38,778 nucleotides of DNA from an uncultured Lachnospiraceae bacterium. GTDB lineage: Bacteria > Bacillota > Clostridia > Lachnospirales > Lachnospiraceae. The number at the start of each line of letters is the position of its first letter. The first letter of the stretch is position 1. The notes under the pieces are model-generated. The model was not told the origin of the DNA. It did no database searches and saw only the letters and a program-made list of their open reading frames with translations. Shown here piece by piece: positions 1-38,778 of this stretch. The position numbers and the translations under genes are program-made. The stretch lies in assembly GCA_946541955.1 (NCBI GenBank), contig CAMNJZ010000011.1, positions 1 to 38,778 on the forward strand, given 5' to 3'.

Positions 1-38
1 TGGCTGTTTACTGCCATGCCTCCGGTATCCGGCCGCCC

Positions 39-695
39 TCAGGCCCCCTGAATGAGGACCACCAGGGCCAGGCCCTGCCCGGCGCTGACAAAGGCGCCCT
101 CTCCCGCCTTTACATGATTGCTGACGCCAAGGGGAAAGGCGTAGGAAAGCGTGCCCTGATCCAGGGTATACTGCATGCCGCCGATGGTCAGATCTTTGAC
201 CTCCCTGTCCAGGGCAAAGACCGAGAAGGTCCCTTCAAAGGAAGGATCCAGGGTCAGGGTCTCCTCTGTAATGACCCGGAGCCTGGTCCTTTCGCCCACA
301 AGCTCTGCCCCTGCCCCCAGCTTTTTCAGATAGACCAGGGTCTGTATGTTGGCCAGGGTATGGTCCAGTCTGTCGCCGCCAAGGCCCCCGTAGATCAGAA
401 ATTCCCGAAAGCCCATCTCAAAGCCAAGTCTGGCTGCGGCGATGGTATCCGTATCGTCCTTGACCACCGGCAAAGTGGTGACACTGCCTGGATGGGCGGC
501 CTCGAAGCGCTCCAGAAGGGGCCTGCAGCGCTCCGGCAGGGAGTCATAGTCTCCCAGGACATGATCGGGCGTGATGCCCCTCTCTGCCAGATGGGTCAGA
601 CCTCCGTCCACTGCAATCAGAAAGTCCCCTTCTCTGTATTCGATCTCCTCTTTTCCCATGGGGGCGGACCCCACCAGGATGCACCGGCCCTTCAT
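39..695 (-). CDS. thiN: Thiamine pyrophosphokinase
   Basis: Predicted to transfer pyrophosphate from ATP to thiamine, giving thiamine diphosphate in the cytosol. The 218-residue protein has the ThiN-type motifs GDYDS (residues 48-52) and KDDTDT (79-84), which bind metal and nucleotide, followed by the GGLGGDRLDH segment typical of the family. The frame stays open upstream, but the start at 695 is preferred: its ATG overlaps the TGA of the upstream cinA-type gene (ATGA), a GGGAG-like ribosome site lies just before it, and the family begins at this point. An ATG two codons earlier (701) is possible. It is the last gene seen of the yicC-to-thiN operon, so salvage of thiamine would be co-expressed with housekeeping genes. 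Family assignment is firm. Confidence 0.93.
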   Translation of the reverse strand: MKGRCILVGSAPMGKEEIEYREGDFLIAVDGGLTHLAERGITPDHVLGDYDSLPERCRPLLERFEAAHPGSVTTLPVVKDDTDTIAAARLGFEMGFREFLIYGGLGGDRLDHTLANIQTLVYLKKLGAGAELVGERTRLRVITEETLTLDPSFEGTFSVFALDREVKDLTIGGMQYTLDQGTLSYAFPLGVSNHVKAGEGAFVSAGQGLALVVLIQGA

Positions 696-1183
696 GCCCA
701 TTCTCCCAGCTGCTCCTCCAGAAGGAGCAGGGCCATGGAGGCCGCCTTCTTCCGGATCATGGCGCGGTTTCCATGGAAATGACATTCCCGGACCACGGTA
801 TGGCCCTTTACATGACAGCCGATGAAGACCAGGCCCACCGCCTTGCCCTCCGAAGCCGAGGGACCGGCGTTGCCGGTCACGGAAAGGGCACAGTCCGCCT
901 GACACCTGCCTGCGGCGCCCAGGACCATTCTTCTTGCCGTTTCTTTGGATACGGCGCCCCGAACGGCCAGAAGGGAAGCCGGCACCCCCAGCATCCGGGT
1001 CTTTTCCTCATTGACATAGGTCACAAAGCCGCCCCGGTAGACCTCTGAAACGCCGGGCACGCCGGTCAGCATGGAGGCGATCATGCCGCCTGTACAGGAT
1101 TCGGCCGTAGCCAGCTTCCAGCCTCTCATCTTTAAAAGGGCTGCGACCCTTGCCGCCGCGCCCCTTGGATGTCCCTTGCTCAT
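692..1183 (-). CDS. pncC: CinA C-terminal domain protein, nicotinamide-nucleotide amidase (PncC type)
   Basis: This is a stand-alone CinA C-terminal domain of 163 residues. Such proteins deamidate nicotinamide mononucleotide to nicotinate mononucleotide in pyridine nucleotide recycling. The signature AESCTGG lies at residues 27-33, and SVTGNAGP follows near 101-108. The N-terminal molybdopterin-binding-like domain of full-length CinA is absent, so this is the short PncC form, not a truncation by mutation. The start at 1183 is chosen because GGAGG lies five bases upstream and upstream in-frame sequence looks non-coding. The stop overlaps the thiN start by four bases, implying translational coupling. 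Two tandem hairpins separate it from pgsA, so expression of this gene and thiN may be lower than that of the genes before them. Confidence 0.9.
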   Translation of the reverse strand: MSKGHPRGAAARVAALLKMRGWKLATAESCTGGMIASMLTGVPGVSEVYRGGFVTYVNEEKTRMLGVPASLLAVRGAVSKETARRMVLGAAGRCQADCALSVTGNAGPSASEGKAVGLVFIGCHVKGHTVVRECHFHGNRAMIRKKAASMALLLLEEQLGEWA

Positions 1184-1209
1184 AGGAGCCTCCTTTTTTA
1201 TAAAGGGAA

Positions 1210-1286
1210 AGATGCCTGAAACCGGAGGGTTCCAGGCATCTGCTCTTCTATATGCAGGCTTTGGGATTTTCCCCTTCGCCCTGCAT
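1210..1286 (-). terminator. Two tandem hairpins between pgsA and cinA/pncC, possible leaky attenuator
   Basis: On the minus strand a 7-bp stem (ATGCAGG/CCTGCAT, 1252-1286) is followed by a 9-bp stem (AGATGCCTG/CAGGCATCT, 1210-1241). The second is followed by TTTCCCTTTATAAAAAA, a poor U-tract. This is consistent with partial termination or RNA processing inside the operon rather than a full stop. Confidence 0.4.
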
Positions 1287-1293
1287 CTGCGGT

Positions 1294-1824
1294 TTATTTT
1301 GTCTGTCCGATGACCTGCTTGTTCTTCATGATATAGTCGCAGAGGGAAATGATGGTCAGTGCCAGTGCGACCCACATCATCAAATTGGTGAGAATGGCAA
1401 GCTTTTCGATATTGATGATCATCAGGATGATCATGATCATCTGGAAGGTGGTCTTGAACTTGCCCCAGTAGGAGGCTGCGATGACGATGCCGTTGTCGGC
1501 TGCGATCAGCCTGAAGCCGCTGATGGCGAATTCCCTGGCCACGATGATCACGACGACCCAGGAAGGGATCCTGCCCAGGTCTACCAGGCAGATCAGGGCG
1601 GAACAGACAAGCAGCTTATCGGCCAGAGGGTCCATGAACTTACCGAAATCCGTTACCAGGTTATATTTCCGGGCGATCTTGCCGTCTGCCAGGTCGGTCA
1701 GAGAGGCGGCGCAGAAAATAACAAGGGCAATGATGTCCTTATTGGGGATTTCCGATAAGAGGAAAAACACAAAGAAAGGGATCATAATGATTCTGAGCAT
1801 TGTAAGTTTGTTCGGCAGATTCAT
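1294..1824 (-). CDS. pgsA: CDP-diacylglycerol--glycerol-3-phosphate 3-phosphatidyltransferase
   Basis: Integral membrane enzyme that makes phosphatidylglycerophosphate from CDP-diacylglycerol and glycerol-3-phosphate, the committed step of phosphatidylglycerol and cardiolipin synthesis. The 176-residue protein carries the complete CDP-alcohol phosphotransferase motif, D44-x2-D47-G-x2-A-R-x8-G61-x3-D65-x3-D69, with hydrophobic segments on both sides. The opening residues (MNLPNKLTMLRI) are typical of PgsA, and the ATG at 1824 has GGAGG seven bases upstream. It follows rimO by 32 bp, the same order as in many Clostridia. Identification is secure at family level; the gene symbol rests on motif, length and context. 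Confidence 0.93.
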   Translation of the reverse strand: MNLPNKLTMLRIIMIPFFVFFLLSEIPNKDIIALVIFCAASLTDLADGKIARKYNLVTDFGKFMDPLADKLLVCSALICLVDLGRIPSWVVVIIVAREFAISGFRLIAADNGIVIAASYWGKFKTTFQMIMIILMIINIEKLAILTNLMMWVALALTIISLCDYIMKNKQVIGQTK

Positions 1825-1856
1825 AATTATACCTCCGTTTCAGTATTACAGAATTG

Positions 1857-3221
1857 CTATGCCGGATCGATGGGAGCATCCGTCAGCTTTCCGATCAGAT
1901 CATACTCCTGGGAGCCGGTAATTTTCACCTGGACCAGATCGCCTGTCATCAGTTCCCGCTTTGTTTCAATGAAGACCAGGCCGTCTACGCCGGGCGCATC
2001 CTTGTAGGTCCTGGCTGTATAGACGTCCTCCTCAGCCAGCTTCCCTTCCACCAGAGCGGTCAGGACCCTGCCCTTCATTTTTCTGGCCTGGCTGAAGGCG
2101 ATCTTCTGCTGGGCCAGCATCAGTTCCTTCTGACGCCTTCTCTTAATGGGGGCCGGTACCTGGGGAGACATTTTGGCAGCCACGGTGCCTTCCTCCTTGG
2201 AGTAGGTGAAAACGCCCAGTCTGTCGAACTTCATCTTCCTGACAAAGGAAAGAAGCTCCTTGTGGTCTTTCTCCAGCTCTCCGGGGAAGCCTGTGATCAA
2301 TGTGGTGCGCAGGCACATGTCCGGGATCTCGCTCCGGATATAGGAAACGATCTCCTCCAGTTCTTTTCTGTTTGTCCTTCTGCGCATCTTTTCAAGAATG
2401 CTGTCCGAGGCATGCTGGATCGGCATATCCAGATAGTGGAGGACCTTGGGCTCCTCCTTGATTACCTGGACCAGCTCCGGGGTGATCTCCTCCGGATAGG
2501 CGTAGAGGATCCGGATCCACCTGGGGCCTTCGATCTGACAGAGCTTTCGCAGAAGGTGGGGAAGTCTTTTTTCCCCATAAAGATCCATCCCGTAGAGGGT
2601 GGTCTCCTGGGCCACCAGGATCAGCTCCCGGACGCCCTGGGCAGCCAGGTCTTTAGCCTGGGAGAGGACCTCCTCCTCCGGAACAGAACGGAAGGGGCCC
2701 CGGAAGGAAGGGATGGCGCAGTAGCTGCAGCCCTTGTTGCAGCCGTCCGCGATCTTCAGATAGCCGTAGTAGCCGCCGGTGGTCAGGACCCTTTTGGCGC
2801 CCGTGGTGGGCGTTTTCTTCAGGGACCGGATCCGGAGCCTGTCAGGCGCTTCTCTTTCCAGGACATCCTCCAGGACCTTTGCGATTTCGTCCTGGGCCGT
2901 GGTGCCGATGACAGCGTCCACCTCGGGCATCTCCTTCAGGACCTCCTCCTGATAGCGCTGGGCCAGGCAGCCCGCTGCGATCAGAGCCCGAAGCTTTCCC
3001 TGGGTCCTGCGTTCTCCCAGCTCCAGCAGGGATTCAATGCTCTCCTTCTGGGCGTCCTTGATGAAGCTGCAGGTATTGACGATGGCAATGTCCGCCTCGT
3101 CCTCATCATCGGTAAACTGGTAGCCCTTCTCGGAAAGGATTCCCAGCATCTCCTCCGTATCCACCAGATTCTTGTCGCATCCCAGGGATACAAAGAGTAT
3201 TTTGCCTTTTTCCTGCATCAT
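1857..3221 (-). CDS. rimO: Ribosomal protein S12 methylthiotransferase
   Basis: Radical-SAM enzyme that adds a methylthio group to the conserved aspartate of ribosomal protein S12. The 454-residue protein has the three-part layout of methylthiotransferases: an N-terminal UPF0004 domain with cluster-binding cysteines C15, C51 and C85, a radical-SAM core with C161-x3-C165-x2-C168, and a C-terminal TRAM-like segment. The opening SLGCDKNLVD and the sequence around C161 fit RimO better than the tRNA enzyme MiaB. The ATG at 3221 overlaps the rpoZ TGA by four bases, with a second ATG directly after it (3218); no clear ribosome site is seen, so translation is probably coupled to rpoZ. Confidence 0.95.
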   Translation of the reverse strand: MMQEKGKILFVSLGCDKNLVDTEEMLGILSEKGYQFTDDEDEADIAIVNTCSFIKDAQKESIESLLELGERRTQGKLRALIAAGCLAQRYQEEVLKEMPEVDAVIGTTAQDEIAKVLEDVLEREAPDRLRIRSLKKTPTTGAKRVLTTGGYYGYLKIADGCNKGCSYCAIPSFRGPFRSVPEEEVLSQAKDLAAQGVRELILVAQETTLYGMDLYGEKRLPHLLRKLCQIEGPRWIRILYAYPEEITPELVQVIKEEPKVLHYLDMPIQHASDSILEKMRRRTNRKELEEIVSYIRSEIPDMCLRTTLITGFPGELEKDHKELLSFVRKMKFDRLGVFTYSKEEGTVAAKMSPQVPAPIKRRRQKELMLAQQKIAFSQARKMKGRVLTALVEGKLAEEDVYTARTYKDAPGVDGLVFIETKRELMTGDLVQVKITGSQEYDLIGKLTDAPIDPA

Positions 3222-3556
3222 TCGATCTCAACCGCAGGGGCGTCTTCTGCTTCAGCCTCTTCCTCTGCAGGAGCTTCTTCCTCCTCCAGGGAAAGGACCT
3301 CTTCGGTTTCCTCAGGGATCTCATCCGCTGCCAGGATCCGGATCCTGCCCTGGTTGAGCTCCTCGACAGCGATGGAAAGAGGCTTGTCGCTCTCATCATA
3401 GTCGTCGATCAGGGGCTCACTGCCGTCCACGATCTGTCTGGCTCTTCTGGCAGTGGCCATAACGATGGAATAGCGGCTGTTGATGACCGGGGTTTCGCCC
3501 TCTTCCACGTCCTTGTTTACAACTTTCATCAGATCTACATATGAAGGATGGATCAT
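3218..3556 (-). CDS. rpoZ: DNA-directed RNA polymerase omega subunit with acidic tail
   Basis: Small subunit that helps assemble and stabilise RNA polymerase. The omega core (about residues 1-70) includes the RYSIVMATARRARQI segment that contacts beta-prime. It is followed by a strongly acidic tail of roughly 35 residues rich in Glu and Ala, longer than in the minimal subunit. The ATG at 3556 follows gmk by six bases, and an AAAGGA ribosome site lies inside the end of gmk. Its place between gmk and rimO matches the usual gmk-rpoZ pairing in Firmicutes. The acidic tail is visible in sequence; whether it has a role is unknown. Confidence 0.93.
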   Translation of the reverse strand: MIHPSYVDLMKVVNKDVEEGETPVINSRYSIVMATARRARQIVDGSEPLIDDYDESDKPLSIAVEELNQGRIRILAADEIPEETEEVLSLEEEEAPAEEEAEAEDAPAVEIE

Positions 3557-3562
3557 TTTGCG

Positions 3563-4228
3563 TCAGTTCCTTTCTTTTTCTCTTTTTTCAATAATATCCT
3601 CAAGTTCTGCTTTGAACTTCTCAACAAATGTTAAGTCCGGCTCATGTCCCGTAACGTCTCCGGTCTGCATGATCTTCTCGATGGCGTCCGCACAGGCCTC
3701 GGCCCTGCCGCTTTCATTGATCAGCATGGCGTCGTAGCGGCCCACATCGGCGCATTCCCGCAGGGCCGTCCGCAGGCGCTTCTGGACCGTGGCAAAGTCA
3801 ATGCTCTGGTCCTTTCTGCCCTCCAGCTGCCGGATCAGGTCCTGGGGCGTCGGGGTCACAATAAAGATGGACAGGGTGTCGGGGTAGATCTTCTTGACCT
3901 GGGCCCCGCCCTGGACCTCGATCTCCAGGATCACATAGTTGTTCTTTGCCAGATTCTCCTCCACAAAGGCCCTGGGCGTTCCGTAGTTGTTGGAGCTGCC
4001 TTCGTAGTAGGCGTATTCCAGAAAACCGTCTTCATCCATGACCTTCCGGAAATCCTCATGGGTCACAAAATAGTACTCTCTGCCATGGACTTCACCATCC
4101 CGGGGGGCCCGGGTGGTCATGGAGACCGAAAGCGCATAGTGATCATATTTTTCCATCAGGGCCTTCACAATGGTGCCCTTGCCCGCTCCGGAAAAGCCGG
4201 AGATCACGGCGATCCTGCCTTTATTCAT
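3563..4228 (-). CDS. gmk: Guanylate kinase
   Basis: Phosphorylates GMP to GDP with ATP in the cytosol, feeding GTP pools. The 221-residue protein has the P-loop SGFSGAGKGT at residues 10-19, then the GMP-binding region with SVSMTTRAPRDGE and GREYYFV, and the lid region. The C-terminal end is extended and charged beyond the usual length of about 205. The start at 4228 has GAGGAGG six bases upstream and overlaps the 3' end of remA by eight bases. Further in-frame upstream residues are rejected because they are the remA shadow. In Firmicutes this enzyme is a known (p)ppGpp target, which is of interest given relA and codY elsewhere in the window. Confidence 0.96.
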   Translation of the reverse strand: MNKGRIAVISGFSGAGKGTIVKALMEKYDHYALSVSMTTRAPRDGEVHGREYYFVTHEDFRKVMDEDGFLEYAYYEGSSNNYGTPRAFVEENLAKNNYVILEIEVQGGAQVKKIYPDTLSIFIVTPTPQDLIRQLEGRKDQSIDFATVQKRLRTALRECADVGRYDAMLINESGRAEACADAIEKIMQTGDVTGHEPDLTFVEKFKAELEDIIEKREKERN

Positions 4229-4490
4229 CTTCTGCCTCCTCTGTTTCCGTTCCTGTCTGGGCTCTGCCCCGGATGGTCTCCGGCAGCAGGGCTGACAGAA
4301 CGATCCTGTCATTTTCCATTACGATGACGGATTTGGTCTTGCGTCCCTGGGTGGCGTCGATGGTTCTGCCGTCCTCCCTGGCCCGGGCCACCAGCCTTTT
4401 GATGGGGGCGGATTCCGGAGAAACGATGGCAATGATCTTGCCGGCGTTGACGATGTTTCCAAATCCGATGTGTATCAGTTTTATATCCAT
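4221..4490 (-). CDS. remA: RemA-family DNA-binding regulator (DUF370)
   Basis: An 89-residue member of the RemA/DUF370 family. In Bacillus subtilis RemA is an oligomeric DNA-binding activator of biofilm matrix and osmoprotection genes. The conserved opening (IKLIHIGFGNIVNAGKIIAIVSPES without gaps in the family) and the segment RTIDATQGRKTKSVI match the family throughout its length. The start at 4490 is four bases downstream of the yicC stop, with a weak AAGG ribosome site. Its place between yicC and gmk is the standard Firmicute arrangement. The role in this organism is inferred only from the family; biofilm control has not been shown for most clostridial copies. Confidence 0.9.
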   Translation of the reverse strand: MDIKLIHIGFGNIVNAGKIIAIVSPESAPIKRLVARAREDGRTIDATQGRKTKSVIVMENDRIVLSALLPETIRGRAQTGTETEEAEDE

Positions 4491-4494
4491 GGCC

Positions 4495-5373
4495 TTATTC
4501 AATGTTCTGAATCTGCTCCCGGACCTTCTCCACCGAGGTCTTGAGGTTGATCGCATGGTCCGAGATTTGCAGATCAATGGATTTGGAAAGAATGGTATTG
4601 GATTCTCTGTTCATTTCCTGGGCGATGAAGTCCAGCTTTCTGCCGACGCCCTCATCCAGATCCAGGGCAGCCCGGGTGGCTTCGATATGGCTCCGCAGGC
4701 GGACCAGCTCCTCATCCACACAGACCTTGTCGGCGTAGATGGCCGTCTCCTGCAGGATCCTGTTATCGTCGATGGCTGTATTTTCCAGAAGCTCCCTCAC
4801 CTTGTCGTAGAGCCTCTGTCTGTAGAAGGTAACGATCTCCGGGGATCTGGATGTAATGTATTCCACATCCTGGCTCATCTCCTCCAGCTTGGAAAGGATG
4901 TCCGCCCTGAGGAACTCGCCCTCCCGGATCCTGGCCTGGAGGAAGTTCTCCGCCGCCTGGTCCAGAACGCCCTTCAGATTGGCCCAGATCTCATCCGCAT
5001 CGGCGGTCTCTTCCTCCATGGTCAAAACCTCCGGATATCTGGAGAGATGGGAAACATTGATATCATTGGGAATGTCGAAATCCTCGGCCATCTGCCGCAG
5101 GTGCTGCAGATATTCCTCCGCCAGGGCCCTGTTATACTGGACGCCCCGGGATTTGTCGATCAGGTCTTCGTAGTTGATATAGACGTCGACCTTTCCGCGC
5201 TGCACGTATTTCTTCAGTTCCTGTTTGATCTCAGCCTCCAGCTGGTAGAGCGGCCTGGGCATACGGATACTGATATCCAGATAGCGGTTGTTCACCGACT
5301 TCATTTCCACTGTGATCCGGAACTGTTCACTGACCATGTCGGCCCGTCCGAATCCTGTCATACTTTTGATCAT
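4495..5373 (-). CDS. yicC: YicC/YloC-family endoribonuclease
   Basis: First large gene of the housekeeping operon. The 292-residue product matches the YicC/YloC family from end to end: MIKSMTGFGR at the N-terminus, SVNNRYLDI near residue 25, and a C-terminal DUF1732 region with GRKLDFIAQEMNRESNT and a terminal SDHAI..K..VEKVREQIQNIE. The family has been shown to act as endoribonucleases. The ATG at 5373 is favoured because the family starts here, with GAGG eleven bases upstream. The frame is open back to an ATG at 5460 that coincides with the predicted transcript start, so a 29-residue longer leaderless product cannot be excluded. A short leader with alternative stems precedes it. Confidence 0.93.
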   Translation of the reverse strand: MIKSMTGFGRADMVSEQFRITVEMKSVNNRYLDISIRMPRPLYQLEAEIKQELKKYVQRGKVDVYINYEDLIDKSRGVQYNRALAEEYLQHLRQMAEDFDIPNDINVSHLSRYPEVLTMEEETADADEIWANLKGVLDQAAENFLQARIREGEFLRADILSKLEEMSQDVEYITSRSPEIVTFYRQRLYDKVRELLENTAIDDNRILQETAIYADKVCVDEELVRLRSHIEATRAALDLDEGVGRKLDFIAQEMNRESNTILSKSIDLQISDHAINLKTSVEKVREQIQNIE

Positions 5374-5386
5374 AGCAATGAGGACC

Positions 5387-5431
5387 TCACTTACAGATTT
5401 TTTGTCTGTTACAGAATCCGGTTTTGGGCAT
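5387..5431 (-). CDS. Putative 14-codon leader peptide upstream of yicC
   Basis: The frame reads MPKTGFCNRQKICK and stops at a TGA twelve bases before the yicC ATG. An AGGGGAG ribosome-site-like sequence ends four bases before its ATG. The frame crosses two stem-forming segments of the leader, so ribosomes on it would change the RNA fold. It is not in frame with yicC. Function is inferred only from layout; the peptide may be fortuitous. Confidence 0.35.
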   Translation of the reverse strand: MPKTGFCNRQKICK

Positions 5432-5460
5432 ACTGCTCCCCTTAAAGCATTCTGTAACAT
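5391..5460 (-). promoter_or_regulatory. yicC operon leader with alternative stems
   Basis: On the minus strand, segment 1 (5449-5459, TGTTACAGAAT) is the perfect 11-bp complement of segment 2 (5407-5417, ATTCTGTAACA). Segment 2 overlaps the 5' arm of a second hairpin (ACAGA 5405-5409 with TCTGT 5393-5397). The two stems share bases 5407-5409 and cannot both form completely. The first stem would enclose the ribosome site of the putative leader peptide. No U-tract is present, so any control would be on translation or stability rather than simple termination. Confidence 0.45.
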
Positions 5461-5466
5461 CTTATC

Positions 5467-5495
5467 ATTATATCGACGCCGCTTTTTTGCGTCAA
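5467..5495 (-). promoter_or_regulatory. Sigma-A promoter of the yicC operon
   Basis: The -35 TTGACG (5490-5495) and perfect -10 TATAAT (5467-5472) are separated by 17 bp. Transcription is predicted to start near 5460. It lies back to back with the rqcH promoter. Confidence 0.85.
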
Positions 5496-5525
5496 GCCAA
5501 AATCCAGGTCCGGCCCTCTCCCGGC

Positions 5526-5554
5526 TTGCAGGAAACCTGCCTTTTGTGTATCAT
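5526..5554 (+). promoter_or_regulatory. Promoter of rqcH with an embedded inverted repeat
   Basis: TTGCAG (5526-5531) and TATCAT (5549-5554) are separated by 17 bp. A perfect inverted repeat GCAGG-AAA-CCTGC (5528-5540) overlaps the -35 box and could be an operator or chance. Confidence 0.7.
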
Positions 5555-5614
5555 TGAAAGGATTATCAACATATCTTCTCAGGCCCCCTCCCGGGACCTT
5601 TGGAAAGGAAACCT

Positions 5615-7396
5615 ATGGCTTTTGACGGAATTACCACAGCCTGCCTGACCAGGGAGCTTTCAGACCTGGTCACCGGCGGACGCATCTATAAAATCGCACA
5701 GACCGACAAATCGGAGCTGGTCCTGACCATCCGTCTCATGGCGGAAAAGGGCGGCGGCCAGGTCCGCCTCTATCTTTCGGCGGACCCTTCCCTGCCCCTC
5801 TGCTATCTGACCCGGAAGACCCGCCAGGCCCCCCTGCAGGCGCCGGCCTTCTGCATGCTCCTTCGCAAGCACCTGCAAAACGGAAAGATCCTTTCCGTTA
5901 CCCAGCCCGGGCTGGAGCGGAGCATCCGCTTTGAGATCGAGCACCTCAATGAAATGGGGGATTTGTGCCGCCATATCCTGGTCATTGAGATCATGGGCAA
6001 GCACTCCAATCTGATCTTTCTGGACGAGAGCGGAAAGATCGTGGACTCCATCAAGCACGTCTCCTCCCTGGTCAGCTCTGTCCGGGAGGTATTGCCAGGC
6101 AGGGACTACTTTATCCCCTCCACCCAGGGCAAGGTCAGTCCCCTGGAGGAAGACGAGGCCAGTTTCCGGGAAAGACTCTCCCAGGCTGGCTTTGATCCCG
6201 CGGGCCTTCTGATGAAGACCTATACAGGCCTTTCCAGACAGATGGCGGAGGAGATCTGCTTTCGCGCTTCCCTCTTCCATGACCGCAGCGCCGCCTCCAT
6301 GGGGGCTTTGGAGCAGGCCGCTCTCTGGAGCGCCTTTTCCTCCCTGATGGAGGATATCAGAGAGGGCCGCTTCCAGCCGGCCATTTATTATAAGAAGGCA
6401 GACGGCGGGAGCGTTCCGGCCGACTTTGCCTCTGTCCCCATGACCATGTATGGGGATCTGGAAAAAAGGGAAATGGACTCCATCTCCCAGGTCCTGGAGG
6501 AATTCTACGACCAGAAGAACGACCTGACCCGGATCCGGCAGAAATCGGCGGACCTGCGCCACATCGTCCAGACCATTCTGGAAAGGGACGTGCACAAGTA
6601 CGACCTGCAGCTGAAACAGATCAGGGATACGGAAAAGAAGGACAAATACCGGGTCTACGGGGAGCTCCTCAACGCCTACGGCTACGGGATCCCCGAAGGA
6701 GCCAGATCCTGCGAGCTGGACAACTACTATACCGGAGAAAAGCTCCGGGTCCCCCTGGACCCCCAGCTGACCCCCCAGCAGAACGCCAAAAAGTACTTTG
6801 ACCGCTATACCAAGCTCAAGAGGACCTATGAAGCCCTGTCGAAGCTGACGGTGGAGGTCAAGGCCGAGATCGACCATCTGGAGAGCATCCGCACCTCCCT
6901 GGAGCTGTCCACGGGAGAAGGGGATCTGGCCCTGATCCGCCGGGAAATGGAGGACGCCGGCTTCATCCGCAGGCACGTCTCCGGCAAAAAGGGCCAGAGC
7001 AGGACGCCCCAGAGCAGGCCTCTCCACTATATTTCCTCCGACGGCTTCGATCTCTATGTGGGCAAGAACAATTTGCAGAACGACGAGCTGACCTTCAAAA
7101 TGGCCGCTCCCTCCGACATCTGGTTCCACGCCAACGACATGCCGGGCTCCCATGTGATCCTCAAGGCCAGGGGCCTTGCCATGGACCAGATCCCGGACCG
7201 GGTCTTCGAGGAGGCCGCCGCCCTGGCTGCCTGGTATTCCAGCGGCAGGGCCCAGGGCAAGGTCGAGATCGACTACCTGGAGCGGCGGAACGTCAAAAAG
7301 CCGAGCAGCTCCCGGCCGGGCTTTGTGGTCTACTATACCAACTATTCCATCTTGGCAGAAACGGATATCTCCATGCTGCGGGAGGTCGATGCCTGA
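5615..7396 (+). CDS. rqcH: Rqc2/NFACT-family ribosome quality control factor RqcH
   Basis: Binds the peptidyl-tRNA-blocked 50S subunit after ribosome stalling and directs addition of C-terminal alanine tails to the stuck peptide. The family was earlier annotated as fibronectin-binding protein. The 593-residue protein has an NFACT-N domain (about 1-270, with QAPAFCMLLRKHL and VIEIMGKHSN), a coiled-coil middle region, and the C-terminal NFACT-R domain (about 460-560) with DIWFHANDMPGSH. The ATG at 5615 has AAAGGA eight bases upstream; a longer in-frame start at 5600 lacks family support. The position of the catalytic Asp-Arg pair reads Glu101-Arg102 here. It is monocistronic, divergent from yicC and closed by a strong terminator. 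Confidence 0.94.
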   Translation: MAFDGITTACLTRELSDLVTGGRIYKIAQTDKSELVLTIRLMAEKGGGQVRLYLSADPSLPLCYLTRKTRQAPLQAPAFCMLLRKHLQNGKILSVTQPGLERSIRFEIEHLNEMGDLCRHILVIEIMGKHSNLIFLDESGKIVDSIKHVSSLVSSVREVLPGRDYFIPSTQGKVSPLEEDEASFRERLSQAGFDPAGLLMKTYTGLSRQMAEEICFRASLFHDRSAASMGALEQAALWSAFSSLMEDIREGRFQPAIYYKKADGGSVPADFASVPMTMYGDLEKREMDSISQVLEEFYDQKNDLTRIRQKSADLRHIVQTILERDVHKYDLQLKQIRDTEKKDKYRVYGELLNAYGYGIPEGARSCELDNYYTGEKLRVPLDPQLTPQQNAKKYFDRYTKLKRTYEALSKLTVEVKAEIDHLESIRTSLELSTGEGDLALIRREMEDAGFIRRHVSGKKGQSRTPQSRPLHYISSDGFDLYVGKNNLQNDELTFKMAAPSDIWFHANDMPGSHVILKARGLAMDQIPDRVFEEAAALAAWYSSGRAQGKVEIDYLERRNVKKPSSSRPGFVVYYTNYSILAETDISMLREVDA

Positions 7397-7404
7397 ATCA
7401 TGTG

Positions 7405-7434
7405 AAAAAGAGCGCCCGCGGGCGCTCTTTTTTT
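7405..7434. terminator. Bidirectional terminator between rqcH and metA
   Basis: A perfect palindrome AGAGCGCCCG/CGGGCGCTCT (7409-7428) is flanked by an A-run on the left and a seven-T run on the right. It can terminate rqcH and, less strongly, the convergent mecA-metA operon. Confidence 0.92.
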
Positions 7435-7448
7435 CAGATTGGTATAAC

Positions 7449-8366
7449 TCAGCGGATGTCCTCCAGGTTGTAGGGAGTAAGCTGATACACGTAGTAGTTG
7501 AGCCAGTTGGAATAAAGGTTCTGGCTGGCGGCCCGCCACTGGAGGTTGGGCTGCTTTGAGGGGTCGTCTCCCGGGAAGTAGTTTTCCGGAACGTCGATAT
7601 CCAGGCCCTTTTCCACATCCCGCAGATATTCATTGCGAAGGGTCCCCCGGCCATATTCGGCATGGCCGAAGATGAAGATCTGTCTGCCGTCCTGGGACAT
7701 ACAGAGCAGGACGCCCGCCTTGTCGGACTCGGCCAGGATCTTGAGATCCTTGCAGGCGTGCAGGGCCTCGGCCGGCACCTCGGTATAGCGGCTGTGGGGG
7801 ATCAGGAAGTAATCGTCAAAGCCCCGGACCAGAGGCTCTCTTCTGTGCTTGACCCTGTGGGAATAGATGCCGAAGAGCTTTTTGGGCAGAAGCCGCTTCT
7901 GGATCCCGTAGTGGTAGTAGATCCCTGCCTGGGCCCCCCAGCAGATATGGAAGGTGGAGGTCACATTGGTCCTGGACCAGGCCATGATCTGGCAGAGCTC
8001 CGGCCAGTAGTCCACCTCCTCAAACTCCAGCTTTTCCACCGGCGCCCCGGTAATGATCAGGCCGTCGAACTTGCGGTCCTTGAGCTCCTCAAAGGTGTAG
8101 TAGAACTTGTTGAGATGGGACATGGATGTATTGTGGGATTCATGGGTCGACGACCGCATAAAGGTGATGTCGATCTGCAGGGGCGTATTGGAAAGCATCC
8201 TGAGCAGCTGCAGCTCCGTCTCCTCCTTCTTGGGCATCAGATTCAGAATGCAGAGCTCCAGAGGACGGATATCCTGATGGATGGCTCTGTTCTCATCGAC
8301 GATGAAAAGATTTTCCTTTTCCAGGATCTCCCGGACAGGAAGATCGTTTTGAATTTTAATAGGCAT
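7449..8366 (-). CDS. metAA: Homoserine O-acetyltransferase (MetA type)
   Basis: Activates homoserine for methionine synthesis. The 305-residue protein is a MetA-family enzyme with catalytic C142 (HICWGAQ) and the His235/Glu237 pair in [11 protein letters not shown]. Residue 111 is glutamate ([14 protein letters not shown]). In this family Glu at 111 marks acetyl-CoA use and Gly marks succinyl-CoA use, so the product is predicted to be O-acetylhomoserine despite the frequent annotation as succinyltransferase. The ATG at 8366 abuts the ligA stop with no spacer, and GGAGGAG lies within the end of ligA. It is the last gene of the mecA-rluF-ligA-metA series. No riboswitch or T-box precedes it. Confidence 0.95.
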
Positions 8367-10379
8367 TTAAGTGGCTCCTCCTTCTCTGGCCATGGCCAGG
8401 AAATCCTCCTCCGAGAGGATCTGTACGCCCAGCTGCTTGGCCTTCTTGTTCTTAGAGGAATTGGAACTGACGTCATTGTTGATCAGATAGTCTGTTTTGG
8501 CTGAAACGCTCCCGGCTGCCTTGCCGCCCAGCTTCTGGATATAGTCCCTCAGGGCGTCCCGGTTCTCAAAGTGGAAGACCTTGCCGGTGATGACAAAGGT
8601 CTTTCCGGCAAAGACCTGGGGCATTTCATTCCCTTCGGGCTTTTCGATCTCCAGCTCCGAAAGGAGGTCCTCCAGGCGGGCCCGGTTTTCTCTGTCGCGC
8701 AGAAAGGCCGAAACAGAGGCTGCCAGGACGGGGCCGATCCCTTCGATCTCCCCAAGGTCCTCGGCCGAGGCCTCCAGGATGGCCTGCAGGTCATTCTGAT
8801 AATGGTCGCAGATCAGACGGGCGTTGGCAGTTCCGATTCCGCTGATTCCCAACGCATAGAGGACGCGGGGAAGGGTCGTCTGCCTGGACCGCATGATGGA
8901 GGCCGACAGATTCTCATAGGATCTGCGGCCAAAGCCCTCCATTTCTTCGATCTGACTGCGGTGGTCCTCCAGATGGTAGATATCCGCAAAATGATGGATG
9001 AAGCCTCTCCCGATGAACTTCTCCAGGGTCATTTCCGACAAGCCTTCGATATTCATGGCGTTGCGGGAAACGAAATGGGCAAAGGCCTTGATCTTTTTGG
9101 CGGTACAGTCGGGGTTGGTGCAGACCAGGACCTCGGTATCCACCTCTCTTCGGATCTCCGTCGGGCCTCCGCAGACGGGACAGACTGCGGGGATCTCCAG
9201 GGAACCGGACCCTGTCAGGTTTTCGGAGATCTGCGGAATGATCATGTTGGCCTTATAGACCAAGATCCTGTCCCCGATCCCCAGCTTCAGGGACCGGACA
9301 ATGCTGACATTGTGGACGGAGGCTCTCTTCACCGTGGTGCCCTCCAGCTCCACCGGCTCGAAGATGGCCACGGGATTGATGAGCCCGGTCCGGCTGGCGC
9401 TCCATTCCACCTCCAGCAGGGTCGTCTCCTGCTGCTCGTCGGCCCACTTGAAGGCCATGGCGTTGCGGGGGAACTTGGCCGTCGTCCCCAGGGACTCTCC
9501 ATAGGCGATGTCATCCATCAGAAGGACCAGGCCGTCCGAGGGAATGTCATAATGCTGGATCTTTTCTTCAAAATAATCGATCCCGGCAGGAAGGGTCTCC
9601 GCCGTGACCTCTTTGTACTCCACAACTTCAAAGCCCTGATCTGCCAGGAAGGAGAACTCCTTCTCGTGGGAGTTTTCGAAGTCTGCCCCTTCCGCTTCCA
9701 CCAGGCTGAAGGCATAGAAGCGGACGCTTCTTTCCGCGGTGACCTTATTGCTCAGCTGTCTGACAGACCCGCTGCAGAGGTTCCTGGGATTCTTATATCT
9801 GACGTCTCCCAGAAGTCCCTTCTCGGCGGCCTCCTCCTCCAGCTTCTCATTGATCTTTTCAAAATCCGAATAGCGGATGACCGCCTCTCCCCGAAGGATC
9901 AGCCTTCCCTGGAAGGGGACGGACAGGGGGAGGTTTTTGAAGACTCTGGCGTTTGGCGTGATCACCTCGCCGATCTCTCCATTTCCCCTGGTGACCGCCT
10001 TCTGCAGGGTCCCTCCTTCATAGGTAAGGACCACTGTCAGGCCGTCCAGCTTCCAGGAGAGCAGGGCCTTCTGGTCTCCCAGCCAGGCCGCCAGGTCTTC
10101 CCTGGACTTGGTCTTGTCCAGAGACAGCATCCGGCGTTCATGCCTTTCCTTGGGCAGCTCCTCCACAGATTCATAGCCCACGCTGATGGTGGGGGAATCC
10201 GCCAGGACCAGACCGGTCTCCCTTTCCAGGGCCTCCAGCTCGTCGTAGAGGGTATCATACTCCATATTGGACATGATCTCCCTGTCCTGGGCATAGTAAG
10301 CCCGGGACGCCTCCCGTAAAAGCGCTGTCAGCTCCTTCTGTCTTTCGATCTGTCTGGTCTGCTCTGCCTTATCTGTCAT
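8367..10379 (-). CDS. ligA: NAD-dependent DNA ligase, divergent form
   Basis: Seals nicks during replication and repair using NAD+. The 670-residue protein has the LigA order: Ia-like N-terminus with YYAQ and YDTLYDELEALE, adenylation domain with the lysine nucleophile K110 (WKLDG), OB fold, four-cysteine zinc finger (CPVCGG...CTNPDC), helix-hairpin-helix repeats and a C-terminal BRCT domain (about 590-665). It departs from textbook LigA in motifs around the active site: TRGNGEIGE in place of TRGDGxxGED, and KFPRNAMAFKW in place of KxPRWAIAYKF. The active-site lysine, zinc cysteines and all domains are present, so it should be functional. Whether the chromosome has a second ligA cannot be told from this window. 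Confidence 0.93.
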   Translation of the reverse strand: MTDKAEQTRQIERQKELTALLREASRAYYAQDREIMSNMEYDTLYDELEALERETGLVLADSPTISVGYESVEELPKERHERRMLSLDKTKSREDLAAWLGDQKALLSWKLDGLTVVLTYEGGTLQKAVTRGNGEIGEVITPNARVFKNLPLSVPFQGRLILRGEAVIRYSDFEKINEKLEEEAAEKGLLGDVRYKNPRNLCSGSVRQLSNKVTAERSVRFYAFSLVEAEGADFENSHEKEFSFLADQGFEVVEYKEVTAETLPAGIDYFEEKIQHYDIPSDGLVLLMDDIAYGESLGTTAKFPRNAMAFKWADEQQETTLLEVEWSASRTGLINPVAIFEPVELEGTTVKRASVHNVSIVRSLKLGIGDRILVYKANMIIPQISENLTGSGSLEIPAVCPVCGGPTEIRREVDTEVLVCTNPDCTAKKIKAFAHFVSRNAMNIEGLSEMTLEKFIGRGFIHHFADIYHLEDHRSQIEEMEGFGRRSYENLSASIMRSRQTTLPRVLYALGISGIGTANARLICDHYQNDLQAILEASAEDLGEIEGIGPVLAASVSAFLRDRENRARLEDLLSELEIEKPEGNEMPQVFAGKTFVITGKVFHFENRDALRDYIQKLGGKAAGSVSAKTDYLINNDVSSNSSKNKKAKQLGVQILSEEDFLAMAREGGAT

Positions 10380-10388
10380 CTTCTACCC

Positions 10389-11123
10389 CTATTTAATGGT
10401 AAGGCCCACCGTCTTATACAGGTCCTTGCGTTCCTTACCTCTTATGACTCTCTGTTCGCCGGGCTTCATGGCCCCCATGAGGATGTTCACGACCCGGACC
10501 CGCTTGAGGGTCTTGACCTCATGCCCCACAGTCTGGCACATCCGGCGGATCTGCCGGTTCAGGCCCTGGGTCAGGACGATCCGGAAGGTGGAATCCCCCA
10601 GTCTTTCTATGGTGCAGGGCCTGGTCTTCATGTCCAGTTCCTTCAGATAGACACCTTTGGAGAGGCGGTTTAAGTCTGCATCGGCGATCTTGCCTCTCAC
10701 CCGGACGATATACTCTTTTTCATGGCCGGCCGATCCCCGCATCATGGCGTCGATCAGTCTGCCGTCGTTGGTCATCAGAAGGAGTCCCTCTGAATCTCTG
10801 TCCAGGCGTCCCGCATAGGTCAGCCGGACCGGATAATGAAAAGCGTCCCGGATGGTGCGTTCCGCATAGGGATCCTTTTCCGTGCAGGTCACGCCCTTTG
10901 GCTTATACCAGGCCACGATCACCGTTTCCTGCTTTTTCCGGACGGGCTTTCCATTGACCAGGATCTCTTCCTCCCCGGTCACCCGAAGTCCCGGGATCGC
11001 AGGTCTTCCGTCCACCGTCACCCGGACCTCTTCGATCAGCCTGTCCGCTTCCCGTCTGGAACAGATCCCGCAGGAGGCCAGATAGGCGTTGAGCCGGACG
11101 CTCCCTTCTTTCTTTTCTTCCAT
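10389..11123 (-). CDS. rluF: 23S rRNA pseudouridine synthase, RluF/RsuA family
   Basis: Isomerises a uridine in ribosomal RNA. The 244-residue protein has an N-terminal S4 RNA-binding domain (about 8-55, RLNAYLASCGICSRREADRLI) and a catalytic domain with D108 in AGRLDRDSEGLLLMTNDG, then the LTQGLNRQIRRMCQ motif. The overall pattern fits RluF, whose Escherichia coli member modifies U2604, but the exact site in this organism cannot be read from sequence. The ATG at 11123 has GAGGTGACT just upstream; the longer in-frame extension is a shadow of mecA. It lies between mecA and ligA with spacers of 19 and 9 bp, so it is co-transcribed. Confidence 0.9.
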   Translation of the reverse strand: MEEKKEGSVRLNAYLASCGICSRREADRLIEEVRVTVDGRPAIPGLRVTGEEEILVNGKPVRKKQETVIVAWYKPKGVTCTEKDPYAERTIRDAFHYPVRLTYAGRLDRDSEGLLLMTNDGRLIDAMMRGSAGHEKEYIVRVRGKIADADLNRLSKGVYLKELDMKTRPCTIERLGDSTFRIVLTQGLNRQIRRMCQTVGHEVKTLKRVRVVNILMGAMKPGEQRVIRGKERKDLYKTVGLTIK

Positions 11124-11142
11124 AGTCACCTCAAATCTGTAC

Positions 11143-11790
11143 TCAGAGGGCAGCCGCCAGGATCTGGGCGGCATTTTCCCTCAGGATACATTCGGCGTGC
11201 TCACAGAAATGGGCAATGACGCCGGCCTGCCCGGTCACCAGGGTTCCGAATTCATTCAGGGACAGGACCAGCCGCTCAAAGTCATGGCTGTTCTCCCCGG
11301 TCCTTTCCACGATCATATAGTAGCAGCCCTCCGCCGGATTCCTGTAGAGGGAGCTGGCGATCTCCTCCTGGCTGCAGAGCCTTCCGGCGCAGCTCATGGC
11401 TTCCTTCATGGAATCAAAGCGGAACATGTAGGCGGAGGAAGGAGCCTTGGCGTCTGCCTCCGGCTGGGGAGGGGCTTCCTTGGTCTGGCTCTTTCCGACG
11501 CTCTTGCCGGCCAGTTCTCTGACCCTGCGGATCACGGCAGACTGGTCCGGGTCCTCGGACAGAGTCAGGGAGATGCTGTGGTCGGGAAGCACGGCGATCT
11601 TCATGGAAGTAAACTCGCTCTCCAGGTTGAAATTCTCCTGCCTGGCCGCCTCCGCCATGATGCCGCGGAAGAACTCCTCGGCTTCCTTTTTTCTTTCAAA
11701 CAGATCATCTAAGTGAAGTCCGTATTCCTTCAGATCCTCCTGCGTAATGATGCAGTTGATCGTCGTATCATTGACTCTTCTGAATTTCAA
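11143..11790 (-). CDS. mecA: ClpC adaptor protein MecA, TTG start
   Basis: Adaptor of the MecA family that delivers substrates to ClpC/ClpP; in Bacillus it holds the competence factor ComK in check. The 215-residue protein has the conserved N-terminal substrate domain (KFRRVNDTTINCIITQEDL), a variable linker rich in Pro, Ala and Glu (about 100-120), and the C-terminal ClpC-binding domain. The initiation codon is TTG at 11790: a TAA lies two codons upstream in frame, no ATG is available, and the family begins exactly here. The ribosome site is weak (AGG eight bases upstream). It is first in the operon and is preceded by a 120-nt structured leader, so poor or controlled translation is likely. 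Confidence 0.9.
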   Translation of the reverse strand: MKFRRVNDTTINCIITQEDLKEYGLHLDDLFERKKEAEEFFRGIMAEAARQENFNLESEFTSMKIAVLPDHSISLTLSEDPDQSAVIRRVRELAGKSVGKSQTKEAPPQPEADAKAPSSAYMFRFDSMKEAMSCAGRLCSQEEIASSLYRNPAEGCYYMIVERTGENSHDFERLVLSLNEFGTLVTGQAGVIAHFCEHAECILRENAAQILAAAL

Positions 11791-11912
11791 ATTTTATACC
11801 TATTCATTCCGGAGCGCCCTTTGCGTAAGCATGCCTCCGGGACCAGGGGGCGCTCCCGGCCCGTCCCTGCATGAGAGAAAGCGATTCAAAGGGCCAAAAA
11901 GGTCCTGGAATC
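11791..11912 (-). promoter_or_regulatory. Long structured 5' leader of mecA
   Basis: Between the predicted transcript start and the TTG codon the minus-strand RNA has two long-range pairings. One is CGATTC with GAATCG near the 5' end (about 11882-11914). The other is a perfect 9-bp stem, GGAGCGCCC (11848-11856) with GGGCGCTCC (11811-11819), ending 20 bases before the start codon. No known riboswitch class was recognised. Confidence 0.4.
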
Positions 11913-11918
11913 GTTATC

Positions 11919-11947
11919 ATAATACAACTGAATCCGCTCTTGGGCAA
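11919..11947 (-). promoter_or_regulatory. Promoter of the mecA-rluF-ligA-metA operon
   Basis: TTGCCC (11942-11947) and TATTAT (11919-11924) are separated by 17 bp, giving a leader of about 120 nt before mecA. Confidence 0.7.
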
Positions 11948-11977
11948 CCAGAAATCATCCGGCGCCCGGAAAAGGAA

Positions 11978-12006
11978 AGGGACGCCCCCTTCTGGAGTGC
12001 GTCCCT
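11978..12006 (-). terminator. Terminator downstream of tsf
   Basis: On the minus strand, AGGGACGC (11999-12006) pairs with GCGTCCCT (11978-11985) and is followed by TTTCCTTTTCC. The stem is perfect but the U-tract is interrupted. Confidence 0.7.
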
Positions 12007-12040
12007 GACGTTGTTTACCCTATTGTCTGATTGTTTAAGA

Positions 12041-12988
12041 TCAGCCCTTGACCTGAGCCATAACTTCTTCTGCGAAGTTGTCGACTCTCTTCTCGATGCC
12101 TTCGCCGGTCTCGAAGCGGATGAACTTTTTGACCTTGATGGCTGTGCCGTTCTTCTTGCCGACCTGTGCCAGGTACTGGGCAACGGTCTGCTTGCCGTCT
12201 TCTGCTCTGACATAGATCTGGTCGTTCAGGCAGATCTCCTTGAACTGCTTGTTCAGACGGCCGATGAGCATCTTCTCGATGATGTTCTGAGGCTTTCTCT
12301 TGTTTTCAGGAAGCTCCTCGTTCTCCTTCAGAGCCTGGGCAAGAAGGATCTCCTTCTCGTGGTCTCTGTATTCCTGAGGAATCTCATCCTGGCAGACATA
12401 CTTGGGAGACATAGCTGCGATCTGCATGGCTACGTTCTGCAGAGCCTCTGCAACTTCGTCATTGACAACAGCTGTTTCAGCATCAACGATAACGCCGATT
12501 CTGCCGCCGCCATGTACATAGGTAGCCAGCATGCCGTTCTCGGCAACGACCTTCTCGAATCTGCGGATGGAAAGCTTCTCGCTGATGACAGCGATCATCT
12601 CGACCAGGGAATCCTTCACGGTCTTGGAGGGATCCTCGTTCCATGCTTCTGCCATGAAAGCGTCCATGTCAGCTGCATCGGAGTTAAGAGCCTGCTTTGC
12701 GACCTTGGCAACGTAGGTTCTGAACTTCTCGTTCTGGGCAACGAAGTCTGTCTCGGAGTTCACTTCGACAACAGCAGCCTTCTGGTTGCCTTCGGTAGCG
12801 ATCAGGCAGATACCTTCTGCTGCGATCCTGCTGGCCTTCTTTTCAGCCTTGGCCTGGCCGTTCTTTCTAAGGAACTCGACTGCTGCATCCATATCGCCGT
12901 TGGTAGCGGTAAGAGCCTTCTTGCAGTCCATCATGCCGGAACCGGTGATTTCTCTTAACTGTTTAACCTGAGCTGCGGTAATAGCCAT
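12041..12988 (-). CDS. tsf: Translation elongation factor Ts
   Basis: Nucleotide exchange factor that regenerates EF-Tu-GTP in the cytosol. The 315-residue protein begins with the UBA-like domain (MAITAAQVKQLREITGSG, then GMMDCKKAL) and has the TDFVAQNEKF segment that contacts EF-Tu. Two core subdomains and a C-terminal module follow, giving a total length usual for Clostridia. The ATG at 12988 has AGAGG ten bases upstream. It follows rpsB by 56 bp with no terminator between, the universal rpsB-tsf pairing, so it shares the rpsB promoter and any control acting on the rpsB leader. Confidence 0.97.
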   Translation of the reverse strand: MAITAAQVKQLREITGSGMMDCKKALTATNGDMDAAVEFLRKNGQAKAEKKASRIAAEGICLIATEGNQKAAVVEVNSETDFVAQNEKFRTYVAKVAKQALNSDAADMDAFMAEAWNEDPSKTVKDSLVEMIAVISEKLSIRRFEKVVAENGMLATYVHGGGRIGVIVDAETAVVNDEVAEALQNVAMQIAAMSPKYVCQDEIPQEYRDHEKEILLAQALKENEELPENKRKPQNIIEKMLIGRLNKQFKEICLNDQIYVRAEDGKQTVAQYLAQVGKKNGTAIKVKKFIRFETGEGIEKRVDNFAEEVMAQVKG

Positions 12989-13044
12989 AGTACTTTGACC
13001 TCTTTCTTTATTAACTACTTGATTTACAACTGCGGATCAGTGAA

Positions 13045-13809
13045 TTACAGAGTGCCTTCAGCTTCCTGCTCTGCTTCGCTTGCTGCGGATTCAGCTGCAA
13101 GAGCTTCCTGTGCATCGGTGTTCTCCTCGCCCTGGTTTGCTTCGATGACAGCGTCAGCCATCTTGGAGCAGATCAGCTTGACAGCGCGGATTGCGTCGTC
13201 GTTGCCGGGGATAACATAATCCAGTTCTTCGGGATCGCAGTTTGTGTCGCCGATACCGATCAGAGTGATGCCCAGAGTGTGAGCCTCTGCTACGCAGATT
13301 CTTTCCTTCTTGGGGTCAACTACGAAGATCGCATCGGGGATACGGGTCATGGTCTTGATACCGCCAAGGTTCTTCTCGAGCTTTTCCTGCTCCTTCTGAA
13401 GCTTGGCAACTTCCTTCTTGGGAAGGACATCAAAGGTGCCGTCAGCTTCCATCTGGTTGATCTTGTTCAGACGGGCAATACGGCTCTGGATGGTCTTGAA
13501 GTTGGTCAGCATGCCGCCGAGCCATCTCTCGTTGACATAGTACATGCCGCAGCGCTCAGCTTCTACTCTGACTGCGTCCTGGGCCTGCTTCTTGGTGCCT
13601 ACGAAAAGGATGGTGCCGCCCTGGGAAGCGATCTCATTGACTGCTCTGTAAGCCTCGTCAACCTTGACGACAGACTTCTGCAGATCGATGATGTGGATGC
13701 CGTTTCTCTCGGTGAAGATGTAGGGAGCCATCTTGGGGTTCCAGCGTCTTGTCTGGTGACCGAAGTGTACGCCTGCTTCCAGCAGCTGTTTCATTGTTAC
13801 AACGCTCAT
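13045..13809 (-). CDS. rpsB: Small ribosomal subunit protein S2
   Basis: Late-assembling 30S protein. The 254-residue product carries the S2 signatures [22 protein letters not shown] near the N-terminus and [10 protein letters not shown] in the second half, with a coiled-coil insertion ([20 protein letters not shown]). The C-terminus extends by about 30 residues rich in Glu and Ala. The start at 13809 is chosen from GGAGG eight bases upstream and the family N-terminus. An in-frame ATG at 13848 would add 13 residues but has no support. It heads the rpsB-tsf operon behind a strong promoter and a folded leader of about 130 nt. Confidence 0.97.
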
Positions 13810-13813
13810 GTTT

Positions 13814-13941
13814 TTTTCCTCCATGTGGTTTTTTCTTCCGCACTCCATATGTAAAACAGATCCGACCTGGGTCTGGAAGGACTATTGCCACTCCCTTTGG
13901 GGAGCACCGGCTTTCACTGGAATGCGTGTTTTATAGTCAAC
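13814..13941 (-). promoter_or_regulatory. Folded 5' leader of rpsB, candidate S2 autoregulatory RNA
   Basis: The minus-strand RNA can form an outer stem GACUAU (13933-13938) with AUAGUC (13880-13885). This encloses a hairpin CUCCC/GGGAG (13891-13904) extended by a GCC/GGC pair. A further 8-bp pairing, CGCAUUCC (13919-13926) with GGAGUGCG (13839-13846), would cross the outer stem. Ribosomal protein operons are often controlled by such leaders, but I do not recognise a described family. Confidence 0.45.
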
Positions 13942-13947
13942 TCAGAT

Positions 13948-13976
13948 ATTCTAGCACACATAAAAAGACCATGCAA
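13948..13976 (-). promoter_or_regulatory. Promoter of rpsB-tsf
   Basis: TTGCAT (13971-13976) and TAGAAT (13948-13953) are separated by 17 bp, with a predicted start near 13941. Confidence 0.82.
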
Positions 13977-14040
13977 GAAATTTCTGGCGGCTTATACTAC
14001 AAATATAGGCTGAAAATATGCTGATTCTTCAGCTGATATT

Positions 14041-14838
14041 TCAGCTGTTGACCTGTCTGCGCAGATCGTCCAGCTCCCCGTAGATGGCATCGTTGAGGAC
14101 CTTGATGTAGGTGCCCTTCATGCCGGAGGATCTGGATTCGATGACGCCTGCGGATTCGAACTTGCGCAGGGCGTTGACGACAACGCTGCGGGTGATGCCG
14201 GCCTTGTCGGCGATCTTGCTGGCCACCAGGATTCCCTCTGTACCGCCCAGCTCCTTGAAGATCTGCACGATGGCGTGCATTTCCGTATAGCTGAGAGTGC
14301 CGATGGCGGAACGGACCACGGAAATCTTGCGGTTCTCCTCGGCAGTCTCCTCGGTCACAGCCCGGAGCATTTCCAGGCTGACCACGGTGGTGCCGTACTC
14401 GCAGAGAATAATGTCGTCGATATCGTAGGTATCCTCATCCTTGTAGAGGAATACCGTGCCCAGTCTCTCGCCTGCGATCCCGATGGGAGCGACGATTCCG
14501 GTCTTGTCGGAATCCTCCTCGTCCATAAAGCCCAGGGTCCGGAGATTGATATTTTCATTGGTGGATAAAACGCCCAGGAAGCGTTCGTTGAGAGCAGGAT
14601 CGATAAAGAAGCCCACTTCGTCTGTAATCAGGCCCTTTAAGGGCTCGACTCTGCGGTTTTCGCCATAGCCCAGGACCTTGCCCTTCTTGCTGATGACAAG
14701 CATGTTTGAGCCAAGGATATCGCTCATCACTTCGCATATGTCGTTGAAGATGACTTTACCCGTGTTGTTATGCAGAAGCTTCTCGATTTTTCTTGTATTG
14801 TCCAGAAGCATGACGTTGTTGATAGGTGTTCCGTTCAC
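14041..14838 (-). CDS. codY: GTP- and branched-chain amino acid-sensing global regulator CodY
   Basis: Global repressor that binds DNA when GTP and branched-chain amino acids are plentiful. The 265-residue protein has the N-terminal GAF domain (LLDNTRKIEKLLHN through about residue 165) and the C-terminal winged helix. Its recognition helix region ASKIADKAGITRSVVVNALR is almost identical to that of Bacillus CodY, so the usual AATTTTCWGAAAATT box should apply. The start is taken as GTG at 14838, with AAGGA nine to ten bases upstream; an ATG at 14811 would fit the family length but lacks a ribosome site. It is 43 bp downstream of topA in one operon, whose promoter carries CodY boxes. Confidence 0.96.
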   Translation of the reverse strand: MNGTPINNVMLLDNTRKIEKLLHNNTGKVIFNDICEVMSDILGSNMLVISKKGKVLGYGENRRVEPLKGLITDEVGFFIDPALNERFLGVLSTNENINLRTLGFMDEEDSDKTGIVAPIGIAGERLGTVFLYKDEDTYDIDDIILCEYGTTVVSLEMLRAVTEETAEENRKISVVRSAIGTLSYTEMHAIVQIFKELGGTEGILVASKIADKAGITRSVVVNALRKFESAGVIESRSSGMKGTYIKVLNDAIYGELDDLRRQVNS

Positions 14839-14881
14839 TTACTGTATTCCTTTCCGGCACTTTGATCCATTTGAAGTCGTT

Positions 14882-17008
14882 TTATTCCTGTTCCGGTCTG
14901 TCCATGATATGACCGCACTGCTCGTTATAGCATACCAGCTTTCTGCCCTTCTCCAGCATCATGGAGCCGCAGACGGGGCATTTGACAGAAGAAGGCTTCT
15001 GCCAGGACATGAAATCGCAGTCGGGATTGCCCAGGCAGCCGTAATAGCGGCGGCCCTTCTTGCTCATACGGACCACAATGTCTCTGCCGCAGGCGGGGCA
15101 CATGACGCCGATCTTCTGATAATAAGGCTTGGTATTGTGGCACTCGGGAAAGCCCGGGCAGGCCAGGAACTTTCCGTGGGGGCCGTATTTGATGACCATG
15201 TTGCGGCCGCAGTTCTCGCAGACCACATCGGTCTCTTCATCGGCGATCTTGACCTTTTCCAGGTCCTTTTCCGCCTGGATGACCGCTTCATCCAGATCCG
15301 GATAGAAGTTCTCCACAATGGTCTTCCACTTGACCGTTCCCTCGGCCACGCAGTCCAGGAGGTTTTCCATGTTGGCCGTGAACTCCGGGTTCACGATGGA
15401 AGGGAAGAACTTCTTCATGATATTGTTGACGGCCGTTCCCAGCTCGGTCATGTAGAGGTTCTTCTCCTCCTTGACAATGTAGTTCCTGGCAAGGATGGTG
15501 GAAATGGTCGGCGCATAGGTGGAAGGACGGCCGATGCCCTGCTCCTCCAGCGCTCTGACCAGGGAGGCCTCGGTATAGTGGGGGGCCGGCTGGGTAAAGT
15601 GCTGCTTGGGATCGAAGGCGTCCAGGGTCAGGGGCGTGGTCTCCTCCAGGCCTCTTACCAGGGCGTTTGCCTTCTCGGGGTTTTCTTCATCGTTATAGAC
15701 GCTCTGGAAGCCGTCAAAGACCAGTCTCTGGGCGGAAACGGTAAAGAGCTGCTTTTTCTCTCCCCCGTCTGCCGTGATCCGTACCTGGGTGCTTTCATAT
15801 CTGGCCGGGGCCATGCGGCTGGCCAGAAAGCGTTTCCAGATCAGCTGATAGAGCCGGTACTGTTCTCTTGTCAGGGACTCCTTGATGGAAGCCGGATCCC
15901 TTGTCACGTCCGTGGGCCGGATGGCTTCATGGGCGTCCTGGACATGTCCCCTGGATTCCTGCTTTTTCTCTGCCGCTGCCAGGTAGTCTTCCCCGTAGCG
16001 GTCCGCAATATACTGGGCGGAGGAGGCCAGGGCCTCGTCGGAGATCCTGGTGGAATCCGTACGCAGATAGGTGATCAGGGCCACCGTGCCCTGTCCCTTG
16101 ACGTCTACGCCTTCATAGAGCTGCTGGGCGACCCGCATGGTCTTGGAGGTCGAGTAGTTCAGGGCCTTGCTGGCCTCCTGCTGCAGGGTCGAGGTGGTAA
16201 AGGGCAGGGGCGATCTGCGGCTGCGCTCGCTCTTTTTGACCTCCGAGATCTCGAAGGACCCCTCCCTGATGGAATCCATGACCGCCTGCACCTGGGCCTG
16301 GTTTGCAAGCTCGGCCTTCTCGGCCTTGCCGCCCTCCTCCACGGGTCCGTAATAATGGGCGCTCAGGAGCTTCTTTTCTCCCTCAATGCGGAAGTTGGCG
16401 TCCAGGGTCCAGTATTCCTCGGGAATGAAGGAATTGATCTCCTCCTCCCTGTCCCCGATCATACGCAGGGCCACCGACTGGACGCGGCCTGCGGACAGTC
16501 CCCGCTTGACCTTGGCCCAGATCAGAGGGGAGATCTTATAGCCCACCAGTCTGTCCAGAACACGTCTGGCCTGCTGGGCGTCCACCAGGTTCATGTCGAT
16601 CTCTCTGGCGTTCTTTAGGGAATCCAGGACTGCCTTCTTGGTAATTTCGTTAAAGGTGATCCGGTAGACCTCCTTGCCCTCCTGCTGGTCCAGCTTCAGG
16701 GCCGCGATCAGGTGCCAGGAAATGGCTTCTCCCTCGCGGTCCGGGTCAGTTGCAAGATAGATCCGGTCTGCCTTTTTGACCAGCTTTCGAAGCTCCGCCA
16801 GGAGCTCTCCCTTGCCTCGGATCGTTATATATTTAGGCTCACATCCGTTTTCAAAGTCTATGCCCATCTGACTCTTCGGCATGTCACGGACGTGGCCGTA
16901 ACTGGCTGCCACGTCATAATTGGAGCCAAGAAACTTCTTAATAGTCTTCACCTTTGCAGGGGATTCGACGATCACAAGATTTTTTTTCTTCTTACGAACT
17001 GCTGCCAT
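14882..17008 (-). CDS. topA: DNA topoisomerase I
   Basis: Type IA enzyme that relaxes negative supercoils behind RNA polymerase and the replisome. The 708-residue protein opens with the Toprim domain (VIVESPAK with E15; TDPDREGE with D88 and D90). It has the catalytic tyrosine Y314 in LITYLRTDSTR and ends with three four-cysteine zinc modules (about residues 580-700: CENCG, CPACG and CPVCG). The ATG at 17008 has GAGG five bases upstream. It is transcribed with codY from a promoter at 17111-17139; the topA-codY order is familiar in Clostridia. CodY boxes at this promoter imply that supply of topoisomerase I may follow nutrient state. Confidence 0.97.
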   Translation of the reverse strand: MAAVRKKKKNLVIVESPAKVKTIKKFLGSNYDVAASYGHVRDMPKSQMGIDFENGCEPKYITIRGKGELLAELRKLVKKADRIYLATDPDREGEAISWHLIAALKLDQQEGKEVYRITFNEITKKAVLDSLKNAREIDMNLVDAQQARRVLDRLVGYKISPLIWAKVKRGLSAGRVQSVALRMIGDREEEINSFIPEEYWTLDANFRIEGEKKLLSAHYYGPVEEGGKAEKAELANQAQVQAVMDSIREGSFEISEVKKSERSRRSPLPFTTSTLQQEASKALNYSTSKTMRVAQQLYEGVDVKGQGTVALITYLRTDSTRISDEALASSAQYIADRYGEDYLAAAEKKQESRGHVQDAHEAIRPTDVTRDPASIKESLTREQYRLYQLIWKRFLASRMAPARYESTQVRITADGGEKKQLFTVSAQRLVFDGFQSVYNDEENPEKANALVRGLEETTPLTLDAFDPKQHFTQPAPHYTEASLVRALEEQGIGRPSTYAPTISTILARNYIVKEEKNLYMTELGTAVNNIMKKFFPSIVNPEFTANMENLLDCVAEGTVKWKTIVENFYPDLDEAVIQAEKDLEKVKIADEETDVVCENCGRNMVIKYGPHGKFLACPGFPECHNTKPYYQKIGVMCPACGRDIVVRMSKKGRRYYGCLGNPDCDFMSWQKPSSVKCPVCGSMMLEKGRKLVCYNEQCGHIMDRPEQE

Positions 17009-17071
17009 TGTAACCTCAACTGTAGTTTATTGTTTCTGAGCCGGAACAGGCAACTTGCATAATATTTGCAA

Positions 17072-17105
17072 AGTTTTCAGAATATTCCAGAATTTGCAGA
17101 AACGA
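17072..17105 (-). promoter_or_regulatory. Cluster of CodY boxes downstream of the topA-codY promoter
   Basis: Against AATTTTCWGAAAATT, bases 17072-17086 match 13 of 15 and 17091-17105 match 11 of 15. A third TTCTG core lies between them, about ten bases from each. They cover roughly +1 to +33 of the predicted transcript, a position suited to repression or roadblock. Confidence 0.65.
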
Positions 17106-17110
17106 TTTGT

Positions 17111-17139
17111 ACTATACCGTATTTTGGATGCATTTTCAA
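17111..17139 (-). promoter_or_regulatory. Promoter of topA-codY
   Basis: TTGAAA (17134-17139) and TATAGT (17111-17116) are separated by 17 bp. The leader is about 95 nt long. Confidence 0.82.
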
Positions 17140-17146
17140 GGGATAT

Positions 17147-17161
17147 TTTTTTCTGAAAATC
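17147..17161 (-). promoter_or_regulatory. CodY box upstream of the topA-codY promoter
   Basis: Matches AATTTTCWGAAAATT at 12 of 15 positions. It overlaps the hemZ stop codon and lies just upstream of the -35 box. Confidence 0.5.
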
Positions 17162-18644
17162 AGGCCTGGCTTTCCTGCCCGTAGAGCCGTTCCTTTCTGG
17201 CGATCATTTCATCGATGGTGGCGATATAGGTCTCCACGTCCTTGCAGTTGTCGCTCCGCTCGATCCGGCCGCCCGCAAAGACCGCCTTGGAAATGGAGCC
17301 CGCCCCCAGGGCCAGGATGGACTGCTTCTCCTCCATGATCAGGATGTTGTAGATCCCGTATTTACCCTCTCTGGCGTAGCCCACGTTCTCAAAGTTGCCG
17401 GACATGTTCTTCTGGCGGTAGAGATAGTAGGGCTTCATCTGCATGGCTTTTGCGCCCTCTGCCGCCACGGCCATGGCTTCGTCCGTGTTGCGGATGGCGG
17501 AAAAGCCGTTCTTTTCGATCCACTGCTGGAGCCTGGAGGCCCTTTTGATGGCCAGGGAATGGACCGTCAGGGAATCGGGATCCAGGGCCCGGATCCTCTC
17601 GATGGTATAGGCGACGTCCTCAGTATTTTCTCCGGGCAGTCCCAGAATGATGTCCATATTGATGTTGTTAAAGCCCGCCTCTCTGGCCATGCGGAAGGCC
17701 TCCTCCGTCTGGGCGACGCTGTGCCTTCTGCCGATGAGGCGCAAGGTCTCGTCCCGCATGGTCTGGGGATTGACGCTGATCCTGGTGACCCCGTGGTCCT
17801 TCAGGACCCTGAGCTTTTCAGGGGTGATGGAATCAGGACGGCCTGCTTCCACCGTAAATTCCAGGACATGGTCCATGGGGAAATGGGCCTTGAGGGCCCG
17901 GATCAGGCGGTCCAGCTGGTCCGGCTCCAGGGTCGTGGGCGTTCCGCCCCCGATATAGACCGTATCCAGGATCTTTCCTTCCATCAGAGAGCTCCCGGCT
18001 TTGATCTCCTGCTCCAGGGCGTCCAGGTACTGGTCCACTCTGGCCTTCCAGGCCCCGATGGGGAAGGAGGTAAAGGAGCAGTAGAGACAGGTCGTCGGGC
18101 AGAAGGGGATTCCCACATAGAGGCTGTAGCCGTTTTCATAGTGGATGCGGGATAAGATCTCCTTTTCCCTTTCTGCGATATCCGCCGCCAGAAGGGCTTT
18201 TTCCGGGCTGGCCTTGTGCTCCCGGATCATGAAGTCCGCGGCCGCTTCTGTGCTCTCGCCCTCCAGGAGCCTTTGCATGGCGATCTTGGTGGGCCTGATC
18301 CCGATCAGTTCTCCCCAGGGCAGGGTCCTGCCCGTATGGGCAGAGAGGATGTCATAGACCAGGTGCTTTAATACGGTCTTGCACTCTCTTCCCTTCTGAT
18401 CAAAGGGCTCTGCCCCGGCCTTCTCCTCCAGAAGGGCCCCGGTCTCCGGCAGGGAGACCCGGATAAAGGCCGGATCGAAGGTCACCTTCATAAAGGGCGA
18501 TATGTCCTCTGCCTCCCTCCGAAGGTTCCCCTTCAGGGGCTCTCCCTCCACCAGGACCTTGACGTCCTCCTCGGGATAAAAGGCCTTGATCAGGGAATGG
18601 ATCTCATATCTGTAGAGTTCTGTATTGACAGCTGCGATCAGCAT
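17160..18644 (-). CDS. hemZ: Coproporphyrinogen III dehydrogenase-like radical SAM protein HemZ
   Basis: Radical-SAM protein of the HemN/HemZ group, which carries out oxygen-independent decarboxylation of coproporphyrinogen III or acts in related porphyrin chemistry. The 494-residue protein has a HemZ-specific N-terminal region of about 160 residues, then the cluster motif C-x3-C-x2-C in IPFCPTTCLYCSF, the GGGTPT loop, and a HemN-like C-terminal part. The ATG at 18644 has GGAGG nine bases upstream. It is separated from the upstream hydrolase gene by a terminator and from topA by a promoter, so it seems to be its own unit. Whether this organism makes haem is not visible here, so the precise substrate remains uncertain. 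Confidence 0.9.
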   Translation of the reverse strand: MLIAAVNTELYRYEIHSLIKAFYPEEDVKVLVEGEPLKGNLRREAEDISPFMKVTFDPAFIRVSLPETGALLEEKAGAEPFDQKGRECKTVLKHLVYDILSAHTGRTLPWGELIGIRPTKIAMQRLLEGESTEAAADFMIREHKASPEKALLAADIAEREKEILSRIHYENGYSLYVGIPFCPTTCLYCSFTSFPIGAWKARVDQYLDALEQEIKAGSSLMEGKILDTVYIGGGTPTTLEPDQLDRLIRALKAHFPMDHVLEFTVEAGRPDSITPEKLRVLKDHGVTRISVNPQTMRDETLRLIGRRHSVAQTEEAFRMAREAGFNNINMDIILGLPGENTEDVAYTIERIRALDPDSLTVHSLAIKRASRLQQWIEKNGFSAIRNTDEAMAVAAEGAKAMQMKPYYLYRQKNMSGNFENVGYAREGKYGIYNILIMEEKQSILALGAGSISKAVFAGGRIERSDNCKDVETYIATIDEMIARKERLYGQESQA

Positions 18645-18710
18645 GGGCTCTGCCTCCTATCATATCTTCCAGTCATGCCGCCTGCAGAAGAAAGGCCTGC
18701 GGACATGGGG

Positions 18711-18735
18711 AAAGCAGGCGAAAGAAGCCTGCTTT
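18711..18735 (-). terminator. Terminator downstream of the relA-hydrolase operon
   Basis: GCAGGC (18714-18719) and GCCTGC (18727-18732) form a 6-bp stem around a 7-nt loop, extended by flanking A/T pairs; TTTCCCC follows on the minus strand. Confidence 0.55.
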
Positions 18736-18760
18736 TCAATGGGTTCTCAAATTGGATTCT

Positions 18761-18811
18761 CTTTTTTAAACAAATGGACCCTTTAAACAAAGGGACCTTT
18801 TATACAAAAGG
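18761..18811 (-). repeat. Three tandem 17-bp palindromic units at the 3' end of the hydrolase gene
   Basis: On the minus strand three contiguous 17-bp units read CCTTTTGTATAAAAGGT (18795-18811), CCCTTTGTTTAAAGGGT (18778-18794) and CCATTTGTTTAAAAAAG (18761-18777). The first two are near-perfect palindromes. The first unit includes the last codons and TAA of the hydrolase gene; the other two lie in its 3' untranslated region. Confidence 0.8.
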
Positions 18812-19429
18812 ATTGTACTGCTTCTCATAACGGATGCTGGTCACGCCCCCGTGGCCGGGATAGCAGACCGTTTCCTCGGGCAGGACAAAAAGCTTGTTCC
18901 TGACAGACCGGACCAGGTCCGACATGGAGCCGGTGGGCAGGTCTGTCCGCCCCACGGACCCTTCAAAGAGGGTGTCTCCGCAGATCAGGACGCCGGCCTC
19001 CTCCACATAGTAGCAGCAGCTCCCCTCCGTATGGCCGGGGGTGGAGAGCATTTTCAAAGTGATCCCGGCCGCCGTGACGGTTTCTCCGTCCCTGAGCCAG
19101 AAATCAGGCTTTACCTTACAGGCCCTGCCGTAAATGGCCGAGCAGTTCTTATAGGTATCCTCGCAGAGGGTCTTCTCCTCCTCGCTGATATAGACCGGGG
19201 CGCCGCACCTTTCCTTCAGGGCCTCGCACCCCCAGATGTGATCGAAGTGGGCGTGGGTCAGGAAAATGGCCTTGACAGCAAGGCCCTGGTCTGTCAGGGC
19301 TTCGTAGATCTTGTCTCCATAGTCTGCGGGGTCAAAGACGATGCATTCGCTCCTTCCCTCCCTGTGGAGATAGTAAAAGTTTGTCCCGATGGTGCCGATG
19401 ACATAAGATCCTACAATAATCTGCTCCAT
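18800..19429 (-). CDS. Metallo-beta-lactamase-fold hydrolase (glyoxalase II-like)
   Basis: Small cytosolic metallohydrolase of 209 residues. The metal-binding motif THAHFDH is at residues 58-64, with later ligands in STPGHTEG (H133), CGDTLF (D152) and YPGHGG. This is the set of the glyoxalase II/YcbL-like subgroup. It lacks the C-terminal glutathione-binding domain of true glyoxalase II, so the natural substrate is unknown. The ATG at 19429 starts eight bases after the relA stop, and its AAGGAG ribosome site overlaps that stop, so the two genes are translated from one message. The rel-plus-hydrolase pairing is common in Firmicutes. The 3' end carries a tandem 17-bp repeat. Confidence 0.9.
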   Translation of the reverse strand: MEQIIVGSYVIGTIGTNFYYLHREGRSECIVFDPADYGDKIYEALTDQGLAVKAIFLTHAHFDHIWGCEALKERCGAPVYISEEEKTLCEDTYKNCSAIYGRACKVKPDFWLRDGETVTAAGITLKMLSTPGHTEGSCCYYVEEAGVLICGDTLFEGSVGRTDLPTGSMSDLVRSVRNKLFVLPEETVCYPGHGGVTSIRYEKQYNPFV

Positions 19430-19437
19430 ATAACTCC

Positions 19438-21765
19438 TTAACCGCTGGTTCGGTTTACATTCTGCACATCCTTGACGTTCTGCAGCTTGCTGATGATATC
19501 CTGCAGCTCCTTCTTGGAGGAGACTTCAAAGCTGATGGTAATGGTGGCGATGCCCTGTCTGTTGGTCACGCTGGAGATCCGCATGATGTTGATATCCGCC
19601 TCCGAAAGGATCCGGCTGATATCCACCAGGAGGGACTTTCTGTCCCGGGCGTAGATATTGATCCCGGCGACAAAGTTCTCGCCCTTGGAGGACATGGCTT
19701 CCTCGGACCACTGGGCTTCCATGACCCTGGGCTTATCCTCCTCCGAAAGGTTGCGGATATTGGCGCAGTCCGCTCTGTGGATGGAAAGCCCCCGGCCCCT
19801 GGTGACAAATCCCACGATCTGATCGCCGGGAAGGGGATTGCAGCACTTGGAGAAACGGACCGCCACGTCATGGATTCCCTTGACGATAATGGCGTTCTGG
19901 GAGCCGGACCGGATCCTGGGCGCCGTTTCCTGGGCCTGGTGGAGGATCTCCTCGTCGGTGACCTGCCTGGCGTGATCCTGGTCAAAGAGCTCCTTGAGCC
20001 GGTTTGCCACCACGCCTTCCTTGAGACCGCCGTGGCCGATGGCAGCCAGGGCCGCATCCCAGTCCCGGAAGCCGTACCGCTGCAGAAGGACCGCCTGGTA
20101 ATCCAGTTTGGAGATCTCGGGCAGGTTCAGGGAATGGGTCTTGCAGTAGGCGTTTAAAAGCTCCTTGCCCCTGCTGATGTTTTCTTCCTTGAGCTCCTTG
20201 CGGAACCACTGATTGATCTTGGTCTTGGTGGAGGCGGCTTTGACAAAGCTCAGCCAGTCAGCGCTGGGCCCCCTGGAGTTGGCGGAGGTGATGATCTCCA
20301 CCCGGTCTCCGTTCTTGAGCTTATAGTCGATCTTGACCTGGCGGCCGTTGACCCTGGCGCCCACCATCTTGTTGCCGACGGCGGTATGGATGGCGTAGGC
20401 AAAATCGATGGGACAGGCCCCGGCGGGCAGGCTCTTGACCTCGCCTCTGGGAGTAAAGCAGTAGACATTGTCGGAGAACAGGTCCAGGTCGCTCTTGAGG
20501 ATATTCATGAACTCCTTGTTGTCCTTGGTATCCTGCTGCCATTCCAGGATCTGCCGGAGCCAGGCCAGCTTGGCCTCCTCCTGGTCGTCTCCCTTTTTGC
20601 CGTCGGAGGCTTCCTTGTATTTCCAGTGGGCCGCGATACCATACTCCGCCGCCCTGTGCATGTCGAAGGTCCGGATCTGGATCTCGAAGGGCTCTCCGCC
20701 GGGTCCCATCAGAGTGGTGTGAAGAGACTGGTACATGTTGTCCTTGGGCATGGCGATATAATCCTTGAACCGGCCGGGTACAGGGATATAGGTCTCATGA
20801 ATGATGCCCAGGGCAGCATAACAGTCCCGGATCGAATTGACGATGATCCGGACTGCAAAAAGGTCATAGATCTGATCCAGGGTCTTGCCCTGGTTATGCA
20901 TCTTCTTATAAATACTGAAATAATGCTTGACCCGGCCGTCGATTTTGGCTTCGATGCCGGCGTTCTGGATATGGCTGCGGACGTTGGAGACGATCTCCGA
21001 GATATATTTCTCCCGCTCGGTCCTGCGCCTGGCGACCTGATCGATCAGGTCATAGTAGATCTCAGGATGAAGATATTTAAGAGACAGGTCGTCAAGTTCG
21101 ACCTTGATCTTGGAAATGCCCAGACGGGATGCCAGCGGCGAATAAATATCCAGGGTCTCCTGGGCGATGCGGACCTGCTTTTCGGGGGCCATATGGCCCA
21201 GGGTCCGCATATTGTGGAGGCGGTCCGCCAGCTTGATCATGATGACGCGGATATCCTTGGCCATGGCCAGGAACATCTTGCGCAGGTTTCTGGCCTGCAT
21301 CTCCTGCTGCAGGGCGTCCACCGTATTATATTCAACGGAAAGCTTCAGTTTTTCCAGCTTTGTCACGCCGTCCACCAGCTCGGCGACGTCTTCACCGAAC
21401 AGGTCCCGCAGCTGGTCCTTGGAATAGATGGTATCCTCCACCACGTCATGGAGCAGGCCGGCCGCGATGGTCTCCTTGTCCATTTCCAGGTCCGCCAGAA
21501 TGATGGACACCTGCAGAGGATGAATGATATAGGGCTGGCCGGATTTTCTGACCTGGCCCGTATGGGCGACCGCCGCCAGCTCATAGGCCTTGTTGATCAG
21601 GGAGATATCATCGGAGGGATGGTATCTGCGGACGCGCTCAATCAGGTCCGTAAACAGCTCTTCAGGACCGACATATTCCCCTATATCTTCAATTTTACCT
21701 GTATCGAACTGATAAACGCCTGTAACGATCGCAGCATCATTTCTGTCGATATCCATGTCTGTCAT
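19438..21765 (-). CDS. relA: Bifunctional (p)ppGpp synthetase/hydrolase Rel
   Basis: Long RelA/SpoT homologue that makes and degrades (p)ppGpp, the stringent-response alarmone. The 775-residue protein has an HD hydrolase domain with intact HDVVEDT (106-112) and a synthetase domain containing GRFKDYIAMPK. That RxKD motif is typical of bifunctional Rel, in contrast to the ExDD of synthetase-only RelA. TGS (about 410-470), zinc-finger-like (CCNPLPGD) and C-terminal ACT domains follow. Both catalytic halves look active. The ATG at 21765 has GAGGGG upstream; an ATG three codons later is possible. It has its own promoter, overlapped by CodY-like boxes, and is followed at once by the hydrolase gene. 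Confidence 0.96.
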   Translation of the reverse strand: MTDMDIDRNDAAIVTGVYQFDTGKIEDIGEYVGPEELFTDLIERVRRYHPSDDISLINKAYELAAVAHTGQVRKSGQPYIIHPLQVSIILADLEMDKETIAAGLLHDVVEDTIYSKDQLRDLFGEDVAELVDGVTKLEKLKLSVEYNTVDALQQEMQARNLRKMFLAMAKDIRVIMIKLADRLHNMRTLGHMAPEKQVRIAQETLDIYSPLASRLGISKIKVELDDLSLKYLHPEIYYDLIDQVARRRTEREKYISEIVSNVRSHIQNAGIEAKIDGRVKHYFSIYKKMHNQGKTLDQIYDLFAVRIIVNSIRDCYAALGIIHETYIPVPGRFKDYIAMPKDNMYQSLHTTLMGPGGEPFEIQIRTFDMHRAAEYGIAAHWKYKEASDGKKGDDQEEAKLAWLRQILEWQQDTKDNKEFMNILKSDLDLFSDNVYCFTPRGEVKSLPAGACPIDFAYAIHTAVGNKMVGARVNGRQVKIDYKLKNGDRVEIITSANSRGPSADWLSFVKAASTKTKINQWFRKELKEENISRGKELLNAYCKTHSLNLPEISKLDYQAVLLQRYGFRDWDAALAAIGHGGLKEGVVANRLKELFDQDHARQVTDEEILHQAQETAPRIRSGSQNAIIVKGIHDVAVRFSKCCNPLPGDQIVGFVTRGRGLSIHRADCANIRNLSEEDKPRVMEAQWSEEAMSSKGENFVAGINIYARDRKSLLVDISRILSEADINIMRISSVTNRQGIATITISFEVSSKKELQDIISKLQNVKDVQNVNRTSG

Positions 21766-21808
21766 AATTCGCCCCTCTGTCTCATGGCTGCTTCACTGCG
21801 CGGTATGG

Positions 21809-21840
21809 AATTTTGGAAAAACTGTAATATTGTGAAAATT
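21809..21840 (-). promoter_or_regulatory. CodY-like boxes overlapping the relA promoter
   Basis: Bases 21826-21840 match AATTTTCWGAAAATT at 13 of 15 positions and overlap the -10 box by three bases. Bases 21809-21823 match at 11 of 15 but lack the central CWG. The position would block transcription initiation. Confidence 0.5.
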
Positions 21841-21866
21841 ATATTATCAATTACAGGGTTCGTCAA
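21838..21866 (-). promoter_or_regulatory. Promoter of relA
   Basis: TTGACG (21861-21866) and a perfect TATAAT (21838-21843) are separated by 17 bp. Confidence 0.85.
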
Positions 21867-21876
21867 ATATAAAAGG

Positions 21877-21917
21877 AAAGACCTCCGCGGAGAGCGAGGC
21901 TCTCCGGGAGGTCTTTT
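21877..21917 (-). terminator. Terminator downstream of groEL
   Basis: A long stem pairs AAAGACCTCC (21877-21886) with GGAGGTCTTT (21907-21916) around an inner GGAGAGC/GCTCTCC hairpin. On the minus strand TTTCCTTTTATATTT follows. Confidence 0.9.
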
Positions 21918-21986
21918 GTCAGTCCGGGCGCCCGCAATGGGGCCGGACCCATTCTTTTGTTATGGTGATGTTTTTCCGCCGCCGGA

Positions 21987-23642
<1,656 letters not shown>

Positions 23643-23930
23643 TTAGTCTTCGATAATTGCCAGAATGTCGTTCTGCTTGACAATGATGAACTTCTCATCA
23701 TCCATCTTTACTTCCGTTCCGGAATATTTGGAGTAAATGACCTTGTCGCCGACCTTGACCTGCATGACAACTTCCTTGCCGTCCACGACACCGCCGGGGC
23801 CAACTGCCAGAACCTCTGCCTGCTGGGGCTTTTCCTTGTCCTGTCCGGGAAGAACGATGCCGGATGCTGTAACGGTCTCTGCTTCAAGCTGCTTTAAAAC
23901 GACTCTGTCACTTAAAGGTACTAACTTCAT
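23643..23930 (-). CDS. groES: Co-chaperonin GroES
   Basis: Lid of the GroEL chamber. The 95-residue protein has the GroES fold sequence from KLVPLSDRVVLKQ to the C-terminal IVKQNDILAII. The mobile loop (ETVTASGIVLPG) that docks onto GroEL lies around residues 18-29. The ATG at 23930 has AAGGAGG eight bases upstream. It is first in the groES-groEL operon, with the CIRCE operator 52 bp upstream of its start. Confidence 0.98.
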   Translation of the reverse strand: MKLVPLSDRVVLKQLEAETVTASGIVLPGQDKEKPQQAEVLAVGPGGVVDGKEVVMQVKVGDKVIYSKYSGTEVKMDDEKFIIVKQNDILAIIED

Positions 23931-23981
23931 AAAATTGCCTCCTTAAACTATGCGGCCTGGCCGCTTCTGGACTTCTCTTTG

Positions 23982-24008
23982 TTAGCACTCCGTATATCTG
24001 AGTGCTAA
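23982..24008 (-). promoter_or_regulatory. CIRCE operator of groESL
   Basis: Perfect TTAGCACTC-N9-GAGTGCTAA inverted repeat, the binding site of the heat-shock repressor HrcA. It lies immediately downstream of the promoter, so it also falls within the mRNA leader. Confidence 0.98.
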
Positions 24009-24019
24009 CTCTAGACTGT

Positions 24020-24048
24020 ATAATAGTGAGCCGCCAGAGTCTTTGCAA
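24020..24048 (-). promoter_or_regulatory. Promoter of groESL
   Basis: TTGCAA (24043-24048) and TATTAT (24020-24025) are separated by 17 bp, and CIRCE begins 11 bp downstream of the -10. Confidence 0.85.
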
Positions 24049-24165
24049 GCCAATTTAGATCCCTGAAAACTCACTATTCCTCGTTATTTCTCTATTTTAC
24101 TCTTTTTTTCTCAAAGTTCCATATTATTGAGGTATTTTACACTTTGTTCACAAATTCCGATTTCC

Positions 24166-24687
24166 TCAGAAGAAGCTCTCAAAGGCATGCTGGACAGGCC
24201 CCGGGTCGTCGCAGATGATCAGAGCGATGGCAGCTCCCTCTCGCACCAGGAGGTAATGGTCCACCAGCTCCACCTGATCGGGCGCATAATTTTCCATGGT
24301 CCCCTTTCTGGATTCCACATGGGTCTTCAGATCCTTCATCAGAAGGGCCGCGTCCGAAGGATCCTTCAAAAGGACCACCGCGATCTCATGGGCCGTGCCC
24401 TCTGCAGCATAGGAATAGAAGTAATCCTCCACCCTCTCATAATCAAAATCACAAAGATAGGTAAAGGTGACCTCCGCATCCGCCTCTCCTCCAAAAACGG
24501 TCTCCATAGAGGGAAGGGCCGCGTCCGCTGAGACCATGGCTTTTTGCATCTCTTTGAGAGAGACCCCTGCCCCGGCGCTTCCCCCTGCCCCGCAGCCGCA
24601 GAGGCCAAGGGCCAGGAGGCATGCCATAAGGCATGCCATGAGGCATACCAGCAGGCAGTCCGGAAGGACTTTCCCTTTTTTAATCAT
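24166..24687 (-). CDS. DUF4358-family lipoprotein
   Basis: Predicted secreted lipoprotein of 173 residues with no known function. A basic start (MIKKGK) and a hydrophobic run end at a cysteine cluster (LGLCGCG), where LCGC is a usable lipobox. The mature part matches DUF4358, with the typical FDYERVEDYFYSYAAEG...EIAVVLLKD core. The start at 24687 is chosen for GAGG eight bases upstream; the ATG at 24699 has a poor site. It overlaps the end of the transglutaminase-like gene by eight bases, so the two are co-translated and probably act together outside the membrane. The signal peptide core is encoded by three near-identical 12-bp units (24617-24652). No terminator is evident downstream. Confidence 0.75.
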   Translation of the reverse strand: MIKKGKVLPDCLLVCLMACLMACLLALGLCGCGAGGSAGAGVSLKEMQKAMVSADAALPSMETVFGGEADAEVTFTYLCDFDYERVEDYFYSYAAEGTAHEIAVVLLKDPSDAALLMKDLKTHVESRKGTMENYAPDQVELVDHYLLVREGAAIALIICDDPGPVQHAFESFF

Positions 24688-25873
24688 AATAGACCTCATT
24701 TTCCAGAGTTTCCCCTTCCTGGTCCTGCTCGCTCATGTTCTCCTCGTATTCTCCCACCGTCCGGCCAAAGGCCTTCTCATAGGCCTCCGCCATCTTCTGG
24801 ACCGCTTCGCTGTCCGAGTCGCCGGAATAGGCATAGTCGTCGGAATACATGGTCATATAGATGCCCAGGACATAGTTCCCCTCCTCTCCCATATACCAGG
24901 TAAAGGAGGAGGACACCGTGGTCTTTTCATCGGACAGGGCGTATTCCACAGGCGGCATGATATAGTCCACGGCGCTCAGCTCTCCTTCCGCCGGATTCTT
25001 TTCGAAGGAATAAAAGAGACTGGTCTTTCCCTCCGCAACATCATCCCGGATGGCCTCGGGGATCTTATAGATGCTCTTCAGCTCTCTGGAGAACTGATTG
25101 GGCGCCGTATAGAGGGTTCCCACCGCCTGGGGCAGGACGGAGGAGGGATAGTCATGTCCCTCCATGCAGGCCGCATCGTCCATATTGAAGTTGGCGTAGG
25201 GCGTTTCGCTCGTTACGTCATAGTAGATATCCACATGATACCAGCAGTCGTCATCGAGCTTGACCAGGTCCCAGGAATGGAAGTCGTTGTGGGGGATATG
25301 GCATTCCATCCCCAGCATGTTGACAAAAAGCCGGAAGGTGGTGGCGTAGCCCACGCAGATGGCGTTTTTGGATTTCAGGACCCCGTTTGGCCTGGAGGGA
25401 TCCAGGGGGCTTCCCGTGACCACGGCCCTCGAGCCGCTGCTGTCCATGGCGATGTTTTCATACATCCAGTCATAGACGGCCTTTTCCTTCTCAAAGACGG
25501 ACATATCCTCCCGGATGATCTGGTCCAGGACCTCGGAGGCCAGGGCCAGGGTCTCTTTGTCTTCCTCGGAGAGGGCATCGCTCTTGCCGGTCAGATAGGC
25601 GTCAGAGATGGCAGAGGTATCGATGATCTCATATTCGCCCTCGATCATAAAGCCGTTTTCTTCAAAATAGCCTTCCTTCTCTTCTCCCTGGGCCTGGAGC
25701 TCCAGAAGGCTGTCCATCTTATAGGTCACCTCCCGGATCTGATTCTGCAGGGTGATAAAGAGAGCGATGAGGACCAGGGTCCAGGCTCCCAAAAAGACAA
25801 AGAAGATACGGATCAGGGGAAACTGCTTTTTTTCGGTTTCGTTTTCACTGAAGAATATATTATAGCGTCTCAT
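24680..25873 (-). CDS. Membrane-anchored transglutaminase-like protein
   Basis: A 397-residue extracytoplasmic protein with one N-terminal transmembrane anchor (about residues 20-42) and a transglutaminase-like cysteine protease fold. The catalytic triad is recognisable as C173 (AICVGYATTFRLF), H199 (FHSWDLVKL) and D215 (WYHVDIYYD). About 180 residues of uncharacterised sequence and an acidic tail follow. Such domains usually cut or cross-link proteins or peptides at the cell surface, but no substrate can be named. Two starts have good ribosome sites, 25891 and 25873; the latter is preferred because the predicted transcript begins near 25897. It is paired with the DUF4358 lipoprotein gene by overlap. 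Confidence 0.8.
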   Translation of the reverse strand: MRRYNIFFSENETEKKQFPLIRIFFVFLGAWTLVLIALFITLQNQIREVTYKMDSLLELQAQGEEKEGYFEENGFMIEGEYEIIDTSAISDAYLTGKSDALSEEDKETLALASEVLDQIIREDMSVFEKEKAVYDWMYENIAMDSSGSRAVVTGSPLDPSRPNGVLKSKNAICVGYATTFRLFVNMLGMECHIPHNDFHSWDLVKLDDDCWYHVDIYYDVTSETPYANFNMDDAACMEGHDYPSSVLPQAVGTLYTAPNQFSRELKSIYKIPEAIRDDVAEGKTSLFYSFEKNPAEGELSAVDYIMPPVEYALSDEKTTVSSSFTWYMGEEGNYVLGIYMTMYSDDYAYSGDSDSEAVQKMAEAYEKAFGRTVGEYEENMSEQDQEGETLENEVYYD

Positions 25874-25903
25874 ACAGAACCTTCTTTCCATTATTATTCC
25901 TTT

Positions 25904-25932
25904 ATCATACTCCTAAAGGCCTCAAATGACAG
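25904..25932 (-). promoter_or_regulatory. Probable promoter of the transglutaminase/DUF4358 pair
   Basis: CTGTCA (25927-25932) and TATGAT (25904-25909) are separated by 17 bp. The match is moderate at the -35. Confidence 0.45.
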
Positions 25933-25960
25933 CGGGAACTTATAAAATATTCCTTACGTC

Positions 25961-25989
25961 TTGCATGGCAAGTCAGGCCGTGCTATACT
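25961..25989 (+). promoter_or_regulatory. Promoter of the small gene at 26050
   Basis: TTGCAT (25961-25966) and TATACT (25984-25989) are separated by 17 bp. The leader holds two small hairpins: GTAGTTTT/AAAACTAC type at 25994-26010 and GCGGA/TCCGC at 26016-26032. Confidence 0.7.
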
Positions 25990-26049
25990 TTACGTAGTTT
26001 TAAAAACTACTTATTGCGGATAAGCGGTCCGCAAAGAAAGGAACGCGTC

Positions 26050-26310
26050 ATGACAGTCAAAGAATTAAAGCAGTTTTTCAATGATCATCTGGTCCCTTCC
26101 AGGCTTTATGCATTAAAAGGCGGACATCACAAGAACCGGGTCTGCCTGGGAAAGACTTCTGACGGCTGGGAACTGTATTTTTCAGATAAGAAACAGAAGA
26201 TAGGCCTCATGCATTTCAAAACAGAAAGCGAAGCTTGTCTGAAGATGAAGGAAGAAATTCTCAAGATCATGGAGCAGGTCTACGGACTGACCTGGCGGAA
26301 CCTGGCCTGA
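26050..26310 (+). CDS. Small hypothetical protein, 86 residues
   Basis: I do not recognise this protein. It is short, basic and apparently soluble, with no signal peptide or membrane segment. It opens MTVKELKQFFNDH and has a WELYFSDKKQKIGLMHF segment suggestive of a compact alpha/beta fold. It is credible as a real gene: it has its own promoter, an AAAGAAAGGA ribosome site about eight bases before the ATG at 26050, coding-like composition and a strong terminator 31 bp after the stop. It is transcribed alone and divergently from the transglutaminase-like gene. In-frame upstream codons from 26014 are not needed. No role is proposed. Confidence 0.7.
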   Translation: MTVKELKQFFNDHLVPSRLYALKGGHHKNRVCLGKTSDGWELYFSDKKQKIGLMHFKTESEACLKMKEEILKIMEQVYGLTWRNLA

Positions 26311-26340
26311 GCCCTTCCTCCCCCAAATAAGATATAAAGT

Positions 26341-26389
26341 GATCCCCGGTGGACATGCAATCATGGCATGTGCCGCCGGGGATTTTCTT
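26341..26389 (+). terminator. Terminator of the small gene at 26050
   Basis: ATCCCCGG (26342-26349) pairs with CCGGGGAT (26376-26383) around an inner ACATGC/GCATGT stem (26353-26371), followed by TTTTCTT. Confidence 0.85.
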
Positions 26390-26439
26390 ATGCTCTCTCA
26401 GGCCTGCCCATTCTCTCTTCCGGGAAGCCGGTCTTTTCA

Positions 26440-26654
26440 GGTTCTTTTCCCTTCCTGCCTCCAATGCGCAGGCCATCCGGTCCCAGATCAGCAGCAATGC
26501 AGATCAGGCCTCCGGCAATCCCTATGTAGCCCAGGCCCTGGATTATATCAAGGCCAAATACAAGATCAGTCCCAAAAACTACAGGCTCTACAGACAAAAG
26601 CCTGGAGCTGCGGGAGGAAAGACAATGAATTCTGATGAGGCCACTCCGGCCTGA
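26440..26654 (+). pseudogene. Coding-like remnant without a usable start
   Basis: The gap from 26311 to 26779 holds two terminators and this stretch. One plus-strand frame reads like real protein, including QASGNPYVAQALDYIKAKY and ISPKNYRLYRQ, with native-looking codon use, and ends at a TGA at 26652-26654. The only in-frame start codons (GTG 26349, ATG 26355) lie inside the preceding terminator hairpin and lack a ribosome site. The upstream part of the frame looks non-coding. It is most likely the decayed C-terminal end of a gene whose front part was lost. I cannot name the parent family. A functional small gene with an unusual start is less likely. Confidence 0.4.
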
Positions 26655-26666
26655 CTGCACAGAAAA

Positions 26667-26705
26667 AGGCGGAAAGCCATTCCCTTTTCAGGGATGACTT
26701 TCCGT
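26667..26705 (-). terminator. Terminator downstream of ppdK
   Basis: On the minus strand CGGAAAG...CCC pairs with GGG...CTTTCCG (26670-26705) around a TGAAAA loop, and GCCTTTTTC follows. Confidence 0.85.
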
Positions 26706-26779
26706 CTTCTCTATTTCATTTCACTCGCAGGTCAGAAAAATCAATCTTCCAGCCCTGCGCTCTGTGACCAGGATACTGC

Positions 26780-29410
26780 TTATGCTTCCTGTGCAATCGC
26801 TGCCTGGGCTGCTGCCAGACGGGCGATCGGTACACGGAAAGGTGAGCAGGATACATAGTCAAGGCCGATCTTGTTGCAGAACTCGATGGAGGAAGGATCG
26901 CCGCCGTGCTCGCCGCAGATACCTGCATGGAGTGTAGGACGTACTTTCTTACCCTTTTCCATAGCGATTTTCATCAGCTCGCCAACGCCGACCTGGTCAA
27001 GCTTTGCGAAAGGATCGCCTTCCAGGATCTTGGCGTCATAGTATGCGCCCAGGAACTTGGAGGAGTCGTCACGGGAGAAGCCATAGGTCATCTGGGTCAG
27101 GTCGTTGGTACCGAAGCAGAAGAACTCAGCTTCCTGTGCGATGGCGTCTGCTGTCAGAGCTGCACGAGGGATCTCGATCATGGTACCGACTTCATACTTG
27201 AGGTCAGCGCCTGCTGCTGCGATTTCAGCGTCTGCTGTCTCGACAACGATCTTCTTGACAAATGCCAGCTCCTTGATCTCGCCGATCAGAGGAATCATGA
27301 TTTCGGGAACCAGATCCCAGTCGGGATGCTCAGCCTTGACAGCGATGGCTGCACGAATGATGGCTGTGGTCTGCATCTTTGCGATTTCAGGATAGGTAAC
27401 TGCCAGACGGCATCCGCGATGGCCCATCATGGGGTTGAATTCCTTAAGGCCTTCGATGATTGCCTTGATGGCTTCTACGCTCTTGCCCTGGGCTTCAGCC
27501 AGCTTCTTGATGTCGGCTTCCTCAGTGGGAACGAACTCATGCAGCGGCGGATCCAGGAAACGGATGGTAACAGGGTCGCCTTCCATAGCCTCGAACAGGC
27601 CCTTGAAGTCGCCTTCCTGCAGGGGCTCGATCTTCTCGAGGGCTGCTTCTCTTTCTTCAACGGTATCGGAGCAGATCATCTCACGGAATGCTGCGATTCT
27701 GTCCTCGTCGAAGAACATGTGCTCTGTACGAACCAGGCCGATGCCTTCTGCGCCAAGCTCTCTGGCCTTCTTTGCATCGCGGGGGGTATCAGCGTTTGTA
27801 CGGACTTTCAGTCTGCGATACTTGTCAGCCCAGCCCATGATCCTGCCGAAGGTACCGGTGATCTTTGCATCGACTGTCGGGATCGCGCCGTCATAGACAC
27901 AGCCTGTGGAGCCGTCGAAGGAGATGACGTCGCCTTCATGATACTCTTTGCCGGCCAGGGTGAATTTCTTGTTGGCTTCATCCATGATGATGTCGCCGCA
28001 GCCGGATACGCAGCAGGCACCCATACCACGTGCAACGACTGCTGCATGGGAGGTCATACCGCCGCGGACTGTCAGGATACCCTGGGCAGCCTTCATACCG
28101 GTAATGTCTTCAGGAGAGGTCTCCAGACGGACCAGAACGACCTTCTCGCCTCTTGCTGCCCACTCTTCAGCGTCTTCAGCGGTGAAGACGATCTTGCCGC
28201 AGGCTGCGCCGGGAGCTGCGCCCAGAGCCTTGGCGATGGGAGTAGCTGCCTTCAGAGCGGCTGCATCGAAGGTAGGATGAAGCAGAGTATCCAGGTTTCT
28301 GGGATCGATCATGGCAACGGCTTCCTTCTCGGTCCTCATGCCTTCGTCTACCAGATCGCATGCGATCTGCAGAGCGGCCTGAGCGGTTCTCTTGCCGTTA
28401 CGTGTCTGCAGCATGTAAAGTTTGCCGTGCTCAACAGTGAACTCCATATCCTGCATGTCTCTGTAGTGCTTCTCGAGGATGCTGCAGACTTCCTTGAACT
28501 GTGCGAAAGCTTCAGGGAACTTCTGCTCCATCTCGGTGATGTGCATGGGAGTACGAACGCCTGCTACGACGTCTTCGCCCTGTGCGTTGGTCAGGAATTC
28601 ACCAAACAGGCCCTTGGCGCCGGTAGCGGGGTCACGTGTGAAGGCAACGCCGGTACCGCAGTCATCGCCCATGTTGCCGAATGCCATAGACTGTACGTTG
28701 ACAGCTGTGCCCCAGGAATAAGGGATGTCGTTGTCACGTCTGTAAACATTTGCACGAGGGTTGTCCCAGGAACGGAAAACGGCCTTGATGGCGCCGAAGA
28801 GCTGCTCCTTGGGATCATCCGGGAAGTCTGTGCCGATCTTGGCCTTGTATTCAGCCTTGAACTGGTTGGCCAGCTTCTTCAGATCCTCAGCATCCAGATC
28901 GATGTCCAGGGTAACGCCCTTTTCCTTCTTCATCTCATCGATCAGCGCTTCAAAGTACTTCTTGCCGACTTCCATAACGACGTCAGAGTACATCTGAATG
29001 AATCTTCTGTAGCAGTCCCATGCCCAACGGGGATTTCCGGACTGTTCTGCGATCGTATTGACAACGGTCTCATTCAGGCCCAGGTTCAGGATGGTATCCA
29101 TCATACCAGGCATGGATGCACGGGCACCGGAGCGGACGGAAACCAGAAGAGGGTTCTTCTCATCGCCGAATTTCTTGCCGGTGATCTCTTCCATCTTTAC
29201 GATGTACTCATTGATTTCAGCCATGATCTCGGGATTGATCTCGCGGCCGTCCTCATAATACTGGGTGCAGGCTTCGGTGGTGATGGTAAAGCCCTGCGGA
29301 ACCGGAAGACCGATGTTGGTCATCTCTGCAAGGTTTGCACCCTTGCCGCCAAGCAGTTCACGCATGTCAGCCTTGCCTTCTGTGAACAGATAACAATACT
29401 TTTTGCCCAT
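26780..29410 (-). CDS. ppdK: Pyruvate, phosphate dikinase
   Basis: Interconverts pyruvate, ATP and phosphate with phosphoenolpyruvate, AMP and pyrophosphate; in anaerobic Clostridia it serves a pyrophosphate-linked glycolysis or gluconeogenesis. The 876-residue length is almost that of the well-studied Clostridium symbiosum enzyme. The order is complete: N-terminal ATP-grasp domain (LLGGKGANLAEM at the front), central phosphohistidine domain with the catalytic His in GGMTSHAAVVARGMG (about residue 455), and C-terminal PEP/pyruvate barrel with the catalytic Cys in HAGICGEHGGDP. The ATG at 29410 shares a base with the TAA of the upstream phosphodiesterase gene and has AAAGGAGG upstream. A strong terminator follows. 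Confidence 0.98.
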   Translation of the reverse strand: MGKKYCYLFTEGKADMRELLGGKGANLAEMTNIGLPVPQGFTITTEACTQYYEDGREINPEIMAEINEYIVKMEEITGKKFGDEKNPLLVSVRSGARASMPGMMDTILNLGLNETVVNTIAEQSGNPRWAWDCYRRFIQMYSDVVMEVGKKYFEALIDEMKKEKGVTLDIDLDAEDLKKLANQFKAEYKAKIGTDFPDDPKEQLFGAIKAVFRSWDNPRANVYRRDNDIPYSWGTAVNVQSMAFGNMGDDCGTGVAFTRDPATGAKGLFGEFLTNAQGEDVVAGVRTPMHITEMEQKFPEAFAQFKEVCSILEKHYRDMQDMEFTVEHGKLYMLQTRNGKRTAQAALQIACDLVDEGMRTEKEAVAMIDPRNLDTLLHPTFDAAALKAATPIAKALGAAPGAACGKIVFTAEDAEEWAARGEKVVLVRLETSPEDITGMKAAQGILTVRGGMTSHAAVVARGMGACCVSGCGDIIMDEANKKFTLAGKEYHEGDVISFDGSTGCVYDGAIPTVDAKITGTFGRIMGWADKYRRLKVRTNADTPRDAKKARELGAEGIGLVRTEHMFFDEDRIAAFREMICSDTVEEREAALEKIEPLQEGDFKGLFEAMEGDPVTIRFLDPPLHEFVPTEEADIKKLAEAQGKSVEAIKAIIEGLKEFNPMMGHRGCRLAVTYPEIAKMQTTAIIRAAIAVKAEHPDWDLVPEIMIPLIGEIKELAFVKKIVVETADAEIAAAGADLKYEVGTMIEIPRAALTADAIAQEAEFFCFGTNDLTQMTYGFSRDDSSKFLGAYYDAKILEGDPFAKLDQVGVGELMKIAMEKGKKVRPTLHAGICGEHGGDPSSIEFCNKIGLDYVSCSPFRVPIARLAAAQAAIAQEA

Positions 29411-30345
29411 TATTTTCCTCCTTTGTAATCCCCCGTATGGGTTTTTAACTGGTTGAGACGGTCTCTTCCCTCGGGCGCCTCCTCCGAAAGCTCTTCGGTC
29501 TGGAAGCGGAATCCCTCCGGAATAAAACCATCAAAAATAAAGACATCGAAATGGTGTCTGTATTTTTCCAAATCTTCCTTGCTCTGGACGACCCAGGCAG
29601 CGCTCCTCTTTCGAAAGAGCGATCGGCAAAGTCTGCGGGAAAGGTTGTCCTTATACCTTGCGTTGTAGGCAACGAAGTCAGGCCTCGACAGAATGTTGAC
29701 CAAAAGAAACTGCATGGCCAGAAGAAAGGGCCTGTGGACAATGACACGATATTCCGGCGTTTTAGTGAAGCCGTCTGAGAGCTGTCCCCGCATGATCTTG
29801 CTCCGGTGCCTCCGGTACCAGAAAAGGACCAGAGGGTTAAAGGATTCAATGCAGTAGACGCCGGGATAGGCTGAAAGCAGCGCATCCGTCTTCCGGCAGA
29901 TCTCCATATCCGTCCTGTTGGATTTGATCTCCACCAGCAGGGGGACCCTGCCATCCACCATGGCAAGAAATTCATCCAGTCTGGGGATATGCTCCCCGCT
30001 CTCGAACAGTCTGAATTCCTTGAGTTCATCCCATGAATAACTGCTTAATAGCCCGTGTTCTCCGCAGGCTCGCATTAAGGTAAAATCATGGAATATGACC
30101 GGGACCTTGTCGCTGGTCAGCTGTACGTCCAGCTCGATCCCGAAGCCCTCCTCCACGGCCCGCCGAAAGGCCGGCATGGAATTTTCGGGTGCTTCTGTTT
30201 TGTTGTTGAATACGCCCCTGTGGGCAAACAAATTCGTCTTGAATGCACTGTCATCCGGCTTCCCGAACATTCTTGGCATGATCATGAGCAGATAAAGTGC
30301 CACGAGTGCCAGCAGGATCAGGACGACAGCCAGTTCCCAGGTCAT
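29410..30345 (-). CDS. Membrane-anchored glycerophosphodiester phosphodiesterase
   Basis: Predicted to hydrolyse glycerophosphodiesters to glycerol-3-phosphate and an alcohol. The 311-residue protein has an N-terminal transmembrane anchor (about residues 4-23) and a GDPD barrel with the expected residues: H42-R43 (FAHRGVFNN), E54-N55 (ENSMPAF), E71 and D73 (ELDVQLTSD) and H86 (IFHDFTL). These are the general acid/base and metal ligands, so it should be active. The ATG at 30345 has only a weak ribosome site; GGAAG lies about 14 bases upstream. Its stop overlaps the ppdK start (TAATG), making a two-gene unit. A clear promoter was not found in the AT-rich 115 bp upstream. Confidence 0.88.
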   Translation of the reverse strand: MTWELAVVLILLALVALYLLMIMPRMFGKPDDSAFKTNLFAHRGVFNNKTEAPENSMPAFRRAVEEGFGIELDVQLTSDKVPVIFHDFTLMRACGEHGLLSSYSWDELKEFRLFESGEHIPRLDEFLAMVDGRVPLLVEIKSNRTDMEICRKTDALLSAYPGVYCIESFNPLVLFWYRRHRSKIMRGQLSDGFTKTPEYRVIVHRPFLLAMQFLLVNILSRPDFVAYNARYKDNLSRRLCRSLFRKRSAAWVVQSKEDLEKYRHHFDVFIFDGFIPEGFRFQTEELSEEAPEGRDRLNQLKTHTGDYKGGK

Positions 30346-30461
30346 AAGCTGCTTGTGTCTTCCTTTCTTTGCTTTTTTAAGTTTACCACCTGCAGACGGA
30401 AATTACTATCTTATTTCAAATACATGTATAATTTTTTATGAATTATTTATGAATGTTCAAC

Positions 30462-30497
30462 AAAAAAAGGGCCCCTGCAGCTGATACTGCGGAGCCC
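30462..30497 (-). terminator. Terminator of the sensor operon
   Basis: On the minus strand GGGCTCCGCAG pairs with CTGCAGGGGCCC with one bulge and one mismatch, followed by seven T. It closes the operon that begins with the response regulator at 36676. Confidence 0.9.
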
Positions 30498-30508
30498 TGC
30501 GCCTGTGC

Positions 30509-31117
30509 TCAGCCCTTCTTCCGGCCCAGGTTTTTCGCCATATTCCAGGCCTTTCCGGCATCCCTGGAGGAAGCCAGGAAGGAATCCTGCAGAGCGGCGA
30601 TGAAGATCTCCAGCTCCTCTTCCCTTCCGTATTTGGCAGGGACTGTGACGGTCATGCTGTAGAAGTCCTTTGCGGTCTTATTGAGCTTTTCCTCATCCGT
30701 GGACTGCATGATCCCGAAGACCTTCTTGGCGTAGCCGGGGCCAGTGCAGGTGGAAAGGTAGCGGTCCGCCGCATTGCGAAATTCCCAGTAGGCCGCGCTC
30801 CTTTTCACATCGTCCCAGTCTCCTGCTCCGTCCAGGCCAAGATCTGTGACGATCTTTCTGATTTCCCGCTCGCCCACGGCCCGGATCAGATACATGGGCC
30901 TCAGATACCCTGGCAGGATCACCATCTGCCAGAGGAAGTTGTCGACCCTGTGCCTTGGATCTTTTGGATCGGTATAGCGCAGCTCCATCAGCTCCCTTCG
31001 GAAGGCGTTGGCCCCGTCGTCCTCGTTTTCCCGCGCGATCTCCTCATAGAGGTCTCTTCGCCTGTCCGGATCCAGCTCCCTGTAGAATTCCATCCAGCAT
31101 GCATTTTCCAGATACAT
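30509..31117 (-). CDS. Uncharacterised protein, possibly DUF6553
   Basis: A 202-residue soluble protein without signal peptide or membrane segment. It is rich in charged residues and has a conserved-looking block TDPKDPRHRVDNFLW, then AAYWEFRNAADRYLSTC and a YAKKVFGIMQSTDEEK segment. From memory this resembles the DUF6553 group of clostridial proteins, but that assignment is tentative and gives no function. The ATG at 31117 has GGAGG seven bases upstream; upstream in-frame residues are a shadow of the lipoprotein gene. It is last in the sugar-sensing operon, 16 bp after the MglB-like gene, and is followed by a strong terminator. Its place suggests a link with that system, but this is only context. 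Confidence 0.75.
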   Translation of the reverse strand: MYLENACWMEFYRELDPDRRRDLYEEIARENEDDGANAFRRELMELRYTDPKDPRHRVDNFLWQMVILPGYLRPMYLIRAVGEREIRKIVTDLGLDGAGDWDDVKRSAAYWEFRNAADRYLSTCTGPGYAKKVFGIMQSTDEEKLNKTAKDFYSMTVTVPAKYGREEELEIFIAALQDSFLASSRDAGKAWNMAKNLGRKKG

Positions 31118-31133
31118 ATATATTCCTCCATCT

Positions 31134-32180
31134 TCAGGGTTCGCTGCCGAACCGGCTGATATTTTCTGGTGTGATTTCCGAATAGGGAAGGCGGATATAC
31201 TTGCCTTCCTGGAGGGGCAGATTCTCCAGGCCTTCCCCGGTGGAGAGGGCGATGGCCAGCGCCAGCATGGCCTGGGCCTGGCCTTCCTTATCATTATACA
31301 CAGTTCCGATCAGTTTTCCATTCCCGACCCCTTCCAGGCCGACCTTTGTTCCGTCGATGCCCACGATGGCAGGCCTCTGGTCCTGGGGGATCTCCCTGGC
31401 GTCATATTCGTCGGCTGCGCCCAGGGCCATATCGTCATTGTTGGCAAGGACCAGCTCGATCCCCCCGCCGTAGCGGTCGATCATCTGGCCCATCCGGTTC
31501 TGGGCCTGGCCCCGGTTCCAGTTGGCGATGGCGGATTCCAGCTTTTCGATCTGGATCCCGTCCTCGATCAGGGCGTCGATGGAGGTCTCGCTCCGGACAA
31601 TGGAATCCTGGTGGCCGGCTTCGCCCTCCAGGACCACATACTGAATGCTGCCGTCTCCATTCCGGTCCGTTTCCGGGTGCTCCTTGATATAGGCTGCGGC
31701 CGTATGGCCCTGGATCCTGCCGGAATCAAAGGCGTCGGCTCCCACATAGTAGAGCCTGTCCCAGCTCTGCAGGTCTTCCTCCACCAGCTCCCGGTTGAAA
31801 AAGATCACCGGGACCCCGGCCTCTCTGGCCATTTCAATGATCATGGAGGGGTCTGTCCTGTCCACCAGATTCACGCAGATCACGCTGCAGCCCTTGGAGA
31901 TCATCTGCTCCACCTGCTCGTTCTGAGTGATCTGGCTCTGGGCCGCATTATAGCGCTGGACGCTGACCGTCCTGTCCTGGTTCTCCGTATTGGCCTTTGC
32001 CACGTCCGCCATGAATACCTCCATCAGCTCGGAGATAAAGGTATCATATTCATCATATACGCATACCCCGATCCGGATCTCCTTGTTTCTGGCCCCTGCA
32101 GACCCCTGGCATCCTGTAAGGAGGACCAGGCAGAGGAGCCCTGTCAGGGCAGTGCAGAGAATTCCTTTTCTTATAAGCAT
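31134..32180 (-). CDS. MglB-like galactose/glucose-binding lipoprotein
   Basis: Extracytoplasmic sugar-binding lipoprotein of the Peripla_BP_4 group. The 348-residue protein has a signal peptide ending in lipobox LLTGC (Cys near residue 24). Its two-lobed body carries hallmarks of the galactose/glucose-binding protein MglB: IRIGVCVYDEYDTFI, NLVDRTDPSMII, VIFFNRE, YYVGADAFDSG, and VLANNDDMALGA followed by VGIDGT. Aspartates in NNDDMALGA and VGIDGT are ligand contacts in MglB. The ATG at 32180 has GGAGG seven bases upstream. It lies apart from mglA-mglC and inside the sensor operon, so it could be a second solute receptor feeding the transporter or the sensor. Confidence 0.88.
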   Translation of the reverse strand: MLIRKGILCTALTGLLCLVLLTGCQGSAGARNKEIRIGVCVYDEYDTFISELMEVFMADVAKANTENQDRTVSVQRYNAAQSQITQNEQVEQMISKGCSVICVNLVDRTDPSMIIEMAREAGVPVIFFNRELVEEDLQSWDRLYYVGADAFDSGRIQGHTAAAYIKEHPETDRNGDGSIQYVVLEGEAGHQDSIVRSETSIDALIEDGIQIEKLESAIANWNRGQAQNRMGQMIDRYGGGIELVLANNDDMALGAADEYDAREIPQDQRPAIVGIDGTKVGLEGVGNGKLIGTVYNDKEGQAQAMLALAIALSTGEGLENLPLQEGKYIRLPYSEITPENISRFGSEP

Positions 32181-32228
32181 GACAGCCTCCTGACGCTGAG
32201 CGTTTAAAAGTTCCTTCCCTCTGATCCC

Positions 32229-33206
32229 TTACTGTACCAGAGGAAAAAGCAGTTTTTCATTGGCAGGATCATGGACCTGGTCTGAGAGCACGCAGGCAAA
32301 GTCGATCCGGATATCCTCCATGACCTGAATATCATTCTGGAAGCGTCTGGCGAGAAGGGCCAGGCTCTGGTATCCCATGGTGAATTCGTTGGGGATGACC
32401 ATGCCGGAGATCACGCCCCTGTCCAGAAAGGAAATATTGGAGGGGGAGCAGCCGACCCCAAAGAGCTTCCCCCGGGGCAGGCCCCTTGTCTCCGAAAGGG
32501 CGGCCGCCCTGGCAAGAAGGCTGTCCTCCAGTACGGCGATCAGATCCAGGTCCGCCGCCTGGTCCAGGAGCTCCTCCTCTTCCATGGCGCCTGCGGACAG
32601 CATCATAACGCTGCCGCCGCCTGCCTCCAGGGTGTCCGTCAGTCCCCGGAGAATCTCCGCCTCCGTATATCTGGCAAGGTTCCCTGTCACCACGGCCACC
32701 GCAGGGTTTTGAGCCCCGGTATCCAGAAGCATCCTTCCCAGGGCCTCTCCCATTTCCAGGCCAGAGGGGATGACCGCCGCCATACCGGAGGCAGAGCCCT
32801 GGCGGATCCCATCCGTTCCCGTCAGAACGATGTTCATATCCTCCGGAAGGCCTTCCAGCAGATCGTCCGTGCCTTCCGAATCATAGAGGGACAGGATCAT
32901 GGCCTCTGTGCCGCCCGCCACCTCCTGACCCAGCAGTTTTTTCTGCTCCTCCAGGCTCTGGAAATCGGCAGAGGCCGAGATGGTCACATCGATCCCATAT
33001 TCCCGGGCCGCCTGGTCGATCCCCAGGCGAAAGGAGGTCCAGCGTTCGTTCGCGCTGTCCTCAATGATGACAGAGACTCTGTGCATGGGCCTTTCCCCGT
33101 CCTGGCGCAGCAGGTTGAAGGCAGACCACAAAATCACAAGAAGCAGAAAGAGCACGATCAGGCCCGGCATCCAGGGTCCCTGCCAATAAGTATTTTTCTT
33201 CTTCAC
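32229..33206 (-). CDS. Membrane-anchored periplasmic-binding protein, probable co-sensor
   Basis: A 325-residue protein with one uncleaved-looking N-terminal transmembrane segment (about residues 13-33) and no lipobox, followed by a type I periplasmic-binding fold (RVSVIIEDSANERWTSFRLGIDQAA, then TEAMILSLYDSEG and AVAVVTGN). It is not a normal transport receptor, because it stays tethered and sits next to a histidine kinase. This matches the XylFII type, in which a tethered sugar-binding protein activates a LytS/YesM-like kinase. The start is GTG at 33206 with GGAG seven bases upstream, 18 bp after the kinase stop. The ligand is unknown; a hexose is likely from the mgl context. Confidence 0.8.
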   Translation of the reverse strand: MKKKNTYWQGPWMPGLIVLFLLLVILWSAFNLLRQDGERPMHRVSVIIEDSANERWTSFRLGIDQAAREYGIDVTISASADFQSLEEQKKLLGQEVAGGTEAMILSLYDSEGTDDLLEGLPEDMNIVLTGTDGIRQGSASGMAAVIPSGLEMGEALGRMLLDTGAQNPAVAVVTGNLARYTEAEILRGLTDTLEAGGGSVMMLSAGAMEEEELLDQAADLDLIAVLEDSLLARAAALSETRGLPRGKLFGVGCSPSNISFLDRGVISGMVIPNEFTMGYQSLALLARRFQNDIQVMEDIRIDFACVLSDQVHDPANEKLLFPLVQ

Positions 33207-33224
33207 CCGTATTCTCCGTTCTTA

Positions 33225-35072
33225 TCAGGCTTTTTCATTGACCGGGGCGATCATGGATTCCGCCCCCGGCGTATAGGTGATCGCCGGCAGATGGATCCTG
33301 ACCCGGGTCCCCTCGTCGGGCTCCGAGTCGATGGACAGGCCGTAGCGGCGGCCAAAGCGAAGCTGGATCCGGGAATGGACGTTCCGGAGTCCGACCCCGT
33401 TCCCATGTCTTCCGGGACTTTCCTCCTCCCTGCCCGAGGGCTCCTCCAGAAGGCGCCCGACCTGGTCCTCCGGCATGCCAAGGCCGTTGTCGATGACATC
33501 CAGATAGACCTCCTGCCCCTCCAGGGTGCCCTTTACCAGGATTTCCCCGTCTCCGTCCATGCTCTGGACCCCATAGTAGATGGCGTTTTCCAGGATGGGC
33601 TGGAGGATCAGCTTGACGGTGCAGAAATCCATGATCTCCTCCGGGATGTCGAAGGCCACCTCAAAGGTATTCTTATAGCGGATCTTCTGAATGTTCATAT
33701 AGGACTGGGCGTGGCGGATCTCATCCCTTATGGGAATGATGGTCCTGCCCTGGCTGATACTGATCCTAAGAAGGGAGGCCAGCTGGCGGATCATATAGAC
33801 AGCGCCCTCGTCATGGCCGCCTTCGATCATCCAGACCACGGAATCCAGAGTGTTGTAGAGGAAGTGGGGATTGATCTGGGACTGAAGGGCGTCCAACTCG
33901 CTCCGACGTTTCTCCTCCTGCTCGGAAAGCACGTCCTCCATCAGCTGGTTGATCTTCTGGACCGAGGTCTGCAGGGTCCTGCCCAGGTGCTCCACCTCCT
34001 GGGGCCCGCCGATATAGATATCGGGATTCAGGTTTCCGTTTTCCAGATCCCGGACGGAATCATCCAGCCGCAGAAGGGGCCGGATCACATTGCCCGATAC
34101 GAAGAGGTTGGTGACCAGAATGCCCAGAAGGAAAAAGGCAATGACCATGACCAGAAAGTACTGGGTCCTGCCCATGCCGAGGCTGAAGGTCTCCATGGGG
34201 ATTACGCTGACCAGCTTCCAGCCTGTATAGGAAACGGTCTTGATGACCGTGATCCGGTTCTGGCCCTGGAAGGTCCCGGTATAGGAGCCGTCGCTCCGTC
34301 CCTGGATGGACAGGTTATCCTCCTGGTAGAGGCCGGCGTTGATCAGGCTCATGCGGGGATGATAAATGATCTCTCCGCTGCTGCTGCACAGATAGATATA
34401 CTGGGCGGAGCTGTCGGAATTGGCTTTTTCCAGAAGCTGCCGGATTCCGGAGAAATTCATGTCGATGAGGAGGACTCCCTGCCTGGGCAGGCCCTTGCTG
34501 GTCAGCTCCACGGCCCGGCTCATGGAAATGACCCAGTGATAGCGGCCGGCCGCCTCCTCAAAAAGGTTCTGGACATGGGGCATGGAAAAGTGGAGGTTCT
34601 CGACCGTGGTCCGGGCCTCAGTGAACCAGGACTGGTCCTGGGCCTTGACATCCCCCCTGGTGGCGGACAAAGGGACCGCGCTGACCAGGTCCCCGTCCTC
34701 GGTATAGAGGGCGATGCTGACCAGGTCGTCCTTATAGGCCTCATAAAGGAGACTGAATTCGGGATCCATGGAATCCGTTTCCAGGTCCTTGTTTTTGATG
34801 CTGGAGTAATAGAGGGCGTCGGAGATCCTCCGCATGGTCCTGAGATAGTCCTCTGTGCTGCGTTTGGTCTGGCCCAGGAACTGACTGGCGTTCTCTGTCG
34901 TCATGGTCTGGGTCCGGAGGTTGAACTGGCTGTAGAGGACCAGGCCCAGCATGATCATGCCGATGCCGGCGATCAGGGAGAAGGCCAGGGTAATGGTCAT
35001 CTGGATGCCGGCGTTTCTGAACTTCAGCTTTTTTCGGGCCCATCCAAGTGCCCCTGTGTTCGTTTCCTTCAC
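33225..35072 (-). CDS. YesM/LytS-type sensor histidine kinase
   Basis: Membrane sensor of 615 residues. Two transmembrane segments (about 25-48 and 303-325) flank an extracytoplasmic region of about 250 residues with a Cache-like pattern (DQSWFTEA, GVLLIDMNFSGI). A HAMP linker follows, then the His_kinase family domain with the phospho-acceptor H403 in QINPHFLYNTLD, and an ATPase domain with N-box (LILQPILENAI) and glycine boxes (DNGLGMPEDQ, GNGVGLRNV). The start is GTG at 35072, overlapping the response-regulator TGA by four bases (GTGA), so kinase and regulator are translationally coupled. It probably senses sugar through the tethered binding protein encoded just downstream. Confidence 0.93.
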   Translation of the reverse strand: MKETNTGALGWARKKLKFRNAGIQMTITLAFSLIAGIGMIMLGLVLYSQFNLRTQTMTTENASQFLGQTKRSTEDYLRTMRRISDALYYSSIKNKDLETDSMDPEFSLLYEAYKDDLVSIALYTEDGDLVSAVPLSATRGDVKAQDQSWFTEARTTVENLHFSMPHVQNLFEEAAGRYHWVISMSRAVELTSKGLPRQGVLLIDMNFSGIRQLLEKANSDSSAQYIYLCSSSGEIIYHPRMSLINAGLYQEDNLSIQGRSDGSYTGTFQGQNRITVIKTVSYTGWKLVSVIPMETFSLGMGRTQYFLVMVIAFFLLGILVTNLFVSGNVIRPLLRLDDSVRDLENGNLNPDIYIGGPQEVEHLGRTLQTSVQKINQLMEDVLSEQEEKRRSELDALQSQINPHFLYNTLDSVVWMIEGGHDEGAVYMIRQLASLLRISISQGRTIIPIRDEIRHAQSYMNIQKIRYKNTFEVAFDIPEEIMDFCTVKLILQPILENAIYYGVQSMDGDGEILVKGTLEGQEVYLDVIDNGLGMPEDQVGRLLEEPSGREEESPGRHGNGVGLRNVHSRIQLRFGRRYGLSIDSEPDEGTRVRIHLPAITYTPGAESMIAPVNEKA

Positions 35073-36676
35073 GCTCTGCTGTCCTTTGTCTTTCTGTATT
35101 TGGTGGGCGACATGCCGTATTTCTTTTTGAATACGTAGCTGAAGTAGTTGGGATCGGCGTAGCCCACCTTCTGGGCGGTGATATAGGTCTTCTCATCCTC
35201 CTCGTCCATCAGGCGGATGGCCTCCTTCATACGGTAGTCCGTCAGGTAGGTGATAAAGGCCGAGCCCGTTTCCTTTTTGAATACCGTGGAGAAGTAGGCG
35301 GCGCTGACGCCCAGGGAGGAGCATACCATCTCCAGGTCCAGGTTGGAATCGCTGAAGTGGTCCCTGACAAAATCCAGGGCCCTGGCCACAAAGGACTGGG
35401 TCTTGGAGACCCGCTGGGCCTGGACGATCTCCAGGGCCCTGCCCGAAATGTTCTCCAGCCACTGGCCGATGTCCTCGGTGGTGTCCATCTGAAGGAGGTA
35501 GCTGTAGACGTCCTCATGGTCCGGGCTGACCTGCTCGATGTCGATCTCGTTGGCGCTGCAGAAGCGGTAAAAGCCCGTCACCAAATCCATCAGGACCAGG
35601 CGGTATTCCCGGATCCCCAGGCCGGAGCCCGCCATTTTCCTGGTCAGAAGCCCCACCTGCTCGTGGAGGGCTTCCCGGTTCCCCATCTTGATCTGCTTGA
35701 AGATCTGGGCCAGGATCTCCTCGAAGGCGGATTCGCTGCTGGAATTCTCCGGGGCGATCTCCTGGATGTTGATGGCCTTGCCGGTCCCGTACAGGACCCT
35801 GTAGGAAACGGCTTCCCTGGCGCCTTCATAGAGGGCGGAAAGCTCCCGGATCTGGGAGGTGATCCTGCTGATGCCCACCGTGACCAGGGCCCTGCAGGAC
35901 CTTCTGGCCAGACGGCAGAAGCGGTCGCAGTCATCGGTATAGGCCGAGACCTCCTCGGCCGTCCCCAGCTGGGACAGGACCAGGATATTGCCCCGGTAGG
36001 AAAGGACATAGGACCGCCAGCTGTCCTGGAAATAGTCTTCCGCCAGCTCCCGGACCGAAAAATAAAGGAGCCTGGGCGTCAGGTCCCTGGGGATCTCGGA
36101 GGTGGAGACATGGATGACGGAGACCACATAGAAGGGGCCCTCCAGCTTCAGCTGATAGTCTGTCAGGTAATCCTGCAGGTTGTCCTCCGGGATATGGCCC
36201 TCCATCAGGGACATGAAGAAATTCTCCTGCAGAAGGGGGAGGCTCTTCTGATAATATTCCTCCAGCCTTTCCACAGAGCTTCTTCTTTCCCGGTCTTCGT
36301 CCAGGCGCTGCCTGACCTTCTCAAATACCCGGCGGATCTCTGCCGAATCGATGGGCTTTAAGAGATATTCCTCCGCCTCCAGCTTGATGGCTTCCTTGGC
36401 ATACTCAAATTCGTCAAAGCCGGAAAAGATGATGATCCGGATCCCGGGAAAGAGACTCTTTAAATGTCTGGACAGCTCCAGCCCGTCCATGTAGGGCATC
36501 TTGATGTCCGTCATGACAACGTCCGGCTGCAGCTCCTCGGCCATCTCCAGGGCCTCCACCCCGTTGGAGGCAGACCCACAGATCCGAAAGCCCAGCTCTG
36601 CCCAGTTCAGTTTTCTCATGATCACTTCGATGACTTCCTGCTCGTCATCGACCATCAGAACAGAATAAAGATCCAT
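35069..36676 (-). CDS. YesN-type response regulator with AraC DNA-binding domain
   Basis: Cytosolic transcription regulator of 535 residues. The receiver domain (1-120) has the acidic pair D10-D11 (VDDEQE), the phospho-acceptor D57 (VVMTDIKMP) and the conserved lysine in EEYLLKPID. A central region of about 300 residues of the YesN kind follows. The C-terminal AraC-type double helix-turn-helix (about 425-530) includes VSAAYFSTVFKKETG and QKVGYADPNYFSYVFKKKYGMSPTKYR. The ATG at 36676 has AGGAG nine bases upstream. It is first of the five-gene sensor unit, right after the mglC terminator, with no obvious promoter of its own, and is the likely activator of the mgl genes. Confidence 0.94.
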   Translation of the reverse strand: MDLYSVLMVDDEQEVIEVIMRKLNWAELGFRICGSASNGVEALEMAEELQPDVVMTDIKMPYMDGLELSRHLKSLFPGIRIIIFSGFDEFEYAKEAIKLEAEEYLLKPIDSAEIRRVFEKVRQRLDEDRERRSSVERLEEYYQKSLPLLQENFFMSLMEGHIPEDNLQDYLTDYQLKLEGPFYVVSVIHVSTSEIPRDLTPRLLYFSVRELAEDYFQDSWRSYVLSYRGNILVLSQLGTAEEVSAYTDDCDRFCRLARRSCRALVTVGISRITSQIRELSALYEGAREAVSYRVLYGTGKAINIQEIAPENSSSESAFEEILAQIFKQIKMGNREALHEQVGLLTRKMAGSGLGIREYRLVLMDLVTGFYRFCSANEIDIEQVSPDHEDVYSYLLQMDTTEDIGQWLENISGRALEIVQAQRVSKTQSFVARALDFVRDHFSDSNLDLEMVCSSLGVSAAYFSTVFKKETGSAFITYLTDYRMKEAIRLMDEEDEKTYITAQKVGYADPNYFSYVFKKKYGMSPTKYRKTKDSRA

Positions 36677-36711
36677 CTTCTCGACTCCTGTTTGCAGGCA
36701 TTTCTACTGTT

Positions 36712-36740
36712 AAAAAAGCGGCCGGGAAAAACCCGGCCGC
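36712..36740 (-). terminator. Terminator between mglC and the sensor genes
   Basis: A perfect 9-bp stem GCGGCCGGG/CCCGGCCGC with a five-base loop (36718-36740) is followed by six T on the minus strand. It ends only about 36 bases before the response-regulator start. Confidence 0.93.
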
Positions 36741-36760
36741 TCCGATCAGCCTGATAAGAC

Positions 36761-37747
36761 TTATTTCTTTGCAACGTACTTTCTGATATCCAGAGAGATC
36801 GCGATATAGATGATGATACCAAGAGCGATCCACTGTGCGTTTGCGTTCACGCCCAGGAACTGCAGTGCTGCTTTCAGGAATTCGAAAACGGCAACGCCGA
36901 CGATAGCGGAGGATACCTTACCACGACCGCCGGTAACGGAAACGCCGCCGATGGTACATGCTGCGATGGCTTCCATTTCGTAGCCAAGGCCCAGGTTAAC
37001 GGAAGCACCGCCGGATTTAGCGCCCAGCATGAAGCCGGCCAGTCCGTAGAAGGCTGCTGCCTTTGCATAGATCATGACCATGGTCAGCTTGACGGGAACG
37101 CCGGCGACCTCAGCTGCCTGCGGGTTTGCACCGATGGCATACATATATTTGCCGTGGCGGGTCATGTTGAAGATGAACCAGGAAATGACAGCTATCAGGA
37201 TGGCGATCCATACCAGGTAAGGGATCATCAGAAGTCTGCCGGAAGCCAGGTTGGTGTACTCAGTAACATAGCCGCCCAGAGGGGTCGCGTTGGTCACGAT
37301 CAGGTTCAGACCGTAGACGATTTCCATCATTGCCAGCGTGGAAATGAAGGGAGGAACGCTCAGGAAGGCGATGAAGGAACCTGTTACAGCGCCGAAGCAT
37401 GCGCATACCAGCATGACAACGATGGCTGCCAGGAAGATGTTCATGGGCTGTCCGCCCTGGATGAAACGGCCGGAATAGTCAGCCTTCTGCAGCAGGATAC
37501 CTGCAAGGCAGCCGCCCAGACCGATCAGACGACCTGCGGACAGGTCGCATCCTGCGGTGATAACGCAGCCTGCGATACCCAGAGCGATGACCAGACGGGC
37601 TGACATGTTCAGCAGCAGGTTCATCAGGTTGGAAGGAGATACGAAGTTGGGGGTCTTGATACCCGTGAAGACGACCAGGATGACGATAATAAGAATAACG
37701 CCGTAGTTAATCAGGAAATCCTTGATATTAAAAGCTTTTTTGTTCAT
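36761..37747 (-). CDS. mglC: Galactose/methyl galactoside ABC transporter permease
   Basis: Membrane subunit of a sugar ABC importer of the BPD_transp_2 class. The 328-residue protein has multiple hydrophobic segments and the MglC-like sequences ALGIAGCVITAGCDLSAGR, TLAMMEIVYGLNLIV, HGKYMYAIGANPQAAEVAGV and CTIGGVSVTGGRGKV. The last two are the family's coupling-helix region and late signature. The ATG at 37747 has GGAGG six bases upstream; an ATG at 37765 adds six residues but has a poor site. It follows mglA by 72 bp, a gap that holds a small CCGGA/TCCGG hairpin (37774-37787), and is closed by a strong terminator. Substrate is inferred from similarity to MglC. Confidence 0.93.
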   Translation of the reverse strand: MNKKAFNIKDFLINYGVILIIVILVVFTGIKTPNFVSPSNLMNLLLNMSARLVIALGIAGCVITAGCDLSAGRLIGLGGCLAGILLQKADYSGRFIQGGQPMNIFLAAIVVMLVCACFGAVTGSFIAFLSVPPFISTLAMMEIVYGLNLIVTNATPLGGYVTEYTNLASGRLLMIPYLVWIAILIAVISWFIFNMTRHGKYMYAIGANPQAAEVAGVPVKLTMVMIYAKAAAFYGLAGFMLGAKSGGASVNLGLGYEMEAIAACTIGGVSVTGGRGKVSSAIVGVAVFEFLKAALQFLGVNANAQWIALGIIIYIAISLDIRKYVAKK

Positions 37748-37819
37748 TAGAATCCTCCGTTTCAAAGAAGCAGCCGGACTTTTCCGGTGCCTTGGACCAT
37801 TTCTGCGCCTGCAGCCCGC

Positions 37820-38778
37820 TTAGAACATGGTTGCGTAACTCATGACCTTCTCCTGGGTCATTTCTGCAGGATCGGTGATCTCACCGCGGATATGGCCGTT
37901 GCACATGACATAGATCCTGTCGGACATGCCCAGAAGCTCTGCCATTTCTGAGGAGATCATGATGATCGCCTTGCCCTGCTTCTGCAGCTCGACCATGATC
38001 TCATAGATCTCGTGCTTGGCGCCGACGTCGATACCACGGGTCGGTTCGTCCATGATCAGGACGTCCGGATCATTGGCCAGCCATCTTGCAATGATGACCT
38101 TCTGCTGGTTGCCGCCCGAAAGGTTTGAGATGTGTTCCTGGGCATTAGGCGTCTTGATCGACAGCTTCTTAATGCTCTCGTCCACGATCTTGTTGATCGT
38201 AGGATGATCCAGAACAAAACCGGCCTTCAGGTTCTTGTCATAGATGGAAATGCCCGTGTTGTCCTTGATGGACAGGCAGCCCAGAATACCGTTGCCTCGT
38301 CTGTCTTCTGTGATCAGACCGATGCCGGCATTCATAGCCTTGCGGGGCGTCTTGGTGTCCACCTTCTTGCCGCCTACATAGATCTCGCCGGATTTGATGC
38401 CGCGCATACCGAAGATGGCTTCCATGAGCTCGGTACGCTGGGCGCCGACCAGACCGCCGAAGCCGATGATCTCGCCCTTGCGGATCTTGAAGGAGCAGTC
38501 CTGGAAGGATTTCTCATGAATGGAGCATACATTCTTGGCCTCCAGGACCACCTCACCGGGGGTGCAGGGGTGGGGAGGATATACATTGGTCAGTTCACGG
38601 CCGACCATCTTGGCGATGATCTGGTCCGTGGTCATTTCGGCTGCCGGCCAGGTGCCGACATAGGTGCCGTCACGCATGATGGTGATATCATCGGAGATCC
38701 GCTTGATTTCATCCATCTTGTGGGAAATATAAATCATAGCAACGCCCTTATCACGAAGGTCATTCATGATACGGAACA
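37820..38778 (-). CDS. mglA: Galactose/methyl galactoside ABC transporter ATPase, C-terminal part
   Basis: The frame runs off the right edge of the window, so only about 319 C-terminal residues are present. It starts in the end of the first ATPase domain (VAMIYISHKMDEI, the switch histidine) and contains the whole second domain. That domain has a degenerate Walker A (GFGGLVGAQRTELM, no lysine), the signature LSGGNQQKV and Walker B (DVLIMDEPTRGID). A weakened second Walker A is normal in MglA/RbsA/XylG double ATPases, so the first domain is expected to do most hydrolysis. It powers import of galactose or glucose with mglC. The transport receptor gene mglB is probably just outside the window. 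Confidence 0.93.
   Translation of the reverse strand, partial: FRIMNDLRDKGVAMIYISHKMDEIKRISDDITIMRDGTYVGTWPAAEMTTDQIIAKMVGRELTNVYPPHPCTPGEVVLEAKNVCSIHEKSFQDCSFKIRKGEIIGFGGLVGAQRTELMEAIFGMRGIKSGEIYVGGKKVDTKTPRKAMNAGIGLITEDRRGNGILGCLSIKDNTGISIYDKNLKAGFVLDHPTINKIVDESIKKLSIKTPNAQEHISNLSGGNQQKVIIARWLANDPDVLIMDEPTRGIDVGAKHEIYEIMVELQKQGKAIIMISSEMAELLGMSDRIYVMCNGHIRGEITDPAEMTQEKVMSYATMF

Follow-up and report, generated by a model that had tools for sequence, protein, structure and literature searches.

A candidate four-component sugar receptor of Lachnospiraceae, pairing a tethered binding protein that lacks the canonical sugar sites with a companion lipoprotein that keeps a galactose/glucose-type pocket

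Known sensors with binding proteins and the layout of the locus

XylFII of Clostridium beijerinckii is a tethered xylose-binding protein encoded in a gene cluster with LytS and YesN; it activates LytS, a kinase with an ectodomain, which signals to YesN. GanP of Geobacillus stearothermophilus belongs to the GanPST sensor system, and the Geobacillus arabinose-binding protein AraP also has a sensor role. In signalling by LuxP-LuxQ, TorT-TorS, and XylFII, the binding protein (SBP) acts on the ectodomain of the kinase, according to the passages on them in PMC6321045, and the same is described for ChvE-VirA in passages of PMC13068155. The passages of these two sources on LuxP-LuxQ, TorT-TorS, and ChvE-VirA describe no intermediate pocket-less tethered SBP. 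Of the two SBPs in the CuaD-CuaS-CuaR system of Ruminiclostridium cellulolyticum, the one used for sensing itself binds the sugar, according to the passages on it in PMC10384115.

The window analyzed here, the whole stretch of 38,778 nucleotides, is one entire contig of an uncultured Lachnospiraceae bacterium. Its sensor genes and their neighbors are as follows.

30509..31117, minus strand, DUF6553 protein, 202 aa (PF20190, 94.6 bits)
31134..32180, minus strand, MglB2, galactose/glucose-type binding lipoprotein, 348 aa (Peripla_BP_4, 156.9 bits; MglB family, 212 bits; structure match 8fxu)
32229..33206, minus strand, tSBP, N-terminally tethered binding protein with a degenerate sugar pocket, 325 aa (Peripla_BP_4; alpha/beta model; site counts below)
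33225..35072, minus strand, YesM-type sensor kinase with an extracellular dCache domain, 615 aa (dCache_1, 74.5 bits; HAMP, 29 bits; His_kinase, 91.1 bits; HATPase_c, 57.3 bits)
35069..36676, minus strand, YesN-type response regulator, 535 aa (Response_reg, 90.6 bits; HTH_18, 66.6 bits; REC plus AraC-type HTH)
36717..36741, minus strand, intrinsic terminator in the gap between mglC and the regulator gene (10-bp stem with 9 G-C pairs, then a T run)
36761..37747, minus strand, mglC, sugar permease (BPD_transp_2; MglC model, 297.5 bits, under the equivalog cutoff of 386)
37820..38776, minus strand, 3' part of mglA, transporter ATPase, truncated where the contig ends (remainder on contig C7)

The five sensor-side open reading frames (ORFs) were all found on the minus strand in the ORF list, and both their coordinates and their domains agreed with the initial annotation, which had described a regulator, a kinase, an anchored binding protein, an MglB-like lipoprotein, and a 202-residue protein. 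The regulator and kinase ORFs overlap by 4 nt, and the remaining gaps are 18, 48, and 16 nt when the DUF6553 start is placed at 31117. This start is preceded by GGAGG, and the ORF list gives a longer ORF starting at 31294. According to the domain search, the kinase carries dCache, HAMP, and His_kinase domains and the regulator REC and HTH_18 domains, the composition of a YesM/YesN pair. An Rfam search of the window gave no family at the gathering score, and a scan of it for sigma-70 promoters and terminators gave no more matches than were found in shuffles.

The window ends within mglA. The remainder of mglA, together with mglB1, lies at the end of contig C7 of the same genome, and the last 16 bases of C7 are identical to the first 16 of the reverse strand of the window. 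We infer the full order mglB1-mglA-mglC-regulator-kinase-tSBP-MglB2-DUF6553 across the two contigs. In a relative (genome G025, locus L038), the genes from mglB1 to the tSBP gene are in this order on one contig.

As with AraP and, in the passages on it, CuaD-CuaS-CuaR, the sensor SBP is separate from the transport SBP and lies beside a kinase and a regulator. Compared with XylFII-LytS-YesN, the cassette adds a companion SBP, MglB2, and its kinase ectodomain is of the dCache_1 family. Compared with CuaD-CuaS-CuaR as described in those passages, its setting has three SBPs (MglB1, MglB2, and tSBP), of which the tethered one appears to be non-binding. These comparisons suggest that the cassette is a variant of the XylFII-LytS-YesN and GanPST sensors, in which the new element would be a pocket-less tethered SBP combined with an intact companion SBP.

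Sugar sites of the two binding proteins

MglB2 has a lipid-type Cys at position 24 and matched the solved MglB 8fxu with an E value of 1e-68. Its 212 bits, relative to the NCBIfam MglB equivalog cutoff of 420, make it a homologue rather than an equivalog. We examined the ten columns of MglB2 that align with the pocket of the E. coli galactose-binding protein. D46, N129, H190, D192, R196, W221, N248, and D276 were found in 80/80 rows, F48 in 93%, and N296 in 96%. By these residues, MglB2 keeps the whole galactose/glucose pocket, and it is best read as the sugar receptor. A galactose/glucose signal, as initially proposed, is likely given this conserved pocket and the two non-orthologous galactose/glucose-type transporters found beside the cassette.

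tSBP has a single N-terminal hydrophobic helix (residues 12 to 35) and no lipobox, and its alpha/beta structure model has a mean pLDDT of 83. The hydrophobic segment was present in 78/80 tSBP rows, the exceptions (L105 and L127) being cut at contig starts, and 79/80 rows had no lipobox. tSBP is thus predicted to be held at the membrane, as in XylFII/GanP-type sensors. Its best structure matches include GanP, XylFII, and AraP; together with the alignments, they bear out the kinship with XylFII that had been proposed. The locus also has the composition of a three-component sensor, with the gene of an SBP-fold protein, in agreement with the structure model, beside those of a sensor of the His_kinase family and a regulator of the AraC type.

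The sugar sites of such sensor proteins are not retained in tSBP. GanP, XylFII, and 3brs keep 5 to 6 of six canonical sites, whereas the window tSBP has 0/6 and the 80 cassette tSBPs have 0 to 2 of 6, with His counted as aromatic at site 55. XylFII keeps the Asp and Gln sugar sites that tSBP is without, and GanP, a glucose-galactose binding protein solved with galactose and with glucose according to the entry titles, keeps 5/6. In tSBP, the sugar-Asp site is Gly in 80/80 rows, and none of the 78 rows that include site 55 has an aromatic residue there. An hhalign alignment of tSBP with MglB2 placed the sugar Asp at Gly 252. Because it misaligned the C-terminal strand region, the count at the sugar-Gln site (Gln in 0/80, Pro in 72) rests on the GanP and XylFII alignments. 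The sugar-type Arg is kept in 68/80 tSBPs and is replaced in the window by Ile 185; Met 202 of the window protein replaces a Trp. Other polar residues, S51, R55, S254, and D262, are conserved, and with the Arg they may reflect a pocket reshaped for another ligand. tSBP has a C-terminal ENQKLLFP-like tail in common with many sensor proteins that have an intact pocket and the same gene order. tSBP is the fastest-diverging part of the cassette, with a median identity to the window of 27.5%, compared with 51.5% (kinase ectodomain) and 57.7% (MglB2); this divergence would fit either weak constraint or an interface that changes rapidly. With the canonical sites gone, the idea of tSBP as a second sugar receptor is not supported, and the sequence does not suggest that two receptors sense a ratio or a range.

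In other clusters, we then compared site retention with the presence of a companion SBP. Where a companion was lacking, sensor proteins kept 4 to 6 of 6 sites (n = 21); where there was an extra SBP, they kept 0 to 4 (n = 14); and where a single SBP followed the regulator with no visible transporter, they kept 0 to 2 (n = 6). L152 and L189 were classed with the extra-SBP group on the basis of two SBP genes after the regulator with no ATPase in view, and at L164 only a permease is visible upstream. Ten of the 51 sensor SBPs (L066, L147, L162, L167, L169, L170, L177, L181, L183, and L185) were unclassed for a companion and left out; 8 of them keep both Asp and Gln, and the other two, L167 and L169, lack the Asp and belong to loci ending at a contig edge. 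Two loci departed from the pattern: in L064 the Asp, Gln, and Arg sites are all retained despite an extra MglB-like protein, and L171 has no companion yet lacks the Asp. A xylose-type cassette followed the same pattern, with a pocket-less sensor protein, a XylF-like companion, and then a separate ChvE-like protein, which precedes the ATPase where the latter is in view. On the tree, the link between pocket loss and companion comes down to roughly two changes that coincide, and an independent-pairs sign test, which takes at least six pairs to reach significance, cannot do so with the 2 to 3 pairs of this sample.

Spread of the cassette and its candidate operator

The compact cassette consists of the regulator, kinase, tSBP, and MglB2 genes. 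Among 79 named loci, chosen by MglB2 alone, the tSBP gene lay directly upstream of MglB2 in 79/79; the kinase gene was adjacent in 77 and the regulator gene in 75, the remainder being cut at contig starts. The order is thus conserved in relatives, a check the initial annotation had asked for, and the two-protein arrangement it had called uncommon is constant in this sample. The carriers are gut and rumen bacteria, and the tSBP-MglB2 pair occurs in Roseburia, Butyrivibrio, Oribacterium, [Ruminococcus] torques, and others. In 14 loci, a count that leaves out L078 and L109 (mglC cut at the contig start), a non-orthologous transporter takes the place of the adjoining one, and in 4 genomes the transporter is located elsewhere. 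In literature searches, which took in few subscription papers and so do not establish absence from print, we recognized no paper on this cassette.

A 40-nt direct-repeat operator, whose two half-sites resemble AGAATTTTC and lie 21 nt apart, was modeled from 36 mgl promoters. In 12/12 held-out loci in view, the top match lay just upstream of the TpMglB-like gene, a non-orthologous one (18.7 to 35.2 bits; next best, ≤14.7). These loci count as fewer than 12 independent tests because they come from close relatives, with TpMglB-like proteins 65 to 85% identical to that of L142. Upstream of the remote transporters, it was the top match in 4/4 genomes (18.7 to 47.5 bits; next best, ≤6.4). In the genome of the window, the operator lies 114 nt before the mglB1 ATG and is the sole match at ≤3 mismatches; its score of 12.4 bits is modest, and 1/60 control loci scores as high. 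The site of a related locus (L111/L229) reached just 3.7 bits. The operator was absent in 4/4 cases without a detected cassette, a small control set in which three are lone mglB-like genes and just one is an mglBAC operon, that of G002 (best score, -11.6 bits), a genome 77% complete. Control of the galactose transporter genes by the cassette, which had been proposed for mgl, is a well-supported prediction from the operator shared by these promoters.

In the window, the strong terminator lies between mglC and the regulator gene, so the sensor genes adjoin mgl but are not simply part of the same transcript. A terminator in this gap was found in 24/57 relatives, compared with 2/1140 shuffles. A joint transcript of mgl and the sensor genes as the sole mode is disfavored by this terminator in the window and in those relatives.

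A proposed relay, its alternatives, and the DUF6553 neighbor

We give a probability of about 0.5 to a relay in which MglB2 is the sugar receptor and tSBP a transducer or docking co-receptor, with the signal passed to the kinase and the regulator to activate mgl. Lipid-anchored MglB2, with its complete predicted pocket, would bind sugar and close. Closed MglB2 would dock on tethered tSBP, itself sitting on the dCache domain of the kinase, whose activity would then change and lead to phosphorylation of the regulator. The regulator would bind the direct-repeat operator just upstream of the mglB1 -10 element, and mglBAC would be activated. The predicted retention of the pocket in MglB2 and its loss in tSBP, the fixed pairing of the two, and the candidate operator at the transporter are supported by the comparisons above; we infer the docking, the direction of the signal, activation rather than repression, and the regulator as the operator binder. 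More tentative is the general form of this proposal, a four-component receptor that divides the work between two homologous SBPs, an intact lipoprotein that catches the sugar and a tethered pseudo-SBP that no longer binds sugar and serves a YesM kinase as docking co-receptor. This division would have arisen at least twice (galactose/glucose and xylose-type) and be widespread in gut and rumen Lachnospiraceae.

The cassette might instead be an ordinary three-component sensor, in which tSBP is still the signal receptor, signalling alone like XylFII or GanP through a redesigned sugar pocket, and MglB2 only gives MglAC a second transport protein with a different tuning. The fold and subfamily that tSBP shares with XylFII and GanP, its frequent Arg, and its well-kept polar residues agree with this, as do published two-SBP systems, which combine one sensing and one uptake protein in the passages of PMC10384115. 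We nevertheless consider it unlikely: the window tSBP has none of the six sites, the transporter is already served by MglB1, and MglB2 stays with tSBP at every locus while the transporter is swapped or remote.

The nearest surviving form of the initial two-receptor idea is a two-input sensor, with MglB2 reporting galactose/glucose, tSBP reporting another, possibly charged, small molecule, and the kinase integrating both. The replacement of the aromatic residue at site 55 by Arg (60/78) or Gln (13/78) points this way, as does the good conservation of S51, S254, D262, and an N/D-E/D pair following Pro 272, as if a pocket had been rebuilt and not given up; but the window protein has lost even the family-kept Arg and the Trp, and with the low median identity of the tSBP family this makes such a sensor quite doubtful. 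Least probable, and in our view a long shot, is direct action of MglB2 or sugar on the dCache domain, with tSBP a stabilizer or inhibitor outside recognition or relay. The kinase ectodomain is indeed far better conserved than tSBP, and passages of PMC10384115 suggest that CuaS may sense cellobiose directly, though weakly, when its SBP is absent. However, tSBP is missing from 0/79 loci, and its tail in common with intact-pocket sensors looks as if a kinase contact had been kept.

If the proposed relay is true, it would be a new wiring of sugar signals in bacteria abundant in gut and rumen, Roseburia and Butyrivibrio among them, and a paralogue that lost binding would have been turned into a transducer, a pseudo-receptor within a bacterial kinase complex. 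Many tethered proteins annotated as sugar binding beside YesM kinases would then not bind sugar. The analysis also provides a testable candidate operator for galactose transporter genes of Lachnospiraceae.

The DUF6553 protein scored 94.6 bits against PF20190 (Pfam gathering score, 25). Its sequence has no hydrophobic N terminus, and its model is all-helical (pLDDT 90), with no PDB fold match at E ≤ 0.001. An imperfect hairpin is visible after the gene and was not picked up by the terminator script. In G034, the gene occurs as DUF6553-GDPD-PPDK without mgl in view; a mere membership in these downstream genes was overturned by its position directly downstream of MglB2 in 23/78 loci. The additional partner proposed initially is therefore recurrent but not general, and 18 of the 23 genes are on the opposite strand (convergent). 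DUF6553 is a recurrent neighbor of MglB2, outside the proposed core mechanism.

Genes of the cassette and their order

The initial annotation had proposed five open reading frames as a sensor operon. The ORF listing confirms all five, which are encoded on the minus strand and follow one another closely or overlap.

Genes in the window, with their Pfam domains
35069-36676, minus strand: YesN-type response regulator (Response_reg and HTH_18)
33225-35072, minus strand: YesM-type kinase (dCache_1, HAMP, His_kinase and HATPase_c)
32229-33206, minus strand: tethered binding protein, tSBP (Peripla_BP_4)
31134-32180, minus strand: binding lipoprotein MglB2 (Peripla_BP_4)
30509-31117, minus strand: 202-residue protein (PF20190, DUF6553)

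The structure model of the window's tSBP had a single N-terminal hydrophobic helix (residues 12 to 35), and no lipobox was found in this protein. A species-genome collection was scanned with an MglB2 alignment, which gave at least 493 relatives; the best 80 were taken, corresponding to 79 distinct loci. Among these best 80, an N-terminal hydrophobic segment was present in 78 tSBPs, the other two (L105 and L127) being cut at contig starts, a lipobox was absent from 79 of the 80 tSBPs, and the lipid-anchor cysteine was found in all 80 MglB2 rows.

The order mglBAC-regulator-kinase-tSBP-MglB2 was repeated in close relatives. The tSBP gene was directly upstream of MglB2 at 79/79 loci from the best 80 of at least 493 relatives, with the kinase adjoining in 77 and the regulator in 75, the remainder being cut at contig starts. 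Because the loci were chosen by MglB2 similarity, these counts support a fixed pairing of MglB2 with tSBP rather than a property of all mgl operons. The records include Roseburia inulinivorans, Roseburia faecis, [Ruminococcus] torques, Butyrivibrio, Oribacterium, Velocimicrobium and Claveliimonas. The Butyrivibrio record L107 (16539 bases) carries the regulator-kinase-tSBP-MglB2 cassette twice, on opposite strands. In two Butyrivibrio records (L104:9992-12895 and L107:5514-8372), MglB2 is fused to a C-terminal part of about 600 residues with a DUF3298 match and a PdaC-like match below Pfam's cut-off. The cassette of L103, a record titled as an Akkermansiaceae MAG, resembles those of Lachnospiraceae records, so this record may be mistitled or come from a mixed bin.

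The window spans an entire contig, with mglA interrupted at its end. Contig C7 of the same genome ends with an mglB (MglB1) and the 5' portion of mglA that the window lacks, and the two contig ends have 16 identical bases in common. A strong terminator (36741-36717) lies between mglC and the regulator gene, so the sensor genes adjoin mgl but are not simply cotranscribed with it. A similar terminator was found in this gap in 24/57 relatives, compared with 2/1140 shuffled gaps. Some relatives have a 101-residue small ORF between mglC and the regulator gene (L043:11951-12256, L058:1171-1476 and L059:10758-11063). The window's genome also has a lone MglB-like lipoprotein gene (G000:C8:1242-2222; L003/L057), with no transporter or such sensor genes adjoining it within 9 kb.

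Sugar pockets of the binding proteins

MglB2 aligned with solved MglB proteins, namely 8fxu (E 1e-68) and two galactose-binding proteins (1gca and 1glg, E between about 1e-50 and 1e-49). All ten alignment columns that correspond to pocket residues of the E. coli galactose-binding protein were kept, each in 93 to 100% of the rows of the best 80 of at least 493 relatives. The nearest solved relatives of the tSBP in profile searches were GanP, the C. phytofermentans protein 3brs, 4rxt and XylFII. GanP, XylFII and AraP were among its best structure matches, equal to or just below many transport proteins. The tSBP was scored at six superfamily sugar-lining sites, placed by reference to the sugar contacts of the ribose-binding protein. 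GanP kept 5, 3brs 6 and XylFII 5, versus 0 for the window's tSBP. Among the tSBPs of the best 80 of at least 493 relatives, 0, 1 or 2 sites were kept in 10, 53 and 17 rows, respectively; the sugar-Asp site was Gly in 80/80, and the sugar-Gln site was Pro in 72/80, the remaining eight rows having Thr, Ala or Val there. These comparisons support MglB2 as a receptor candidate with a pocket and the tSBP as a tethered protein lacking one.

An ENQKLLFP-like C-terminal tail (window 32229-32290) is common to most sensor binding proteins in the regulator-kinase-binding protein order, with or without a pocket, and absent in those of the reverse order. A simple pattern detected it in 60/80 rows of the best 80 of at least 493, and in other proteins it was recognized by eye. 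This tail is a possible kinase contact.

Sensor clusters were sought in 245 genomes of the class, giving 78 places besides the window's, and 60 of these, 18 further regions and three earlier loci were used. This sample contained 51 sensor binding proteins next to a kinase. For 10 of them the presence of a companion could not be decided, and these were excluded from the comparison. Those without an extra binding protein (n = 21) kept 4 to 6 of the six sites, those with one (n = 14; no ATPase in view at L152 and L189) kept 0 to 4, and those whose cluster has a single binding protein following the regulator, with no transporter in view (n = 6), kept 0 to 2. Asp and Gln were both kept in 20/21 without a companion versus 1/14 with one (Fisher p about 1e-7, uncorrected for kinship). 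On a tree of the 51 proteins and 20 of the 80 cassette tSBPs, this link amounted to about two coincident changes, and an independent-pairs test had too few pairs to reach significance. As exceptions, L064 has an extra binding protein yet keeps Asp, Gln and Arg, and L171 has lost Asp though it has no companion; L167 and L169 also lack Asp, but a contig edge ends the cluster. In three of the clusters with an extra binding protein (L148, L149 and L152), the companion is XylF-like and a ChvE-like protein comes next; the XylF-like companion of L149 aligned over nearly its full length with 3m9w, a solved D-xylose-binding protein.

A candidate operator at the transporter genes

A 40-nt motif upstream of mglB1 contains two direct half-sites, 21 nt apart, and lies shortly before a TATAAT. 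A weight matrix was trained on 36 mgl promoters and tested at loci outside the training set. At TpMglB-like transporter loci, the top match was directly upstream of the binding protein gene in 12/12 in view, two more being cut with the region out of view. The L142 protein of this kind matched 5jx2, a 'Glucose/galactose-binding lipoprotein' (E 3e-91); the other eleven were 65 to 85% identical to it and about 25 to 34% identical to MglB1, in partial matches. A third kind of transporter had the motif upstream at 41.5 bits (L103) and 35.8 bits (L113). Six loci had no transporter in the upstream view (L111, L124, L129, L133, L136 and L144). The transporter of L111, also of the third kind, is downstream on the other strand, preceded by only a weak motif (3.7 bits); no close MglC relative was found in the genome of L124 (best E 1e-17); and the remote galactose transporters of the remaining loci had the top match upstream in 4/4. 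The untrained mgl promoter in L107's genome scored 46.2 bits.

Among 21 genomes in which no tSBP was detected, 4 had an MglB1 relative, and the motif was absent there in 4/4. This negative control is thin because mglA and mglC adjoin that gene in G002 alone (77% complete), the other three having lone mglB-like genes. The site in the window's genome scored 12.4 bits; it lay 114 nt ahead of the ATG of mglB1 and was the sole match at up to 3 mismatches; 1/60 control loci scored as high. The high-scoring controls L170:7282, L182:6094 and L179:6636 were weak matches just before the transporter genes of other sensor clusters, which would fit related regulators with related sites and hints at an operator type shared across this regulator family. 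These sequence matches support a target operator, which the cassette's regulator would bind.

Proposed signal path, related systems and DUF6553

The operator at the transporters agrees with the mgl control suggested in the initial annotation, and the 0/6 sites speak against its view of the tSBP as a sugar receptor. In the simplest reading, MglB2 would be the sugar sensor, the tSBP would pass the sugar signal to the kinase, and the regulator would switch on the transporter; here we infer the docking, the sign of regulation and the role of the tSBP. A tSBP with a redesigned pocket is a rival reading, to be set beside both its kinship with GanP and XylFII and its lost sites. The two binding proteins might also form a two-input sensor, or MglB2 might act directly on the dCache domain, with the tSBP gene nevertheless kept beside it.

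PMC10384115 describes a sensor binding protein, CuaD with CuaSR, distinct from the transport one, and refers to systems of C. beijerinckii and G. stearothermophilus in which sensing and uptake each have a binding protein. Action on kinase ectodomains by LuxP, TorT and XylFII is described in PMC6321045; ChvE-VirA and an unresolved Parageobacillus YesM-YesN locus with two binding proteins appear in PMC13068155. In a literature search with subscription journals mostly outside its reach, no paper describing this cassette was found. The new elements would be the third binding protein, a tethered protein that has lost its pocket, and the evidence for an operator.

DUF6553 is conserved, and its all-helical model (pLDDT 90) had no match in the PDB at E<=0.001. 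A copy was found in 29/61 genomes searched, the window's included. In a search of the loci from the best 80 of at least 493 relatives with a profile built from 11 copies outside the cassette, its gene directly followed MglB2 at 23/78 loci (18 convergent and 5 codirectional), including the window (30509-31117), L071, L074, L077, L089, L097 and L100. The neighborhood is thus kept despite flipped orientation. It occurred away from MglB2 only once in 1.37 Mb of locus sequence and is likely linked to the cassette.
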